Of a DNA stretch of 64,000 bases, positions 1 to 64,000 are shown in pieces. Source of the stretch: Bacteroidota bacterium. Lineage in GTDB: Bacteria > Bacteroidota > Bacteroidia > 2-12-FULL-35-15. The notes under the pieces are model-generated. The model was not told the origin of the DNA. It searched no databases and saw nothing but the letters and a program-made list of their open reading frames with translations. Made by a program: the position numbers and the translations under genes. How positions within the stretch are numbered: the first letter of the stretch is position 1; the number at the start of each line of letters is the position of its first letter. The stretch is from the NCBI GenBank assembly GCA_947466965.1, contig CANIFU010000006.1:1-64000 (forward strand), given 5' to 3'.

Positions 1-366
1 TATAACAATTCCCTTTACGCAACTCCTTGCATATTATCGGTCTTTTTGAGATATATACGAAACTGGTTTCGTAAATATCGGAATTAGTCGAAGCTAGGGA
101 AAGGTTCAAATTTGATTCTAAAAAATTATATTTTATGCTTTTTCCTGCTTTCACTATTTTTTTGCTTCTGTTATTTTAGAGGGGGCGTAAGTATTTAGTA
201 AATGTAATCTATTTCTAAAATATATCCAATTTATCTATCGGGCTAACAATCTGGTCTAAGCCCTTCGTTGTAATATGCGTGTATAGTTCAATTAGTTTGA
301 TAAATTTTATTGCTTTCAATACCCATAACTGCAGCTGTTTTCATTTTCTTCTTTCGGTTGAATTAG
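1..366. other. Gene-free left edge
   Basis: No reading frame in this stretch looks like a protein and I recognise no tRNA, rRNA or riboswitch. It holds a short perfect palindrome (56-73) and a weak hairpin between the GGGCT at 240-244 and the AGCCC at 259-263, which lacks a T tract and so is not an obvious terminator. It lies downstream of the leftward yajQ gene, so it probably contains the end of that transcript and the edge of whatever lies left of the window. Confidence 0.5.
56..73. repeat. Perfect 8-bp inverted repeat
   Basis: TACGAAAC and GTTTCGTA face each other around a two-base centre (TG). The arms are too close for a good RNA hairpin, which makes a dimeric protein-binding site more likely than a terminator. 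No gene starts within 300 bases on the right; the gene it would serve, if any, lies left of the window. The role is inferred only from symmetry. Confidence 0.35.
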
Positions 367-858
367 TTAAGATTTCATATTTAAAAACTGTAGCGGAAGA
401 TCATATTTCCCTTGTCTTACAAGTGAAATAACAGCTTGAAGGTCATCTATTTTTTTTGCTGTTACACGTACTTGGTCCTCCATCATTTGCGCCTGCACTT
501 TTAATTTAGAATCTTTAATGTCTTTAATTATTTTTCTTGCAACATCCTTATCAACACCTTCTTTTATTTTTATGTCTTTTTTGATCATCATACCCGATGC
601 AAATTGCTCTTTTCCAAAATCGAGGCAGAGAGGGTTCAAATGTTGTTTGATCATTCGTTGACGGATTATATCAATGATTGACTCCATTCGCATATCATTT
701 TCAGTAAGAATATGGATAAGCATTGCTTTTTTATCCAATGTAAGCTCACTCTTTGAGCCGTGAAAGTCAAAACGGTTAATTATTTCTTTTCGTGCAATAT
801 TAATTGCATTGTCAAGCAGTTGCGCATCTACTTTATTTACAATATCAAATGAAGCCAT
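367..858 (-). CDS. yajQ: YajQ family nucleotide-binding protein
   Basis: A 163-residue protein of the YajQ (UPF0234) family. It has the full usual length of about 160 residues, starts with the typical MASFDIVNKVD and has the family's central block around residues 85-100 and the conserved C-terminal half (VTAKKIDDLQAVI). YajQ proteins have two ferredoxin-like folds. They are small cytoplasmic proteins, and some members bind cyclic di-GMP or nucleotides, but no GGDEF or EAL protein is seen in this window, so the ligand here is unknown. The gene follows the CtlX-type gene by 21 bases on the same strand and is probably co-transcribed with it. The ATG at 858 is the only sensible start. Confidence 0.93.
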   Translation of the reverse strand: MASFDIVNKVDAQLLDNAINIARKEIINRFDFHGSKSELTLDKKAMLIHILTENDMRMESIIDIIRQRMIKQHLNPLCLDFGKEQFASGMMIKKDIKIKEGVDKDVARKIIKDIKDSKLKVQAQMMEDQVRVTAKKIDDLQAVISLVRQGKYDLPLQFLNMKS

Positions 859-879
859 ATAATACTTTTAAATTTTCTG

Positions 880-1776
880 TTAATATTTTATTTCTGCGAG
901 CATACAGCGCGCACTTCCACCACCATACTGTTCTATCGTGTAAAGCGGAATATGCAGCAGTTTCCCATATTGTTCAAGTTTTTTAATCTGATCTACTTTC
1001 AACGATTTGTAAGCTTGTTCACTAAGTACAATTAAACTTTTTCCTTCAAAATTATATAATTGGTATATATTTCCAGCGAATGAATTCATTTGTTTGTAAG
1101 AAATAGAAATGATTTCGTGATTGGATTCCTTCAATGATTTTTTTACTTTTTTAAGGTCATTTTTGTCTATGATACAATCTTCACAAAGAACTGAAAATCC
1201 ATGCCCAATGCTCATCAAAACATTTGTATGATAAATATCTGTTTTTTTAGAATCAACTGCTTTAAACGTAATACTTTGATACCCTAATTGTTTACAAAGT
1301 TGATAAAAAAGCTGTTTGTCAGTCCTGGGAGAAATATTGGCATATGCGATTTTGTTTGTATAATCAAAAACAATACTGCCTGTTCCTTCTAAGAACATAT
1401 TCTCGCTCTCAAACTTACTCAGATCAATTAATGTTGTATTTTTTTTTCTGAAAATATTTATAATGTCTTCCCTTCTTTCTAATCGCCTGTTTTCTGCCAA
1501 CATAGGGTATACTACCAATTTATTGTTTTCATGGAAAGAGATCCAGTTGTTTGGAAAAATTGAATCAGGAGTAAGAGGATGATTCGTATCTTCTATAATT
1601 TTAACATCTATTCCTGAAGCGATCAGTGTACTTGAAAATGCATCAAACTCTTCCAATGCTTTTAATTGTATGGATTCAGCTGATACTGACGCTGTCGGTT
1701 GCTGAAACGAATTACTACCTGCTGTTTGTTCGTTGAACCCGAATCGAACGGGCCGCACCATTAAAACATTTGACAT
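880..1776 (-). CDS. ctlX: CtlX-type arginine deiminase-related hydrolase (amidinotransferase fold)
   Basis: A member of the guanidine-modifying (GME) superfamily, closest in appearance to the citrulline-utilisation hydrolase CtlX of Bacteroidota. Visible landmarks, counted from the second ATG, are the LMVRPVRFGFN start, DSIFPNNW near residue 71 (substrate-binding Asp), FLEGTGS near 128, HTNVLMSIG near 183 (catalytic His) and a C-terminal GGGSARC, whose Cys (about 291) is the expected nucleophile. It is cytoplasmic and probably acts on citrulline or another guanidino/ureido compound; the substrate is not provable from sequence. I chose the ATG at 1776 over the one at 1788 because the likely -7 box at 1795-1802 would put the RNA start almost on the upstream ATG, and homologues begin with a short MSN-LMVRP segment. 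yajQ follows it. Confidence 0.85.
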   Translation of the reverse strand: MSNVLMVRPVRFGFNEQTAGSNSFQQPTASVSAESIQLKALEEFDAFSSTLIASGIDVKIIEDTNHPLTPDSIFPNNWISFHENNKLVVYPMLAENRRLERREDIINIFRKKNTTLIDLSKFESENMFLEGTGSIVFDYTNKIAYANISPRTDKQLFYQLCKQLGYQSITFKAVDSKKTDIYHTNVLMSIGHGFSVLCEDCIIDKNDLKKVKKSLKESNHEIISISYKQMNSFAGNIYQLYNFEGKSLIVLSEQAYKSLKVDQIKKLEQYGKLLHIPLYTIEQYGGGSARCMLAEIKY

Positions 1777-1794
1777 TTTATTTTGCATTCGTTA

Positions 1795-1802
1795 CAAAAA
1801 TA
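1795..1802 (-). promoter_or_regulatory. Probable promoter -7 element for ctlX-yajQ
   Basis: Read on the minus strand this is TATTTTTG, matching the Bacteroidota primary-sigma -7 consensus TAnnTTTG. No clear TTTG lies 17-23 bases upstream, so only half of the promoter is visible. The rest of 1803-2058 shows a long T tract (about 1860-1871) and no gene. Confidence 0.4.
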
Positions 1803-2058
1803 AGCAAGAATAGTATATTCACTAACTTTCTTGGTATAAATGAATAAAACTCGAGTCGTATTTTTTTTTTAAGCTTGTGACTCATTTGTTCATAAATAGA
1901 ATGATATGATCTTTAAATAATTTTTAAGAATTTTAAATGGAAGGAGATTTTTAAAAGTATTATTTGCAGAAGAATTTTTCAGAAAGTTTTAGCTCTTATT
2001 AGTATATATTATGAACGCTATTTTTTATAGGATATTGGTTTTACTCTAGTTTTTGAAA

Positions 2059-3018
2059 TCAGAATAAATAGCCATATTTCTGATTCAGAAATTTAGAATT
2101 ATCCCGTCCTTTTTTTGTTTTGAATATATCGTGACTTACTGCTAACATTATTTCATGAGAGCCATTGTTGTATTTTTTTAATCCTCCAATTTGGATATCA
2201 TAGGAATAACTTAGTTGATAATTTTCAAAAAGCGTGAATCCAACTTGAATGGCAATTGCATCGTTTAAACGAACAGATACGCCAGCAAATGCTTTTTCAA
2301 AAAAATGTAAGCGTAATGTGTAGTCAAGCATTATTGGTGCCCCTTTTACATATTGTCCGTAAAGCGTACTTTCCCATATATAATCAAGATTTTGTGAAAA
2401 TTTATAACCCAACGTAAAGTTGATCTGAGTCGCATATTTTATAATTCCCTTTTTTGTGGTATCTGCTTTATAAAATTCAGCAGTGGATTGTATCACATGT
2501 AATCCGCTAGCGCCTATATGAAATCTATCGTTGTATAAATAAATTCCAGCACTTGCATCTGTCGCCCAGGTGCTGTTATTAATTGATTGATCTATTGATG
2601 CATCCTGATTGTGGTGCAGGGTAATCTTACTACCCAATAAGGTATATTTTGTGAAGTTTCCTGCTAAACCTGCTGATAACTCACAATCAGGGAAACGTAA
2701 ATGATATGCATAACTTGCACCTATATTAGTTTGTTTTGATGGCCCGATATTATCCTGCATTAAATACATACCAGCACCCATTTTACCTTTCATAAAACGG
2801 CTGTGTAGTCCTAAGCTAATAGTTGTTGGTGCTCCATCATAACCAACCCATTGCTTTCTATAATTCAAGCGTGCATCAAGCAGTTTTTTTGTTCCTGTAA
2901 CGCCTGGATTAATCATAAAGGCATTGCTCTTATTTTGTGTATAATAAGGCAACTGTTGAGCATTTGTTTGAAGAGCCGCTAAACTTAAAATAAAAAAATA
3001 TAAAAAATGTTTTTTCAA
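2059..3018 (-). CDS. PorP/SprF family type IX secretion outer-membrane protein
   Basis: A 319-residue beta-barrel protein of the PorP/SprF family. A signal peptide occupies about residues 1-20 (ending ...QTNA), followed by the family hallmark QLPYYTQNKSNAFMINPGVTG, in which the mature protein starts with a short segment and the NPG motif. The rest alternates in the way of outer-membrane beta strands. PorP-like proteins help export and anchor specific type IX secretion (T9SS) cargoes; SprF does this for the gliding adhesin SprB in Flavobacterium. Here it directly follows a CHU_C-domain gene with only a 5-base gap, so it is probably the dedicated partner of that protein rather than the core PorP subunit. 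No gldK-N genes are in the window. Confidence 0.9.
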   Translation of the reverse strand: MKKHFLYFFILSLAALQTNAQQLPYYTQNKSNAFMINPGVTGTKKLLDARLNYRKQWVGYDGAPTTISLGLHSRFMKGKMGAGMYLMQDNIGPSKQTNIGASYAYHLRFPDCELSAGLAGNFTKYTLLGSKITLHHNQDASIDQSINNSTWATDASAGIYLYNDRFHIGASGLHVIQSTAEFYKADTTKKGIIKYATQINFTLGYKFSQNLDYIWESTLYGQYVKGAPIMLDYTLRLHFFEKAFAGVSVRLNDAIAIQVGFTLFENYQLSYSYDIQIGGLKKYNNGSHEIMLAVSHDIFKTKKGRDNSKFLNQKYGYLF

Positions 3019-3023
3019 ATCAA

Positions 3024-4091
3024 CTAATTTATTATTGTTACTGTTCCATTTTTCTTGCCTTGACCTTCACCTAGATCTAACACATAAAAATAAGTCCCTG
3101 CAGGTAATGTTTCTCCAAATGCTTTTCCGTCCCAATTGTTTACATACGGACTAGATTTGTAAACTAATTTACCGTTTCTATTATAAATTTCTAGTTTGTT
3201 TGAAGGATATTTATAGATGTTTCCAATATACCACGTGTCATTATTTCCATCATTATTGGGTGTAAAAGTGTTATAAAAAACCAACTCATCACTAGGAATT
3301 ACAAATACGGTCATTGAATCGTAATTCGGACATTTGTTTGAATCATCTGTCCCGTAAAGATAATAGGTTGTTGTAACGATTGGTTCAGCTTCTGCATTGG
3401 GAGAAAACTGGTAGGTAAGTGTCGCAGGTGGTGACCATGCATAATAAAAGCCTCCCGTTGCATTCAAAATCGTTACTTCTCCTTCATGAATTGTAACATC
3501 AGGTCCGGCATTGATGTTGGGTGTTGGTATAACGGTAACTGTTACTTGATCTGTAACGGGTGGACAAGCAGAACTTGTAGCAGTTAGGGTATACGTTGTA
3601 GAAACTAATGGAGCGGAAGTAGGGCGAGGTAAAATATTATTATTAAGATATGTAGTGGGCAACCATGTATAAGTAACTCCTGCTCCTGAAACATTTAAGT
3701 CGGCTCCCAATAAAGCGTAACTGTTTTCACAGATACTGGTATCGTTTCCTGCATTTACATTGGCTGAATAATGTAATGATACAATAACTACATCCGTTGC
3801 AACAGCTCCTGTATCATCGGTAACAGTTAACGTGTAAGTTGCATATGAAAGCGGGCTACAAATAGGGTTAGGTATAGATGTGCTAGTCAGGAAATTAGGA
3901 GGGCTCCAGGAATAAGTATATGGTGCCAAGCCTCCAATAGCAGGCGAAACGCTTCCTATTAATGTATTTAAACCTACACATACAACTTTATCTGGGCCTG
4001 CATTTACTGTAAACTGAGCAAAGGAAGTTTTGCAATTGAATGTTGTAAATGCAATTAAGAAATAAAAAAAGTAAGGCTTAATTTTAAACAT
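3024..4091 (-). CDS. T9SS type B cargo protein with PKD/Ig-like repeats and gliding-type C-terminal domain
   Basis: A secreted surface protein of about 355 residues. The N-terminus (MFKIKPYFFYFLIAFTTF..) is a signal peptide. It is followed by three similar Ig/PKD-like units, each beginning with an NAG-D motif (NAGPDKVVC, NAGNDTSIC, NAGPDVTIH) and containing YTYSW or YTW-type and TYTLT strands. The last 85 residues are the CHU_C (gliding motility-associated) sorting domain with FTPNNDGNNDTW, LEIYNRNGK and NWDGK...LPAGTYFY. This domain directs export through the type IX system and often requires a PorP/SprF partner, which is the next gene. The start at 4091 fits the signal peptide; an in-frame ATG at 4157 would add a non-signal-like extension. 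Function may be adhesion, but the ligand is unknown. Confidence 0.88.
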   Translation of the reverse strand: MFKIKPYFFYFLIAFTTFNCKTSFAQFTVNAGPDKVVCVGLNTLIGSVSPAIGGLAPYTYSWSPPNFLTSTSIPNPICSPLSYATYTLTVTDDTGAVATDVVIVSLHYSANVNAGNDTSICENSYALLGADLNVSGAGVTYTWLPTTYLNNNILPRPTSAPLVSTTYTLTATSSACPPVTDQVTVTVIPTPNINAGPDVTIHEGEVTILNATGGFYYAWSPPATLTYQFSPNAEAEPIVTTTYYLYGTDDSNKCPNYDSMTVFVIPSDELVFYNTFTPNNDGNNDTWYIGNIYKYPSNKLEIYNRNGKLVYKSSPYVNNWDGKAFGETLPAGTYFYVLDLGEGQGKKNGTVTIIN

Positions 4092-4308
4092 ATTATTATT
4101 TGTAGGTATTTTACGAACACAAATGTAGCGATATAAATTGTAAATATAAACACCCATTTACCTATAGAAATTAGCTTTCTGTCTTAATTATTTTAATGTG
4201 TTATTTCTTTTTTTGCTGCGAATAAAAAAATAAAAGGAATAAATTCATAATAATTTGAACTATTCTAATAATTCGAGTTATTTTGTAATAAATTTTAATG
4301 GAAGTCCG

Positions 4309-5787
4309 GTGGAAAAACATATATTAAGTAAATCAACCTTTTTACGCGGACTGCAATGTTCGAAGTCGCTTTATTTATACAAATACTTCATACAAAAAAG
4401 AGATTCGGTTTCAACCGAACAACAAGCTATTTTTAACAGAGGAAATAATGTCGGCCTACTTGCCCAAAAACTTTTTCCAGGAGGCATTGATGCAACACCT
4501 TCGAAACGTTCAAATAATATTGAAGCGGTTACAAATACAAGGAAATTAATTGAAAGTGGAGTGGAAGTTATCTATGAAGCTGCTTTTCAGCACGAACAAG
4601 TGTTGGCAATATTAGATGTGTTGGTTAAAAAAGATGGACAATGGTTTGCCTATGAAGTTAAAAGTTCAACAAAAATTTCACCTACTTATTTGTTAGATGC
4701 ATCCTTGCAATATTGGGTGATTACCAACTCAGGAATTGCTCTTGTTGATATAGCTCTTATTATAATTAATAATCAATATGTGAGAAAGGGCGCCCTTGAT
4801 TTAGATGGACTTTTTGCAATAAAATCAGTTTTAAAAGAAGCATTAAATAATCAGCCCCTGGTAGAAGAAAATATTCTTCTTTCTAAGTCCGTGATTGCCA
4901 ATGCAACTGAACCTGATGTAAAAATCGGTGAACATTGTTTTAGTCCTTATACATGTGATTTTATGGGCAATTGCTGGAAAAATGTCCCCTCAAATTCTAT
5001 TTTTGAGATTACAGGTGTGAAAAAATCAGAACTTTTTGAATTGTTTAATGCTGGTTATAAAACGGTCAACCAAATTCCAGAAAAGAATGAATTAAATAAA
5101 CAGATCAATCTTCATATTCAGGCCGCTAAAAAAATGCAAGCGATTGTTGATATAAAAGCAATACATTCTTTTCTGGACAAGATCAACTATCCTGTTTTTT
5201 TTATGGATTTCGAAACATTTATGCCCGCGATTCCTATGTTTGATAATACGAAACCATATCAACATATTCCATTTCAATATTCATTACATTTTAAAAAAAA
5301 TAAAAGTGCTTCACTGGAGCATTTTGAATTTTTAGCCGAACATCACACTGATCCTCGAAGAGCTTTTGTTGAAAGTCTTTTGAAAGACACTGAATCCCCC
5401 GGCACAATCTTGGTCTACGATATACTTATGGAACGGAATGTTTTGAATGGATTAAAAAAAGATTTTCCTGAATATGCTTCTGAGATTGATAAAAGGTTAA
5501 GTAGGATGGTTGACCTTGTTCAGCCTTTTCAGGAGAAAAACTACTACCATCCTGCAATGAAAAATTCATTTTCTATTAAAAATGTTCTTCCTGCCTTGGT
5601 TCCCGAATTGAGTTATTCGAATCTCAAAATTGCCAGTGGAAGCGTTGCAATGATCGCTTTTGAAAACCTAAATAAGGAAACCGATATGTTTAGGATTTTG
5701 GAAACCCGCGAGCAATTGCTGGAATATTGTAAACTGGATACATTGGCAATGGTTAAGCTTTTTGAAGTACTTGAAGGTGTTCAATAA
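4309..5787 (+). CDS. DUF2779 protein: Cas4-like Fe-S nuclease fused to a DEDD exonuclease-like domain
   Basis: About 492 residues from a GTG start, chosen because homologues start just before LSKSTFLRGLQC; no in-frame ATG is near, and a TTG at 4255 is the other option. Numbering from that TTG, the N-terminal half has PD-(D/E)xK nuclease features: Asp121 and the EVK triad at 134-136, plus four cysteines (35, 228, 234, 240) arranged as in Cas4/AddB-type iron-sulphur nucleases. The C-terminal half carries DFET (318-321) and YCKLDT (491-496), the outer motifs of DEDD/DnaQ-like exonucleases, and is the DUF2779 domain. The pair suggests a DNA-processing enzyme. It stands alone, convergent with ndk, with no CRISPR genes or recombination partners nearby. 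The biological role is not established. Confidence 0.82.
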   Translation: MEKHILSKSTFLRGLQCSKSLYLYKYFIQKRDSVSTEQQAIFNRGNNVGLLAQKLFPGGIDATPSKRSNNIEAVTNTRKLIESGVEVIYEAAFQHEQVLAILDVLVKKDGQWFAYEVKSSTKISPTYLLDASLQYWVITNSGIALVDIALIIINNQYVRKGALDLDGLFAIKSVLKEALNNQPLVEENILLSKSVIANATEPDVKIGEHCFSPYTCDFMGNCWKNVPSNSIFEITGVKKSELFELFNAGYKTVNQIPEKNELNKQINLHIQAAKKMQAIVDIKAIHSFLDKINYPVFFMDFETFMPAIPMFDNTKPYQHIPFQYSLHFKKNKSASLEHFEFLAEHHTDPRRAFVESLLKDTESPGTILVYDILMERNVLNGLKKDFPEYASEIDKRLSRMVDLVQPFQEKNYYHPAMKNSFSIKNVLPALVPELSYSNLKIASGSVAMIAFENLNKETDMFRILETREQLLEYCKLDTLAMVKLFEVLEGVQ

Positions 5788-5834
5788 TTTAAACTATTTT
5801 GTGTGACAACTTATTTCAGGACGAGAGTATTGAA

Positions 5835-5866
5835 TAAAAAAAGCCTCTTTTAAGAGGCTTTTTTTA
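5835..5866. terminator. Bidirectional terminator between the DUF2779 gene and ndk
   Basis: AAGCCTCTT and AAGAGGCTT form an 8-9 bp stem with an A tract on the left and a T tract on the right, so it works as an intrinsic terminator on both strands. It sits between convergent gene ends at 5787 and 5887. Confidence 0.85.
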
Positions 5867-5886
5867 TGGTCGAAAAAAAAGAATTA

Positions 5887-6306
5887 TTAATATCTTTCTA
5901 ATTTAGAAAAATAAAAATCACCTTCTATTTGTGCATTTTCATCGCTGTCTGAACCGTGAACGGCATTTGCAGCAATTGATTTTGCATATGTTTTACGTAT
6001 TGTTCCTTCATCTGCTTTTGTAGGATCAGTAGCACCAATTAACGTTCTGAAGTCTGCTACAGCGTTTTCTTTTTCTAATATTGCAGCAACAATCGGACCT
6101 GAAGACATATAAGAAACTAACTCACCGTAGAACGGACGCTCTTTGTGAACTTCGTAAAATGTACCTGCTGCTTCTGCTGACAATTTAGTGTATTTCATTG
6201 CTACAATGCGAAACCCTGCTTCGTTAATCATCTTTAAAATCCCACCGATGTAATTGTTTTCAACTGCATCGGGTTTAATCATTGTAAATGTTCTGTTTGT
6301 TGCCAT
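5887..6306 (-). CDS. ndk: Nucleoside diphosphate kinase
   Basis: A 139-residue NDK, the usual bacterial length, which transfers the gamma-phosphate of ATP to nucleoside diphosphates. It begins [15 protein letters not shown], and the signature NAVHGSDS near residues 113-120 contains the catalytic histidine that is phosphorylated. The frame stays open upstream to 6498, but the ATG at 6306 gives the family N-terminus exactly, and the longer version would overlap the divergent phosphoesterase gene. It is divergent from that gene, sharing a 127-base promoter region. Confidence 0.97.
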
Positions 6307-6345
6307 TTTGTTATTGGTTGATTTGTTAATTTGAAAATTCGGGTG

Positions 6346-6353
6346 CAAAATTA
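6346..6353 (-). promoter_or_regulatory. Probable ndk -7 promoter element
   Basis: On the minus strand this reads TAATTTTG, a match to TAnnTTTG, about 40 bases ahead of the ndk ATG. A good -33 TTTG is not visible at the right distance. On the opposite strand a TAAATTTA near 6419-6426 could serve the divergent phosphoesterase operon but departs from the consensus. Confidence 0.4.
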
Positions 6354-6433
6354 TAAAAATATCCACATAAAGTAATATTCCTAATAAATAAAGATTTAAA
6401 AAAGACAAGCAAATTGTCGTAAATTTACGGCCT

Positions 6434-7450
6434 ATGAATGCAAAACAAATTAAAGATACAAAAACGTTTTTAAGCAAGCCCAAGAATATTGTAATCATTA
6501 CACATTGGTCACCCGATGGCGATGCAATGGGGTCTTCACTCGGATTATATAATTATTTAATACAACTTGATCATAAAGTAAATGTGATTACTCCAAATGA
6601 TTATCCTTCTTTTTTATGCTGGCTGCCTGGCAATAAAAAAGTAACGGATTTTTCTAAAAATCCGAAATCAGGAAAATCCTTGGTAGCCAAAGCGGATATC
6701 ATTTTTTGTCTTGATTTTAATTCATTAAAGCGTATTGATTTACTTGGTAATGAAGTTGCAACGTCTACTGCTATTAAGTTTATGATTGATCACCATCAGC
6801 AACCTGATGATTTTGCAAACTTTATGCTGCATAATGTTCAGGCGTGTTCAACGTGTGAACTTGTTTTTGAATTCATGCAATTGATGGGACATAAAAAAAT
6901 GATGAATAAACATATCGCTAACTGTTTGTATACAGGCATTATGACGGATACAGGTTCATTCAGATTTCCTTCAACTACCGCCAAGACACATTATATCATT
7001 GCCTCTTTGATTGAAGCAGGGGCAGAAAATGCGGAGATCCATAATAGGATCTATGATGGAAATACCGAAGGTAAAATAAAATTATTGGGTTTTAGTTTAA
7101 GTGAGAAACTTGTGGTAATGAAAGAGTTCAAAACGGCATATTTTTACCTCACCGAAAGTGAACTGTTAAAATACAACTATCAAAAAGGGGATACGGAAGG
7201 TGTGGTAAATTATGCTCTTTCAATTGAAGGAATCCGATTCGCTGCATTTTTGGTTGAGCGTGACGGGATTGTAAAAATGTCATTCCGCTCAAAAGGCAGC
7301 TTTGATGTGAATCAATTTGCACGTAATCATTTTGGTGGAGGCGGACATAAAAATGCAGCAGGAGGAATGAGTGAGTCGGGTATGAAGAAAACAATTCAAA
7401 AATTTGAATCGCTTTTACCTGAGTACAAAACACAGCTTAATCGAAAATAA
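6434..7450 (+). CDS. DHH family phosphoesterase (NrnA-like oligoribonuclease / pAp phosphatase)
   Basis: A 338-residue DHH/DHHA1 enzyme. The DHH part has [12 protein letters not shown] (residues 23-34, metal ligands His24, Asp28, Asp30), CLDFN (Asp94) and the DHH motif at 119-121. The C-terminal DHHA1 part has the glycine-rich [12 protein letters not shown] loop that grips the substrate phosphate. NrnA-type enzymes degrade very short RNA and 3'-phosphoadenosine 5'-phosphate; other DHH enzymes cut linear or cyclic dinucleotides, so the exact substrate is inferred. It is cytoplasmic. The next gene starts at the base after its stop codon, so it heads the FKBP operon. The arrangement ndk / DHH enzyme / gldI recurs in flavobacteria. 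Confidence 0.9.
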
Positions 7451-7993
7451 ATGATCCTTAAAAATTATTTCATTATCGCCTTTGTTTATTCAACCACATT
7501 GCTTCAGCTATCCTGTGGTAATAATCAAACACATGTTACCAAAAAAACAGATCTTGAAAGCAAAGAATTTAAAGATAAACTGGTGGATGCGAATAAGATT
7601 TATGTTAAGCGCGAAAGTGACGAGATTGATCAGTATGTAAAGCACAAAAAATGGAGAATGACAACCACCGGCAGTGGCTTAAGATATATGATTACTCAAA
7701 AAGGATCAGGACTCTCGCCTCAAACCGAACAACATGTTAAATTAAATTTTAAGATAAGCCTGTTGGATGGTACGCTATGCTACTCTTCGGATTCAACAGG
7801 ATCCTACGAATTTGTAGTTGATAAAAGCAGCGTAGAAACCGGATTACACGAAGGTGTGAAATACATGCATGTTGGCGATAAAGCTGTTCTAATTCTGCCT
7901 TCTCATTTGGCCTACGGACTAATTGGAGATGAAAACAGAATACCACCAAGAGCATCTGTATTATATGATTTAGAATTGCTTTCAATAAAATAA
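7451..7993 (+). CDS. gldI: GldI-like FKBP-type lipoprotein
   Basis: A 180-residue lipoprotein: a hydrophobic leader ends in LLQLSC, making Cys22 the likely lipidated residue. After a charged linker, one FKBP-type domain covers about residues 75-180. The domain keeps HLAYG and the GDENRIPP loop that also marks GldI of gliding flavobacteria. Several residues that build the FKBP active site are changed: the usual FDS is CYS, and the VI-GW segment is VETGL. Isomerase activity is therefore doubtful and a chaperone role is more likely. It follows the DHH gene without a gap and precedes three more FKBP genes. The gldI assignment rests on context and loop similarity; a generic FKBP lipoprotein is the alternative. 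Confidence 0.7.
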   Translation: MILKNYFIIAFVYSTTLLQLSCGNNQTHVTKKTDLESKEFKDKLVDANKIYVKRESDEIDQYVKHKKWRMTTTGSGLRYMITQKGSGLSPQTEQHVKLNFKISLLDGTLCYSSDSTGSYEFVVDKSSVETGLHEGVKYMHVGDKAVLILPSHLAYGLIGDENRIPPRASVLYDLELLSIK

Positions 7994-7997
7994 GATT

Positions 7998-8894
7998 TTG
8001 AAGACCAAGAAAATATATTTTTTTTTTCTTGTTTTAGTTTTAGCATCCTGCTGGAACAATTCAACCTATAAGGGTTTCACAGAAACCGATTCCGGCTTGT
8101 TTTACAAGCTACAAATGATTGGAGATGGGAAACGCAAAGCCAATATTGGTGATTACCTGCAACTAAACATTACTTATAAAACCGATAAGGATTCCGTTTT
8201 TATGGATACGAAATCGAGCAACGACATTGGAATGATAATACTCCCTTTTAACCATTCTTCATTCAAAGGTAGCTTCGAAGAAGGTTTAAGTTCTATGAAT
8301 GAAGGCGATAGTGTCTCTTTTATTGTTGACGCTTCCAATCTTTTTACTAGATTCTTTAAAACACCTCTGCCATTTTTTCTAAAAAAAGAGGCTGTTGTTA
8401 TTATGGATGTTAAGCTTCACCGTATTTTTAATAAAAAGGAATACGATGTGGAGCTTCATCGCTTCGAATCTATTATTGAAGACCGGGATATTGAGGAACA
8501 AAGAAAAATACAACTTTTTATTGATACCTCTAAAGTCTCTTTTTCACTTCTTCATAATGGAATGTTTTACTTGCCTATCACCCAAGGGGCAGGAGCGCAT
8601 CCTGAGCGAGGAAACACTATTCAGTTGAACTATACAGGATCTTTTTTAAATGGTAAAATTTTTGAATCTACCTATGATCGCGGACAACCTTTAGAATACA
8701 TTTTTGGAGAACAGGGACAGGTAATTAAAGGATTAGAATCTGCAATTTGTTTGATGAATGAAGGTGCAAAAGCAAAATTTATTATACCTTCGCATCTTGC
8801 ATACGGAGAAGATGGTTCTTCAACTGGAATTATTCCTCCATATACAACAGTTATTTACGAAATAGAATTATTAAATTTAACTAAAAAACAATAA
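7998..8894 (+). CDS. Lipoprotein with two FKBP-like domains
   Basis: A 298-residue lipoprotein starting at TTG, four bases after the previous stop; no ATG lies near the signal peptide. The leader FFFLVLVLASC gives lipidation at Cys18. The first FKBP-like domain (about residues 30-140) is degenerate: it has the SFKGSFEEGLSSMNEGDS segment but lacks the Tyr-Gly and IPP loop. The second (about 195-295) is complete: LNYTGSFLNGKIFEST, VIKGLESAI, HLAYGEDGSSTGIIPP. The architecture matches the next gene, so the two are probably duplicates. Expected role: peptidyl-prolyl isomerase or folding chaperone in the periplasm, anchored to a membrane. A run of ten Ts at 8018-8027 lies in the signal-peptide codons. 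Confidence 0.85.
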   Translation: MKTKKIYFFFLVLVLASCWNNSTYKGFTETDSGLFYKLQMIGDGKRKANIGDYLQLNITYKTDKDSVFMDTKSSNDIGMIILPFNHSSFKGSFEEGLSSMNEGDSVSFIVDASNLFTRFFKTPLPFFLKKEAVVIMDVKLHRIFNKKEYDVELHRFESIIEDRDIEEQRKIQLFIDTSKVSFSLLHNGMFYLPITQGAGAHPERGNTIQLNYTGSFLNGKIFESTYDRGQPLEYIFGEQGQVIKGLESAICLMNEGAKAKFIIPSHLAYGEDGSSTGIIPPYTTVIYEIELLNLTKKQ

Positions 8895-8900
8895 ATCAAA

Positions 8901-9905
8901 ATGAAAATTTCTTTTACAAAATCAATGGTAGCAATTGCTGTAGGTGTTGTTGTAACGATCTCTGCATGTACAAAATCTCCTTATCCGGGATATGAATCCA
9001 CTGAAAATGGATTGTATTATCAGTTTTATAAACAAGATGAAAATGCTGTAAAACCTGTTGAAGGTGATATTGTACGTTTAATAATGACTTACAAAAACAG
9101 TAAAGATTCTATTTTGTTCGATTCTAAAGTTGGAAATCCAAGTGGTACAAATTATATTGAATTTCCCCTGCAAAAAGCCACCTTCAAGGGTTCTTTTGAA
9201 GAAGCTTTATCTATGATGGGTGTTGGCGATAGTGCTAGTTTTATTATTAGTGCTGATTCTGTTTACTTGGTTACATTTAAAGCTCCAACACTTCCTCCGT
9301 ATATAGAAAAAGGAAGCATGCTAACCTTTGATGCAAAACTTGAAAAAATTACTTCAAAAGCAGAAGCTGAAGCAGAACGCAATAAAAAAATGGAAGAGCA
9401 AAAAGCAAGGATGGAAATGCTTAAAAACGAAGAGCCGAAGATCTTTTCTAAATATTTGGAAGACAATAAAATTACTACAAAACCAACATCAAGTGGCTTA
9501 TATTTCATTGAAAGCAAAAAAGGAAGTGGTAAAAAACCAAAGGCTGGTGAACTTGTAAAAGTAAATTATACTGGTCGTTTATTAAACGGAACTGTTTTTG
9601 ATACAAGTGATGAAGCTACTGCTAAAGCTTCGGGCACCTTTGATGAACGCAGACCTTACGAACCAATTGAATTTCCTTTAGGACAAGGTCAAGTGATTCC
9701 GGGTTGGGATGAAGGTATTATGCTGATGAGCGTTGGATCCAAAGGGCAATTGATCATTCCTTCCGCAATTGGATATGGTGCTCAGGGTGGTGGACCAATT
9801 CCTCCATTTTCACCTTTGGTATTTGATGTTGAATTAGTAAGCATTAGTCCAGCACCTGCTGCTGCTGCTGCTCCGAAAGTAATTCAAGGACAAAAAGTAA
9901 ACTAA
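8901..9905 (+). CDS. FKBP-type peptidyl-prolyl isomerase lipoprotein (two domains)
   Basis: A 334-residue lipoprotein with leader VVVTISAC (lipidation near Cys23). An N-terminal degenerate FKBP-like domain (about 30-140) is followed by a highly charged helix (about 140-175, rich in Glu, Lys and Met), probably a coiled spacer, then a full FKBP domain: VNYTGRLLNGTVFDTS, VIPGWDEGIMLMSVG, AIGYGAQGGGPIPP. The main domain carries the aromatic residues expected for catalysis (FD, Trp, Tyr). It ends in an Ala/Pro tail encoded partly by repeated GCT codons. It lies six bases after the previous gene and shares its layout, suggesting tandem duplication followed by divergence. Confidence 0.9.
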   Translation: MKISFTKSMVAIAVGVVVTISACTKSPYPGYESTENGLYYQFYKQDENAVKPVEGDIVRLIMTYKNSKDSILFDSKVGNPSGTNYIEFPLQKATFKGSFEEALSMMGVGDSASFIISADSVYLVTFKAPTLPPYIEKGSMLTFDAKLEKITSKAEAEAERNKKMEEQKARMEMLKNEEPKIFSKYLEDNKITTKPTSSGLYFIESKKGSGKKPKAGELVKVNYTGRLLNGTVFDTSDEATAKASGTFDERRPYEPIEFPLGQGQVIPGWDEGIMLMSVGSKGQLIIPSAIGYGAQGGGPIPPFSPLVFDVELVSISPAPAAAAAPKVIQGQKVN

Positions 9906-9939
9906 ATTGATTCATTGTATTTTAAAACAATAGTCTGAT

Positions 9940-11163
9940 ATGAAAAAAATAATAACAATTCTTTTGGCTTGCGCTACAATTGCTGTGGTTGCTCAGGAAA
10001 AACCTAAAAGCCAGAAAGTAAAAAAAACAAAAACAGTGAAAACAGCATCCGGATTAGAATATACAATTACTGAAAAGGGAAGTGGTAAAAAGCCTCAAAC
10101 TGGTGATAAAGTAATTGTTCATTATACAGGTAAACTTACTAATGATACGGTCTTTGATTCTTCTGTTAATCGCGGGCAGCCTTTTGAATTTAAACTAGGT
10201 GCCGGACAGGTGATTAAAGGTTGGGATGAGGCTTTTTTACTCTTGCAGATTGGCGATAAAGCTACCATTAAATTCGGACCTGAACTTGGTTACGGTGCAC
10301 AAGCCAATGGTAAAATCCCTGCTAATTCCACCCTTATTTTTGATGTTGAATTAATCGATATCAAAGAAGGCATTCGTGCTTGGGATGTAAAAGGTAAGGA
10401 TACAATTAAAACCGCGAGCGGACTGAAATACATTATCATTCAGGAAAATAAAACAGGCGAACAAGCTGTTGTTGGTACTATTGCTGAATTTAATTATTCA
10501 GGCTTTTTAGCGGATGGCAAAATGTTTGATTCTTCTGTTGAACGTGCGCAACCACTTTCTATTAAAGTTGGACAAAAACAATTAATGCCAGGTTGGGATG
10601 AAGGTATCGCTTTATTGCGTAAAGGTGAAAAAGCAAAATTGATTATTCCTGCCGAATTAGCTCTGGGCGCTGCCGGTTATCCACCAATCATTCCTCCAAA
10701 CTCCGATTTAGTCATGGATATCGAAATGTTGAATGTGAAAGTGATAACCGCACCTGCTTTATTTGATATAAAAGGTTTAGAGGCTAAAACCACTCCAAGC
10801 GGTCTGAAATATTATGAAGTGAAAAAAGCGGGATCTGCTGTAAAAGCTTCTGCTGGAAGCACCGTGAAAGTTCATTATTCTGGTTATCTGGCTGATGGTA
10901 AAATGTTTGACTCTTCTGTTGAACGTGGAGAACCAATTGAATTTCCTTTAGGTCAAGGTCGTGTTATTCCGGGTTGGGACGAAGGTATTGCCTTAATGAG
11001 CATTGGTGATAAATTACGTTTGGTTATTCCATATGCATTAGCATACGGTGAACAAGGTCGCCCACCAATGATTCCTGAAAAGGCTGAATTGACTTTTGAT
11101 GTGGAATTGGTTGATGTGAAAGCTGCCGATCAACATGGTCCTAATGATGGACACAACCATTAA
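9940..11163 (+). CDS. Periplasmic FKBP-type isomerase with three FKBP domains
   Basis: A 407-residue exported protein: an ordinary signal peptide (MKKIITILLACATIAVVAQ) with no clear lipobox, then three consecutive FKBP domains at about residues 30-145, 150-268 and 275-392, and a short His/Asn-rich tail (HGPNDGHNH). Domains 1 and 3 keep the active-site pattern (HYTG or HYSG, FDSSV.RG, VI.GWDE, LGYG/LAYG, IP). Domain 2 has LMPGWDE but reads ELALGAAGYPP where the catalytic Tyr should be, so it may bind rather than isomerise. It is the last gene of the operon, 34 bases after its neighbour, and is closed by a strong hairpin. Confidence 0.9.
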   Translation: MKKIITILLACATIAVVAQEKPKSQKVKKTKTVKTASGLEYTITEKGSGKKPQTGDKVIVHYTGKLTNDTVFDSSVNRGQPFEFKLGAGQVIKGWDEAFLLLQIGDKATIKFGPELGYGAQANGKIPANSTLIFDVELIDIKEGIRAWDVKGKDTIKTASGLKYIIIQENKTGEQAVVGTIAEFNYSGFLADGKMFDSSVERAQPLSIKVGQKQLMPGWDEGIALLRKGEKAKLIIPAELALGAAGYPPIIPPNSDLVMDIEMLNVKVITAPALFDIKGLEAKTTPSGLKYYEVKKAGSAVKASAGSTVKVHYSGYLADGKMFDSSVERGEPIEFPLGQGRVIPGWDEGIALMSIGDKLRLVIPYALAYGEQGRPPMIPEKAELTFDVELVDVKAADQHGPNDGHNH

Positions 11164-11182
11164 AAATCATAGATGATAAATA

Positions 11183-11216
11183 AAAAAACGTCCTGTTTAT
11201 AAACAGGACGTTTTTT
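11183..11216 (+). terminator. Strong terminator of the FKBP operon
   Basis: A fully self-complementary stem with halves CGTCCTGTTTA and TAAACAGGACG, preceded by six As and followed by six Ts. It ends the operon about 20 bases after the stop codon at 11163. Confidence 0.9.
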
Positions 11217-11238
11217 ATTTTATTTTTTATTACCACAG

Positions 11239-11267
11239 TTTACCTCCAAAGCAAAACAGTATATTTG
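11239..11267 (+). promoter_or_regulatory. Probable promoter of the O-acetylation cassette
   Basis: TATATTTG at 11260-11267 matches the Bacteroidota -7 consensus, and a TTTA at 11239-11242 lies 17 bases upstream in the place of the -33 TTTG. It stands 23 bases before the ATG of the first SGNH gene. The -33 half is imperfect. Confidence 0.5.
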
Positions 11268-11290
11268 AATTCAATTTCTTTTATCTTTAA

Positions 11291-12754
11291 ATGAGCAATA
11301 AAAACAGGCATTCACAACCTTTTATAATGGTACTTTCTGTTACCATCATTTTGCTCATTTGCTCACAATTGAAAACAGAATTTATTTTATTTGGTTTTAA
11401 AACCCAAAAAGTAGATCCTCTTGCTGATATATTGCAAAAAGGGATTCTCAAAAAAGTACCTCTTACGAATCCAGTTATCAACGATTCTATTATTGCAAAG
11501 GATAGTTCCGAATATGCTTTCCGCCAAACTGATTCAAGCAATATAGTTGACTTCGTTACCGATTCTAGTTCTGCTTTGTCACATTTCTTCCAATCGCTTA
11601 ACCTTCTTAAAAAGAAAAAGAGTAAAACCCGTATCGCATACTTTGGCGATTCAATGATTGAAGGCGACCTTATTTCTCAAGATTTCCGAGATTGTATGCA
11701 GGATTTTTTTGGTGGTAATGGTGTTGGTTATATACCTATCACCTCCATTGTTTCAGGTTTTAGAACCAGTGTTATCCATTCTTTTGGTGGCTGGACTACC
11801 TATAATTTATTAGAAAATATACCACAAAATCATTCTTTAGGAATTGCTGGTTTTTCTTTTGTTCCAAATACAACAACAGTTATTGATTCTAATAATTTCA
11901 CTTCAGGTAGTTGGGTGAAATATACTGCGGTTAATAAAAAACATTTGAATAAATTTTATGAAACAAAATTACTTTACGGTAAAAGTGAAGGCGATAATTT
12001 TGTAATCATTAATGGTAATAGATATAAATTGATTGGTTCAAATGAAGTGAATCAATTGGTTATAAATACCTTTTCTCAGCAGGTTAACGCTCGTTTTCAG
12101 TGTAATACACCCCTTGATATTTTTGGATTTAGTATGGAGTGTGATAGTGGCGTAATTGTAGATAATTTTTCATTCAGAGGCAATTCGGGTTTGCCAATAC
12201 AAAAAGTAAAAAAAACTATATATAGCGCTACAAATGCTTGCTTTGATTATGATTTGATAATTTTGGAATACGGGTTAAATGCAGTTGATCCCCGTGTTAC
12301 CGATTTTTCTTGGTACGAAAAAGGAATGAATGTTGTTATTAAACATATCAAAGCGAGTTTCCCTAATGCAAGTATTTTGTTAATTAGTGTTGGTGATAAA
12401 AGTTATCGAAAAGAAGGTGTTTATCAAACGGACCCAAGTGTTCCTATTTTAGTGGAAGCACAAAAACGAATGGCAAGGGATAATAAATTGGCTTTTTGGA
12501 GTTTATACGATGCCATGGGAGGATATGGATCAATGGTAAAATGGGTGGAAGGGGATACAACTTTCGCTAATAAAGATTATACGCATTTTAATTTTAAAGG
12601 AGCCCGCAAAGTTGGGAAATTATTGTTCAGTAAAATGATTACTGAATATAATGATTACAATAAAAAACAAAGAGCTCTTTCAATTTCGGATAAGCCTAAG
12701 GAGGGAAATGCTCCCTTAGAAAAAGATTCAACAAAAAATCAAGATGAAGAATAA
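11291..12754 (+). CDS. SGNH/GDSL-like membrane-anchored protein, first of the O-acetylation cassette
   Basis: A 487-residue protein with one hydrophobic N-terminal segment (about residues 12-25), which anchors it in the inner membrane or directs export. The SGNH fold begins near residue 115 with RIAYFGDSMIEGD, where the Ser of GDS is the expected nucleophile. Later blocks are ILEYGLNAVD (near 325) and, close to the C-terminus, DYTHFNFKGARKVG, which contains the expected His of the catalytic pair. Next to an MBOAT gene such proteins usually transfer acetyl groups to a polysaccharide or peptidoglycan, as AlgJ/AlgX and PatB do. The target polymer is unknown. Its end overlaps the next gene by 11 bases. 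Confidence 0.82.
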   Translation: MSNKNRHSQPFIMVLSVTIILLICSQLKTEFILFGFKTQKVDPLADILQKGILKKVPLTNPVINDSIIAKDSSEYAFRQTDSSNIVDFVTDSSSALSHFFQSLNLLKKKKSKTRIAYFGDSMIEGDLISQDFRDCMQDFFGGNGVGYIPITSIVSGFRTSVIHSFGGWTTYNLLENIPQNHSLGIAGFSFVPNTTTVIDSNNFTSGSWVKYTAVNKKHLNKFYETKLLYGKSEGDNFVIINGNRYKLIGSNEVNQLVINTFSQQVNARFQCNTPLDIFGFSMECDSGVIVDNFSFRGNSGLPIQKVKKTIYSATNACFDYDLIILEYGLNAVDPRVTDFSWYEKGMNVVIKHIKASFPNASILLISVGDKSYRKEGVYQTDPSVPILVEAQKRMARDNKLAFWSLYDAMGGYGSMVKWVEGDTTFANKDYTHFNFKGARKVGKLLFSKMITEYNDYNKKQRALSISDKPKEGNAPLEKDSTKNQDEE

Positions 12755-14012
12755 ATTTTTATTGCTACTATTCGTGTCTTACTTCATCCCTTTTTTTAAA
12801 TGGTCAGATTGCATGGCCCAAACACTTGATTCTGCGGCATACAAACAATACGCGTTTATAAAAAAAAATAGTAATCGAATTGAAAATGACAGTGTTTCAT
12901 TGACCTCATTTTATGAAAAACTTTATTTATTAGAACAGAATAAAAATAGCCGCGTAAACATCATTCATATTGGCGACTCCCATATTCAAGCAGATCATTT
13001 TTCGGGAGCTATGCGACAAAAACTTCAACTGAGATTCGGAAATGCAGGAAGGGGTTTAGTGTTTCCATACCGCTCCGCAAAAAGCAATGAGCCAATCTCA
13101 TACAAAACAACATCCAATGTTTCTTGGAATTACAAACGCAATGTATTCTTCGAAAATCCTTTACCAATAGGTGTCAGCGGTTTTACAATTGAGACGTGCG
13201 ACTCACTAGCAGAAATTAATCTGACTATAAAAGATCAGCCCAATCTCGGATATAGCTTTACAAAATTCAGTTTGTTCCATGAAAAAGGATTGAATAATTT
13301 TGATATCAGCATCTGTGACGAATTAAATTGTGAAAGAGGCGTATTTAAACCTACTGATACATCTTCAAATCCTTTTGTTTCTGAATTGAAGTTCGATAAA
13401 CCTATTCGTCAGATTTATCTTCGAAACAAGATTTCTGATTCGATAGGATCAAAGATAACTCGTATATATGGAATGTTATTGGAAAACGATTCATCTGGCA
13501 TTTTATACAATATGATCGGCGTGAATGGTGCAGAATACAGACATTATGTGATGTCGAAATATTTTACACAACAACTCTCATATTTAAGTTCCGATTTAGT
13601 AATTATCTCCTTAGGAACAAATGAAGCTTTTTCAAAAGGCTTTGATAAGGATTTATTTTACAGAAGTATTGACTCTTTAGTTGTAAGCGTAAAATCGATA
13701 AACCCTACTGCAGCTGTTTTAATTACAACTCCTCCCGATTCGTATCGGAAAACACGGAATGGACGAGTGAAAAATCCAGATATGAAAATAGCTAGAGCTA
13801 CTGTTGTAGCTTATTGTTTAAAACATAACATTGCATATTGGGACCTCTATGAAGTGATGGGTGGTTTTGGTTCAATGGGCAAGTGGTATGCTGTAAAATT
13901 GTCGGCCAAAGATCGTGTTCATTTCAGTGGAAAAGGATACCAAATCCAAGGCGATTTGTTTTACAATGCCTTGATGTATGGTTATGAAAAATATAAAAAA
14001 ACTAAAAAATAG
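12744..14012 (+). CDS. Second SGNH/GDSL-like hydrolase or acetyltransferase
   Basis: A 422-residue exported protein with a signal-like start (MKNKFLLLLFVSYFIPFF) and an SGNH domain. Block I is IIHIGDSHIQADH near residue 75, block III is IISLGTNEAF near 285 and block V is DRVHFSGKGYQIQ near 390 (Asp and His). It resembles the preceding protein in layout, including a VMGGFGSMGKW segment matched by AMGGYGSMVKW there, so the two are diverged tandem duplicates. Its start lies inside the end of the upstream gene, indicating translational coupling. One copy may be the transferase and the other an accessory or esterase; sequence alone does not tell which. Confidence 0.82.
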   Translation: MKNKFLLLLFVSYFIPFFKWSDCMAQTLDSAAYKQYAFIKKNSNRIENDSVSLTSFYEKLYLLEQNKNSRVNIIHIGDSHIQADHFSGAMRQKLQLRFGNAGRGLVFPYRSAKSNEPISYKTTSNVSWNYKRNVFFENPLPIGVSGFTIETCDSLAEINLTIKDQPNLGYSFTKFSLFHEKGLNNFDISICDELNCERGVFKPTDTSSNPFVSELKFDKPIRQIYLRNKISDSIGSKITRIYGMLLENDSSGILYNMIGVNGAEYRHYVMSKYFTQQLSYLSSDLVIISLGTNEAFSKGFDKDLFYRSIDSLVVSVKSINPTAAVLITTPPDSYRKTRNGRVKNPDMKIARATVVAYCLKHNIAYWDLYEVMGGFGSMGKWYAVKLSAKDRVHFSGKGYQIQGDLFYNALMYGYEKYKKTKK

Positions 14013-14024
14013 CACCGGAAATTA

Positions 14025-15515
14025 ATGTTTGAAGTTCAGTTCGATACCGACAAATTAATATCGCAGTTAACCTATAACTCGAAAGATCCCTTGTTATTCA
14101 ATAGTGGATTCTTTCTGTTTTTCTTTTGTATCTTTTTATTAGGATATCAGTTTTTATATAAGCGTAAACTGCTTCGCGTAGTCTATTTTACTATCTTTTC
14201 TCTTTATTTTTTTTATAAAGCTTGCGGTTTTTATTTTGGATTTATTTTGCTCTCTGCGGTAGTGGATTTTAATTTATCTAACTGGATCTACACAGCAAAA
14301 ACAAAAGGTAGAAAAAATGCAATTTTGATCTTCAGTATCATTATTAATTTAGGATTACTGTTCTATTTCAAATACACCGATTTTTTTATAGAAATCATAA
14401 ACGATCTGGAATTAGGACAAGTTAAACCTTTGAAACTTATTTTGCCCATCGGTATTTCGTTTTACACCTTCGAAAACTTAAGCTATACCATTGATGTTTA
14501 TCGAGGTAAGTTTAAGCCGGTATCTAGTTTTTTAGATTATTGTTTTTTTCTTTCCTTTTTTCCAAAATTGGTGATGGGTCCCATTGTGAGGGCTTCAGAT
14601 TTTATTCCGCAAATCAGAAAAGATATTTTTATTAGCAAAGAAGATATTGCTAAAGGGCTCTATCTGATTTTGGGTGGATTATTTAAAAAAGTAGTCATAT
14701 CGGACTATATTTATGTAAATTATGTACAATATATTTTTGATGATCCATCACGTCATTCGGGTATTGAATGCTTATTGGGTGTTTACGGTTATGCAATGGT
14801 AATCTATTGCGATTTCTCGGGTTATTCCGATATGGCAATTGGCATGGCACGTTGGATCGGTTTTACCATTAATGAAAACTTCGATTCGCCTTATAAGTCA
14901 AGCAGTATTACTGAATTTTGGCGGAGATGGCATATGTCATTATCCTCCTGGTTAAAAGATTATCTCTATATTTCATTGGGTGGAAACAAGGTAGGGAAGT
15001 TTCGCCAATATTTGAATCTGATGATTACCATGATTCTGGGCGGACTTTGGCATGGTGCACATGTTAACTTTATTGTTTGGGGAGCAATGCACGGAATTGT
15101 TTTAGCATTAGATAAAATGAGCACATCCATCGCCTCTCGCTTTCAGATCAATTTCAAAAAATCGAAATTGCATAGTGTTTTAGGAGTTACAATCACCTTT
15201 CATTTTGTATGTTTCTGCTGGATTTTCTTTAAAGCAAGTAGTTTTCAGGATGCTCAAATAATCCTTATTCAGATATTTACTAATTTTAATGCACAAGCAT
15301 GGAAGCCAATGCTAGAAGCCTATGGAATTGTATTTGGAGTTATGTTAATCGGATACATCATACACTTTGTACCTAAATCATATGAAGTATTTTCTGTAAA
15401 TATACTTTCCCGGATCTCTATCTTTGGTCGTTTGACTATAATGCTGATTTTTATATGGATTATTATTCAGGTAAAACAATCGGATCAAGTAATGCCGATT
15501 TATTTACAGTTTTAA
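14025..15515 (+). CDS. MBOAT family O-acyltransferase (AlgI-like)
   Basis: A 496-residue polytopic membrane protein with about ten hydrophobic segments. Family marks are LPIGISFYTFENLSYTIDVYRG near residues 145-164, FWRRWHMSLSSWLKDYLY near 300, and LGGLWHGAHVNFIVWGAMHG near 345, where the His of WHG is the conserved MBOAT residue. AlgI-type proteins pass acetyl groups from a cytoplasmic donor across the membrane to an SGNH partner outside, and both candidate partners are encoded just upstream (12-base gap). Together the three genes form a self-contained O-acetylation cassette. No polysaccharide synthesis genes lie next to it, so the acceptor could be encoded elsewhere or be peptidoglycan. Confidence 0.92.
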   Translation: MFEVQFDTDKLISQLTYNSKDPLLFNSGFFLFFFCIFLLGYQFLYKRKLLRVVYFTIFSLYFFYKACGFYFGFILLSAVVDFNLSNWIYTAKTKGRKNAILIFSIIINLGLLFYFKYTDFFIEIINDLELGQVKPLKLILPIGISFYTFENLSYTIDVYRGKFKPVSSFLDYCFFLSFFPKLVMGPIVRASDFIPQIRKDIFISKEDIAKGLYLILGGLFKKVVISDYIYVNYVQYIFDDPSRHSGIECLLGVYGYAMVIYCDFSGYSDMAIGMARWIGFTINENFDSPYKSSSITEFWRRWHMSLSSWLKDYLYISLGGNKVGKFRQYLNLMITMILGGLWHGAHVNFIVWGAMHGIVLALDKMSTSIASRFQINFKKSKLHSVLGVTITFHFVCFCWIFFKASSFQDAQIILIQIFTNFNAQAWKPMLEAYGIVFGVMLIGYIIHFVPKSYEVFSVNILSRISIFGRLTIMLIFIWIIIQVKQSDQVMPIYLQF

Positions 15516-15583
15516 TGTTTTCAGATAATTGACTCAGTTTTCAAAGAGACATTTTACGAATCAGAATACTTATTAATAAAATA

Positions 15584-15615
15584 TTTGGTCAATTAAATAA
15601 TAATTACGTTATTTG
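15584..15615 (+). promoter_or_regulatory. Likely promoter of rpmB
   Basis: TTTG at 15584-15587 and GTTATTTG at 15608-15615 are separated by 20 bases. The -7 box differs from TAnnTTTG in its first two bases but keeps TTTG. It leaves a leader of about 40 bases before the rpmB ATG. Confidence 0.4.
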
Positions 15616-15658
15616 CAGTCCTAAAAAATAAAATAGAATATATTTAATACAAAATACA

Positions 15659-15898
15659 ATGTCAAGAGTTTGCGAAATAACAGGAAAAAAAGCGATTGTA
15701 GGTAATAAAGTATCTCACTCAAATGCTAAAACGAAACGTAAATTCAACGTGAATTTACAAACAAAAAAGTTTTATTTAGCGGAAGAAGATAAGTGGATAA
15801 CGATCCGTATTTCTACTTCTGCGTTAAAAACGATCAACAAAAATGGTGTTGCTGCTGTTGTTAAAAAAGCCAGATTAGAAGGTTTTTTAAAGAAATAA
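15659..15898 (+). CDS. rpmB: 50S ribosomal protein L28
   Basis: A 79-residue basic protein of the large ribosomal subunit. It begins MSRVCEITGKKAIVGNKVSHSNAKT and has the L28 segment RRKFNVNLQ-like (KRKFNVNLQTKKFYLAEE). The length is typical. In many Bacteroidota rpmB, rpmG, the DUF4295 gene and ftsY lie in a row; here an aminopeptidase gene separates rpmB from the rest, and rpmB has its own terminator. Confidence 0.97.
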   Translation: MSRVCEITGKKAIVGNKVSHSNAKTKRKFNVNLQTKKFYLAEEDKWITIRISTSALKTINKNGVAAVVKKARLEGFLKK

Positions 15899-15924
15899 TA
15901 CATAAACCAACACTTAATTATATT

Positions 15925-15962
15925 AAAAAACGTTACTACATTTCGTAGTGACGTTTTTTTTT
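15925..15962 (+). terminator. Terminator of rpmB
   Basis: CGTTACTAC and GTAGTGACG pair (one G-T) around an ATTTC loop, flanked by six As and a run of nine Ts. It starts 27 bases after the rpmB stop. Confidence 0.88.
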
Positions 15963-16084
15963 AAATAGTTATTCAATAGTTTACGCAGGAACATATTTGC
16001 CCTTAAAATCTATTTTTTAAAATAAAATAATAGAAAAATTGCTTTAATTGATATTATTTAAATTATTGTTTTTAAGTATGTTAT

Positions 16085-17482
16085 ATGAAAAATAAGATTT
16101 TAATTCTTTTGCTTTTTCAATCATATTATTTTGAAGGCATTGCTCAGAATTATGATACAGATCTTCTTACAAAAGATTTCCATAAAGGCAGAAGAGAATC
16201 ACTGCGGAAGAATCTTCCGGATAATACATGTGCCGTTTTTTTTTCGGGTGCTGAACGACAACGAGCAAATGATACAAAATTTATTTATCATCAGGATCCC
16301 GATTTCTACTACCTCACAGGCTTGCTTGAACCCAATGCCATGATGATCATCTTTAAAGATGAACAACAATTTTATGATACAATTTTTACGAAAGAACTTA
16401 TTTTTGTTCAAGATCGCGACCCTTCAAAGGAAATGTGGACTGGAAAAATATTAGGAACTGCTGGGGTTGCTTTACAATTAGGATTTACGAATGTATTTAC
16501 GAACACTCAATTCGCAGATTATAAGATAGATTTTGCCAACTTTAAAAACATATATCACAAGGAGTTTAATGACGATGTGCGAGACGACATAAATAATAAA
16601 GGCGATCTATATAGTTTAATTAAGCACTTCAGGACTAAAACTTCGTCGCATACAACAAATATAGACAAAGTGAATCTGGAAGGCTGGATGGCTTCACTAA
16701 GGGAAATAAAGCAAGCAGAAGAGCTATTACTGATGCGTAAGGCAATAGATATGACCTGCAAAGCTCATTCTGAAGTAATGAAAGCGTTGCAACCCGGTAT
16801 GAAAGAGTATCAGGCCCAAGCGATTGTTGAATACATGTTTAAAAACCAAGGTTCCGAATATGTTGGTTACCCATCAATAGTTGGTGGTTCAGAGAATTCA
16901 TGTGTTCTTCATTATGAAACTAATCGCAGAAAATTAGCGAACATGGATCTCCTAGTGATTGATGCCGGAGCCGAATATCATGGATATACAGCTGATATAA
17001 CACGAACATTGCCGATTGATGGAACGTTTTCTGAACAACAAAAGATAATCTATAACATTGTGTTGGAAGCACAAGAGGCGGGAATTAAAGCATGTATAGC
17101 CGGTGCAGAATTCCGTGCTGCCCATAAAGCTGCTGTTGCTGTTATTCAAAAGGGATTACTCGAACAAGGGATTATCAAAAATAATAACGATTATCTTGAC
17201 TATTTTTTTCATGGAACATCTCATTATTTAGGCTTAGATGTTCATGATCCAGGGAATTATGGGAAATTGATACCAGGAAGTATTATCACGGTTGAACCAG
17301 GAATATATATTCCTGCAGGGTCTACTTGTGATCCGATGTGGTGGAATATTGGTGTTCGAATTGAAGATGATATCCTTATAACTACTGGAAACCCAGAAGT
17401 ATTGTCAGGGAAATTGCCAAAGAAAATTGAAGAAATAGAAGCGCTGATGAAGGAAGAAAGCCTACTTAATACTATAAAATAG
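16085..17482 (+). CDS. Exported Xaa-Pro aminopeptidase (M24B, PepP-like)
   Basis: A 465-residue metallopeptidase that removes an N-terminal residue preceding proline. A signal peptide (MKNKILILLLFQSYYFEGIAQ) places it in the periplasm or outside, unlike cytoplasmic PepP. The N-terminal creatinase-like domain covers about residues 25-190. The pita-bread catalytic domain has the five metal ligands: two Asp in VIDAGAEYHGYTADITRT (near 295-307), His in HGTSHYLGLDVHD (near 375), Glu in VEPGIYI and Glu in GVRIEDD. It is a lone gene between rpmB and rpmG. A run of nine Ts at 16236-16244 lies within the coding region. Confidence 0.93.
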   Translation: MKNKILILLLFQSYYFEGIAQNYDTDLLTKDFHKGRRESLRKNLPDNTCAVFFSGAERQRANDTKFIYHQDPDFYYLTGLLEPNAMMIIFKDEQQFYDTIFTKELIFVQDRDPSKEMWTGKILGTAGVALQLGFTNVFTNTQFADYKIDFANFKNIYHKEFNDDVRDDINNKGDLYSLIKHFRTKTSSHTTNIDKVNLEGWMASLREIKQAEELLLMRKAIDMTCKAHSEVMKALQPGMKEYQAQAIVEYMFKNQGSEYVGYPSIVGGSENSCVLHYETNRRKLANMDLLVIDAGAEYHGYTADITRTLPIDGTFSEQQKIIYNIVLEAQEAGIKACIAGAEFRAAHKAAVAVIQKGLLEQGIIKNNNDYLDYFFHGTSHYLGLDVHDPGNYGKLIPGSIITVEPGIYIPAGSTCDPMWWNIGVRIEDDILITTGNPEVLSGKLPKKIEEIEALMKEESLLNTIK

Positions 17483-17521
17483 GATTTTATCTGCTTTTCC
17501 AATGATATTTATTTAAATATA

Positions 17522-17552
17522 TTGTGGATTTCAATTAAAAATTTTACATTTG
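17522..17552 (+). promoter_or_regulatory. Promoter of the rpmG-DUF4295-ftsY operon
   Basis: TTG at 17522-17524, a 20-base spacer and TACATTTG at 17545-17552 give a close match to the Bacteroidota TTTG / TAnnTTTG promoter. The rpmG ATG follows 29 bases later. Confidence 0.65.
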
Positions 17553-17581
17553 CACTCCAATTTTGAAAAACAAATAATACA

Positions 17582-17764
17582 ATGGCTAAAAAAGGTAGTA
17601 GAATTCAGGTGATCATGGAATGTACTGAGCATAAAGACAGTGGAATGCCGGGAACGTCACGATATGTTACAACAAAGAACAAAAAAAACACCACCGAAAG
17701 ATTAGAGTTGAAAAAATACAACCGTATCTTGAAAAAAGTAACTGTTCATAAAGAAATTAAATAA
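17582..17764 (+). CDS. rpmG: 50S ribosomal protein L33
   Basis: A 60-residue L33. [18 protein letters not shown] is the usual Bacteroidota start, and [21 protein letters not shown] is the family core. Only one cysteine is present (residue 14), so it is the zinc-free (C-minus) form; if a zinc-binding form exists it lies elsewhere. First gene of the unit with DUF4295 and ftsY. Confidence 0.97.
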
Positions 17765-17839
17765 TCTAGTTTAAAGCTTTAGGCTAAGTTCATTTGAACT
17801 TTTTTACTTTTAACTTTTAAACTTTTAACTTATAACACA

Positions 17840-17992
17840 ATGGCTAAGAAGGTTGTCGCAACACTTAAATCTGGTAAAGGAAATAACTTTACAAAAGTGA
17901 TTAAAATGGTAAAATCACCTAAAACAGGTGCATATTCTTTTAAAGAAGAGATCATTCACAATGATCACATTCAAGACTTCTTAAAAAAGTAA
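17840..17992 (+). CDS. DUF4295 small basic protein
   Basis: A 50-residue Lys-rich protein (MAKKVVATLKSGKG...) with the family core KVIKMVKSPKTGAYSFKEEII. DUF4295 proteins occur in Bacteroidota, nearly always between rpmG and ftsY as here, and are probably ribosome-associated, though no function is proven. The gap to rpmG (75 bases) contains three near-copies of ACTTTTAA. A hairpin follows the stop. Confidence 0.92.
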   Translation: MAKKVVATLKSGKGNNFTKVIKMVKSPKTGAYSFKEEIIHNDHIQDFLKK

Positions 17993-18016
17993 TAGTATTA
18001 AAAGGATTATTTTTTA

Positions 18017-18047
18017 AAGGCTTCCTCCTAAACAAGGGGAAGCTTTT
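18017..18047 (+). terminator. Weak terminator or attenuator before ftsY
   Basis: GCTTCCTC (18020-18027) pairs with GGGGAAGC (18036-18043), one G-T included, followed by TTTTATTGTTTT. It lies between DUF4295 and ftsY and could lower ftsY expression relative to the ribosomal protein genes. Confidence 0.6.
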
Positions 18048-18098
18048 ATTGTTTTATATAATCCCACCTTTATTGTGGAATAAACAGAATCAAAAAAA

Positions 18099-19049
18099 AT
18101 GGGCATTTTTAATTTTTTCAGTAAAGAAAAAAAGGAGAGTCTTAATAAAGGCCTTTTTATAACAAAACAAAGCTTTTTCAGTAAAGTCGCAAATGCGATT
18201 TTGGGAAAAGCAACAATTGATGACGAAGTTCTTGAAAATTTAGAAGAAATTCTCATGACATCCGATATTGGAGTAGAAACCTCTTTAAGGATTATTGAAA
18301 AAATAAAAAAACGGGTTGCCCAAGAAAGAAAAGTTGAAACTTCAAAATTGAATGAACTTTTGAGAGAAGTTATTGCCGAATTGTTGGTTTCTAACGGACA
18401 AGAAGATAAAGCTGATTTTGATACGCCTGTTGGTAAAAAACCTTATGTAATTATGGTTGTTGGCGTAAATGGTGTTGGTAAAACTACTACTATAGGAAAA
18501 CTTTCTCATCAATTTAAAAAAGCTGGAAAAAAGGTTGTGATCGGTGCTGCTGATACATTTCGCGCTGCAGCTGTTGATCAAATTAAAATCTGGGCTGAAC
18601 GCACGGATGCAATTTTGGTTTCTCAAGGTATGAATGCAGATCCTGCCTCAGTTGCCTTCGATACATTAACCTCGGCCGTTGCAAAAGATGCTGATGTTGT
18701 TATTATTGATACTGCAGGGCGCTTACACAACAAAATTAATTTAATGACAGAGCTAACCAAAATTAAAAATGTCATGAAAAAGATCATTCCCGATGCTCCT
18801 CATGAGATATTATTGGTGCTTGACGCTTCTACCGGACAAAATGCAATTGAACAATGTAAACAGTTTACTGCCGCTACTGATGTTAATGCTCTTGCTTTAA
18901 CAAAATTAGATGGTACTGCAAAAGGGGGCGTTGTAATTGGTATTTCCGACTCCTTCAAAATTCCAGTAAAATATATTGGCGTTGGTGAAGGGTTAGAGGA
19001 TCTCCAAGTATTTAACAAACACGAATTTGTTGATAGCCTTTTTAAATAG
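18099..19049 (+). CDS. ftsY: Signal recognition particle receptor FtsY
   Basis: A 316-residue SRP-type GTPase that docks ribosome-SRP complexes at the inner membrane. An N-terminal helical domain (residues 1-90) precedes the G domain: P-loop GVNGVGKTTT near 125, DTFRAAA near 155, DTAGR near 208 and TKLDGTAKGG near 267. The acidic membrane-targeting A domain of E. coli FtsY is absent, as is usual in this phylum; the Phe- and Lys-rich start (MGIFNFFSKEKK) probably does the targeting. The matching SRP RNA is at 30703-30798. Confidence 0.97.
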   Translation: MGIFNFFSKEKKESLNKGLFITKQSFFSKVANAILGKATIDDEVLENLEEILMTSDIGVETSLRIIEKIKKRVAQERKVETSKLNELLREVIAELLVSNGQEDKADFDTPVGKKPYVIMVVGVNGVGKTTTIGKLSHQFKKAGKKVVIGAADTFRAAAVDQIKIWAERTDAILVSQGMNADPASVAFDTLTSAVAKDADVVIIDTAGRLHNKINLMTELTKIKNVMKKIIPDAPHEILLVLDASTGQNAIEQCKQFTAATDVNALALTKLDGTAKGGVVIGISDSFKIPVKYIGVGEGLEDLQVFNKHEFVDSLFK

Positions 19050-19252
19050 TTTTTTTCTCGTTTTCATTGTCTTTGTAAGTTCTACCAATCTATATTCTCG
19101 ATAAATTCCTTTATTAGTTTTCAATTTTTAGTATTCGTGTGTTTGATTTTTTTTTTAAGCAATACGCTTTGATCATAGTAAGGGATAAAAATAATTGCTA
19201 TAAAATAGTTGCTATAATTAATTTTCAATAATTATATTTAGACTTGATTAAC

Positions 19253-19260
19253 TATCTTTG
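19253..19260 (+). promoter_or_regulatory. Probable rimO -7 promoter element
   Basis: TATCTTTG matches TAnnTTTG and lies 21 bases before the rimO TTG start, leaving room for a short leader and supporting that start. No good -33 box is seen. The remainder of the 232-base gap after ftsY shows nothing else. Confidence 0.45.
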
Positions 19261-19281
19261 TAGAGGATTAAATTTATAAAA

Positions 19282-20592
19282 TTGAAAACAAAAACACTTA
19301 AAAAAAATAAAGTAAACGTAGTTACACTCGGTTGCTCTAAGAATATTGTTGATAGTGAAGTATTGATGGGACAGTTGAAAGCTAACAATTTTGATGTTCA
19401 ACACGAAAGTACAGAAGATGATTCAAGTATAGTGATTATTAACACTTGCGGATTTATAGATAATGCAAAACAAGAAAGTATTGATACGATAATTCGATAC
19501 GCGGATGCTAAAAAAGCAGGATTAGTAGATAAAGTATATGTGACGGGTTGCTTGAGTGAACGCTATAAACCAGAATTGGAAAAAGAAATTCCGAATGTAG
19601 ATGGATATTTTGGTACACGAGAATTGCCCCGTTTGTTAAAAACATTGAAAGCGGATTACAAACACGAATTAGTTGGTGAACGTCTGTTAACAACACCCCA
19701 TCACTTTTCCTATTTTAAAATTTCTGAAGGTTGCGATCGCCCTTGTTCTTTCTGTGCCATTCCATTAATGCGCGGAAAACATCTTTCCCGTTCAATTGAA
19801 GATTTGGTAAAAGAAGCAAAGCATTTAGCGAAAAATGGAACAAAAGAATTGATGTTGATTGCACAGGATCTTACCTATTACGGTCTGGATATTTACAAAA
19901 AGCGAAATCTCTCCGAACTATTGAAACAACTTTCTGATGTGAACGGAATAGAATGGATTCGTTTACATTATGCCTTTCCGGCTGGTTTTCCGATGGATGT
20001 TTTAGATGTAATGAATGAACGTAAAAATATTTGCAACTATCTGGATATGCCTTTGCAACACATCAGCGATAATATGTTGAAGAGTATGAGAAGAGGGACA
20101 ACCAAGCAAAAAACAATCGATCTGGTGAATCAAATCCGCGATAAAGTTCCAGGTATTGCACTCCGTACAACTTTAATTGCAGGATATCCCGGAGAAACTA
20201 AACAAGATCACGAAGAAATGCTAGAATGGGTGGAACAAACACGATTCGAACGTCTAGGAATTTTCGGATATTCCCATGAAGAAAATACACATGCCTATTT
20301 ATTAAAAGATGATGTGTCGGCAAAAACAAAACAAGCAAGAACCGAAGCTGTAATGGCTTTACAGATGGGAATATCATACGATCTTAATCAAAAAAAAATA
20401 GACAAAACATTCAAAGTTTTATTTGATAAAAAAGAAGGGGATTATTTCATTGGACGCACCGAGTTTGATTCTCCTGAAGTTGATAACGAAGTACTTGTTA
20501 AGGCAGATAAAGAGTATATAAGAGTTGGTGATTTTGCTAATATTAAAATAACTTCTGCCGAGGATTATGATCTTTATGGCGAAATTGTTTAA
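19282..20592 (+). CDS. rimO: Ribosomal protein S12 methylthiotransferase RimO
   Basis: A 436-residue radical SAM methylthiotransferase that modifies an aspartate of ribosomal protein S12. The UPF0004 domain has VVTLGCSKNIVDSE (first cluster Cys near residue 18, then Cys near 54 and 87). The radical SAM motif is CDRPCSFC near residues 150-157. A C-terminal TRAM domain (about 370-436) binds the substrate. The CSKN..DSE pattern favours RimO over MiaB. The start is TTG, with no nearby ATG ahead of the conserved region. Confidence 0.94.
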   Translation: MKTKTLKKNKVNVVTLGCSKNIVDSEVLMGQLKANNFDVQHESTEDDSSIVIINTCGFIDNAKQESIDTIIRYADAKKAGLVDKVYVTGCLSERYKPELEKEIPNVDGYFGTRELPRLLKTLKADYKHELVGERLLTTPHHFSYFKISEGCDRPCSFCAIPLMRGKHLSRSIEDLVKEAKHLAKNGTKELMLIAQDLTYYGLDIYKKRNLSELLKQLSDVNGIEWIRLHYAFPAGFPMDVLDVMNERKNICNYLDMPLQHISDNMLKSMRRGTTKQKTIDLVNQIRDKVPGIALRTTLIAGYPGETKQDHEEMLEWVEQTRFERLGIFGYSHEENTHAYLLKDDVSAKTKQARTEAVMALQMGISYDLNQKKIDKTFKVLFDKKEGDYFIGRTEFDSPEVDNEVLVKADKEYIRVGDFANIKITSAEDYDLYGEIV

Positions 20593-20757
20593 TTATTTTT
20601 AAAGTTTTAATTAATTATAGTTCGAATGTTATTGTTTTTTTGATTTTTGGTGATGATCTTATTCCCTAAGTTGTATAAGGTTTTTAATCATTTTTTTTAC
20701 ATTATTTTACAATTCAAAGAGCTGCGTTACCAAAAAACGTTCGACTGATAGTCAATG

Positions 20758-21321
20758 TCATATTTTACCTTCAAGCATCAATAATTTTGTTTTTAAAACT
20801 GCTGCTACCGTCAAGCTGTCTTTAATTTCACCAGATTCTACCATGTTGTATAAAATATCGAAATGAAGTTTGCGGACCTCTAACTGTTCGTTGTCTTCTG
20901 GTGATGCATCTCCGAAGCTAAGCTCCTGAGCAATATATAAGGTGCAATATTCATCGCTAGCTGAATTGCTTAAATACATTTCCTGAATCTTAGTCCATTT
21001 AGTTGCAGTAATTCCTGTTTCTTCAAGCAATTCCCGCTTTGCCGAATCCAAGGGGGCAACCTCCCAATTTCCTCCACCTTCAGGTATTTCCCACGAATAT
21101 TGATTGATAGGGTAGCGGTATTGCCCAACAATCCATGTGTTGTAATCTTCATCTAATGGTAATACTCCTAAAGCTCTGTTTTTAAAATGAACCACAGAAT
21201 AGGTTCCCGGATTCCCATTTGGATTTAATATATTATGCTTTGTTAGTCCTATCCAAGGTGAATCGTAAACATTTTCTGTTGTTAATGTTGTCCAAGGATT
21301 TATATGTTCTGTGTTTTCCAT
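20758..21321 (-). CDS. NUDIX hydrolase (ADP-ribose pyrophosphatase-like)
   Basis: A 187-residue NUDIX enzyme. The Nudix box lies near residues 80-103, with PEGGG and RELLEETG giving the metal-binding Glu residues; the spacing just before REL is slightly unusual (no Glu at the standard position seven residues upstream). The N-terminal beta strands (SPWIGLTKHNILNPNG) and the VGQYRYPIN segment resemble ADP-ribose pyrophosphatases, which clear ADP-ribose and other sugar nucleotides. The substrate is inferred. A separate leftward gene, divergent from bshC. Confidence 0.88.
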   Translation of the reverse strand: MENTEHINPWTTLTTENVYDSPWIGLTKHNILNPNGNPGTYSVVHFKNRALGVLPLDEDYNTWIVGQYRYPINQYSWEIPEGGGNWEVAPLDSAKRELLEETGITATKWTKIQEMYLSNSASDEYCTLYIAQELSFGDASPEDNEQLEVRKLHFDILYNMVESGEIKDSLTVAAVLKTKLLMLEGKI

Positions 21322-21402
21322 ATGGATTTTTTTTACAAATTTAATCGAATATACGTTTCATATTGCTAATTGTTAATTTACCATTTATAATTTCGATTTC
21401 GT

Positions 21403-21410
21403 TACATTTG
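21403..21410 (+). promoter_or_regulatory. Probable bshC -7 promoter element
   Basis: TACATTTG matches TAnnTTTG; the bshC ATG starts 10 bases later, so the leader would be very short. A -33 box at the normal spacing is not visible. Confidence 0.4.
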
Positions 21411-21420
21411 TATACTTATT

Positions 21421-22983
21421 ATGACGTTTAAAAAAAATAGTATTCCTTTTGCAGCTTCAAAGCAGTTCTCACAACTCTTTTTAGACTATATCAGCGGAGA
21501 TACAAAACTTCGCTCCTTCTATTCGCATGTTCCTCATATTGATTCCTTCAAACAGGTTATTGAAGAAATGAGCAGTGAAAACATAAACAGAAAACTATTG
21601 GTTGACGTGTTAACTGATCAGTATTCGAACTTTAAAAAGAGCGATCTACACTTCAATAATATTCAACTTTTATTAAATAAAAATACTTTTACTGTCACTA
21701 CAGGTCATCAGTTATGCGTATTTACAGGTCCTTTGTATTTTATTTACAAAATTCTTTCAACTATTAATTTGGCCGAGGAATTAAAAAAAAATTACCCAGA
21801 GCAAAATTTTGTTCCTGTTTATTGGATGGCAAGTGAAGACCACGATTTTGTAGAGATTAGCTCCATTCATTTGTTTGGTAAAACTGTTAGTTGGAAAAAT
21901 GCTGCGAAAGGAGCTGTAGGAAGATTGAATACAGATACAATGGATATTGTTATTTACGAATTAAGTCAACTACTTGGCGAATCGGAAAATGCAAAATCAT
22001 TAATTCAACTTTTTAGAGATTCATATTTAAATCAACAAACGCTTTCAGAAGCCACACGATATCTTGTTCACCAACTTTTTTCGGATTATGGCTTAATCAT
22101 TCTGGATGCTGATGATGCTCGTTTAAAAGATTCTTTATCTGATATTATTAAAGATGATATTGTTAATAATACAAATTTTAAAATAGTCAATAAAACAATT
22201 GCTGACCTTGAAAAAATTGGTCATAAAGCCCAAGTCAATCCTCGCGAGATCAATTTTTTCAAGCTCACAGATACAGATCGCGTTAGAATTGAAAAAGCGA
22301 CTCCAGAAACATTGTCATACGCTTCCGGTGATTATAGTCCGAATGTTGTGCTTCGTCCTTTATACCAACAACTAATTTTGCCAAACTTGGCTTATGTTGG
22401 TGGCCCTGGTGAGATCGCTTATTGGTTAGAGTATAAGGCTATGTTTGATCACCACAAAATAATATTTCCTGTTCTTATACCAAGGAATTTTGCAATATTG
22501 AGTGATGAAAAAACAGGTCAGCACATGCAGAAGCTAGGCTTAACTTCAGAGGCAATTTTTGAAGATACCGAACAACTGATAAAGGATTTTGTAAATAAAA
22601 ATTCTGATATCTCCTTGTCAGATCAAGAACAAAAAATAAGATCTACTTATAATGAGCTTTCAATTAAAGCTTCATCAATAGATGTTACCTTAAAAGCAAC
22701 TGTAGAATCGGAGTTGCAAAAAGTATTAAAAGGTTTGAATACGATTGAAAGTAAAATTATTAAGTCAGTAAAACAAAAACAGGAAACGAATTTAAATCAA
22801 ATCAGAAAAATCAAGGATAAGTTTTTTCCGAATGGAACTTTACAAGAACGATATGAAAATTTCGCACCTTATTATTTGAAATACGGTAAGCGTTTTATAC
22901 CTGAACTAAAAAAGGTTTTTGATCCTTTTCAATTTGAAATACAATTAACTGAATTCACAGATAGAATAAAAGAGATAGATTAA
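21421..22983 (+). CDS. bshC: Bacillithiol biosynthesis cysteine-adding enzyme
   Basis: A 520-residue BshC, the last enzyme of bacillithiol synthesis, which joins cysteine to glucosaminyl-malate. Family marks are VTTGHQLCVFTGPLYFIYKI near residue 95 and PVYWMASEDHDFVEI near 135, in a Rossmann-like core, with a coiled-coil region around residues 380-470. The length is normal. Its presence implies that the cell uses bacillithiol as a low-molecular-weight thiol, relevant to arsenate reduction and metal stress. Its last four bases overlap the end of the convergent response-regulator gene. Confidence 0.96.
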   Translation: MTFKKNSIPFAASKQFSQLFLDYISGDTKLRSFYSHVPHIDSFKQVIEEMSSENINRKLLVDVLTDQYSNFKKSDLHFNNIQLLLNKNTFTVTTGHQLCVFTGPLYFIYKILSTINLAEELKKNYPEQNFVPVYWMASEDHDFVEISSIHLFGKTVSWKNAAKGAVGRLNTDTMDIVIYELSQLLGESENAKSLIQLFRDSYLNQQTLSEATRYLVHQLFSDYGLIILDADDARLKDSLSDIIKDDIVNNTNFKIVNKTIADLEKIGHKAQVNPREINFFKLTDTDRVRIEKATPETLSYASGDYSPNVVLRPLYQQLILPNLAYVGGPGEIAYWLEYKAMFDHHKIIFPVLIPRNFAILSDEKTGQHMQKLGLTSEAIFEDTEQLIKDFVNKNSDISLSDQEQKIRSTYNELSIKASSIDVTLKATVESELQKVLKGLNTIESKIIKSVKQKQETNLNQIRKIKDKFFPNGTLQERYENFAPYYLKYGKRFIPELKKVFDPFQFEIQLTEFTDRIKEID

Positions 22984-23393
22984 TTTTCTCTTTTTTCATA
23001 TATTTCAATGCTCTTTTCAACAAAGGTTTTTAGTTCTTCAAAATGCCATGGCTTATTGAAGAAAAAATCTAATCTTATTTCATTAACGAGTTCTTGAATA
23101 GCAATGGTATCATATTGGCCAGTCAGAATGGCGTTTATGTTGTTTGGGTTTGCATTTCTAATCATTCGAATTACATCAGTGCCTTTGTAGTTTTCTAAAT
23201 TGAAATCTGTTATTACTATTGCAATCCTAATATTTTGTTCAACTAAATCATTGCAAATAATTACACATTCTTCAAAAGATGACGCAGCTTCTAGAAGATA
23301 TTTTGAAGGTAAAAAGCTTTCTAACTGCATTTTAAGTGACTCAAGAAGGATTAGATCGTCATCAACTATCAATATACAAATTTTGTTTTTCAT
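22980..23393 (-). CDS. Receiver-only response regulator 1 of the H-NOX module
   Basis: A 137-residue single CheY-like receiver domain with no output domain. The acidic pocket is DDD at 11-13, the phospho-accepting Asp is Asp63 (ITDFNL), the switch Thr is Thr91 and the conserved Lys is Lys114 in NKPW. The KPW motif is common in receivers that serve phosphorelays or HD-GYP proteins. It is the last gene of the leftward unit, and its start overlaps the end of the second receiver gene by four bases. It is convergent with bshC. Output must be by protein-protein contact or phosphotransfer to a partner outside the window. Confidence 0.9.
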   Translation of the reverse strand: MKNKICILIVDDDLILLESLKMQLESFLPSKYLLEAASSFEECVIICNDLVEQNIRIAIVITDFNLENYKGTDVIRMIRNANPNNINAILTGQYDTIAIQELVNEIRLDFFFNKPWHFEELKTFVEKSIEIYEKREN

Positions 23394-23800
23394 AAGTTGT
23401 TTTTTAGAAAATGACTAGAAACTTCATTTATAATATCAATTAATTCCTTTTCTTGCCAAGGTTTTTCAATAATTTTCTTGACAATTTTTGACTCAATCAA
23501 TTCATTAAATTTTTCTTGTTTCATATGGCCGGTTATCATTACTATACTTATATTTTGGTATTTTTGCCTAAGGATAGATGCAAATTCATCACCTTTAATA
23601 CCAATCATTTGGTAGTCAGTTATTATTAACAATAAAGATACTCCTTCTGCAACAAGATAGGAACAAATGTCTAATCCTTCTTCTGCACTTTCAGCAAATT
23701 CAATTTGGTATTTGTCTCCAAATTTTTTTTCAATTTGATCTCTAATTGAATCAAGAATTAACTTTTCATCATCTACGGCAACAATTGCTATTCTATTCAT
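23390..23800 (-). CDS. Receiver-only response regulator 2 of the H-NOX module
   Basis: A 136-residue CheY-like receiver domain alone. Visible residues are DDE (10-12), phospho-accepting Asp62 (ITDYQM), Thr90 and Lys113 (EKPW). It shares the overall pattern and KPW ending with receiver 1, but the two differ at many positions, so they are not a recent duplication. Its start overlaps the 3' end of the histidine kinase gene by 8 bases, showing translational coupling. The likely phosphodonor is that kinase. Confidence 0.9.
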   Translation of the reverse strand: MNRIAIVAVDDEKLILDSIRDQIEKKFGDKYQIEFAESAEEGLDICSYLVAEGVSLLLIITDYQMIGIKGDEFASILRQKYQNISIVMITGHMKQEKFNELIESKIVKKIIEKPWQEKELIDIINEVSSHFLKNNL

Positions 23801-25385
23801 CTTTTATAACTTTTAAAGGTATTTGTATCTCAAAAGCAGTGGCTTTTTCATTGCTTTCGACATGGATTTTACCACTATGTTTTTCAATTATTTTTTTTAC
23901 AATATCTAAGCCCATTCCAGAACCATGACCCAGTTGTTTTGTTGTGAAAAATGGCTCGAAAATTTTTGACAATAAATCTTTTGGGATCGCTGGTCCATTG
24001 TTAGAAATAATAATACTATGATACAAATTATTAATTAAAAAATAATCAATTTTAATAGTACATTTATTATTACTTGCTTGTAATGCATTGTTAATTATAT
24101 TCGTCCAAACTTGTGATAGCTCATCTTGATTACCTGTAATTAAAATAGTATCGTGAATATTTATATTGACATTTGATCCATTTTTTATTTTATTCGATAA
24201 CAGTGAAATTGTGTTTTCAAAGCTTTCTTTTAGATTAAATGTTGTTAATACTCCATTTAAGTTTCCATGGGAATAATTATTTAAAGTTTTTACAACCTTT
24301 GTTGCTCTACTTGTAGCTATTGAGATAGTATTTAAAACTCTGTTTAATCTCGCAAATCCACTTGCAATTGAAAATATTTTTCTTCTGTTAGGTAATTCTA
24401 AAAACGAAATCAATGTTGGGTCAATTTCACTAAAGCCCATTTCTAATATTTTCCGAGAATAAAAATTTGTTTCATTAACATAAGGTGTTTTTATATTTAA
24501 CTGTTGTGAAATAGTTGATAATAATTCTCGCTCCTCTCTTGTTGTTAAATATTTTTTTTCATAATTAACGATAGATAACAAACTGATAGCACTTTTATAG
24601 TCATTAAAATTCAAATCATTTAATTCCGATATAATGTCTTTTTTAACTGTATCAATCAACGTTTGACAGGATGCGTTGATTGCTCCAAGTGGCGTATTTA
24701 TTTCGTGTGAAATTCCAGCAATTAATAAACCTAATGTAGCCATTTTTTCTTGCTGAATCATTTCTTTTTGAATATTAAAAAGTTTTTCAAGAGATTCCTC
24801 AAGAGCAATTTGTTTTTGAACTAATTCATTTGTACGTTCATTCACTCTTTTTTCTAAAATTGCATTAGCATTAACAAGCATTTGTTTTGATAAAACCAAT
24901 TCTTTATTTGTATTATTTAAAGATTGATTAAATAATTTTAATTCCTCGAGTCCTTTTGTTGAAGCTTGCTGTAAAAAAACATATTCCGCGATATAATCAT
25001 GTTTCGGGAAGTCGTTTAATGAAAGTTTATAATCCAAAAGATTATACTGAGAGTTAATTACTGCATTAGCAAGAATAATAAAAGATTCGTTTTCAATTTT
25101 TAAAACGGTACACTTATATCTTTGTTTTTTATTTTTAGATGTAAAAAACAACAATCTTTCCGCTTTAAAAGTTTCTTTCGTATTAAGTTGGGATTCCCAA
25201 ATAAAAAAATCCTCGAATGAGCTGCCAATTTTAATTCCATCAATTGAATTTATAAAATTCTTCCCAATTTCGATTATGGAATTAGAGGAATCAATTATAA
25301 GGAAATAAGGAGTGGTGTAATTAAGAATTGGAATGGTTTTATTAAAAGAAAAAACATCTCCTATATCATTATTAATTATATTCAT
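23793..25385 (-). CDS. Cytoplasmic histidine kinase with H-NOX-associated (HNOBA-like) PAS domain
   Basis: A 530-residue kinase without a membrane segment. Residues 1-150 look like the HNOBA PAS domain that accompanies H-NOX proteins, seen in YFLIIDSSNSI (26-36), the ERLLFFTSK strand near 76 and LSLNDFPKHD (121-130) leading into a helix. A long coiled coil covers about 135-215. The H box GISHEINTPLG places the phospho-His at 227. The ATPase part has DELSQVWTNIINNAL (N box), NNGPAIP (G1), FEPFFTTK (F) and GSGMGLDIVKK (G2). The insert between H box and N box is long. It lies downstream of the H-NOX gene and overlaps two receiver genes. The HNOBA assignment is by eye and should be tested. Confidence 0.85.
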   Translation of the reverse strand: MNIINNDIGDVFSFNKTIPILNYTTPYFLIIDSSNSIIEIGKNFINSIDGIKIGSSFEDFFIWESQLNTKETFKAERLLFFTSKNKKQRYKCTVLKIENESFIILANAVINSQYNLLDYKLSLNDFPKHDYIAEYVFLQQASTKGLEELKLFNQSLNNTNKELVLSKQMLVNANAILEKRVNERTNELVQKQIALEESLEKLFNIQKEMIQQEKMATLGLLIAGISHEINTPLGAINASCQTLIDTVKKDIISELNDLNFNDYKSAISLLSIVNYEKKYLTTREERELLSTISQQLNIKTPYVNETNFYSRKILEMGFSEIDPTLISFLELPNRRKIFSIASGFARLNRVLNTISIATSRATKVVKTLNNYSHGNLNGVLTTFNLKESFENTISLLSNKIKNGSNVNINIHDTILITGNQDELSQVWTNIINNALQASNNKCTIKIDYFLINNLYHSIIISNNGPAIPKDLLSKIFEPFFTTKQLGHGSGMGLDIVKKIIEKHSGKIHVESNEKATAFEIQIPLKVIKDE

Positions 25386-25572
25386 TTTGGGATAATATCA
25401 ATTATTATAAAGTAACTATAAATTTTAACCTATAAAATCCTTTCTGATTTCTATTAGTTTTTTTTAAAACAAATAAAGCTAATTTTTGTTTCACAAAATT
25501 TAGTTTTAGGAGTTTTATTAATATTTAAATTGTTTTTTTTTGTTGAAAAAAAATCTATTCGAAATAGTTTAA

Positions 25573-26118
25573 CTACCATTCAATTTTAAAGATATGACAG
25601 CCATTTGTTTCGTTTTTTTCCTGAATATGAGTGATTTGAATTTTTTCGATATTAAATCTTTTCCCAAGTCCTCTAATAAGTCCTATAACCATTGGTGTCA
25701 TTCCTTCTCTTTTAGATCTATATTCTAACTCAATAGAATTTGGTGTTTCATTTCTAGTACTAAATTGAGGTGCAACTAATTCGGGCATAATATTATTTAC
25801 GCGATTGTGCAGCATGTCAAGATTGTTTAAAAATTCAGGGAGGCTATTGCCTGCTAAATTTAGCATTTCTCCATAACCCTCGTTTGCAGTATAAAGAATC
25901 CAATATTCTCCAAATGCTTCCATGATAATATTTGACTCTGCTCCCAGAACCTTAGATGCATTATGAACTAAGCTATAGGTGAGGGAGTCTGGATAAGGTT
26001 GTAAACCTATAAAAAAATCATCTTCAAAATTAGATAGTTTTTTTATTTCAGCCCATTTGTCTTTACCGAATTTTTCGCAGACTAAATCTTGAATCGCTTT
26101 ATTAACAAGTCCGTACAT
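25573..26118 (-). CDS. H-NOX haem protein (nitric oxide / redox sensor)
   Basis: A 181-residue stand-alone H-NOX domain, the bacterial relative of the soluble guanylate cyclase haem domain. Haem-binding residues are visible: proximal His104 in LDMLHNRV, and the propionate clamp Tyr133-x-Ser135-x-Arg137 (YRSKR). The length and the MYGLVN start are canonical. Cysteines occur only at 14 and 174, so the Cys/His zinc site that gives some H-NOX proteins thiol-redox sensing appears incomplete. Such proteins bind NO and inhibit or activate a partner kinase. The kinase gene lies 187 bases downstream, a gap that may hold its own promoter. Confidence 0.95.
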   Translation of the reverse strand: MYGLVNKAIQDLVCEKFGKDKWAEIKKLSNFEDDFFIGLQPYPDSLTYSLVHNASKVLGAESNIIMEAFGEYWILYTANEGYGEMLNLAGNSLPEFLNNLDMLHNRVNNIMPELVAPQFSTRNETPNSIELEYRSKREGMTPMVIGLIRGLGKRFNIEKIQITHIQEKNETNGCHIFKIEW

Positions 26119-26308
26119 GTTTTATAATATTTATTTGATTTAAATTATTTTTTTTTAAAAATAGAATTTATTTTTGAAAAATAAAAGATAATTAGTATCC
26201 AAATATCATTTTTTTTAACAGGTTAATTTCGCCTAAAAATTGCTTTTATTTATTTATAATAGTACTTCGAAATTATTGATTTAATGCTAATTCTATCTGA
26301 TATTTGAT

Positions 26309-26316
26309 TAGATTTG
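26309..26316 (+). promoter_or_regulatory. Probable queE -7 promoter element
   Basis: TAGATTTG matches TAnnTTTG and stands 36 bases before the TTG start of queE. No clear -33 box is present. This 234-base gap between divergent H-NOX and queE genes shows no riboswitch-like fold that I can recognise. Confidence 0.35.
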
Positions 26317-26352
26317 TTTCCCATTATTATGCATATCAATAAATACTTTTAA

Positions 26353-26985
26353 TTGGAAGCAAAAGATAAAACATTATTAGAGCAAGGAATTGAATTGCCT
26401 TTGATGGAAGAATTTTATACCATTCAAGGAGAAGGATTTCACTCAGGAAAACCTGCCTATTTCATTCGTGTTGGCGGGTGCGATGTCGGTTGCCATTGGT
26501 GTGATGTGAAAGAAAGTTGGGACGCCTCTTTACATCCCCTTACCAAAACGGATCAGATTATTGAAAACGCGAGTGCATTTCCTGGTAAAGCAGTTGTTGT
26601 TACAGGTGGTGAACCAAGCATGTACAATCTCGAATATATAACAATGCAATTTAAGAATAAAGGGATACAAACATTCATCGAAACATCCGGAGCATTTTTA
26701 TTGACTGGTATTTGGGATTGGGTTTGTCTTTCGCCAAAGAAAACAAGTTCTCCTTTGCCTGAAAATTATAAAAAGGCCAGCGAATTAAAAGTGATTATTC
26801 ATAATAAAAATGATTTTGAATGGGCCGAAAAAAATGCTGCATTTGTTTCCCCGGAATGTAAATTATTTTTGCAGCCTGAATGGAGTAAGAGTAAAGAAAT
26901 GATGCCTCTTATTGTTGATTATGTGATGGCTCACCCAAAGTGGAATGTTTCCTTGCAAACGCATAAATACATGAATATTCCCTAA
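26353..26985 (+). CDS. queE: 7-carboxy-7-deazaguanine synthase
   Basis: A 210-residue radical SAM enzyme that converts carboxytetrahydropterin to 7-carboxy-7-deazaguanine in queuosine synthesis. The cluster motif is CDVGCHWC (Cys 43, 47, 50), preceded by FYTIQGEGFHSGKPAYFIRV, typical for QueE. VVTGGEP (near 79) is the SAM-binding glycine motif. It starts at TTG; no ATG is available ahead of the conserved FYTIQGEG. Other queuosine genes are not in the window. Confidence 0.94.
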   Translation: MEAKDKTLLEQGIELPLMEEFYTIQGEGFHSGKPAYFIRVGGCDVGCHWCDVKESWDASLHPLTKTDQIIENASAFPGKAVVVTGGEPSMYNLEYITMQFKNKGIQTFIETSGAFLLTGIWDWVCLSPKKTSSPLPENYKKASELKVIIHNKNDFEWAEKNAAFVSPECKLFLQPEWSKSKEMMPLIVDYVMAHPKWNVSLQTHKYMNIP

Positions 26986-27085
26986 TTGGAATGATAATTG
27001 AATTCGACTGTTCAACATGCTTATGTTTTTTTATATTCGTATTGAAATAAAGAGCTGTTTGACCATTTTATTTATAACATTTCCT

Positions 27086-29038
27086 ATGAAAAAAATTCTG
27101 TTTTTATTTACTACAATCTTCTTTTTTTCTTCTTGCATAGCGCAATTGCCTCCTGGGGAGTATACTTCAACAAATAAAAAAGCTATTTCGTCTTTTGAAA
27201 GTGCTGTTAAACTTTATCAGGCAGGAAAAGATGTAGATGCTGAAAAAGAGGTATTAAAAGCCATCGAAAAAGATGCTAATTTTATCGAACCTCATTTGTT
27301 GTATGCCGACATTCTTCAATATAGAAATCAAACAGAAAAGGCAATAGAGGAATATGTAAATGCAATTTCAATCAACCCCGGCTTCAATTTAGGCAACTTC
27401 TATAACCTTGCAACTCTTGAAGTAAGCATAGGACGATATGAAGATGCTAAAAAAGATTACGAACGTTATCTGAAAAAATTACACATCAATCCAGATACAA
27501 AGGAAGATGCGGAAAGAAATCTTGCGAATTGTAATTTTGCAATAAATGCAATGAAGAATCCAGTGCCTTTTGACCTCAAAAACATGGGACCAGCTATCAA
27601 TTCAGTTTTTGATGATTATTTCCCTGCAGTTACAGCGGATGAACAAACATTCCTTTTCACCCGGAATAACCGGACAGACAAAGTTCACCTACAAGAAGAT
27701 TTCTTAATTAGCAAAAAGAAAGATACTATTTGGGAAAGTGCTTCGCTTATTGGAAACGGCATTAATACAGAAGGAAATGAAGGCGCACCCTGCTTGTCGG
27801 CTGATGGACAACTTTTGTTTTTTGTTGCTTGCCAGGATAATGCTGTCGGAGCATATGCCGGAGGAAGAAAAGGTTTTGGAAGCTGTGATATTTTTTATTC
27901 CGGCAAAGTAGGAGAGAACTGGAGCAAACCTTATAACATGGGAAATATGGTGAACACGAATCAGTTTGAATCACAACCTTCTTTTTCAGCTGATGGCAAA
28001 TCCCTTTATTTTGTTAGTGCACGTGCAGGTGGGATAGGTGAGACAGATATTTATGTATCAACATTAAAACCCGATGGAAGCTGGGGACTTCCCAAAAACC
28101 TCGGTCCGCAGATCAACACTCCGGGTAAGGAAGAATCCGTATTTATACATCCAGATGGCAAGACGCTTTACTTTGGTTCGAATGGCCATGTTGGCATGGG
28201 GAAATTGGATTTATTCGTTTCACGCCTAAACGAAAAGGGGATCTGGGGAACTCCTGTAAACTTAGGATATCCTATTAATACTTATGGAGACGAAAATAGT
28301 ATATTGGTTGCCGCATCAGGTAACTTAGCCTATTTAGCATCAACAAGAGTTGGCGGATTAGGAGGCTTAGATTTATATCAATTTGATTTGTATGAAGGAG
28401 CCCGCCCCGGAAAAGTAACCTATGCAAAAGGAAAAGTGTATGATATAAAAACAAAGAAACCACTGGGTGCGCATTTCGAATTGATTGATCTGGAGACGGG
28501 AAATCTCGTGATGGAATCGGATGCAAATAGTGGTAACGGAGAATTTTTAATGTGTCTACCGATAGAAAAGAATTACATGTTGAACGCCTCTCATTCTGGT
28601 TATTTATTTTTTTCTGAAAACTTTTCATTGAAAGAATTGGCTGACCAGACGAAGCCATACCTTCTCGATGTTCCAATGGAGCCTATTGATTTACAAGGTG
28701 TGATGCAGTTGAAAAACGTATTTTTTGAAACGGCTAAATTTGATCTTAAACCCGAATCAAAAGCAGAATTAAATAAGCTGGTTTCATTTTTAAATGCAAA
28801 TAAAACGATCAGCGGTGAATTGAGTGGACATACAGATAATGTAGGTGATAAAAAAATGAATCAGGTACTTTCCCAAAACCGTGCAAAAGCCGTTTTGGAT
28901 TACTTGGTTAGCAATGGTGTTGACGCAAAACGCCTTACATTTAAAGGTTATGGCGATACAAAGCCAAAGGTGCCAAATGATTCTGATGCGCATCGCTATA
29001 TGAACAGAAGAACGGAATTCACAGTGTTAGCAAAATAA
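27086..29038 (+). CDS. PorE-like envelope protein: TPR, PD40 propeller, carboxypeptidase-like and OmpA domains
   Basis: About 650 residues. An exported start (MKKILFLFTTIFFFSSCIAQ) may be a lipoprotein signal, with Cys17 lipidated. TPR repeats cover about 30-155, and a WD40-like PD40 propeller about 170-440, with repeated F..D..LYF and T-D-IY or LDL-Y motifs. A carboxypeptidase-regulatory-like domain lies near 450-530, and an OmpA C-terminal peptidoglycan-binding domain at about 545-650 (SGHTDNVGD, NRAKAV, FKGYGDTKP, NRRTEF). This order matches PorE of the type IX secretion system of Porphyromonas gingivalis, which links the machine to peptidoglycan; similar proteins with other roles exist. 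The ATG at 27086 fits the signal sequence. Confidence 0.87.
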   Translation: MKKILFLFTTIFFFSSCIAQLPPGEYTSTNKKAISSFESAVKLYQAGKDVDAEKEVLKAIEKDANFIEPHLLYADILQYRNQTEKAIEEYVNAISINPGFNLGNFYNLATLEVSIGRYEDAKKDYERYLKKLHINPDTKEDAERNLANCNFAINAMKNPVPFDLKNMGPAINSVFDDYFPAVTADEQTFLFTRNNRTDKVHLQEDFLISKKKDTIWESASLIGNGINTEGNEGAPCLSADGQLLFFVACQDNAVGAYAGGRKGFGSCDIFYSGKVGENWSKPYNMGNMVNTNQFESQPSFSADGKSLYFVSARAGGIGETDIYVSTLKPDGSWGLPKNLGPQINTPGKEESVFIHPDGKTLYFGSNGHVGMGKLDLFVSRLNEKGIWGTPVNLGYPINTYGDENSILVAASGNLAYLASTRVGGLGGLDLYQFDLYEGARPGKVTYAKGKVYDIKTKKPLGAHFELIDLETGNLVMESDANSGNGEFLMCLPIEKNYMLNASHSGYLFFSENFSLKELADQTKPYLLDVPMEPIDLQGVMQLKNVFFETAKFDLKPESKAELNKLVSFLNANKTISGELSGHTDNVGDKKMNQVLSQNRAKAVLDYLVSNGVDAKRLTFKGYGDTKPKVPNDSDAHRYMNRRTEFTVLAK

Positions 29039-29066
29039 ACATTTGATAATATCTTCCGTAAATAAT

Positions 29067-29687
29067 CTACAAAAACTCCTCCAATGAACCCAATCCTTGT
29101 CGGATAATTTTAAACTCACCTTCACTACAATCAACAACGGTAGATGCTTCATTATTCCCATATCCACCTGCTATTACAATATCTACAATGTCTTTGTATT
29201 TATCATAGATCAATTCCGGATCTGTAGTATACTCAACTAGTTTATCATCATCGTGCACGGAAGAACTCATGATTGGATTACCCAATTGTTTTACAATTTC
29301 AAGACAAATATTATTTTTTGGAATTCGGATTCCTACAGTCTTTTTTTTATTTCTGAATAATTTTGGAACATTGTTATTTGCTTCCAGAATAAATGTGAAT
29401 GATCCAGGCAATGCTTTTTTCATCACTTTATAAACGGCAGTACTTATAGGCTTAGTGAAATTTGAAAGGTGACTTAAATCAGAACAGATAAAAGAAAAAT
29501 TGGCTTTTACAGGATCTATACCTTTGATTTTGCATACACGCTCAACCGCTCTTTGTTTATTGATATCGCAGCCTATTCCGTAAACAGTATCGGTGGGATA
29601 AATAACAACACCTCCATTTCGAAGGCATTCAACCACTTTTGAGATCTCATCGTAATTTGGTTTTTCAGGATTGATACGAAGAAGCAT
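29067..29687 (-). CDS. YrdC/Sua5/YciO family protein (L-threonylcarbamoyladenylate synthase-like)
   Basis: A 206-residue YrdC-fold protein. The N-terminal block VVIYPTDTVYGIGCD and the later VGIRIP and PIMSSSVH segments line the ATP and threonine-binding cleft of the family. True TsaC/Sua5 enzymes make threonylcarbamoyl-AMP for tRNA t6A. This sequence lacks the C-terminal Sua5 domain and looks closer to the YciO branch, whose activity is less clear. Bacteroidota often carry both, so a second copy elsewhere would settle the role. Convergent with the PorE-like gene. Confidence 0.85.
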   Translation of the reverse strand: MLLRINPEKPNYDEISKVVECLRNGGVVIYPTDTVYGIGCDINKQRAVERVCKIKGIDPVKANFSFICSDLSHLSNFTKPISTAVYKVMKKALPGSFTFILEANNNVPKLFRNKKKTVGIRIPKNNICLEIVKQLGNPIMSSSVHDDDKLVEYTTDPELIYDKYKDIVDIVIAGGYGNNEASTVVDCSEGEFKIIRQGLGSLEEFL

Positions 29688-29715
29688 TATTTATAATTTT
29701 AATTTAGCAAAATAA

Positions 29716-29766
29716 AAAATCCTGAACCCTAATGACTTCCATGAAGTGTTTAGGATCCAGGATTTA
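29716..29766 (-). terminator. Terminator of the transaldolase-like gene
   Basis: AATCCTG/CAGGATT and CCTAA/TTAGG pair across an imperfect stem, and on the minus strand the stem is followed by a T tract. It begins 14 bases beyond the stop codon of the aldolase at 29780. Confidence 0.7.
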
Positions 29767-29779
29767 AAAAATAGATATA

Positions 29780-30427
29780 TTATTTTTTAGCGTCAGCCAA
29801 AAATTGTGCTAATCCACTATCTGTTAAAGGATGTTTTAATAATGCAGTAATTGCGCTTAGTGGACAAGTTACAACATCTGCACCAATTTGAGCACAATTG
29901 ATAATGTGCATCGGATGACGAACGGATGCCGCTAAAATTTCTGTTTCGTATGCGTAGTTGTCATAGATCAAACGGATATCTTCTATTAAACGCAAGCCAT
30001 CGGTAGAAACATCATCTAATCTTCCAATAAAAGGGGAAACATAAGATGCACCTGCTTTTGCAGCTAACAATGCTTGTCCGGCTGAAAACACCAAAGTACA
30101 ATTTGTTCTGATACCTTTTTTAGAAAAATATTTGATTGCTTTTACACCATCTTTGATCATTGGTATTTTAACAACAATGCGTTTGTGAAGTTTCGCTAAT
30201 GCTTCACCTTCCTTTACCATTCCGGCAAAATCTGTAGCAATTACTTCCGCACTAACATCGCCAGTAACAATTTTACAAATGTCAACATAATGTTTAAGGA
30301 TGTTTTTTTGTCCTTTAATTCCTTCTTTAGCCATCAATGAAGGGTTTGTTGTTACGCCATCCAATACGCCTAAGTCTTGAGCTTCTTTGATTTGTGCAAG
30401 GTTTGCCGTGTCGATAAAAAATTTCAT
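29780..30427 (-). CDS. fsa: Fructose-6-phosphate aldolase / short transaldolase
   Basis: A 215-residue TIM-barrel enzyme of the short transaldolase (TalC/FSA) group. [13 protein letters not shown] and GVTTNPSL (about 24-31) are the signature, Lys87 in VVKIPM is the Schiff-base lysine, and SPFIGRLDD (about 140) is conserved. Members act as transaldolase in the pentose phosphate pathway or as fructose-6-phosphate aldolase; in Bacteroidota annotations both names are used, and sequence alone does not separate them. Monocistronic, with its own terminator. Confidence 0.93.
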
Positions 30428-30702
30428 AGTAGTTGGTTTTTTTATGTTATTTCGATGAAAATAAAGTAATCTTGTTTATTTGATAATTAAAAATTATAAT
30501 ATTTCACCCGAAACAACAGGGTTATATTCATCACAAATATATCCCAAAACGAAGTGATGTAAATTGAATGTGGAAAAGTCTTGATAAGTAGATGATAAAT
30601 TCATCGGAAAGCAATTGCTATTTTATTTTGCTTTTAAGAGTTCAATAATCTTTTTGAGAATTGAAAAACAACAAAAGAATCGGTTTATAAAAGTCAAAAA
30701 AA

Positions 30703-30798
30703 GGGGTAAGCTACTCATAGCACACCGCTCAACCTAATACCTTTGCTTGCTTCCGCACCTGGAGGGTTGAAGGGAGCTGGTTGTATGAGACTTACCCC
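30703..30798 (-). ncRNA. ffs: Small signal recognition particle RNA (4.5S-type)
   Basis: On the minus strand a 96-base RNA begins and ends with complementary GGGGTAAG and CTTACCCC. Its apical part, at 30744-30761, reads CAGGTGCGGAAGCAAGCA, which matches the universal SRP domain IV: a GGAA tetraloop followed by the AGCA of the symmetric loop bound by the Ffh M domain. The E. coli counterpart has CAGGTCCGGAAGGAAGCA. A TTTTTTT tract directly after the last base serves as terminator. The RNA pairs with Ffh and works with FtsY, encoded at 18099-19049. Confidence 0.93.
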
Positions 30799-30802
30799 AA
30801 CA

Positions 30803-30810
30803 CAAAAGTA
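30803..30810 (-). promoter_or_regulatory. -7 promoter element of the SRP RNA gene
   Basis: TACTTTTG on the minus strand matches TAnnTTTG and ends four bases before the first base of the RNA, the correct distance for a start at 30798. A TTTG further upstream is too distant (28 bases) to be a normal -33 box. Confidence 0.55.
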
Positions 30811-31004
30811 GGATTTTTTTTTGAAGTTTTGTGTATATTCAAAGAAAGTTTAATTTAATTTATTAAATCGTCATAAAAAGTGGATACTTGAATGTTAAAG
30901 GTAGAAGTTAAATTCACTTTGATTTTTGCCGAGAAATAATCAGTTATGAACATTGTTCCTGTTAAAAAAACGTAAGAGAATCACGTCTATTCGTATTTTG
31001 TATA

Positions 31005-31012
31005 TATATTTG
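31005..31012 (+). promoter_or_regulatory. -7-like element close to the glycosyltransferase start
   Basis: TATATTTG matches TAnnTTTG and ends 7 bases before the ATG at 31020. If used, transcription would begin within a few bases of the start codon and the mRNA would be nearly leaderless. There is no clear -33 box. Confidence 0.35.
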
Positions 31013-31019
31013 TGATGCT

Positions 31020-31970
31020 ATGAATATTTCAGTTGTTATCCCTTTATTTAACGAAGAAGAATCTCTGCCTGAACTTTGCGAATGGATCGAAAGGGTAATG
31101 AATACATTTTCCTATTCCTATGAGGTTATTTTAATTGATGATGGCTCCAGGGATCAATCATGGAGCATAATTGAGCAACTTTCTGCAAAAAATAGTAATA
31201 TTAGAGGAATTAAATTCCGCAGAAATTATGGTAAATCCGCTGCATTAAATGTCGGTTTTGAAGCAGTTGAAGGTGATGTTGTTATAACAATGGATGCTGA
31301 TTTGCAAGATTCACCGGATGAAATTCCAGAATTATATAAAATGATTGCTATTGACGGACTAGATCTTGTTTCGGGCTGGAAACAGAAAAGATTCGACCCA
31401 ATATCAAAAACAATTCCCACAAAATTATTCAATTGGGCAACACGAAAAGCCAGTGGAATTAATAATTTGCACGATTTTAACTGTGGACTAAAAGCATACA
31501 GTAAAGAGGTTGTAAAAAACATTGAAGTATACGGTGAAATGCACCGCTATATCCCTGTTATAGCAAAATGGGCTGGTTTTAATAAAATTGAAGAGAAAGT
31601 TGTTCAGCACCGCGAACGGAAATACGGGCTTACTAAATTTGGATTAGAGCGCTTTATTAACGGCTTTTTGGATCTAATGTCCATTACATTCGTTTCGAAA
31701 TTCGGCAAGCGTCCAATGCATATTTTTGGTCTATGGGGTACCTTGTCTTTTTTACTTGGAGGTGGCCTTTCTTTATTTCTAATTGCTGAAAAAGTATACA
31801 AATCTGCATATGCCATTCCTACACGAGATGTTACGGACAAGCCCTTGTTTTATCTTGCGTTAGTTGCAATGATAATTGGTACACAATTGTTCCTTGCTGG
31901 TTTTCTTGGAGAACTTATTTCACGGAGTTCATCTGACAGAAATAAATATCAGATTGAAAAGCGAATTTAA
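31020..31970 (+). CDS. Family 2 glycosyltransferase (polyprenyl-phosphate sugar transferase, GtrB/DPM1-like)
   Basis: A 316-residue GT2 enzyme. The catalytic domain (1-230) has VVIPLFNEEESL, LIDDGSRDQSW (near 40) and DADLQDSPDEI (near 93, the DxD metal-binding site). Two C-terminal transmembrane helices (about 232-256 and 270-295) match GtrB/DPM1-type enzymes that load a sugar from a nucleotide donor onto polyprenyl phosphate. The product would donate sugar to glycans or lipids outside the membrane. No flippase or acceptor gene is adjacent. It converges on the RsmI-like gene. Confidence 0.92.
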   Translation: MNISVVIPLFNEEESLPELCEWIERVMNTFSYSYEVILIDDGSRDQSWSIIEQLSAKNSNIRGIKFRRNYGKSAALNVGFEAVEGDVVITMDADLQDSPDEIPELYKMIAIDGLDLVSGWKQKRFDPISKTIPTKLFNWATRKASGINNLHDFNCGLKAYSKEVVKNIEVYGEMHRYIPVIAKWAGFNKIEEKVVQHRERKYGLTKFGLERFINGFLDLMSITFVSKFGKRPMHIFGLWGTLSFLLGGGLSLFLIAEKVYKSAYAIPTRDVTDKPLFYLALVAMIIGTQLFLAGFLGELISRSSSDRNKYQIEKRI

Positions 31971-32028
31971 TTAAGCATCACGCAGCAAGAGTTTTATAGT
32001 TTCTAAATCGTGTAATTAATCATTCTTC

Positions 32029-32748
32029 TTACTTATAAAGAAGAAAAATTGTTGGTCGTTTTGCAATTTCTGGAATCTGCTTTTTCCATTCCCCAATGCT
32101 TTTGGTTTTAATAAACTCAGAAGGTAAAGTAATATCGCAAGCAATGCATAATCGAGTTTTTGCTTCACAATTACTAAGGATATCATCCAAAATGTGCATA
32201 TTCCTGTATGGTGTTTCAATAAACAATTGCGTCTGACTTTTTTGAAAAGCAATTTTTTCAAGTTCTTTTATCTTTTTTATACGTTCACTTCTTTCCTTTG
32301 GCAGATAGCCATTAAAGGTAAATGATTGACCATTAAATCCGGATGCCATTAATGCCAATAGAATAGAAGAGGGTCCAACCAAAGGAACAACCTTTATATT
32401 ATTTGCATGGGCTAACCTTACAACTTCTGATCCAGGATCGGCAACACCTGGGCATCCCGCTTCGGAAATTACACCAATATTTTTTCCTAAAGAAATTGAT
32501 TTCAGATAGCTTGAAACATCTATAGATCCTGTATGCTGATTAAGCGGGTGTAAAACAATTTCTTGTAAGGTTTTTTTTATCCCGATCTTTTTGAGATAAT
32601 GCCTTGCTGTTTTTTCATTCTCAACAATATATTCATCAATAGTATTGATGATTTGATTTATTTTAACAGGAATTACATCTGCTGTTTCGGCAGTATCTCC
32701 AAGAGTTGTGGGTATTAGATATAGAATTCCTTTTTCAGTTATATTCAT
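32029..32748 (-). CDS. SAM-dependent methyltransferase of the tetrapyrrole methylase fold (RsmI-like)
   Basis: About 239 residues from the ATG at 32748, which begins right before the family's LYLIPTTLGD. Motifs include SEAGCPGVADPG (near 105), VPLVGPSSILLALMASG (near 130) and FIETPYRN (near 185). RsmI 2'-O-methylates 16S rRNA C1402. This form is shorter than typical RsmI and starts differently (LIPTTLGD rather than a VATPIGN-type start); Bacteroidota carry such an RsmI relative alongside true RsmI, so its target is uncertain. It lies 13 bases after the phosphatase gene in the same operon. Confidence 0.87.
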   Translation of the reverse strand: MNITEKGILYLIPTTLGDTAETADVIPVKINQIINTIDEYIVENEKTARHYLKKIGIKKTLQEIVLHPLNQHTGSIDVSSYLKSISLGKNIGVISEAGCPGVADPGSEVVRLAHANNIKVVPLVGPSSILLALMASGFNGQSFTFNGYLPKERSERIKKIKELEKIAFQKSQTQLFIETPYRNMHILDDILSNCEAKTRLCIACDITLPSEFIKTKSIGEWKKQIPEIAKRPTIFLLYK

Positions 32749-32761
32749 GTTATAATTTTTT

Positions 32762-33229
32762 TTAAGAAGTTCGTTTAAGTGCTTCAGCAATCGCTTCACA
32801 AGCATTATCTAATAAGATGAATACCTTTTCAAACCCTTGCTCACCGCCAAAATAAGGATCGGGAACCGACATGTTTGAATTCGGATAAATACAATTTAAG
32901 ATGAGTGTAACTTTTTTTTTGTCTACCTCAGTTCTTGCTAATGCAATCACATCAGAATAGTTTGAATGATCCATTACATAAATATGATCAAAATCGTCAA
33001 AATCAGAAACAATAAATTGTCTGGCTTTCAATTGCGAAACATCAACTCCATGTGATAAAGCGTTGGATATTGTTCGCCTGTCAGGATGTTGGCCAATATG
33101 ATAGTTGGAAGTTCCGGCAGAATCTATTTGAATGTCTATCTTAAATTTAATAGATTTCATCCTTAAAATTCCTTCTGCCAGGGGCGACCGGCAGATATTT
33201 CCTAAACAAACCATCAGAACTTTTGCCAT
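32762..33229 (-). CDS. Low-molecular-weight protein tyrosine phosphatase
   Basis: A 155-residue phosphatase. The P-loop CLGNICRS (Cys8 to Arg14) carries the nucleophile, and the general acid lies in VPDPYFGG near residue 123. It is soluble and cytoplasmic, and may control tyrosine phosphorylation linked to polysaccharide export, although no tyrosine kinase is nearby. It lies in a leftward unit: propeller kinase (5-base gap), this gene, then the RsmI-like gene. Arsenate reductase is excluded because the additional cysteines are missing; the real ArsC is at 42246. Confidence 0.94.
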   Translation of the reverse strand: MAKVLMVCLGNICRSPLAEGILRMKSIKFKIDIQIDSAGTSNYHIGQHPDRRTISNALSHGVDVSQLKARQFIVSDFDDFDHIYVMDHSNYSDVIALARTEVDKKKVTLILNCIYPNSNMSVPDPYFGGEQGFEKVFILLDNACEAIAEALKRTS

Positions 33230-33234
33230 AAGGT

Positions 33235-36200
33235 TTAATCTTTTAAAGTTTTAAATTTTAATATGTAGTATGTTCCGGCCTTTTCAATTCTCTCTATTGT
33301 TCCATTAAGTTGTATACCTAATATTTTTATCAATTCCAATCCCAACGTTGCATTTTCTGAATCCAGTAGCTTCTGGTCGTATCCTTTTCCATTGTCACCA
33401 ATGATCAATGTGTAATCGTCATAAAAATTAGATTTATGCAGTTGTATTTCTATTTGTCCGTTTTCTATTTCTGAAAATGCATATTTAAACGAATTCGAAA
33501 TTATTTCATTAAGTAATAATCCTAGAGGTATAATAGTATTTAAGTTAAAGTGTTGTACTTCAAGATCTAATTTTAGCTTCACTTCTTTATTTATGCTATA
33601 AGTGTCAATTAAGTTTTCAACCAACATATTTATGTATTCTTTTACATTAATATTGCCGTAATCGGTTGATTTATATAGTTTCTCATGAACAAGTGAAATT
33701 GTGCGAATTCTGTTTCTGATTTCTCTGAACAGTTCAGATGCTTTCGGATCATTTACATAATCAGACTGGATATTAATCAGACTATTGATAATTTGTAAAT
33801 TGTTTTTAACTCTATGGTGTACTTCTTTTAAAAGTATTTCATTTTCATCTCTTTGTTTAATAACTTCTGCAGTTCGTTGTTTAATAATTTCTTCTAGTCG
33901 TTCAAGGTATAGTTTGTGATTACGTTTTCTATACTTATTGAATCCAATAACCCCTCCCAAAATAATTAAAAGTGAGAGCATCGTAAACCACCATGTAGTC
34001 CAAAATGGTGCTTCAATTTCAAATGAAAAAGATTGAGGTTCTTTAGTTTCAAACCCCGCTTTGCTGGAAGCTTTTAATAAAAAACGATATTTACCTGGAG
34101 GAAGATTGGAGTAGGTTGTAGCATTTATGTGATCATAAGGACTCCAACCTTTATCAAATCCTTCTAGCAAAAAACTATATTTTATTCCTTCAGGCAATGT
34201 TTTTGATATTCCAACAAAATCAAAAGTTAAATGATTTTTATTGTATGCTAATTTCAGGTTAATCGGTAAATTATACCAGTCAGATAATGTATCTGAAAAG
34301 AGTTTCCAATCGACATCATCATAAAATAATTTTATTTTCGTAATATTGAGTTTAGGAACTTCCTCTTTTCTGATTAGTTCTTCTTTCGGATCAAATTTTA
34401 TAGCACCTTTAATTGTACCAAACCACAAGCAACCATTCTGATCTATACATGTAGCACGGGAATTACATTCTATACCTTTGAATCCTTCATCTTTTCCGTA
34501 ATTACGGATGGAAAAAATTTCACCCTTTTCATTTAAAGATATTTTATCTAAACCTTTATTTGTACCTACCCAGATATTCCCATAATTATCTGTATTGATG
34601 AGATAAACAGTACCTGATGTTAATCCTTCTTTCGTTGTTATGCTTTTGAATTTAGTTCCGTCAAATCGAGCAACACAATTATCAGTACCAATCCAGATTG
34701 TTCCAAATTTATCAACTACCATACTTCCTGCATATGCATTACAAATTCCATCCTTATAGGTATATTCTTTTATTATTTTACCATGGCTGTATATAAATAC
34801 TCCACCTCCTGTGCCTATCCATATTTTTCCATTTCTGTCTTCTACAAAAGAGTATACATTATTGTTCATTAAACCATCTTTTGCAGCTATTTGCCGAACA
34901 TCTTTCCCATCATATACAAACGCTCCGTTCCCTCTTGTTCCGATCCAGATATTACCAATCTTGTCCTCAAAAATTGTAAGTATATTTTCACAATCTGGAA
35001 TCTGAATAGGGTGGAAGGAGCCATCATATCTGAATAATCCTTTTTTAGTTCCGATCCAAACATTTCCTTTTGAATCAGATAAAATAGAACGAACTTCTAA
35101 ATCACCAATGTTACTTGTTTTAGAAATGTTTGAAACCCGCTCACCATCGTATTTATATATTCCATGATTATTTGTTCCAATCCATATATTTCCTTTTTTG
35201 TCGGCACTAATTGTAAAAATATCTTTTTCACGAAAGCCTTCGAGATTGTCAAAATATGTAAATGCCTGATTCGTGAATTTTACTAAACCTCCTCCACTTG
35301 TACCAAACCATAAATTGCCAGCAATGTCTTCGAAAATATTTCTAGCATTGTCAACTGGTAAGCCGTTTGTTTGATTAAAGTTGATTAGTGTATTGTTTGA
35401 AAACTTGAAAACACCTTTGTTTTCAGTAGCAATCCACAATTGATTCATATGATCAAAATGAATTGCATTAATTATTGTTTTAACAGGAAGATAAATAGAA
35501 CCAATTGGTTTTACTTTTACCTGATAATGGGATGGGCCAATAATTTTAATTTTAAAAAATTTAAAATTGTTTTCAATCGCCCAGATATTGCCATCTGAGT
35601 CTTCTGAAAGCGATGTGATATTAGAATTATTGATGAATTCCGTATCAGTTACATGTATCAGTGTTTGATTCTTCAATACGAGTAACCCTTTACTGGTGCC
35701 TATCCAAATTATGTTTCTGCTATCTTTTTTAAAACAGTTTACATTAAAAGTCTTTAATGTATCTCCTTTGATAGGTAATAATTCAAAGTTTTTACCAGTG
35801 TATTTTATGATTTGGTTGTTTTTGGCAATAATCGTATTCTGTTTATCATCAGAAGTTATGAATTTGATTGTACCGTCTTTGTATCTTTTATTTCCCGGCT
35901 CAATTGATAAAAACGATTTCCCATTAAATTGACACAATGCGCCATTTTGATTTGCAATAATAAGAGAATGATTAAATGATTCGGATACAGATGTAATAAT
36001 TTGACCGCAAAGACCATCCTTTTCTTCATATGTTTTAAATTCTTTTCCGTCAAATCTACATAAGCCACCCCCGGAAGTTCCGATCCATAAATATCCTCTT
36101 GAATCTTCATAAATGCAATTAATTTCAGATTGGGATAATCCGTCTTCTAATGAATAGTTTCTGCAATTGAATAGTTGTGCATAAGAAGAAGTAGAAAAAA

Positions 36201-36261
36201 CTACAAAAAAATAGAAAATAAAAAAGAGTGGAAACTTTATATGGAGAGAGAATATTTTCAT
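33235..36261 (-). CDS. Two-component propeller sensor histidine kinase (HisKA_2 type)
   Basis: A 1008-residue inner-membrane sensor. A signal peptide (about 1-29) is followed by some fourteen propeller repeats with the pattern D..GN-WIGT..G, forming two periplasmic seven-bladed propellers (about 30-640). A Y_Y_Y domain follows (about 690-765, ending in LPPGKYRFLLKAS), then one transmembrane helix (WWFTMLSLLIILGGVIGF). The kinase core carries EVHHRVKNNLQIINSL (phospho-His of the HisKA_2 group) and an ATPase domain with NEIISNSFKYAF, GDNGKGYD and LGLELIK. It resembles hybrid HTCS regulators but lacks their receiver and AraC parts. The ligand is unknown; no response regulator is adjacent. Confidence 0.92.
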   Translation of the reverse strand: MKIFSLHIKFPLFFIFYFFVVFSTSSYAQLFNCRNYSLEDGLSQSEINCIYEDSRGYLWIGTSGGGLCRFDGKEFKTYEEKDGLCGQIITSVSESFNHSLIIANQNGALCQFNGKSFLSIEPGNKRYKDGTIKFITSDDKQNTIIAKNNQIIKYTGKNFELLPIKGDTLKTFNVNCFKKDSRNIIWIGTSKGLLVLKNQTLIHVTDTEFINNSNITSLSEDSDGNIWAIENNFKFFKIKIIGPSHYQVKVKPIGSIYLPVKTIINAIHFDHMNQLWIATENKGVFKFSNNTLINFNQTNGLPVDNARNIFEDIAGNLWFGTSGGGLVKFTNQAFTYFDNLEGFREKDIFTISADKKGNIWIGTNNHGIYKYDGERVSNISKTSNIGDLEVRSILSDSKGNVWIGTKKGLFRYDGSFHPIQIPDCENILTIFEDKIGNIWIGTRGNGAFVYDGKDVRQIAAKDGLMNNNVYSFVEDRNGKIWIGTGGGVFIYSHGKIIKEYTYKDGICNAYAGSMVVDKFGTIWIGTDNCVARFDGTKFKSITTKEGLTSGTVYLINTDNYGNIWVGTNKGLDKISLNEKGEIFSIRNYGKDEGFKGIECNSRATCIDQNGCLWFGTIKGAIKFDPKEELIRKEEVPKLNITKIKLFYDDVDWKLFSDTLSDWYNLPINLKLAYNKNHLTFDFVGISKTLPEGIKYSFLLEGFDKGWSPYDHINATTYSNLPPGKYRFLLKASSKAGFETKEPQSFSFEIEAPFWTTWWFTMLSLLIILGGVIGFNKYRKRNHKLYLERLEEIIKQRTAEVIKQRDENEILLKEVHHRVKNNLQIINSLINIQSDYVNDPKASELFREIRNRIRTISLVHEKLYKSTDYGNINVKEYINMLVENLIDTYSINKEVKLKLDLEVQHFNLNTIIPLGLLLNEIISNSFKYAFSEIENGQIEIQLHKSNFYDDYTLIIGDNGKGYDQKLLDSENATLGLELIKILGIQLNGTIERIEKAGTYYILKFKTLKD

Positions 36262-36279
36262 TTTGGATTGGTTACAAAC

Positions 36280-36316
36280 AAAAATAGGAATCAGTTGAAC
36301 TGATTCCTATTTTTTA
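36280..36316 (-). terminator. Terminator of dnaA
   Basis: ATAGGAATCAGTT and AACTGATTCCTAT pair perfectly with almost no spacer, and A and T tracts flank the stem. It lies between the dnaA stop (36337) and the start of the downstream propeller kinase (36261), separating the two units. Confidence 0.88.
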
Positions 36317-36336
36317 TTTAGAGAGTTTTAAACTAT

Positions 36337-37770
36337 TTATTGTATGCTAATTTTTTTGTTTAGTTCTTCAATATAGTTTTTGAAACGTTTATCCGTGTCC
36401 ATAAGGTTGTTTACAGTCCGGCAAGCATGTAAAACTGTTGCGTGATCTTTACCGCCACAATGCAACCCGATAGTTGCAAGTGATGATTTAGTCATGCTTT
36501 TAGCAAAATACATTGCAATTTGACGAGCTTGAACAACTTCGCGTTTACGGGTTTTTGATTTCAATAATTCTATAGGAAGATCGAAGTAATCACAAACTAC
36601 TTTTTGTATATAATCGATAGACACTTCGCGAGCAGTATTTTTCACGAATTTATCAATCATTTGTTTAGCCAATTCTAGTGTAATTGCTTTTTTGTTCATT
36701 GAAGATTGAGCCAATAAGGATATAAGCGCACCTTCTAATTCACGAACATTCGTAGTAATGCTGTATGCTAAATATTCAATAACTTCTTTTGGAAGATCTA
36801 AACCATCTGCATAAACTTTTTTCTCAAGGATAGCAATACGAGTTTCTAAACCCGGAGTCTGGAGATCTGCAGCTAATCCCCACTTGAAACGGGATAATAG
36901 TCGTTGTTCAAATCCTTGTAATTCCACAGGAGCTTTATCAGCAGTTAAAACCAATTGCTTGCCAGTTTGGTGAAGGTGATTGAAAATATGAAAGAATACA
37001 TCTTGTGTTTTTTCTTTTCCTGCAAAATATTGAACATCATCAATAATCAAAACATCAATCATTTGGTAAAAATGAACGAAATCATTTTGGTTGTTATTTC
37101 TTACTGAATCGATGTATTGTTGAGTGAATTTTTCAGAAGAAACATACAGCACGGTTTTATTAGGAAATTCATTTTTAATTTGAATTCCAATTGCATGCGC
37201 TAAGTGTGTTTTGCCTAAACCTACTCCACCATAAATCAATAAAGGGTTAAATGCTGTTCCTCCAGGCTTGTTTGCAACTGCAAATCCTGCTGAGCGAGCC
37301 AAACGGTTGCAATCACCTTCAACTAAATTTTCAAAAGAATAATTAGAATTTAATTGAGATTCAACATTTACTTTTTTTAATCCTGGGATAATGAACGGGT
37401 TTCGAATACTATTTTGATTTAAATCAATTGGCATTGAAACAGAAGGATTTTTTAATTCCTTCTTATTATTTGTAGGTATTTTTACTGTATATGGTTTAGA
37501 GCTATTATTATAGTTGTTCTCCATAATAATACTGTATTCTAGGCGTCCTTCGGTACCTAATTCTTTTTTTATTGTTTTCTTTAGTAAGGTAATGTAGTGT
37601 TCTTCTAACCATTCGTAGAAAAACTGACTAGGTACTTGTATTGTTAAAACGTTAGCGCTTAACTTTATTGGTTTTATTGGTTCGAACCATGTTTTAAAAC
37701 TCTGTGAACTAACATTGTCTTTTATTATCCCCAGACAACTCTCCCATACTTTTGTAAATGCTTTCTCCAT
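36337..37770 (-). CDS. dnaA: Chromosomal replication initiator DnaA
   Basis: A 477-residue DnaA. Domain I (1-85, ..FTKVWESCLGIIKDNVSSQSF) is followed by a variable linker, the AAA+ domain III with Walker A GGVGLGKTHLAHA near residue 180 and Walker B LIIDDVQ near 240, and the DNA-binding domain IV with GGKDHATVLHAC near 450. It opens oriC at DnaA boxes. The upstream region (37771-37907) has no recognisable DnaA-box cluster and dnaN is not adjacent, so I do not place the origin here. A near-consensus -7 box (TATATTTA, 37846-37853 on the minus strand) may drive it. Confidence 0.97.
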   Translation of the reverse strand: MEKAFTKVWESCLGIIKDNVSSQSFKTWFEPIKPIKLSANVLTIQVPSQFFYEWLEEHYITLLKKTIKKELGTEGRLEYSIIMENNYNNSSKPYTVKIPTNNKKELKNPSVSMPIDLNQNSIRNPFIIPGLKKVNVESQLNSNYSFENLVEGDCNRLARSAGFAVANKPGGTAFNPLLIYGGVGLGKTHLAHAIGIQIKNEFPNKTVLYVSSEKFTQQYIDSVRNNNQNDFVHFYQMIDVLIIDDVQYFAGKEKTQDVFFHIFNHLHQTGKQLVLTADKAPVELQGFEQRLLSRFKWGLAADLQTPGLETRIAILEKKVYADGLDLPKEVIEYLAYSITTNVRELEGALISLLAQSSMNKKAITLELAKQMIDKFVKNTAREVSIDYIQKVVCDYFDLPIELLKSKTRKREVVQARQIAMYFAKSMTKSSLATIGLHCGGKDHATVLHACRTVNNLMDTDKRFKNYIEELNKKISIQ

Positions 37771-37907
37771 TCTTGATCCGTAGTTATATATAATGAATTT
37801 TTTATTTCGTTTAGTTTAAATGCCCTATTTACGGGTATTGCGGTGTAAATATATAGAACTTTACCTTAGTTACATAATTTATGATGAAAAAAAAGTTAAA
37901 AATATTT

Positions 37908-38846
37908 TCATATTACTATTGACTTATTGGAAATTTTTATAGAGTACCCTTCAGATACCTTTTTTTTGCTTTTTTTCTCGAACAAATAATCAATTCTGCC
38001 AAGTCTTATTCCTGCCCATCCAACTTGTGCTACTAACACTTCTTTGTCATCACTATTCTTGTATGAAACAGGTGTATCAAGGAATGTATGCGTATGTGCA
38101 CCTAAAATCAAATCAATATTTTTTGATTGTTTTGCTAAAATTACATCACTTACTTTTTTATTTTCGTACTTATACCCTAAGTGTGATAAGCAAACTATAA
38201 GATCACATTTTTGATCGTTTTTTAAATAATGTGCCGATTCGGCAGCCTTTTCCAAAGGATTGAGGTATTTTGTGTTTCCAAACATTCGTTTATCAACGAG
38301 CCCATCTAATTCGATTCCTAAACCGAAAACACCAATTTTAATTCCATCTTTATAATATATTTTGTGCGGAATTGTTTTGCCAGAAAGTGGTGTATCAGAA
38401 AAATCATAGTTGCAATTAATGAATGGAAAGTTTGCATGCGGCAGTTGTTTTATCAATCCATCTATACCATTATCAAAGTCGTGATTCCCAATTGTTGAAG
38501 CATCGTATTGCATCATGCTCATTAATTTAAATTCCAATTCACCACCATACATATTAAAGTAAGGCGTTCCCTGAAAGATATCTCCAACATCAAATAATAA
38601 AACATTTTTTTCTTCGCTTCTTATTTTCTTAATCATTGCAGCTCTTCTTACAGCTCCACCTAAGCCGGCATATTTAGGATCATTATCAGGAAAAGGATCT
38701 ACATGACTATGAACATCATTTGTATGAAGGATAGTAATTTTAACCATTTCTGTTTTAGCGAGAGCATCATTTGGTATTGCATTAAAAGCAATAAATCCTG
38801 CTCCGGCAAAAGCTGTCTTTTTAAGGAATTCTCTTCGGCTATTCAT
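37908..38846 (-). CDS. Tat-exported metallophosphatase (5'-nucleotidase N-terminal domain)
   Basis: About 312 residues. The start MNSRREFLKKTAFAGAGF is a twin-arginine (Tat) signal, so the protein is exported folded. The metallophosphatase domain shows ILHTNDVHSHVDPF (metal-binding Asp and His), FDVGDIFQGTP, TIGNHDFDNG (GNHD) and LILGAHTHTFLD (GxHxH). This is only the catalytic half of a UshA-type 5'-nucleotidase; the substrate-binding half is the preceding gene. I chose the ATG at 38846, which overlaps the upstream gene by 8 bases, over one at 38861, because it begins directly before the twin-arginine motif. Confidence 0.9.
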   Translation of the reverse strand: MNSRREFLKKTAFAGAGFIAFNAIPNDALAKTEMVKITILHTNDVHSHVDPFPDNDPKYAGLGGAVRRAAMIKKIRSEEKNVLLFDVGDIFQGTPYFNMYGGELEFKLMSMMQYDASTIGNHDFDNGIDGLIKQLPHANFPFINCNYDFSDTPLSGKTIPHKIYYKDGIKIGVFGLGIELDGLVDKRMFGNTKYLNPLEKAAESAHYLKNDQKCDLIVCLSHLGYKYENKKVSDVILAKQSKNIDLILGAHTHTFLDTPVSYKNSDDKEVLVAQVGWAGIRLGRIDYLFEKKSKKKVSEGYSIKISNKSIVI

Positions 38847-39606
38847 ACTTGATCCTTCCATCGATTTCTACTTTTATTGTTTTACCTTTTCTTGTTTCAT
38901 CTTTTATATAATCCACAATTGCATCGCGTAGTTTATAATTTAATGTTTCAACTTTAATTGGCGAAGCAAAGAAATGATATTTATCGCCACCGCCAGCTAA
39001 ATAATCGGAGGTAACCACTTTGTAGTTTTTTGAAAAATCAATTTCTTTCTCACCTATTAATAAGGATGTAATTTTTTTTCCTTTGGCAATTATTTTGGCT
39101 CCCGAAAAAGGAGCGCCATTATTTGCAACAAGCGATTCAAACAATTGATTCATTTTATCACCACTGATTGTAAGTATAACGATTTCATTTTCGAAAGGCA
39201 TTAATTCATAAATATTTCCTAATGTTAATTTGCCTTTAGGAAGTTGACTTCTTAATCCTCCATTATTTAATAAGCAAATATCGGCAGGTATTTTATCTGT
39301 AGGAGCATAAACATCATTCGTTTTTTTTAATACTGCATCCGAAACAAAGTCGCCTAAGGTTCCTTCTGGAAGTCCTTTTAAAAGAGACTGATCTGAAGTG
39401 CCTAAAACATCGTTCATGATCGAATCTGTTTTTAACTTATAAGGTTGTACCGTTTTTATAAAACTGGAATCATTAGAAACAATTGTTAGGGAATTCAATT
39501 CCAGCATCGACGTTTCAACTTTTTTTAATTTAGGAGTTGATGAGCATGCCGAAAACATGGACAAAACTATAGCGAGATATAAATTACAGAATAATAATAA
39601 TTTCAT
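38839..39606 (-). CDS. 5'-nucleotidase C-terminal domain lipoprotein
   Basis: A 255-residue lipoprotein (leader ends MFSAC; Cys21 lipidated) consisting of the C-terminal, nucleotide-binding domain of UshA-type 5'-nucleotidases. Typical segments are LGDFVSDAV, DICLLNNGGLRSQLPKG, NIYELMPFEN and VVTSDYLAGGGDKYHFF. It precedes the Tat-exported catalytic half and overlaps it, so the two presumably act together outside the cytoplasm to release phosphate and nucleosides from nucleotides. The gene order is opposite to the domain order in the one-chain enzyme. Confidence 0.9.
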   Translation of the reverse strand: MKLLLFCNLYLAIVLSMFSACSSTPKLKKVETSMLELNSLTIVSNDSSFIKTVQPYKLKTDSIMNDVLGTSDQSLLKGLPEGTLGDFVSDAVLKKTNDVYAPTDKIPADICLLNNGGLRSQLPKGKLTLGNIYELMPFENEIVILTISGDKMNQLFESLVANNGAPFSGAKIIAKGKKITSLLIGEKEIDFSKNYKVVTSDYLAGGGDKYHFFASPIKVETLNYKLRDAIVDYIKDETRKGKTIKVEIDGRIKYE

Positions 39607-39762
39607 TTAAGGATGAGCTTTTGTGTTTCAATCAAAAGCTTTACAATGATACTGACTTTTAAAGAATAACGGTCTTCAAAAAAGTAAAAAATTAAATAAA
39701 AATATGTTTTTTATATCAATAAAAAACGTATTTTCATTTTGTTTAATTAACTATTTAAGTTT

Positions 39763-40167
39763 ATGTATATTTCTGAAACAACTGTTCGCGTAAGGTATGC
39801 TGAAACCGATAAAATGAGCTATGTGTATTATGGAAATTATACACATTACTATGAAGTGGGTCGAGTGGAGGCATTACGTCAATTAGGAACTAGCTATAAA
39901 GAAATGGAAGATAGCGGTGTCATGTTGCCCGTATATACCTGCAATTTAAAATATTTAAAACCTGCACTATATGATGACCTTTTGGTTATTAAGACTACCA
40001 TAAAAGAATTACCAACTGCCCGCATTACGTTTGATTACGAAATATACAATCAAAATAATGAATTGTTAAATATTGGAAATACTACACTTGTATTTATAGA
40101 TATGAAAACAAATAAACCCCGTTCTGCACCTCAATCTTTTTTGGATAAGATCAAAATCTTCTTTTGA
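39763..40167 (+). CDS. Hotdog-fold acyl-CoA thioesterase (YbgC/4HBT family)
   Basis: A 134-residue thioesterase. RVRYAETDKMSYVYYGNYTHYYEVGRVEALR contains the family core, with the catalytic Asp in ETD (near residue 16) and the following YYGNY segment; it is quoted here only as a location, residues 9-39. Enzymes of this type hydrolyse short or medium acyl-CoA or 4-hydroxybenzoyl-CoA-like thioesters. The substrate is unknown. It is a single gene between the divergent nucleotidase unit and the arsenic operon. Confidence 0.9.
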   Translation: MYISETTVRVRYAETDKMSYVYYGNYTHYYEVGRVEALRQLGTSYKEMEDSGVMLPVYTCNLKYLKPALYDDLLVIKTTIKELPTARITFDYEIYNQNNELLNIGNTTLVFIDMKTNKPRSAPQSFLDKIKIFF

Positions 40168-40190
40168 TATTTTAAAATTGTTGCTTAAAA

Positions 40191-40223
40191 TTTGCTTTCT
40201 TCTTTTATATTATCGTATATTTG
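40191..40223 (+). promoter_or_regulatory. Promoter and probable ArsR operator of the ars operon
   Basis: TTTG at 40191-40194, a 21-base spacer and TATATTTG at 40216-40223 fit the Bacteroidota promoter consensus very well. The -7 box is framed by an inverted repeat, TATCG at 40211-40215 and CGATA at 40224-40228, so a dimeric repressor bound there would cover the box. The arsR ATG lies 20 bases downstream. Promoter assignment is by consensus; the operator role is inferred from symmetry and position. Confidence 0.7.
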
Positions 40224-40242
40224 CGATATAAAATTAAGACTT

Positions 40243-40578
40243 ATGGCTTATAGTAAAAAAAAAGAATTCGAGAACGATGAGATAATAGCGAGTGAAATTG
40301 CCAAAGCGTTATCCCATCCAGCTCGTATTGCCATTATTAAATTCCTTTCTATCCAAAAAACTTGTATTTGCAATGATATTGTAGAGCACCTTCCTTTGTC
40401 CCAATCAACCGTTTCGCAACATTTAAAAGAATTGAAAAGTGCAGGTTTGATAAAAGGTCAAATAGATGGACCTCGCGTTTGTTATTGTATTGATAAAGAA
40501 AACTGGAAAAAGGCTAAAGATATTTTTACTGAATTATTTAGTATGAAATTCGAATCAATGAAAAATAAGTGTTGCTAA
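40243..40578 (+). CDS. arsR: ArsR family arsenical-responsive repressor
   Basis: A 111-residue winged-helix repressor that leaves DNA when arsenite or a similar metal binds. The start at 40243 (MAYSKKKEF) fits the promoter; a TTG at 40192 would lie inside the promoter. The recognition helix region is [21 protein letters not shown]. Cys41 and Cys43 (TCIC) are placed as in the metal-sensing helix of ArsR, and further Cys are at 80, 82, 110 and 111. It is the first gene of arsR-DUF6428-acr3-arsC and probably represses the operon, itself included. Confidence 0.93.
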
Positions 40579-40598
40579 TATTTATAAAAAAAAATATC

Positions 40599-41075
40599 AT
40601 GAAACTATCGGAATTTAAAAACAAGTTAACCGAATTAAATTCATTAACCTTCATACAGCCAAACGGTATGATCGTTCCTTTACATTTTCACATAACTGAA
40701 GCCGGATTAACAACTAAAAAATTTATTGATTGTGGCGGAACTGTTCGCGAAGAGAAAGTTGTTAATTTTCAATTGTGGGAAGCGAATGATTTTGATCATC
40801 GCCTGTCTGCAGAAAAGTTAATCAGCATTATTGAACTTTCGGAAAAAGTGCTAAATCTGGGTAATTTGGAAATTGAAGTAGAATACCAAACTAACACGAT
40901 CGGAAGATACGGATTGGTGTCTGATGGTTCCAATTTCATACTTACCAACAAAACAACCAACTGTCTTGCTCAAGATAAATGTGGAATTCCCGTAGAAAAA
41001 CTTAAGATCAATTTATCTGAATTGCAAAATTCAGCAGCAGCCTGCTGCACACCTGGTAGTGGGTGTTGTAATTAA
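40599..41075 (+). CDS. DUF6428 protein of the arsenic operon
   Basis: A 158-residue cytoplasmic protein, start MKLSEFKNKLTEL, with VPLHFHITEAG, FIDCGGTVREEKVVNFQLW and DFDHRLSAEKL blocks typical of DUF6428. The C-terminus is cysteine-rich (ACCTPGSGCC), and Cys also occurs in NCLAQDKCG, which suggests binding of a soft metal or arsenite. The HFH and DHR motifs hint at a metal site. No biochemical function is known; such genes often sit between arsR and the arsenite pump in Bacteroidota. It starts 20 bases after arsR. A chaperone that delivers arsenite to the pump is a guess. Confidence 0.85.
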   Translation: MKLSEFKNKLTELNSLTFIQPNGMIVPLHFHITEAGLTTKKFIDCGGTVREEKVVNFQLWEANDFDHRLSAEKLISIIELSEKVLNLGNLEIEVEYQTNTIGRYGLVSDGSNFILTNKTTNCLAQDKCGIPVEKLKINLSELQNSAAACCTPGSGCCN

Positions 41076-41162
41076 TTTTATTTAAAAAGTAGCACTGCGA
41101 GTATTTAGATTGAGAATACAGCGGATTGCAAATTAGTTGATGTTTTATAAAAATATAAAAAT

Positions 41163-42242
41163 ATGTCAGAAATCATTATTCCTACTAACCCTGAAAACAA
41201 ACGATTAGGTTTTCTCGACAGCTATTTAACGGTTTGGATCTTTTTAGCTATGGCCATCGGAATCGCTATTGGATATTTCATTCCGTCAACAGCTGTATGT
41301 ATTGATTCAATGTCTTCAGGAACAACTAACATTCCTTTAGCAATCGGATTAATCCTTATGATGTATCCTCCTTTAGCGAAAGTAAGGTATGAAAAGATTC
41401 CTCAAGTTTTTAAAAATGTGAAGCTATTAGTCATGTCTTTTTTTATTACGTGGGTAATCGCACCATTCTTTATGTTTGTATTATCTTATTTTTTCCTGAA
41501 AGATCATCCTGAGTATATGACTGGCTTAATTTTAATAGGTATTGCTCCCTGTATTGCCATGGTTATTGTTTGGAATGAATTAGCAGGAGGTAACCGCGAA
41601 TACATTTCAGGACTTGTTGGTTTAAATAGTATACTTCAGGTTTTGCTGTTTTCTTTCTATTCCTATTTTTACCTTACAGTTGTCCCTGAGTTTATTGGTA
41701 TGAAAGGATTAGATATCTCAATTACGATTTCTCAAATTGCCCAAAGTGTTTTTATTTACTTAGGAATCCCATTTCTTGCAGGAATCATTAGTCGTTACGT
41801 TTTAATAAAAATAAAAGGGGAGGAGTGGTTTCAGCAAAAATTCATTCCTTTTATTTCTCCAATCACACTTATCGCATTATTATTCACAATCATAGTTATG
41901 TTCAGTTTAAAAGGAGAACTGATCGTTAAGATTCCTCTTGATGTTTTTCGAATTGCCATTCCTTTGGTGATCTATTTTGCTGTCATGTTTATTGTAACTT
42001 TTTTAATGTCCAGAAAATTAGGCGCTGATTACCCTACTAATGTTGCATTATCATTTACCGCTACAGGTAATAATTTTGAATTAGCCATAGCTGTTGCAAT
42101 TGGCGTTTTTGGAATTAATTCAGGGCAAGCATTTGCAGGAGTAATAGGTCCATTGGTTGAAGTTCCTGCTCTTATAGTTCTCGTTAGATTAGCATTTTGG
42201 TTCAGAAAAAAATATTATACTAAGGAATCAACAAAATTTTAA
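41163..42242 (+). CDS. acr3: ACR3 family arsenite efflux transporter
   Basis: A 359-residue membrane protein with about ten helices that exports arsenite using the proton motive force. ACR3 marks are [19 protein letters not shown] near the start, [15 protein letters not shown] near 60, the conserved Cys in [13 protein letters not shown] near 130, and [15 protein letters not shown] near 300. It belongs to the bile acid/ACR3 fold, not the ArsB antiporter family. Third gene of the ars operon, 87 bases after DUF6428. Confidence 0.96.
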
Positions 42243-42245
42243 AAA

Positions 42246-42632
42246 ATGAAAAAGATATTATTTGTTTGTGTGGAAAATTCAAATCGCAGTCAGATGGCAG
42301 AAGCTTTTGCGAAAATACATGGCAAAGGAAAGGTGGAAGCATATAGCTCCGGTTCTCGCCCATCAGGAATAATTAATCCGAAAGCAATTGCAGCTATGAA
42401 AGACTTGGGATACGATCTAACTACCCATCAATCTAAATCATTGGAAGAGATTCCACAAATAAAATATGATTATGCAATTACAATGGGTTGTGGTGATGAA
42501 TGTCCGTTTATAATTGCAGATCATCGTGATGATTGGAAGTTAGATGACCCGAAACTCATGGAATCAATCGAATTCAATAAAGTTAGAAATGAAATAGAGA
42601 GAAGAGTTAAGGAATTAATTGAAAGAGTTTAA
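42246..42632 (+). CDS. arsC: Arsenate reductase (thioredoxin-coupled, phosphatase-like)
   Basis: A 128-residue ArsC of the low-molecular-weight phosphatase fold that reduces arsenate to arsenite. The P-loop CVENSNRS gives Cys8 and Arg14; Cys82 and Cys86 in MGCGDECP supply the disulphide relay normally resolved by thioredoxin, possibly by bacilliredoxin since bshC is present. It lies three bases after acr3, so that its product is exported by its neighbour. Confidence 0.93.
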   Translation: MKKILFVCVENSNRSQMAEAFAKIHGKGKVEAYSSGSRPSGIINPKAIAAMKDLGYDLTTHQSKSLEEIPQIKYDYAITMGCGDECPFIIADHRDDWKLDDPKLMESIEFNKVRNEIERRVKELIERV

Positions 42633-42659
42633 AAAAAGAATCAGATAAATAATTTATAA

Positions 42660-43310
42660 TTAAAGAATATTTCCGTCTTTCATCACCAACTTCCTGTCGG
42701 CCATGTTTGCCAAATCTTCATTGTGTGTTACAATCACAAATGTTTGATTGAATTTATCCCTTAGTGTAAAAAACAATTGATGAAGATCCTTCGCAGAGTT
42801 AGAATCTAAGTTTCCTGATGGCTCATCTGCTAAAACAACTGCAGGATTGTTGATTAAAGCTCTCGCAACTGCAACACGCTGCTGTTCTCCTCCTGAAAGT
42901 TCATTTGGTTTATGACTCATTCGTTCCTTTAATCCTAAAAAAGCTAATAATTCAATTGCCTTTTCTTCGGCCAAGGATTTATCTGTGCCGGCAATAAATG
43001 CTGGAATACATACATTCTCTAGTGCTGTAAACTCCGGCAACAAATGATGAAACTGAAAAACAAAACCAATATTTTTATTTCTGAAAGCGGCTAGCTTTTT
43101 ATCACTTAAGGTTGCAATGTTTTCATTGTTGATCATTAAAAGTCCTTTGCTCGGACGATCCAGAGTGCCAATAATATGAAGCAAAGTTGTTTTGCCCGCT
43201 CCGGATGCACCAACGATCGAAATAATTTCTCCTTTTTTTATTTCAAGACTTAGGCCTTTTAAAACGTTAAGTGATCCATATGATTTAAATATACCAGATG
43301 CTTTTATCAT
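42660..43310 (-). CDS. lolD: ABC transporter ATPase (LolD-like)
   Basis: A 216-residue ATP-binding subunit. Walker A is GASGAGKTT (near residue 37), the Q loop is in [18 protein letters not shown], the signature is LSGGEQQR (near 139), Walker B is [12 protein letters not shown] and the switch His is in [24 protein letters not shown] is typical of LolD, which powers release of lipoproteins from the inner membrane; MacB-type and FtsE ATPases are close relatives. No permease is adjacent. It lies 1 base after the end of the DUF5916 gene in the same orientation. Confidence 0.88.
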
Positions 43311-43311
43311 G

Positions 43312-45777
43312 TTATCCTCTTTTTTTTCTGAGGTAAAGATAATCGAAATAATACAATACTTTTAAAGAAACAACATTCAGTTGATTTGCATCCAACGTGT
43401 TGTTGAAATTTTGGCTATAGCTTTTTATTACTTCTCCACTTTCGTTGTAGATCGAATTTTTCCAAACTAAATTCAATGAACTTCCAGGTGCAAATTGCCA
43501 TTGAAAAACCATATCCAGATTGAATGCATTGAAATTAAAATCATGATTTTGACTGTAACTGATGTTGTCTATTAAATAACCCTCTTCTGTAAGGTTGTAA
43601 AAACTTTTATAATATCCTCCTGTCCAATAATGTCTGCCACGGATACTTAATGATAAATTATTGCGGAATAAGTACTGTGCGGAAATTACGTTTTCTATGG
43701 TTTTGATAAACCTTAATCCAATTATGATATTATTATATTCATCAAAATTGACAAACCCTCTATCACCATCATCTTGAGAATAAGAGGACGAAAGTTTAAA
43801 CGACAATTTATCATTTACTCTTAAATTCGGTGACAGTGTAACTCCCAAATAAGGATTGTAGCCAATAGTAGGAGAGATGAGTCCTGTTGTACCAGCATAG
43901 ACATTAAAATTACAATTGATGCGTTTTCGGGTATCTGTGTTTAAACCAGTCCAAATGGTTTGATTGCTGGGGCGGATAAATATACGACCAGGTGTTCTTG
44001 CTTCGTAATAATCTATATCTCCCAATGGCTCATAGGATCCACCGACATAGAAATTGTAAAATGATTTAAGTGTCATATCTGTATTTAATTCCATCCTGAC
44101 ACTATTGGTTCGATGTGTTGTGAAATTTTCATTTTGATTGATCGAAAAGCCCAGATGAGAATTAAGTATTTTCTTATAGGGGTTGAATTGAAAAAGATTG
44201 ATATTCATTCCACGGTTAATAAAATTCGTTTCACGGGTAATTCCCATATCGTTAATATTAAACGTTGGATTGATCACTCCTTGGTAAGCTTCCGCCTGAA
44301 ACCATCCTGAGTTTTTTCCTGCCACAATAATATATTGATATCCGAACAAGTCGGTATATTGATTTAAAACGGTATTTTTTTTTGAAAACACATTACTCAT
44401 AGCGCCTCTTCCTAAAATAAAGTAAGAGTTTTTTTTGTTGTTGAGCGCAAACCCTGCACCGGTAACATTGGCATTGTCTTGATCATCTTTCCTATTTACA
44501 TTTGTATTGATGAGGTAAACGGAAGAACTATTTTTTAATTGCTGGTCAAAAACGATAATATTATAATTTGAAAAAGGTTCGGTAAGGATCTTGCGTTCTT
44601 CACCTGTACTATCTCTTGCAATAGCATATGTGTTATCCATAACGGCATTTAAAAGTCCAATACCTAAACCATTTGGTGTTCTTCCCGATAGTTTGGTTGC
44701 ATTCAATAATTTAGCCTGATCAGGATTTTTGATGATCACTTCTTTTTCATTCGTTTGAGAGTAGGCAGCGTAATATCCGGATGGTCTTCTTCCTATTCTT
44801 CTCGAATAAAACAATTCCCCTTTCTGAAACAAGTCAGTACTCTCCTGAAAAAAGGGGCGTTGTTCTTCAAATTGCTGTTCAAAGGCACTTAAATTCTTCA
44901 CGACATTATCACTTTGCACTTGTGTAAAATCGGGTAAGAGAGTTGCATCAATTGTAAAACTTTCGTTGATACCGTATTTTAGATCCATCCCCCCAGTGAT
45001 ATTCGAAGAGTAATTGCTTTCCCCTTCTATGTTTGAAGGATAATGTGATGCATACGCCGTAATGTAGGGCGTTAATGATAAGCGGATAGGCTGTTTTACA
45101 TTTTCAATACCTTTCAGTAAGCCCCAATATTTATAAAAGTTAGAAACACCATTTGGCAACAAGCCCCATTGATCAAATTCCCCGTTTCTATTGATTTTTC
45201 TGGTAATCTGCAAGCCCCATAATTGTATGTCTTTATTAGGAAAACGTAATGCGGAAAAAGGAATTTTCATTTCCACGATCCAGCCAACACTGTCGGTTTT
45301 TACAGAACTTTCCCAAACCGCATTGTATAATCCGTCTGTAAAGCGGCTGTCGAACTGAACACCTGATGCTGACAGACCAAATATAAAAGCATCTTGTTCT
45401 GTATTGTATGTGTCAAATTTGACATCAAAAAAATCGGCATTCACATCACCATCTCTATTTCCTAATTGGCAAGCAATACTATCGCAATGTGAGTCATACA
45501 AGCGGGCTCCGACATATACGGCAGAATTATCATACACAATTTTCACTTCCATTTTTTGAGAACAATCAATATTATATACAGGTGATTTTTGCTTGAAATC
45601 ACTCATCAAAGGAATATTTGCCCAGGTTAGATCATTTAATATTCCATCAATTTTAGGAGGTGCTATTGCGCGTGATGTGGTATATGTTTTTCTGTTAGGA
45701 AGTGAATCTCCTTGAGCAAAAGAATACTGCATCACAAGAATAATAAAATATAGAAGTAAGTAATAATTTTTTTGCAT
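43312..45777 (-). CDS. DUF5916 outer-membrane protein with CBM9-like N-terminus (first copy)
   Basis: An 821-residue exported protein. A signal peptide (1-21, ending YSFAQG) precedes a CBM9/DOMON-like sandwich (about 35-220; [36 protein letters not shown]). The remaining 600 residues are the DUF5916 barrel, with [24 protein letters not shown] and RRIGRRPSG, ending in alternating aromatic strands characteristic of an outer-membrane beta-barrel. The function is not known; the N-domain may bind carbohydrate or haem-like ligands. A second copy lies at 56178-58382. It is co-directional with and abuts lolD. Confidence 0.88.
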
Positions 45778-45999
45778 TAGTTTGTAAAGGTATTTCTATT
45801 TTTAATTTTTTTAATATAAATTTTAATAAACAGTTTAAAACTTCGTTTCATTGAATTTAACGTTTATATCGAAGCTGAATACAATACATTATAAACGTCT
45901 TGCAACATTCCTTTTGATTTAAAAAAACATTCCGTTTTTTCTTCCCCTTTAATAAATCAAACTATCTTTACATAAACTTCAATAAATTAGAATGTAATC

Positions 46000-46890
46000 A
46001 TGAGCAAAAACTCAAAATTTAAAGGTACAGGTGTGGCAATTGTTACGCCATTCAATAAAGACAACAGTATTGATTACAAGTCACTTGGTAAGCTTGTTGA
46101 CTTTATTATAAAAGGTGGAGTGGAATACATTGTAGTTCTTGGAACAACAGGTGAATCTGTAACATTAAGCAAAGAAGAAAAACAATCTATTATTACACAT
46201 GTAATAGAAAATGTAAATAAGCGTGTTCCTATAGTTTTGGGATTGGGAGGAAACAATACCCAAGAGATCGTTAATAGTTTAAAAAAGACTGCAGATTTTA
46301 ATCATATTGATGCAATACTTTCCGTTTCTCCTTATTACAATAAACCCAACCAAAGAGGTGTTTATCAGCATTACAAAGCCATTTCTGAAGTAAGTCCTTT
46401 GCCGATCATTTTATATAATGTACCCGGAAGAACGGCTTCTAATCTAACTGCAGAAACAACATTAAAACTGGCAAATGACTTTAAGAACATCATCGCTATC
46501 AAGGAAGCATCAGGAAACCTTGAACAATGCATGAAGATCATTAAAAATAAACCAAAAGATTTTTCTGTTATTTCCGGTGACGACATGTTAACTTTGCCGA
46601 TGATTGCTGCTGGAGCAGATGGGGTTATTTCTGTTGTTGCAAATGCTTTCCCTAAAGATTTCTCAGAAATGACACGACAGATATTAGCAGGGAATTTAAA
46701 AGAAGCTCAAAAATTACATTACAAATTAACAGACATTATTGAGCAGTTGTTTGCAGATGGAAATCCTGCAGGAATAAAAGCTGTATTAGAAATGATGAAA
46801 ATTTGTCAAGCAAATGTCCGTTTGCCTTTAGTAAAGGTTAACAAGGCAACACAAAATGCATTGACCGAAATGGTAGAAATGTATAAATAA
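46000..46890 (+). CDS. dapA: 4-hydroxy-tetrahydrodipicolinate synthase
   Basis: A 296-residue TIM-barrel aldolase that condenses pyruvate with aspartate semialdehyde, the first committed step to diaminopimelate and lysine. TGVAIVTPFN (near 10), LGTTGESVTL (Thr49-Thr50), ILYNVPGRT (Tyr139) and IAIKEASGN (Schiff-base Lys168) are all in place. dapF, a later enzyme of the pathway, is at 52195. It is monocistronic and closed by a hairpin. Confidence 0.97.
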   Translation: MSKNSKFKGTGVAIVTPFNKDNSIDYKSLGKLVDFIIKGGVEYIVVLGTTGESVTLSKEEKQSIITHVIENVNKRVPIVLGLGGNNTQEIVNSLKKTADFNHIDAILSVSPYYNKPNQRGVYQHYKAISEVSPLPIILYNVPGRTASNLTAETTLKLANDFKNIIAIKEASGNLEQCMKIIKNKPKDFSVISGDDMLTLPMIAAGADGVISVVANAFPKDFSEMTRQILAGNLKEAQKLHYKLTDIIEQLFADGNPAGIKAVLEMMKICQANVRLPLVKVNKATQNALTEMVEMYK

Positions 46891-46906
46891 AAAACAGATT
46901 AGTTTT

Positions 46907-46947
46907 CAATAAAAAAGCTCTTAGTAATTAAGCTAAGAGCTTTTTTT
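46907..46947. terminator. Bidirectional terminator between dapA and gap
   Basis: AAAAAAGCTCTTAG pairs with CTAAGAGCTTTTTT around an 8-base loop, with A and T tracts on either side. It lies between the convergent stops at 46890 and 46962. Confidence 0.9.
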
Positions 46948-46961
46948 ATGAAGCATCCCTT

Positions 46962-48440
46962 TTAATAGTATACCATTCTTCTAACTTCAGCAATATACTT
47001 AGAGAATCGGATCACCTGGCGTGTATATCCATATTCGTTATCATACCAAACATATAATACAATATTCTTTTTATCTGGACCTACGATGGTAGCCTGGCTA
47101 TCAAAAACAGAAGGACAAGGATTTCCAATCACATCGGTAGAAACCAATTCATTAGAATTCATGTATTGAATTTGTTCAACCAATGCTCCATTCAATGCAG
47201 CATCTTTTAAAATATCATTCAATTCATCTTTTGATATTTCTTTGTCGATGGTCATACTCAAGATCGCTAATGATACATTTGGTGTTGGAACACGCACAGA
47301 ATTTGCAGTGAATTTACCAGACAATTGAGGCAATACTTTTTTTAATGCACTTTCAGCACCTGTCTCTGTAATAACCATATTCAATGCAGCAGAGCGACCT
47401 CTACGGTATTTTTTATGGTAATTATCCAATAAATTCTGGTCGTTGGTGTAGGAGTGAACCGTTTCGATATGGCCGCGTACAATTCCAAGTTTAGTATGTA
47501 CAACCTGTAAAACGGGCATAATTGCATTTGTTGTACAAGAGGCAGCAGAAAGAATATCATCTGATTTTAAATCGATTGTTTGGTGATTAACACCATGAAC
47601 AACATTTGGAATATCTTTTGCTGGAGCAGTTAACAATACTTTTGTAATCCCTTTTGCTTTCAAGTGACGACTCAATTCTGCTTTATCGCGGTATACTCCG
47701 GTATTGTCAATTAACAATGCATTGTTTATTCCATATTGAGTATAATCGACATCTTCCGGATTTTTTGCATCAATCATGTAAACTGTGTGACCGTTAATGA
47801 TTAGCGCTTTTTTCTCCAAATCTTCGATAATTGTACCAGGAAAAACGCCATGAACAGAATCGGTACGTAATAAATCGGCACGTTTAATTATTTCTTCTTC
47901 GCTGCTGCCACGGGTAACAATTGCTTTTAATCGAAGTTGTTCACCTTTACCAGCCTGAGCAATTAATTCACGTGCAGCCAATCGTCCGATACGGCCAAAA
48001 CCAAACAAAACTACATCTTTGGGAGTAATCGTATGGTTTTTGCCAACGAAATCAATCAATTTATTTTTTAAAAAATCGTTTACATCTTTATATTGTGTTC
48101 CTTCTTGTTGCCATTCAAAAGCAAGTTTTCCGATGTCTAAACGAGAAGGACAAATATCTATTTTAGAAATTTCTGAAGCAATGGATAATGTATCCTCTAC
48201 TGTTATAACTTTCTTTACAATGTTCTTTGCGTAATGATGAAGGTTCATTATTTCGCTGGCACTTCTGTCTACCAATTGATTTCTGAAAAGGATTAATTCA
48301 ATTGATTTTTCAAACCAAAGCTTTCCTATTATTCCGATCAAATCGATTGCTGCCTTCTCATGATTGATCCAATTATTTAATTCAGATTCGTAAGTTCCAT
48401 TTGCTTTTCCTTCAGTTTGCTCCATTTTTTCGTTTGTCAT
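46962..48440 (-). CDS. gap: Glyceraldehyde-3-phosphate dehydrogenase, long form
   Basis: A 492-residue enzyme, about 150 residues longer than classical GAPDH. The first 140 residues form a helical extension seen in a Bacteroidota/proteobacterial subgroup, then GFGRIGR (147-153) opens the NAD domain. The catalytic Cys302 lies in SAASCTTNAI, with HSYTNDQNLLD and WYDNEYGY as further marks. It oxidises glyceraldehyde 3-phosphate in glycolysis or runs in reverse; the long form may prefer one direction or NADP, which sequence cannot show. An in-frame ATG five codons later is an alternative start. Confidence 0.94.
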   Translation of the reverse strand: MTNEKMEQTEGKANGTYESELNNWINHEKAAIDLIGIIGKLWFEKSIELILFRNQLVDRSASEIMNLHHYAKNIVKKVITVEDTLSIASEISKIDICPSRLDIGKLAFEWQQEGTQYKDVNDFLKNKLIDFVGKNHTITPKDVVLFGFGRIGRLAARELIAQAGKGEQLRLKAIVTRGSSEEEIIKRADLLRTDSVHGVFPGTIIEDLEKKALIINGHTVYMIDAKNPEDVDYTQYGINNALLIDNTGVYRDKAELSRHLKAKGITKVLLTAPAKDIPNVVHGVNHQTIDLKSDDILSAASCTTNAIMPVLQVVHTKLGIVRGHIETVHSYTNDQNLLDNYHKKYRRGRSAALNMVITETGAESALKKVLPQLSGKFTANSVRVPTPNVSLAILSMTIDKEISKDELNDILKDAALNGALVEQIQYMNSNELVSTDVIGNPCPSVFDSQATIVGPDKKNIVLYVWYDNEYGYTRQVIRFSKYIAEVRRMVYY

Positions 48441-48494
48441 AAGTTTTAACGGATTGTGTTTTAGGTTTTATTTTTTAAGTTAAATTATTCGTTG

Positions 48495-48567
48495 AATTGT
48501 CATTTCGAGTGTTAGAGAAATCTTGCTATTTGATAGCAGTTCATTCATTTCGGTTGGAATAACAATT
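48495..48567. repeat. Intergenic palindromic repeat (REP/MITE-like)
   Basis: Outer arms AATTGTCATTTC and, reversed on the right, AATTGTTATTCC match at 10 of 12 positions; inside lies a perfect hairpin TGCTAT-TTG-ATAGCA (48524-48538). A TTGTCATTTCGA start with a following GAGAAATCTTGC-like segment is a form I recognise from repeats between genes in Bacteroidota genomes. It stands between the gap start and the sigma factor gene end. No second copy is obvious in this window. Confidence 0.55.
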
Positions 48568-48670
48568 TTTAATGTGGTTAAAAATAAAAAAATAACCGCA
48601 CAAACATCAGCAAAACTTATTTTTAGTTTTCAACTGATGTTTGTACGGATTAATTAACTATTCGGAAAGA

Positions 48671-49534
48671 TTATCCTAAATATGTTTTCAGCAATTTACT
48701 TCTTGAGTTATGACGTAATCTGCGAATCGCTTTTTCTTTTATCTGACGAACACGTTCACGGGTAAGGTCAAATTTCGCTCCAATCTCTTCTAAAGTTAAG
48801 CCATGATTAATACCAATACCAAAGAATAATCTAACTACATCACGTTCTCTTTCTGTTAATGTTGAAAGTGAACGCTCTATTTCACGTTGCAAAGATTCAT
48901 TCATTAATTCATTATCAGCACGAGGTGAATCGTGATTCACCAATACATCTAATAAGCTATTTTCTTCACCATTAACAAAAGGCGCATCCATTGAAACGTG
49001 GCGTCCAGAAACGCGCATTGTATCAGCTACTTTATCTTGTGGTAGTTCTAATATTTCTGATAATTCTTCAGCACTTGGTTCGCGTTCAAATTGTTGTTCA
49101 AGTCGCGAATATGCTTTGTTAATCTTGTTCAAAGAACCAACCTGATTCAATGGTAAACGAACTATACGAGATTGTTCAGCTAATGCCTGAAGAATAGACT
49201 GACGGATCCACCAAACCGCATAGGAAATAAACTTAAATCCACGTGTTTCATCAAAACGCTTTGCAGCTTTTATTAAACCTAAATTCCCTTCGTTAATCAA
49301 ATCCGGCAAACTTAATCCTTGGTTCTGATATTGTTTGGCAACAGAAACAACGAAACGTAAATTTGATTTCGTTAACTTCTCTAAAGCTACTTGGTCTCCG
49401 GCTCTGATCTTTACTGCTAATATTACCTCTTCTTCTGCGGTAATCAATTCTTCACGACCGATTTCCTGAAGGTATTTATCTAAAGAAGCACTTTCACGGT
49501 TGGTTATTGATTTGGTTATTTTGAGTTGTCTCAT
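48671..49534 (-). CDS. rpoD: Primary RNA polymerase sigma factor (RpoD/SigA, Bacteroidota type)
   Basis: A 287-residue group 1 sigma factor. Region 1.2 starts [22 protein letters not shown]. Region 2 has [17 protein letters not shown] and [25 protein letters not shown]; the helix [14 protein letters not shown] reads the -7 box. Region 4 ends [28 protein letters not shown]. It lacks region 1.1 and is short, as is usual for this phylum, whose housekeeping promoters read TTTG / TAnnTTTG. Monocistronic, with a good promoter of the same type upstream. Confidence 0.97.
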
Positions 49535-49847
49535 GGACTTTTTGGGAATTTTAATAAGTTTATTGTCGGTTTCAAAGTTACTCTAAAAACTGTTTATTTT
49601 AACAATTGTTTAATCATATATTCAACTTTTAAAACTATCGGATTGTTATTAATTAGAAAATAAATTAGACTGAATACTGAAAAAGATGCTATAAAAAGTA
49701 TTTTATTGTCGATAAATTTAAATGTCAGTGTTTATAAAAAAGTAAATTTAAAATTTTATAGAAGATTCTTGACCGGATCCTTATAAAAAAAAGATTTATA
49801 TTTTATTTTATTAAACTTTTATGATGTATTACAACAATCTAATTATT
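49535..49847. other. Intergenic region between sigma factor and Deg protease genes
   Basis: The left end contains the sigma gene promoter (49573-49605). The rest is AT-rich sequence after the protease stop; I see no gene, RNA or clear terminator. Confidence 0.5.
49573..49605 (-). promoter_or_regulatory. Promoter of the primary sigma factor gene
   Basis: On the minus strand a TTG (49605-49603), a 22-base spacer and TAACTTTG (49580-49573) give a good match to TTTG / TAnnTTTG. The ATG follows 38 bases later. The sigma factor therefore probably drives its own gene. Confidence 0.6.
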
Positions 49848-51314
49848 TTACATTCCAAACCCATAATAAGCCCGCATTCCATTTTGATAAAGACCTTCAA
49901 TTAATACTCCTCCTTTTTTGTTTTCAAGCAGAATTTTCAAGTCATCAAGCGAAGTTATTTTCTTCTTATCGACATTTGTTATGATAAAACCTTCTTTTAT
50001 TCCTGCATTTAATAATTTACCGGCGCCCATTTTTGTAACTCTTAATCCGTTTTCAATATTTAGTTTTTTCATGTCTTCTTTACTTATTTGCTCAAAAGAT
50101 GCACCTAAAGTAGAAATAACTTCCACCTTGGGTTTCGTTACCACTTCCGTATTTCCATTCTTATTCTTTAGTATAACTGCTAAAACCTTTTCCTGATTAT
50201 TTCTTTTTAGTGTCACATTTACTTTATTTCCTGGACGATATCGACTAATTTGCTCCTGGAGTTCAGGAACATTATTAACAAAGGTTTCATCAACCTTAGT
50301 GATTACATCGCCTTCTCTGATTCCAGCCTCATCTGCCGCACCAGCATCAACAACACCCTTTACATAAACACCTTTGATCTCGCTGATGCTTTTCTCTTTT
50401 GCTAATTTGCCATCTAAATCCTCGATACTCACACCTATAAAAGCGCGTTGCACTTCACCGAATTCTAACAAATCTGCAACTACTTTTCTGGCAATATTAA
50501 CAGGAATAGCAAAGGAATAACCGGTATAAGATCCTGTATTTGAAGCTATGGCAGAATTGATCCCAACTAATTCCCCTCTTGCATTTACCAAAGCGCCACC
50601 ACTGTTTCCTGGGTTAACTGCTGCATCTGTTTGTAAAAACGATTCAATCGGAAATTGACCTTTGGTCGCATCATTTTCTAAAATATTAATATTCCTTCCT
50701 TTAGCACTAATAATACCGGCTGTGACAGTAGAATTTAAATTAAAAGGATTTCCAACTGCCAACACCCATTCACCTACTTTTACATCATCCGAATTACCAT
50801 AAGAAACAAATGGCAAAGCATCTTCCTTGATTTTTAATAATGCAAGATCTGTTGCGGGATCTTTTCCAATAAGCTCTGCAGTATAGCTTCGTTTATCATT
50901 TAAAGTGATCTCTATTTTGTCTGCTCCCTCAACAACATGATTGTTAGTTACAATGAATCCATCCTGCGTAATAATTACACCTGAACCTGTAGAAATTGGT
51001 GCTTGTTGAGGTTGTCGTTGTCCGCGATATCCAAAAAAATCACGGAAAGGATCATAAATGTATTGATTTTGTGTTTCAAGTGGATATGTAGTTTTAATAT
51101 TCACTACCGAATGAACCGAACTTGCTGCAGCAGTTGTGAAATCGATAGCTATTTCAGGTGAAGCCGAACCTGGCAGTTTAACATATTTAATAGGGGATTG
51201 ATAGGTTATTTGAGAAGTTTGAAGACTAGAATCATTATTCAAAAGGCGATTTAGGCCAAGGGATGTTAATCCACCGATGCTTGCAATTGCGAATACTCCT
51301 AAAATATTTTTCAT
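49848..51314 (-). CDS. DegP/Do-like periplasmic serine protease
   Basis: A 488-residue trypsin-like protease/chaperone. A hydrophobic start (MKNILGVFAIASIGGLTSLG) exports or anchors it. The catalytic triad is His in VTNNHVVEGA (near 128), Asp in ATDLALLKI (near 158) and Ser in AVNPGNSGGALVN (near 238). Two PDZ domains follow (about 285-375 and 395-488). A Gln/Pro-rich loop (RGQRQPQQAP) lies before the His. It degrades or refolds damaged envelope proteins. Single gene with its own promoter. Confidence 0.95.
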   Translation of the reverse strand: MKNILGVFAIASIGGLTSLGLNRLLNNDSSLQTSQITYQSPIKYVKLPGSASPEIAIDFTTAAASSVHSVVNIKTTYPLETQNQYIYDPFRDFFGYRGQRQPQQAPISTGSGVIITQDGFIVTNNHVVEGADKIEITLNDKRSYTAELIGKDPATDLALLKIKEDALPFVSYGNSDDVKVGEWVLAVGNPFNLNSTVTAGIISAKGRNINILENDATKGQFPIESFLQTDAAVNPGNSGGALVNARGELVGINSAIASNTGSYTGYSFAIPVNIARKVVADLLEFGEVQRAFIGVSIEDLDGKLAKEKSISEIKGVYVKGVVDAGAADEAGIREGDVITKVDETFVNNVPELQEQISRYRPGNKVNVTLKRNNQEKVLAVILKNKNGNTEVVTKPKVEVISTLGASFEQISKEDMKKLNIENGLRVTKMGAGKLLNAGIKEGFIITNVDKKKITSLDDLKILLENKKGGVLIEGLYQNGMRAYYGFGM

Positions 51315-51337
51315 AAGATATTATTTTTTTTATTAAA

Positions 51338-51365
51338 CAAAAATAAGTATACCATTCAACTCAAA
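51338..51365 (-). promoter_or_regulatory. Probable promoter of the Deg protease gene
   Basis: On the minus strand TTTG (51365-51362), a 16-base spacer and TATTTTTG (51345-51338) resemble the Bacteroidota promoter; the spacer is one base shorter than the usual range. The ATG is 23 bases downstream. Confidence 0.5.
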
Positions 51366-51481
51366 TTTTATTCCGTTATTATTTTTGTCATTTATTTTTA
51401 ACATACTTTAACAGCGGTATGCAAAGGTTGTTTAACTTTACACAGGAATTTTTAAAAATAAAAATAATTGTATTTTAATCA

Positions 51482-52189
51482 ATGAGTAGTTTTAAAGAAA
51501 AGTCACAAGGCTTTGTTATCGGAGTAATGGTCGGATTGATTGTTGCTGGTGGCTTTTTTATTTTAAAGCTCGATGACTATTTTAAAGAATTGAATTTTTA
51601 TAAATCTGTTTCCAACACTTTTTCTAAAAACAGTAAAGATGTTGATCCCTTTACAGTTAAGAGTTCAAACCCTGTTTCAACTATAAAAAAAGAAATCTCA
51701 AGATCTACACCAATAAAAATAGAAAATAGTGAAGAACAAAATAAAACAATTGCAATAGCTGATAGCTCTTATCTTACAAAAGATTCCCTTACGTTAGAAA
51801 ATCCTAATAATGACAACGTAATAGTTCGAAAAGATGAATTGCTATCTACAAAAACTATTGAAGTTTTAAAATTAGATGCAGTTGTGAAATTAACTGCAAA
51901 AGATTCGTTGCTTCAAAAAGTAAGCGGAATAAAAGAGGATAGAAGCCTTGCTAAACAATTTATTAATATAGAATTCTGGTCTTCGCCCTTAAATTACAAA
52001 GGATATAAAATGAGTAAGTACAAGTTAGTTTTGTATGGAATTAGTTCTGCTGAAGGAATTAAATTATATAATTTGGAGGACGTTATTTACCTTAAAAGTT
52101 ATTCTTTTATTTATCGTTTAGAGTCTTTCGCTGACTTTAAATCGTATGAACGTATTACTGACGAATCAATAATCTATAAGCTAAAATAA
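51482..52189 (+). CDS. Hypothetical single-pass membrane protein
   Basis: I do not recognise this 235-residue protein. A transmembrane helix near residues 10-29 (FVIGVMVGLIVAGGFFILKL) follows a short cytoplasmic tail. A Ser/Thr/Lys/Asn-rich linker covers about 45-145, and a compact C-terminal region (about 155-235) contains NIEFWSSPLNYKGYKMSKYKL and many Tyr and Leu residues. The topology suggests that the C-terminal domain sits in the periplasm. The dapF gene starts 5 bases after its stop, so the two are probably co-transcribed, and a link to cell-wall or peptidoglycan precursors is possible but unproven. Confidence 0.8.
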   Translation: MSSFKEKSQGFVIGVMVGLIVAGGFFILKLDDYFKELNFYKSVSNTFSKNSKDVDPFTVKSSNPVSTIKKEISRSTPIKIENSEEQNKTIAIADSSYLTKDSLTLENPNNDNVIVRKDELLSTKTIEVLKLDAVVKLTAKDSLLQKVSGIKEDRSLAKQFINIEFWSSPLNYKGYKMSKYKLVLYGISSAEGIKLYNLEDVIYLKSYSFIYRLESFADFKSYERITDESIIYKLK

Positions 52190-52194
52190 AATTT

Positions 52195-52977
52195 ATGCAG
52201 CTGACCTTTCATAAATATCAAGGCACAGGAAACGACTTTATTATTATTGATAACAGAGAAATGAAATTCAAAAGAGAAAATCAATCTTTGGTTGCAAAGC
52301 TTTGTAACAGACGATTTGGTATTGGTGCTGACGGATTGATGTTACTTCAGACAAAAAAAGGTTTTGATTTTGAAATGATATATTATAATTCCGATGGAAA
52401 TGAAAGTAGCATGTGTGGAAATGGTGGGCGCTGTATCGTTGAATTTGCAAGATCACTAGGTTTAGTTAAAACGAAGGCTCATTTTCTAGCATCCGATGGT
52501 GAACATGAAGCTTTACTGAGTAATGCTTTTATAAGCATTAAAATGAACAATGTAACGAATATAGAAGTAAATGCAGATTTCTGTTTCTTAAATACAGGCT
52601 CCCCTCATTATGTAGCATTTGTTAATGATGTTAAAAACTATAATGTTTTTGAATCAGGCAAAGCCATTCGTAATAACGAACGATTTAAACAGAGTGGTAC
52701 GAATGTTAATTTTGTTGAAAAGCAATTGAATGATTTATTTGTTCGAACATACGAGCGTGGAGTAGAAGATGAAACTTATTCTTGTGGAACAGGCGTTACA
52801 GCAGCTGCATTGGTGGCCGCTTTGAAAAGTGTTTCAACCGGACAAGATTATTGTGATATAAAAACACTTGGTGGAAACTTAAAAGTGAAATTCGTAAAAA
52901 ACGAGGATCACACATTTAAGGATATATGGTTAGAAGGTCCAGCTTCATTTGTTTTTAAAGGTGAACTAATTATTTGA
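52195..52977 (+). CDS. dapF: Diaminopimelate epimerase
   Basis: A 260-residue epimerase that converts LL- to meso-diaminopimelate, needed for peptidoglycan and lysine. The two catalytic cysteines lie in MCGNGGRC (Cys74) and in SCGTGVTAAAL (near residue 200), and KYQGTGNDFI is the usual start. Its stop codon shares one base with the start of the next gene. Confidence 0.97.
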   Translation: MQLTFHKYQGTGNDFIIIDNREMKFKRENQSLVAKLCNRRFGIGADGLMLLQTKKGFDFEMIYYNSDGNESSMCGNGGRCIVEFARSLGLVKTKAHFLASDGEHEALLSNAFISIKMNNVTNIEVNADFCFLNTGSPHYVAFVNDVKNYNVFESGKAIRNNERFKQSGTNVNFVEKQLNDLFVRTYERGVEDETYSCGTGVTAAALVAALKSVSTGQDYCDIKTLGGNLKVKFVKNEDHTFKDIWLEGPASFVFKGELII

Positions 52978-53537
52978 TGATTCGGGAAGCAACGACATAT
53001 AAATTAAAAATCGACAAGCAATTTATTGAATCCGAATTGCCAAAAGGTGTTCATATTGTTGTTTTGCAAGCAACACGTATTCCACCTCATATTGGAATGA
53101 TAATGGATAAAAAATACCATTCTTTATCTATAAAAGGTCAGGATATTAACACAGCTGTTTCTGCATTAATTAAAAACTCTTCCATTCGTAAGATACCAAC
53201 GTTGTTTATAAAGATTAAAGACCACCCAACATTCAGTAATTTATATCTTAGCGAGCATTTTATTACAAATATACAGCAGTTTAAACGTGTGGATATTGGT
53301 GTAGCATCATGCATGAGTCCTATTAAATTATTTTTTGAAGAAGTATACAATTTACCAATGACGGATATAAACTATTTGTTTGATCTTCTTCCTTTTCTTT
53401 CTGAAAAAGGACTTATTGAATCGGTTTCAGCGTTTAACATGGATCAAAAAGAGTATACCTTACCTGTATATTCAAACAAAGAGATTAACGATGGGATTTC
53501 TTCTGTCAGAAAAGAATACAAAGATAATACCTATTAA
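52977..53537 (+). CDS. Hypothetical protein downstream of dapF
   Basis: A 186-residue soluble protein that I do not recognise. The ATG at 52977 overlaps the dapF stop (TGATG), showing tight coupling; a TTG three bases earlier is less likely. It has no signal peptide or membrane helix. Notable segments are LPKGVHIVVLQATRIPPHIGMIMDKKYHS (located at about residues 18-46) and SIRKIPTLFIKI. Mixed alpha/beta character with several His is visible, but no catalytic motif that I can name. Position argues for a role near diaminopimelate or cell-wall metabolism, without proof. Confidence 0.8.
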   Translation: MIREATTYKLKIDKQFIESELPKGVHIVVLQATRIPPHIGMIMDKKYHSLSIKGQDINTAVSALIKNSSIRKIPTLFIKIKDHPTFSNLYLSEHFITNIQQFKRVDIGVASCMSPIKLFFEEVYNLPMTDINYLFDLLPFLSEKGLIESVSAFNMDQKEYTLPVYSNKEINDGISSVRKEYKDNTY

Positions 53538-53605
53538 ATTATCTATCTTACAGGGATATATCAAAAAATAATTTAAGAAGATAATTGGTAAAAAAATAAT
53601 CTGCA

Positions 53606-54124
53606 ATGAAATTAAAAGGAAAACTGAGCTCCCTCCGTGCAATTGAACCTTCTGATATTGATGTTTTATATCAATGGGAAAATGACACAGAAACCTGGTC
53701 TGTTAGCAATACACAGTCGCCTTTTTCTCGTTTTGTCTTAGAACAATACATTGCTAGTTCGCATCAAGATATTTATTCTTTAAAGCAGTTGCGGCTAATT
53801 ATTTGTAATGAACAAAATAAAGCTATTGGTAGCATCGATCTTTTCGATTTTGATCCTCATCATTCGCGAGCTGGTATTGGCATTCTGATCGCGGAAAAAA
53901 ACGATAGAAAAAAGGGATATGCTTCCGATGCTCTTAGCTTATTAATTGAGTATTGTTTTTCTGTTTTAAATCTCCATCAACTATATTGCAATATTAAAAT
54001 AGATAATGAAGCAAGTGTATTACTTTTTCAAAAACATGGTTTCAAAATTACAGGATTGAAAAAAGAATGGGTGCGTGAGGGAGATTCTTTTAAAGATGAA
54101 CTTCTGCTGCAGCGAATTCGTTAA
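53606..54124 (+). CDS. GNAT family N-acetyltransferase (RimJ/RimL-like)
   Basis: A 172-residue acetyltransferase of the RimJ/RimL/SpeG-like branch. LRAIEPSDIDVLYQWEND near the start, then GIGILIAEKNDRKKGYASDAL (motif A; acetyl-CoA pyrophosphate loop) near residue 95, and LYCNIKIDNEASVLLFQKHGFK. It transfers acetyl to an amine; the substrate could be a protein N-terminus or a polyamine. It lies 69 bases after the hypothetical gene and 24 bases before the cytochrome. Confidence 0.9.
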   Translation: MKLKGKLSSLRAIEPSDIDVLYQWENDTETWSVSNTQSPFSRFVLEQYIASSHQDIYSLKQLRLIICNEQNKAIGSIDLFDFDPHHSRAGIGILIAEKNDRKKGYASDALSLLIEYCFSVLNLHQLYCNIKIDNEASVLLFQKHGFKITGLKKEWVREGDSFKDELLLQRIR

Positions 54125-54148
54125 TTATTTTTTTAAATGTATAGCTGA

Positions 54149-56176
54149 ATGAAATCGATTTCCCAAAAAACAATAGCATTATTTTTTCTATTAACTCTTT
54201 TTTTGTTGTTGAGTTATTGCGGTGATACAACAAAAGGATCTTCATCTGAAATAGTAAAAGTGGAAGACAAATACCTGAATCATTCTGATACGGTAAAATA
54301 CGTAGGTATGAATCAGTGTAAACTTTGTCATCAGGAAATATATAATTCATATATAGAGACAGGAATGGGTAAAAGTTTCGATCAATCAAGCAAACAAAAA
54401 AGTTCAGCTAAATACTCTGAACACACTTATATATATGATAAATACAAAGATTTTTATTATCACCCATTTTGGAAAAAAGACAGTTTGATGATCATGGAAT
54501 TTCGTTTAAAAGGAAACGACACTGTTTACAAACGCATTGAGTATGTTGATTTTATTATAGGTTCAGGGCATCATACAAATTCACATATAACAAGTTCAAA
54601 TGGCTATTTGTATCAAATGCCAATGACATTTTATACTCAAAAACAAAAATGGGATTTACCTCCTGGCTTTGAAAATGGATTCAACACTCGGTTTTCCAGA
54701 AAGATCGGTTTAGAATGTATGAGTTGCCACAATTCATTACCTGACTTTGTTGAAGGGTCAGAAAATAAGTTCAATGCCTTACCAGAAGGAGTGAACTGTG
54801 AACGCTGTCATGGCCCAGGAAGTATTCATGTTCAACAACGTTCACAGGGATCGAAGATTGACACATCAAAGTACATCGATTATTCAATAGTAAATCCAGG
54901 AAAATTACCGGTTGACTTGCAATTTGATGTTTGTCAGCGTTGCCACCTTCAAGGGAATACAGTTCTAAAAGAAGGTAAATCTTTTTTTGATTTTAAACCA
55001 GGAATGAAGTTATCCGATTATATGACAACATTTTTGCCCCGTTACAAAAATGCGGACGATGAATTTATAATGGCTTCACATGCAGATCGTTTAAAGCAAA
55101 GTAAATGTTTTATCAAAAGCTTTAAACCTGAAACAAATAAAGAATCATTAAAACCATATAAGAATTCACTTACATGTGTTACATGCCACAACCCTCATGT
55201 AAGCGTTAAAGTAACTGGGAAAGAAATTTTTAATACTGCTTGTAAAAACTGCCATAACCAAACTTTAACTAATGCCTTGTGTTCCGAAAGTGAAGTAGTA
55301 AGATCAAAAGCAAATAATAATTGTGTGAGTTGCCACATGCCTAATTCCGGATCGATTGACATACCGCATGTGAGTGTTCACGATCATTACATTCGGAAAC
55401 CAATGAAATCGAATGAAATACAAAAAGTAAAAGAATTTATCGGTTTGTATGCTATCAACGAAAAAAATCCCAGTAATTATACAAAAGCAAAGGCCTATAT
55501 TCAGCAATATGATAAATTTGAATATAAGACTCAATATTTGGATTCAGCTCAATTTTATTTATCAGATAAATCAAAAGAAGAAGTGATCCTAAATTTTGAA
55601 TTACTAGTGCATTTGAATTTTATAAAAATGAATTACTTGAAAATTTTATCCTATGTAGATCAAGTAGGGGGCATTGACAAACTTAAGAAGACTTTAAATA
55701 AAAAATCATGGGATAATGCAAATGCTTGGACAGCCTACCGCATCGGAGAGGCATATTATAGTCTAGGTGATATTAAATCAGCTTACATTTATTATGAAAA
55801 AGCTTGCGACCTGTCGGAATACAATCCTGAATTCAGAAACAAATTAGGCGCTTCATTATTAGCTATGCAAAAAGTGCCTGAAGCAATTATCGTATTAACG
55901 GCTCTTGTAAAAGAAAGTCCAACTTTTGTACAGGCAATCAATAATTTAGGGTACGCCAATCTTCTTTCTGGAAATGCCCTTAAAGCGGAAGAGCTTTATA
56001 ATAGAGCGTTAAAGCTTGATCCTGATTATGAGTCACTATTAATGAATTTTGCCGGGCTAAAAATCTATCAGAAAAAATACAAGGATGCAGAAGCTCTTTT
56101 GAATCGGATACTTAAAAAGAATCCGGATAACCAGCAAGCAACATTAGTTTTAAAACAATTAAAAAGTCTGAAGTAA
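54149..56176 (+). CDS. Seven-haem c-type cytochrome with TPR C-terminus
   Basis: A 675-residue exported protein. The hydrophobic leader ends at LLLSYC; Cys24 may be lipidated, though Tyr before the Cys is unusual. Seven CxxCH haem sites start at Cys 57, 190, 217, 262, 343, 365 and 392; extra His (141-142, 146, 407, 411, 413) could be distal ligands. The layout resembles the cytochrome c554-type multihaem domain. Residues about 520-675 are TPR repeats (AYRIGEAYYSLGDIKSAYIYYEKA, NNLGYANLLSGNALKAEELY) that probably bind a protein partner. It suggests electron transfer in the periplasm or at the outer membrane. The redox partner is unknown; no cytochrome maturation genes are nearby. Confidence 0.9.
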   Translation: MKSISQKTIALFFLLTLFLLLSYCGDTTKGSSSEIVKVEDKYLNHSDTVKYVGMNQCKLCHQEIYNSYIETGMGKSFDQSSKQKSSAKYSEHTYIYDKYKDFYYHPFWKKDSLMIMEFRLKGNDTVYKRIEYVDFIIGSGHHTNSHITSSNGYLYQMPMTFYTQKQKWDLPPGFENGFNTRFSRKIGLECMSCHNSLPDFVEGSENKFNALPEGVNCERCHGPGSIHVQQRSQGSKIDTSKYIDYSIVNPGKLPVDLQFDVCQRCHLQGNTVLKEGKSFFDFKPGMKLSDYMTTFLPRYKNADDEFIMASHADRLKQSKCFIKSFKPETNKESLKPYKNSLTCVTCHNPHVSVKVTGKEIFNTACKNCHNQTLTNALCSESEVVRSKANNNCVSCHMPNSGSIDIPHVSVHDHYIRKPMKSNEIQKVKEFIGLYAINEKNPSNYTKAKAYIQQYDKFEYKTQYLDSAQFYLSDKSKEEVILNFELLVHLNFIKMNYLKILSYVDQVGGIDKLKKTLNKKSWDNANAWTAYRIGEAYYSLGDIKSAYIYYEKACDLSEYNPEFRNKLGASLLAMQKVPEAIIVLTALVKESPTFVQAINNLGYANLLSGNALKAEELYNRALKLDPDYESLLMNFAGLKIYQKKYKDAEALLNRILKKNPDNQQATLVLKQLKSLK

Positions 56177-56177
56177 A

Positions 56178-58382
56178 TTAAACGCTGATCCAATAAATTA
56201 ATTTTACCACTAATGCTCTGTTCTTTTTTGTCATATCAATAGAGTAGTAGTTGTCGGTGTATACAATATAAAGATCAGACATCGGTTTGAATCGCCACTG
56301 CAACCTACAATTAATATTTGTATTATTGAGCTGTGTATTATATTGAGCGAAAGTTGTAAAGAAAATATTTTTCGTAAAACTTAATTCAACTTTCGGTCCG
56401 ATTAGCGTGATATAAGTATTCGAATATGGCTGAGGTAAAACTATTTCATCCTGCGAAAAGCTGACGCCAAAAACACCCCAGGGTTGTTTTCTATAATTTA
56501 ATTCGCCCGAATAAGTAAGTTTACTTCCATTGTAAAACGTGCCATAATCAACTGTTGCATTCCCGAATAGCGGTTTGATTGAGCTTGATGTGAATGTAGC
56601 CAAAATGTTATTAAAATAATAATCATCTTGAGGAATAGGTATTTTATCAGTAAAGCTAATATCAACTGGTATTCTTAATTTAATGAAATTTTTCCTGTAT
56701 TTAATAGAGAAAGTGCTTGAGTTTTGAAAGCTGAAGTTGTATGATAATTGATATAAGTATTCGGTCGACCGCCTCGCTGAATCTATATAATGACTAATAT
56801 ATACTTCTGGAAAATGGTTGTTAATTATTTTTGATTTAGGATAAAACTTGTAACGCAAACTCGGTTCAATTCTTAAATATGTTTCTCTGGAAGTAAGACG
56901 AGTGATCGGATCATAAAAATAAATTCGAGGCACAAATCCAACTTCAGCTAAAAAGTTTTTTTCAACATATTCGTGATTCCATTCCCAAGAAAATTTTGGC
57001 GTTGAAAAACTTAGAAATGAAGCATTGGCAGAAGCATTTGCAAGGTTTTGTGCTGTAAAAGAATAATGATAGAATAGTTTACCGAACCACTTATTGTTTG
57101 CAGATTGTAAATTATAGTCTACACCAGCGATGCGATTAAATCGATTATCCGAAACGCCTTTTATTGTTACCTCTTGCTTATTCACAAAAATGAATGAAAT
57201 GTTCGATCTTTTAAAAATATTTCTAGAAATAGCGGCTACGGAATAATTCTGGCTTTCTAATCCGATTTCGTGTTTGTGTTCTGTTTGCATACTCATTATT
57301 CCGATTCTCCAATTCTTATTAATATTTCCGCTCAATCTAAATCCACCAAGAATAGGTACAACCTGACCTTTATATAATCCTATATTCCTTGAAAAAAACG
57401 GTCTGATTTGGCGAAAACCAAAACGTTCAAAAAGATCGCTATTTTCAATAAAAAATGTTCTTCTTTCAGGAAAAAAAATACTAAAACGAGACAAATTTGT
57501 AACCTGACGATCCACTTCAACTTGAGAGAAATCAGGGTTAATAGTTAGATCAAGATTTAATGAAGATGTAATTGAAATTTTAGCATCCAGTCCTCCATTA
57601 TAAGTATATTGTTCTTTTTTCTGACTTAAAAAATCCTTAGAAACACTTCCGGTTAAATAAGGAATGATTGAAATATTGGAAGCACTTTTTTTCTTAGGAT
57701 CATTAAATTCCATTTTTCCGGTAAACGCTAGAGAAGCAACATTAAAGTTACGAGGGACAGGAGCCCAAACAGAATTTTCATTTCTTTTTAGGTCATTCCT
57801 TGAAAAATTTATTCTCCATGATTCAACACCCGTTTTAAACCTTAAACTTTTAAACGGAATTGCCATTTCGACTACCCATTTATTTTCAGAAATTTTTACT
57901 TCTGATGTCCATTTATTATCCCAAATAGTAGTCACACCTTGTCCGCCACCATTTGATAATAGGCCTTCCCGTTGAACGCCAAGCGGATTAACACCAAAAC
58001 AAAAACCATTTGTTTGGTCATTTAAACAATCCAAATAAACAGCAAAAGCATCATTAACAGGATACGAAAAATCCCTTTTTAGCGATTGAACAATATGTTT
58101 ACCAGCAATAGAATCAAAACAAACAGCTGAAATATATAAATGAACATCATCAAAGGTAACTCTAACAATTGTTTGAGATTTTGCTTCAGAGGTGTCGAAT
58201 GGAAACATCTGTTTAAAATTACCGGCTTTTTCAGCAGCATCCCATGAATGTTCGTTTAATTCACCATCAATGATAACCTTATCAATAGCCTTATAAATAC
58301 AAATAGCAGGAACATCTATGGGTTTTTGTGCCAAAGAATATATCGTTTGAAAAATAAATAAAAGCAAAAAGAAAATGCGCAT
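56178..58382 (-). CDS. DUF5916 outer-membrane protein with CBM9-like N-terminus (second copy)
   Basis: About 734 residues from the ATG at 58382, whose MRIFFLLLFIFQTIYSLAQ is a signal peptide; the ATG at 58394 only adds four residues. A CBM9-like domain (about 25-200; VIIDGELNEHSWDAAE, DVHLYISAVCFD, EMAIPFKSLRF) precedes the DUF5916 barrel (INPDFSQVEVDRQ, PERRTFFIENSDLF). It shares these landmarks with the copy at 43312-45777 but differs widely elsewhere and is shorter. It converges on the cytochrome gene with one base between stops and ends a unit divergent from mltG. Function unknown. Confidence 0.87.
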   Translation of the reverse strand: MRIFFLLLFIFQTIYSLAQKPIDVPAICIYKAIDKVIIDGELNEHSWDAAEKAGNFKQMFPFDTSEAKSQTIVRVTFDDVHLYISAVCFDSIAGKHIVQSLKRDFSYPVNDAFAVYLDCLNDQTNGFCFGVNPLGVQREGLLSNGGGQGVTTIWDNKWTSEVKISENKWVVEMAIPFKSLRFKTGVESWRINFSRNDLKRNENSVWAPVPRNFNVASLAFTGKMEFNDPKKKSASNISIIPYLTGSVSKDFLSQKKEQYTYNGGLDAKISITSSLNLDLTINPDFSQVEVDRQVTNLSRFSIFFPERRTFFIENSDLFERFGFRQIRPFFSRNIGLYKGQVVPILGGFRLSGNINKNWRIGIMSMQTEHKHEIGLESQNYSVAAISRNIFKRSNISFIFVNKQEVTIKGVSDNRFNRIAGVDYNLQSANNKWFGKLFYHYSFTAQNLANASANASFLSFSTPKFSWEWNHEYVEKNFLAEVGFVPRIYFYDPITRLTSRETYLRIEPSLRYKFYPKSKIINNHFPEVYISHYIDSARRSTEYLYQLSYNFSFQNSSTFSIKYRKNFIKLRIPVDISFTDKIPIPQDDYYFNNILATFTSSSIKPLFGNATVDYGTFYNGSKLTYSGELNYRKQPWGVFGVSFSQDEIVLPQPYSNTYITLIGPKVELSFTKNIFFTTFAQYNTQLNNTNINCRLQWRFKPMSDLYIVYTDNYYSIDMTKKNRALVVKLIYWISV

Positions 58383-58442
58383 AATATCCAGCAAATTTAC
58401 CGAAAAATTATACTTTAAAACAGCTTTCAGTATTTAAATTAA

Positions 58443-58450
58443 TATCTTTG
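58443..58450 (+). promoter_or_regulatory. Probable mltG -7 promoter element
   Basis: TATCTTTG matches TAnnTTTG and lies 23 bases before the mltG ATG. No good -33 box is present at the standard spacing. Confidence 0.45.
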
Positions 58451-58473
58451 TAAACATCGGTAGCAACATAAAA

Positions 58474-59529
58474 ATGGTAAAAAGGAAATCATCCTTTATG
58501 AAGAAAATAATTATAGCAATTCTGCTTATTCTAATTCTTGTTGGAGGTATAGGTGGATATTTTGCATATACAACCATTTATCAATCGAATGTAAATCTGG
58601 GTAATAAAAAATCTGAAATAATTTATATTCCAACAGGTTCTACTTTTAATGATGTCATAAGGATATTAGGAGAAAACAATATTTTAAAAAACAGATCGAC
58701 GTTCGAACTTTTATCTGAAAGAAAAAAATATAAATACGCTATTAAAGCCGGTAAATATAGAATTCTTGCTAACATGAGCAATAATGCTCTTGTAAATTTA
58801 TTAAAAGCCGGTATTCAAGAACCCATAAAAATAAATTTCAATGGATTACACACCGTTGATGAGTTTATGAAACGAATAGGTAGGAGGATTGAAGCAGACT
58901 CGCTTTCACTGCAACGTGTTATTACAAATAATGGATATTTGAGTAAATATGGATTTAATTCAACAACAATTCAAGCCATGTTCATTCCGGGTTCTTATGA
59001 ATTTTATTGGAATACTTCAGTAGACCAGTTTTTTGAGCGCATGGCAGAAGAGTATAAGCTATTCTGGAATGAGGAACGAAAAAAGAAAGCCAATTCAACA
59101 GGATTTACTCAGACAGAAATAACAACGTTGGCATCAATAGTTCAGGCAGAACAATGTTGCGACAATGAGGAGAAGAAAATTATAGCAGGATTGTATATTA
59201 ACCGCTTAAAAGATGAAATGCCATTACAGTCGGATCCTACAGTAATTTATGCTCTTGGTGATTTTAAAATACAGCGTTTATCCTTTGAACAAACGCGTAT
59301 TAATTCACCTTATAATACTTATATTAATAAAGGTTTACCACCCGGACCAATAGCTTTTGTTCAGCAATCTTCCATTGATGCTGTTCTTGATTTCGATAAA
59401 AACGATTATATATACATGTGTGCAAAAGAGAACCTTTCCGGAAAACATTATTTTGCAAGAACGTATGATCAACATTGTATTTACGCGAAAAAATATAGGG
59501 ATGCTTTAAATGCAAGAAATATTCATTAA
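58474..59529 (+). CDS. mltG: Endolytic murein transglycosylase MltG
   Basis: A 351-residue inner-membrane protein with one N-terminal helix (about residues 10-30) and a periplasmic YceG domain. MltG cleaves nascent glycan strands and so sets their length. A LysM-like segment (YIPTGSTFNDVIRIL) comes first, then the catalytic region LASIVQAEQCCDNEEKKIIAG near 215, where the Glu of QAE is the catalytic acid, followed by MPLQSDPTVIYALG and PYNTYINKGLPPGPI. An in-frame ATG eight codons later is an alternative start. Confidence 0.95.
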   Translation: MVKRKSSFMKKIIIAILLILILVGGIGGYFAYTTIYQSNVNLGNKKSEIIYIPTGSTFNDVIRILGENNILKNRSTFELLSERKKYKYAIKAGKYRILANMSNNALVNLLKAGIQEPIKINFNGLHTVDEFMKRIGRRIEADSLSLQRVITNNGYLSKYGFNSTTIQAMFIPGSYEFYWNTSVDQFFERMAEEYKLFWNEERKKKANSTGFTQTEITTLASIVQAEQCCDNEEKKIIAGLYINRLKDEMPLQSDPTVIYALGDFKIQRLSFEQTRINSPYNTYINKGLPPGPIAFVQQSSIDAVLDFDKNDYIYMCAKENLSGKHYFARTYDQHCIYAKKYRDALNARNIH

Positions 59530-59564
59530 AAAGACACATAACGATTCTTAATGAATAGAATAAT

Positions 59565-59594
59565 TTTGATACTAATTAAACATTATTATATTTG
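59565..59594 (+). promoter_or_regulatory. Promoter of the phosphohexomutase gene
   Basis: TTTG at 59565-59568, an 18-base spacer and TATATTTG at 59587-59594 match the Bacteroidota promoter consensus at both boxes. The ATG used here (59611) follows 16 bases later, which excludes the in-frame ATG at 59551 as the main start. Confidence 0.7.
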
Positions 59595-59610
59595 TAAAAA
59601 AACACTATTT

Positions 59611-61017
59611 ATGACAAAAATTAAGTTTGGAACTGACGGATGGCGAGCGATTATCGCAAAAGATTTCACAGTTGATAATGTAGCACGAGTTACCATAGCT
59701 TCTGCAGAATGGGTTAAAAAGAATTTCAATAAACCGAGTGTTGTCGTTGGCCACGATTGCAGATTTGCAGGTGAATTGTTTGCCGAAACGACAGCAAAAA
59801 TTTTCGCTAATTCAGGAGTGAAAGTTTATTTGGCGAAAGATTTTGTTTCTACACCAATGATCTCTTTGGGTGCAAAAAAATTAGGTACATCATTAGGAGT
59901 CATTATCACTGCTTCTCACAATCCACCTTCCTATAATGGTTATAAATTAAAAGGAGGCTTTGGCGGTCCGCTTTTACCAGACGATATTCAAAAAATTGAA
60001 GATATTATTCCAGAAAAAAATTCGATTGATTTGGAAAAACTTTCTATATCAGACTTTTTAAAATCGGGAATGATTGAATATGTTGATCTTGAGACGATGT
60101 ATGTAGATCATGTTGAAAATAATTTTGATATGAACGCTATCCGAAATACAAAAATGAATTTCGCTTATGATGCTATGTATGGAGCAGGGCAGAATGTAAT
60201 GCGCAGATTATTACCCGATATTACTTTTCTTCATTGCGATTATAACCCTGGATTTGAAGGTCAAGCGCCTGAACCGATTCATAAAAATCTAATTCCGTTT
60301 TCGGATCTTATAACCGAAAGTGGAGATATTGACTGTGGATTAGCAACTGATGGAGATGCTGATAGAATTGGATTATACAACAGTAAAGGAGAGTTTATCG
60401 ATTCTCATCACATAATTTTATTGTTAATTAATTATCTGGTCACTCAAAAAAAAATGACAGGTAAAGTTGTTAACGCATTTTCTGTAACGCCACGTGTTAA
60501 AAAAATGTGTGAACATTATGGTTTGGAATACCAGGTTACTAAAATTGGATTCAAATACATTGCAGGAATTATGGTTTCTGAAGACGTATTGCTTGGTGGT
60601 GAAGAAAGTGGTGGAATCGCAATTAAGGGTCACATTCCTGAGCGAGATGGTATTTGGATGGGATTAACCATTTGGGAATATATGGTAAAATCAGGAAAAA
60701 CATTAGACCAATTAATTGATGAAATCTATAAAATCGTCGGTCCTTTCAAATTTGAACGCAGCGATATGCATTTGAAAGAGCAAATAAAACTGGCTATTGT
60801 AGAAAACTGTAAAAATAATTTATATTCAGAATTTGGAACATACATTGTAAAACGAATAGAAACTGTTGATGGCTGGAAGTATTTCTTTGATAACGATGAA
60901 TGGATGATGATACGTGCTTCAGGAACTGAACCTGTATTAAGAAATTATGCAGAAGCAGCGACGACAGAAAAAGCGTTCGCTATTTTAAAGGCAGTTGAAA
61001 AAACATTGCTAGGATAA
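59611..61017 (+). CDS. Phosphoglucomutase/phosphomannomutase family protein
   Basis: A 468-residue alpha-D-phosphohexomutase. MTKIKFGTDGWRA starts domain 1; the phosphoserine Ser102 lies in TASHNPPSYNG; TDGDADRIG near 245 binds magnesium; GGEESGG near 330 fixes the sugar; and the C-terminal RASGTEPVLRNY holds the substrate phosphate. These enzymes swap phosphate between C1 and C6 of glucose, mannose or glucosamine phosphates; which one is not clear. The upstream extension to 59551 overlaps the promoter and is not conserved in character. Confidence 0.93.
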   Translation: MTKIKFGTDGWRAIIAKDFTVDNVARVTIASAEWVKKNFNKPSVVVGHDCRFAGELFAETTAKIFANSGVKVYLAKDFVSTPMISLGAKKLGTSLGVIITASHNPPSYNGYKLKGGFGGPLLPDDIQKIEDIIPEKNSIDLEKLSISDFLKSGMIEYVDLETMYVDHVENNFDMNAIRNTKMNFAYDAMYGAGQNVMRRLLPDITFLHCDYNPGFEGQAPEPIHKNLIPFSDLITESGDIDCGLATDGDADRIGLYNSKGEFIDSHHIILLLINYLVTQKKMTGKVVNAFSVTPRVKKMCEHYGLEYQVTKIGFKYIAGIMVSEDVLLGGEESGGIAIKGHIPERDGIWMGLTIWEYMVKSGKTLDQLIDEIYKIVGPFKFERSDMHLKEQIKLAIVENCKNNLYSEFGTYIVKRIETVDGWKYFFDNDEWMMIRASGTEPVLRNYAEAATTEKAFAILKAVEKTLLG

Positions 61018-61028
61018 TAGATAACAAG

Positions 61029-61055
61029 AAGCCACTTTTAAAGTGGTTTTTTTTT
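61029..61055 (+). terminator. Terminator of the phosphohexomutase gene
   Basis: AAGCCACTT and AAGTGGTTT pair around a short TTA loop, followed by a run of Ts. It starts 12 bases after the stop. The remaining sequence to 61309 shows no gene. Confidence 0.8.
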
Positions 61056-61309
61056 CAAAGAAATTGTGTTTTTCAAAAAAAGAAAATAATACAATCTTCA
61101 TTTAAAATACTTGGTTAACAGTCATCGACATTTTCTTTGCCAGATTTTTTATTCATAAAGGTGGCCGAATACCACATAATCATTATTGTTTTCATCTTGA
61201 AGACAATTCTGCTTTATATCTTTTAAAAATTCAATTACGATCAATTTACTTGTCTAATTTTTGAACAAAACGAGCGTTTTTTTGTAGTAATAAAGAAATC
61301 AATTTAAAT

Positions 61310-63694
61310 ATGAAAAAAATAAAAATATATTTTACTTTTCAGCTCATTTCATTTTCCATTTTTGCTCAGAATGGTGTTATAAAAGGCCGAGTATACAACG
61401 CAATTAATAATGAAGCTGTTTCATTTGCTTCTATTGGTATTCTAAGCTCTAACAATTCCGCGACTTCAGATTTGGATGGAAAGTTCGAATTAAAGAATTT
61501 AAGTCCGGGTTTATATAACATCACAGCATCTTATGTCGGATTTAATAAGAAAACAATATTTGAGATACAGGTAAATAATTTTACGCCAACAGTTTTAAAC
61601 ATTGGAATGGATGAAAAAATTGACAGTCTTGGTGTTGTGGAAGTTACCGCTTCCCCATATAATAAAACCGAAGAAAGTCCTGTTTCACTTCGCACAATTG
61701 GCTCATCAGAAATTGATAGAAACCCAGGTGGCAACAGGGATATATCCAAAGTGATACAATCCTTGCCAGGTGTAGCTTCCACTGTTTCTTTTCGTAACGA
61801 TATTATTATCCGCGGAGGAGCACCAAACGAAAACAGATTTTATCTAGATGGAATAGAAGTGCCGAACATTAATCACTTTGCTACACAGGGTGGTTCAGGA
61901 GGACCTGTAGGAATGATAAATGTTAATTTTATTCGTGAAGTAGATTTTTATTCCGGAGCATTCCCTGTAAACAGAGGAAATGCATTGAGTTCTGTTTTTG
62001 ACTTCAAAATGAAAGACGGGAATTCAGAAAAATTAGTTACGACAGCAACATTGGGATCATCAGACATTGGTTTGACACTTGATGGGCCAATCGGCAAAAA
62101 AACAACATTTATTATTTCAGCTCGAAGATCTTATTTGGGATGGCTTTTCAAGTTGTTAGAACTCCCATTTTTGCCAGTTTATAATGATGCGCAATTCAAA
62201 GCAAAGATACGCTTAAATGAAAAAAACGAGCTCTCTCTGATCGGCTTGGGTGCTTTTGACGATTTTAAGTTGAATTTGGATGCAAATGAAACAGAAGAAC
62301 AAAAATATATTCTTGGTTATCTTCCCGTTAATAAACAATGGAATTATGCATTGGGAGCTAATTACAAACATTATTTCGAAAAAAGTTATTTGACATTTGT
62401 TGTAAGCAGGAATCATTTAAACAACAGGTCATATAAATATCTGAATAATGATGAACGTATCGATAGCAACAAGATATTGGATTATGTTTCTCAGGAAATT
62501 GAAAATAAAGTTCGTCTGGAAAACACCTATCGTAATAATGGATTCAAAATAAATGTCGGACTCGGATTTGAAAATGTAACGTATACCAATTCAACGTTTA
62601 ATAAGATTACAACTCCCGTTGGTACAACTTTAATTGACTTTGATTCAAAACTAAACTTTAATAAATACGCTTTATTCGGACAAATAAGTAAGGTTTTATT
62701 TAATCAACGTCTTTTACTCTCTATAGGAGCGAGAACAGATTTCTCTGACTATTCTTCCCAAATGAGTAATCCATTGAATCAGTTTTCACCTCGATTCTCA
62801 TTGGCTTTTAATTTTACAGATGCATTGAGTTTTAATTTTAATGCAGGAAGGTATTATCAATTGCCAGCATATACTATTTTGGGTTATCGCAATTCGTTAA
62901 ATGCACTAACAAATAAAGTTAACAATGTTACTTATATTACAAATGATCATTTGGTTGCGGGATTTGAATACAATACGAAAATAAACACTAAAATTTCGGT
63001 AGAAGCTTTTTATAAAATTTATTCGAATTATCCTTTTTCACTTCGCGACTCATTAAGTTTAGCAAATCTAGGAGGAGATTTTGGAGTTATCGGAAATGAG
63101 CCTGTAGTTTCTACTTCCGAGGGTAAAGCATACGGGGTAGAGTTTTTAATTCAGCAAAAATTATATAAAGGATTTTATGGTATTATCGCGTATACTTGGG
63201 TGAAAAGTCAGTTTCTGAATAAAACAGGGGACTACACACCTTCTTCATGGGATAATGGAAATATCGTATCGGCTACTTTAGGAAAAAAATTTAAACGGAA
63301 TTGGGAGATTGGGTTAAAATGGCGCTACCAGGGAGGAACACCATACACTCCAATAGATGTGCAAAGATCATCTCAGAAAACGGTATGGGATATTAACAGC
63401 AGAGGCTTGAACGACTACAGCCAATTGAATGAAAAGAGATTGCGTGCATTTCATCAATTAGATATTCGAATCGATAAAAAGTTTTTCTTTAAAAAATGGT
63501 CGCTGGATATCTATTATGATCTTCAAAATGTTTATCGTGCAAAATCTGATCAGCCTTCAATTTTAATTCTAGAAAGAGATGTTGATGGAAATGCACAAAT
63601 AGATCCAACCAATGCTGATGCATATAAAACAAAGTTGATTGACAATTCATCCGGAACATCCTTATCAACACTCGGAATTATAATTGAGTTTTAA
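61310..63694 (+). CDS. TonB-dependent receptor with carboxypeptidase-like regulatory domain
   Basis: A 794-residue outer-membrane receptor. A signal peptide (1-20, ..FSIFAQ) is followed by a CarboxypepD_reg-like domain (about 22-100; GRVYNAINNEAVSFASI, ATSDLDGKFELKNLSPG), a plug domain (about 115-220; RNPGGNRDISKVIQSLPGV, IIIRGGAPNENRFYLDGIEVPN) and a 22-strand barrel ending GIIIEF. No SusD partner follows, so it is not a SusCD pair; substrates may be iron chelates, cobalamin or peptides. A hairpin ends the unit. Confidence 0.94.
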   Translation: MKKIKIYFTFQLISFSIFAQNGVIKGRVYNAINNEAVSFASIGILSSNNSATSDLDGKFELKNLSPGLYNITASYVGFNKKTIFEIQVNNFTPTVLNIGMDEKIDSLGVVEVTASPYNKTEESPVSLRTIGSSEIDRNPGGNRDISKVIQSLPGVASTVSFRNDIIIRGGAPNENRFYLDGIEVPNINHFATQGGSGGPVGMINVNFIREVDFYSGAFPVNRGNALSSVFDFKMKDGNSEKLVTTATLGSSDIGLTLDGPIGKKTTFIISARRSYLGWLFKLLELPFLPVYNDAQFKAKIRLNEKNELSLIGLGAFDDFKLNLDANETEEQKYILGYLPVNKQWNYALGANYKHYFEKSYLTFVVSRNHLNNRSYKYLNNDERIDSNKILDYVSQEIENKVRLENTYRNNGFKINVGLGFENVTYTNSTFNKITTPVGTTLIDFDSKLNFNKYALFGQISKVLFNQRLLLSIGARTDFSDYSSQMSNPLNQFSPRFSLAFNFTDALSFNFNAGRYYQLPAYTILGYRNSLNALTNKVNNVTYITNDHLVAGFEYNTKINTKISVEAFYKIYSNYPFSLRDSLSLANLGGDFGVIGNEPVVSTSEGKAYGVEFLIQQKLYKGFYGIIAYTWVKSQFLNKTGDYTPSSWDNGNIVSATLGKKFKRNWEIGLKWRYQGGTPYTPIDVQRSSQKTVWDINSRGLNDYSQLNEKRLRAFHQLDIRIDKKFFFKKWSLDIYYDLQNVYRAKSDQPSILILERDVDGNAQIDPTNADAYKTKLIDNSSGTSLSTLGIIIEF

Positions 63695-63729
63695 TAAAAA
63701 AAGCCACAAATTCAGTGGCTTTTTTTATT
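63693..63729. terminator. Bidirectional terminator at the TonB receptor end
   Basis: AAAGCCAC and GTGGCTTT pair around a 7-base loop, with A and T tracts on both sides. It serves the receptor gene on the plus strand and the RlmI-like gene on the minus strand. Confidence 0.9.
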
Positions 63730-63734
63730 AAAAT

Positions 63735-64000
63735 TTACTCCACATGAACTACCAATCCCTTTAAATATTCTCCCTCTGGATGAAAAATATTTACACAATG
63801 ATCTGGAGGTTGCGACAAATGATGTAAAACGCGAACGTTTCTTCCGGCTTCAATTGCTGCAGCCATAACTGTACTATTAAATGTATTTTTATCAACCACT
63901 TGAGAGCAGGAGAATGTAAACAACAAACCACCTGATTTAATTTGTTTGATCGCTTCGTAATTTAGCCGCTTGTATCCCATTATTGCGTTGTGTTTTACAT
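63735..64000 (-). CDS. rlmI: RlmI-like class I SAM-dependent rRNA methyltransferase (3' part)
   Basis: The C-terminal 88 codons of a gene that continues past the window edge. The reading frame is open to base 64000 (VKHNAI... before the internal Met). GYKRLNYEAIKQIKSGGLLFT, SCSQVV, HHLSQPPDHCVNIFHPEGEYLKGLV (residue range only; see 63735-63840) match the end of RlmI-type enzymes, which methylate 23S rRNA C1962. SC in FSCS is the conserved catalytic region of this family. The N-terminal PUA and SAM-binding parts are not visible. Confidence 0.85.
   Translation of the reverse strand, partial: VKHNAIMGYKRLNYEAIKQIKSGGLLFTFSCSQVVDKNTFNSTVMAAAIEAGRNVRVLHHLSQPPDHCVNIFHPEGEYLKGLVVHVE

Follow-up and report, generated by a model that had tools for sequence, protein, structure and literature searches.

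Where does the signal of an H-NOX protein go when the genes next to it end in two receivers that carry no output domain? This question was raised by a locus in a Bacteroidota bacterium (Bacteroidia; 2-12-FULL-35-15; GenBank assembly GCA_947466965.1). The locus is located on the minus strand at positions 22980-26118 of the window, i.e., the whole stretch of 64,000 nucleotides analyzed (contig CANIFU010000006.1, positions 1 to 64,000). Its four genes are those of a stand-alone H-NOX, a soluble histidine kinase and a pair of receiver-only proteins, here termed RRa and RRb. All four open reading frames were found, and the features referred to below are as follows:

25573-26118, minus strand: stand-alone H-NOX, 181 aa
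25386-25572, no strand: spacer between the H-NOX and kinase genes, 187 bp, AT-rich, 16.6% GC
23793-25385, minus strand: soluble histidine kinase, 530 aa, with the order HNOBA, signalling helix, DHp with insert, HATPase
24858-25337, minus strand: HNOBA (H-NOX-associated PAS) domain and start of the coiled coil, kinase residues 17-176, including LSLNDFPKHD; identified by Pfam, hhalign and fold
24705-24707, minus strand: His227, predicted phospho-acceptor, in SHEINTPLGAI (HisKA match at residues 219-248; invariant in alignment A1)
24387-24620, minus strand: predicted helical DHp insert of about 80 residues with a TREER motif, from the AlphaFold model and alignments
23811-24134, minus strand: HATPase_c catalytic domain, residues 418-525
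23390-23800, minus strand: RRa, receiver-only, 136 aa, Asp62/Thr90/Lys113 (Response_reg 55.9 bits; orthologues in 11 loci)
22980-23393, minus strand: RRb, receiver-only, 137 aa, Asp63/Thr91/Lys114 (Response_reg 41.2 bits; orthologues in 10 loci)

We consider it highly probable that the locus is a nitric oxide (NO)-responsive two-component module in which H-NOX acts through the HNOBA kinase on two receivers, the output not being included in this estimate. The parts of the module, their intact catalytic residues, the gene order and the conservation of all four genes were read directly from the sequence. The initial annotation had described a stand-alone H-NOX with His104 and a YxSxR motif, followed by two CheY-like genes overlapping the kinase gene and each other, and both descriptions hold. 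The kinase and RRa genes overlap by 8 bp and the RRa and RRb genes by 4 bp, and RRb also overlaps the end of a convergent gene by 4 bp. No overlap involves the H-NOX gene. In the relatives the gap between H-NOX and kinase was mostly about 0-12 bp or replaced by a short overlap, and the kinase carried a GAF domain at its N-terminus; no remnant of a decayed GAF domain was found in the 187-bp spacer.

The near relatives analyzed were 15 loci from Bacteroidota MAGs (L034-L048). H-NOX was directly followed by the kinase gene, or by its start, in all 15, and linkage was also found in most of the distant relatives, in agreement with the pairing proposed initially. The order H-NOX, kinase, RRa, RRb was complete in 10 other loci (L034-L039, L042, L043, L045, and L046), and the arrangement is therefore not due to chance. 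The contig of L044 stops after RRa, those of L040, L041, and L047 stop too early to judge the receivers, and in L048 receivers were absent beside the kinase. H-NOX was found in 27 of 395 sampled Bacteroidota genomes. Among 29 further Bacteroidota H-NOX loci at least 23 had an adjacent kinase gene, and a recognisable HNOBA domain was located beside H-NOX in 10. A clear orthologue of the kinase was present in only two of 35 other genomes of the genus, and the distribution is thus patchy. Altogether, these observations support that H-NOX, the HNOBA-type kinase and the two receivers constitute one conserved module.

RRa and RRb are paralogues with 31% identity. Both retain all residues associated with phosphorylation, i.e., the acidic pair, Asp62/63, Thr90/91, and Lys113/114, and both consist of a REC domain only, lacking the c-di-GMP phosphodiesterase output domain. 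NosR was the best NCBIfam match for both receivers but was rejected, as the scores of 52-56 bits were far from the cut-off of 400 and covered the receiver portion only. The two receivers had initially been taken to form a branched circuit, with Vibrio and Shewanella as the known model. The presence of two receivers stands, but branching as such is not new, since in Shewanella one H-NOX-controlled kinase phosphorylates several regulators, HnoB, HnoC, and HnoD (PMC8738867). The systems of Shewanella oneidensis and Vibrio cholerae resemble the present one in having an H-NOX-controlled kinase and several response regulators (PMC8738867; PMC8846402); they differ in that they act through a c-di-GMP phosphodiesterase and through a transcription factor, whereas the receivers of the window carry no output domain.

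The nearest characterised pair was instead found to be cyanobacterial. Nostoc Alr2278 and the H-NOXA kinase of Nostoc punctiforme (2p04, 2p08) share with the window an Alr2278-like stand-alone H-NOX and an HNOBA kinase, and in Cylindrospermum (L049) the H-NOX and kinase genes are adjacent and ordered as in the window. No twin receivers directly follow the kinase in Cylindrospermum, and its DHp is shorter. The branched H-NOX circuit and the pairing of H-NOX with an HNOBA kinase are already known from Shewanella and Nostoc, respectively. The locus departs from what is known by its twin receiver-only genes, its DHp insert and the PP2C output suggested for it.

The initial annotation stated that the output is not encoded nearby. 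This is correct for the window, but the relatives name a candidate, and an orthologue of it is located elsewhere in the genome. A REC-SpoIIE gene, encoding an RsbU-like PP2C phosphatase, flanks the module in eight of the 15 near relatives (L035-L039, L043, L046, and L047), its domains being confirmed by Pfam for three of the eight. L116, which belongs to a different family of the class, has H-NOX, HNOBA kinase, REC and REC-SpoIIE genes, in this order, in one operon, which is adjoined by convergent SiaC, DUF6272, and SiaC genes; we read DUF6272 as SiaB-like. REC-SpoIIE genes were also found directly after kinases with similar cores within the same genus (L120-L122). The receiver tree, in which branches were long, did not identify RRb as an orthologue of the L116 REC-SpoIIE receiver, nor did it support an origin of RRb as the receiver part of an ancestral REC-SpoIIE.

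The genome of the window carries its REC-SpoIIE orthologue on contig C66 (positions 8798-9988; 54% identity over 375 residues), unlinked to the H-NOX module. It is located beside a PAS/GAF kinase that could be its actual partner, and beside a 139-aa gene similar to the one described as HbpS-like in L039. In L039 the H-NOX module is immediately followed downstream by the REC-SpoIIE gene, the HbpS-like gene and the start of a PAS/GAF-type kinase. We further identified three SiaC and two DUF6272 genes in the genome of the window, with one SiaC/DUF6272 pair located near two SpoIIE-type genes on contig C10. No GGDEF domain was detected in this genome by a search that was positive in eight of 14 control genomes. 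As GGDEF was not detected while SiaC and DUF6272 genes are present, an output through c-di-GMP is unlikely and a PP2C partner switch is plausible.

Based on these gene neighbourhoods, we tentatively name a REC-SpoIIE protein (an RsbU/SiaA-like PP2C) feeding a SiaB/SiaC-type partner switch as the likeliest output. The SiaABC system of Pseudomonas aeruginosa (PMC7647112) is similar with respect to the PP2C phosphatase and the DUF6272/SiaB-like and SiaC-like genes, which were found both in the genome and beside the L116 module. It differs in that the genome of the window has no SiaD-type diguanylate cyclase, and its suggested link to H-NOX is one of gene neighbourhood alone. The H-NOX outputs reviewed previously are c-di-GMP enzymes, quorum-sensing relays and a transcription factor, mostly from Proteobacteria (PMC8738867; PMC8846402). 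No relevant report tying H-NOX to a SpoIIE/PP2C output was found in the open-access literature searched, which is weak evidence of novelty; if true, a PP2C output would be a class of H-NOX output absent from that literature. A Bacteroidota lineage in which GGDEF was not detected nevertheless keeps an H-NOX/HNOBA kinase, so that the end point of NO sensing is probably a different one here, and the relatives name one that can be tested.

Receiver-only proteins commonly act as relays, phosphate sinks or protein-contact partners, and it is a realistic possibility that RRa and RRb form a relay or phosphate-sink pair without any link to PP2C, the sensor and kinase being unchanged. The effectors would then be other contacted proteins, or a LytTR regulator and a second HNOBA kinase encoded on contig C69. 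The presence of this kinase speaks for such a relay or sink. It has the stronger HNOBA match (83.6 bits), followed by a weak PAS, HisKA, HATPase, REC, and Hpt, and its gene is followed by a REC-LytTR-like gene similar to the regulators in which H-NOX operons of the flavobacterial type end. The C69 kinase has no H-NOX of its own, and no second H-NOX was found in the genome beyond the gene at 25573-26118. A single H-NOX could therefore serve two kinases. The repeated presence of REC-SpoIIE beside the module, and inside the operon in L116, argues against a pair of receivers unconnected to PP2C.

H-NOX matched Pfam HNOB with 166.1 bits over the full length of the model (1-163 of 163), and its best PDB match was Nostoc Alr2278 (E 1.5e-52). 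By homology His104 is the haem ligand, and the YxSxR motif consists of Y133, S135, and R137. A tyrosine in the distal pocket of H-NOX is associated with O2 binding. The H-NOX of the window lacks Tyr at the position used by O2-binding H-NOX proteins and, like Nostoc H-NOX, has Trp73 and Met143 in the distal pocket. Due to the absence of the distal Tyr, the ferrous-haem protein is expected to bind NO, and it is unlikely that the module senses O2 or the redox state of haem or thiols rather than NO. Sensing of O2 or redox state would fit with some H-NOX proteins sensing O2 or responding to oxidation, as reported previously (PMC7108781), and with the HbpS-like, haem-related gene being part of the REC-SpoIIE gene set. 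It fits less well with the occurrence, in L035 and L038, of FIST genes, a candidate NO-sensor family, in the vicinity of the module. NO sensing has been reported for NosP-type FIST proteins (PMC8846402). The FIST-kinase-receiver set that adjoins the H-NOX module in L038 is also present in the genome of the window, on contig C84. It is similar to NosP (FIST)-NahK, with the difference that in this genome the putative FIST set occupies a separate locus.

In the kinase, Pfam matches were found for HATPase (78.5 bits), HisKA (29.4 bits), and HNOBA (23.4 bits), the last of which ties exactly with the Pfam cut-off of 23.4 bits. HNOBA scores in the scanned relatives ranged from 15.3 to 29.2 bits where reported. 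The N-termini of the near relatives, aligned without a cyanobacterial row, were compared by hhalign to the flavobacterial-type HNOBA of H-NOX-linked Bacteroidota kinases and matched with 98.4% probability (E 6.8e-15). Kinase residues 17-176 were modelled by AlphaFold with a pLDDT of 80.5 from an alignment containing one cyanobacterial row. In a fold search with this model, the top 21 PDB matches comprised only chains of soluble guanylate cyclase and the Nostoc HNOBA PAS structures 2p04 and 2p08. A match of HNOBA profile A2 to 2p08 (E 3e-15) was not counted, since A2 contained a cyanobacterial row and the match was gone in A4 without that row. As a sequence profile built in the absence of that row did not reach 2p08, the HNOBA domain is divergent. 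The profile comparison and the predicted fold thus indicate that the N-terminal domain is a real but divergent HNOBA at the edge of sequence detection, in agreement with the resemblance claimed for it initially. The LSLNDFPKHD motif had been placed before a coiled coil, and in the model it does stand before a long helix (residues 130-255). In most near-relative kinases a GAF domain is added at the N-terminus, and many also have PAS and/or GAF between the coiled coil and DHp; the short form was found in the window and in its closest relative, L034.

That H-NOX and the kinase are mere neighbours that do not work together would be in line with the HNOBA score only tying with the cut-off and with the 187-bp gap between the genes, but it is very improbable given the linkage in all near and most distant relatives and the support from hhalign and fold.

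By analogy with characterised systems, haem and NO binding, contact between H-NOX and HNOBA and phosphotransfer to both receivers would be expected of the NO-responsive module. Ferrous-haem H-NOX would bind NO and change conformation, and it would act through the PAS-like HNOBA domain of the kinase, in the way H-NOX and PAS influence each other in soluble guanylate cyclase. Soluble guanylate cyclase shares H-NOX, HNOBA (with a fold match) and signalling helix with the window; in the window, however, H-NOX is a protein of its own and a histidine kinase serves as the effector. With the sensor and the PAS domain on separate proteins, the pair offers a simple model for H-NOX/PAS communication in soluble guanylate cyclase. 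The signal would travel along the long coiled-coil helix to DHp and alter autophosphorylation at His227, and phosphate would pass to the co-translated RRa and RRb. In the pathway characterised in Shewanella and Vibrio the kinase is inhibited by NO-bound H-NOX, and by homology the same sign may apply here. RRa and RRb could serve as relay, sink or protein-binding effectors in a PP2C partner-switch output. As a whole, it is possible, and we put it forward with reservation, that H-NOX, the HNOBA kinase and the receivers connect NO to a serine-threonine partner switch of the PP2C/Sia type, and not to c-di-GMP or quorum sensing, the signal passing through a DHp hairpin that is unusual in having a helical insert.

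The insert was found in the AlphaFold model of the kinase (pLDDT 78.7, pTM 0.44), in which DHp alpha1 continues the unbroken helix to residue 255, four short helices follow at residues 260-329 and alpha2 starts at residue 334. The distance from His227 to the alpha2 motif is 133 residues compared to 70 in the Cylindrospermum kinase. As modelled, the insert is located at the tip of the hairpin, a position from which it might influence autophosphorylation or the choice of receiver. It had no matches in Pfam or the PDB, and among 118 sampled Bacteroidota genomes a profile of the insert matched only that of the window. The TREER motif is kept in most relatives and, as TSREER, in L116, and the related insert in L116 indicates that the profile underestimates how widely the insert is spread.

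The H-NOX module is adjoined on the RRb side, where the second receiver-only gene ends, by one gene.

Window 21421-22983: 520-aa gene, convergent with RRb

By eye, the product resembles BshC of bacillithiol synthesis. Among the near relatives this neighbour was found to be common to L034 only, and the gene therefore probably lies outside the module.

The DHp hairpin of the window kinase carries a long helical insert.

Window 24387-24620: helical insert in the DHp hairpin

No match to the insert of the window clade was found in Pfam or PDB. A (T/S)REER motif is carried both by this insert and by that of the HNOBA kinase at L116 (3732-5267), a locus from another family of the class. The kinase at L118:5597-7018, with a weak cNMP-binding match, has a stretch of comparable length.

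Further genes were noted on other contigs of the window's genome (G000).

G000 contig C69, L061:1046-3466, minus: second HNOBA kinase (HNOBA, HisKA, HATPase, REC, Hpt)
G000 contig C69, L061:360-1049, minus: REC-LytTR-like gene, overlapping that kinase
G000 contig C66, L070:13617-14036, and near relative L039:6955-7374: HbpS-like haem-related gene, member of the REC-SpoIIE gene set
G000 contig C84, L129:4088-6812: three consecutive genes, for a FIST protein, a kinase and a receiver-only regulator

The C69 kinase has no H-NOX of its own, the sole H-NOX found in G000 being that of the window. The C84 row resembles the NosP pathway, and the same set adjoins the H-NOX module in the near relative L038.

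At other loci the following arrangements were found.

L074:6029-12921, L083:6086-11859 and L090:5858-11990: flavobacterial-type H-NOX operons
L082:6872-10873: H-NOX-linked kinase, then REC-HDOD and REC-HD-GYP genes (another class of the phylum)
L118:7018-8676: response regulator-pyridine-nucleotide-disulphide oxidoreductase fusion, behind the kinase with the weak cNMP-binding domain
L075:12178-13383: bacterial sugar transferase carrying a fused domain, possibly a receiver by a weak match, in the vicinity of a hybrid kinase linked to H-NOX

The flavobacterial-type operons have the gene order REC, H-NOX, kinase, FIST (377 aa), kinase, small Hpt-like gene and REC-type regulator, and since H-NOX and FIST are both present, each operon holds two candidate NO sensors. 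L082 has two regulators per kinase, as does the window module, whereas its outputs differ. Genome G343 has two H-NOX loci, L094 and L095, located approximately 57 kb apart. Their profile scores are identical and the HNOBA ORF of L095 is 214 aa only, which suggests a duplication with a broken kinase in L095.
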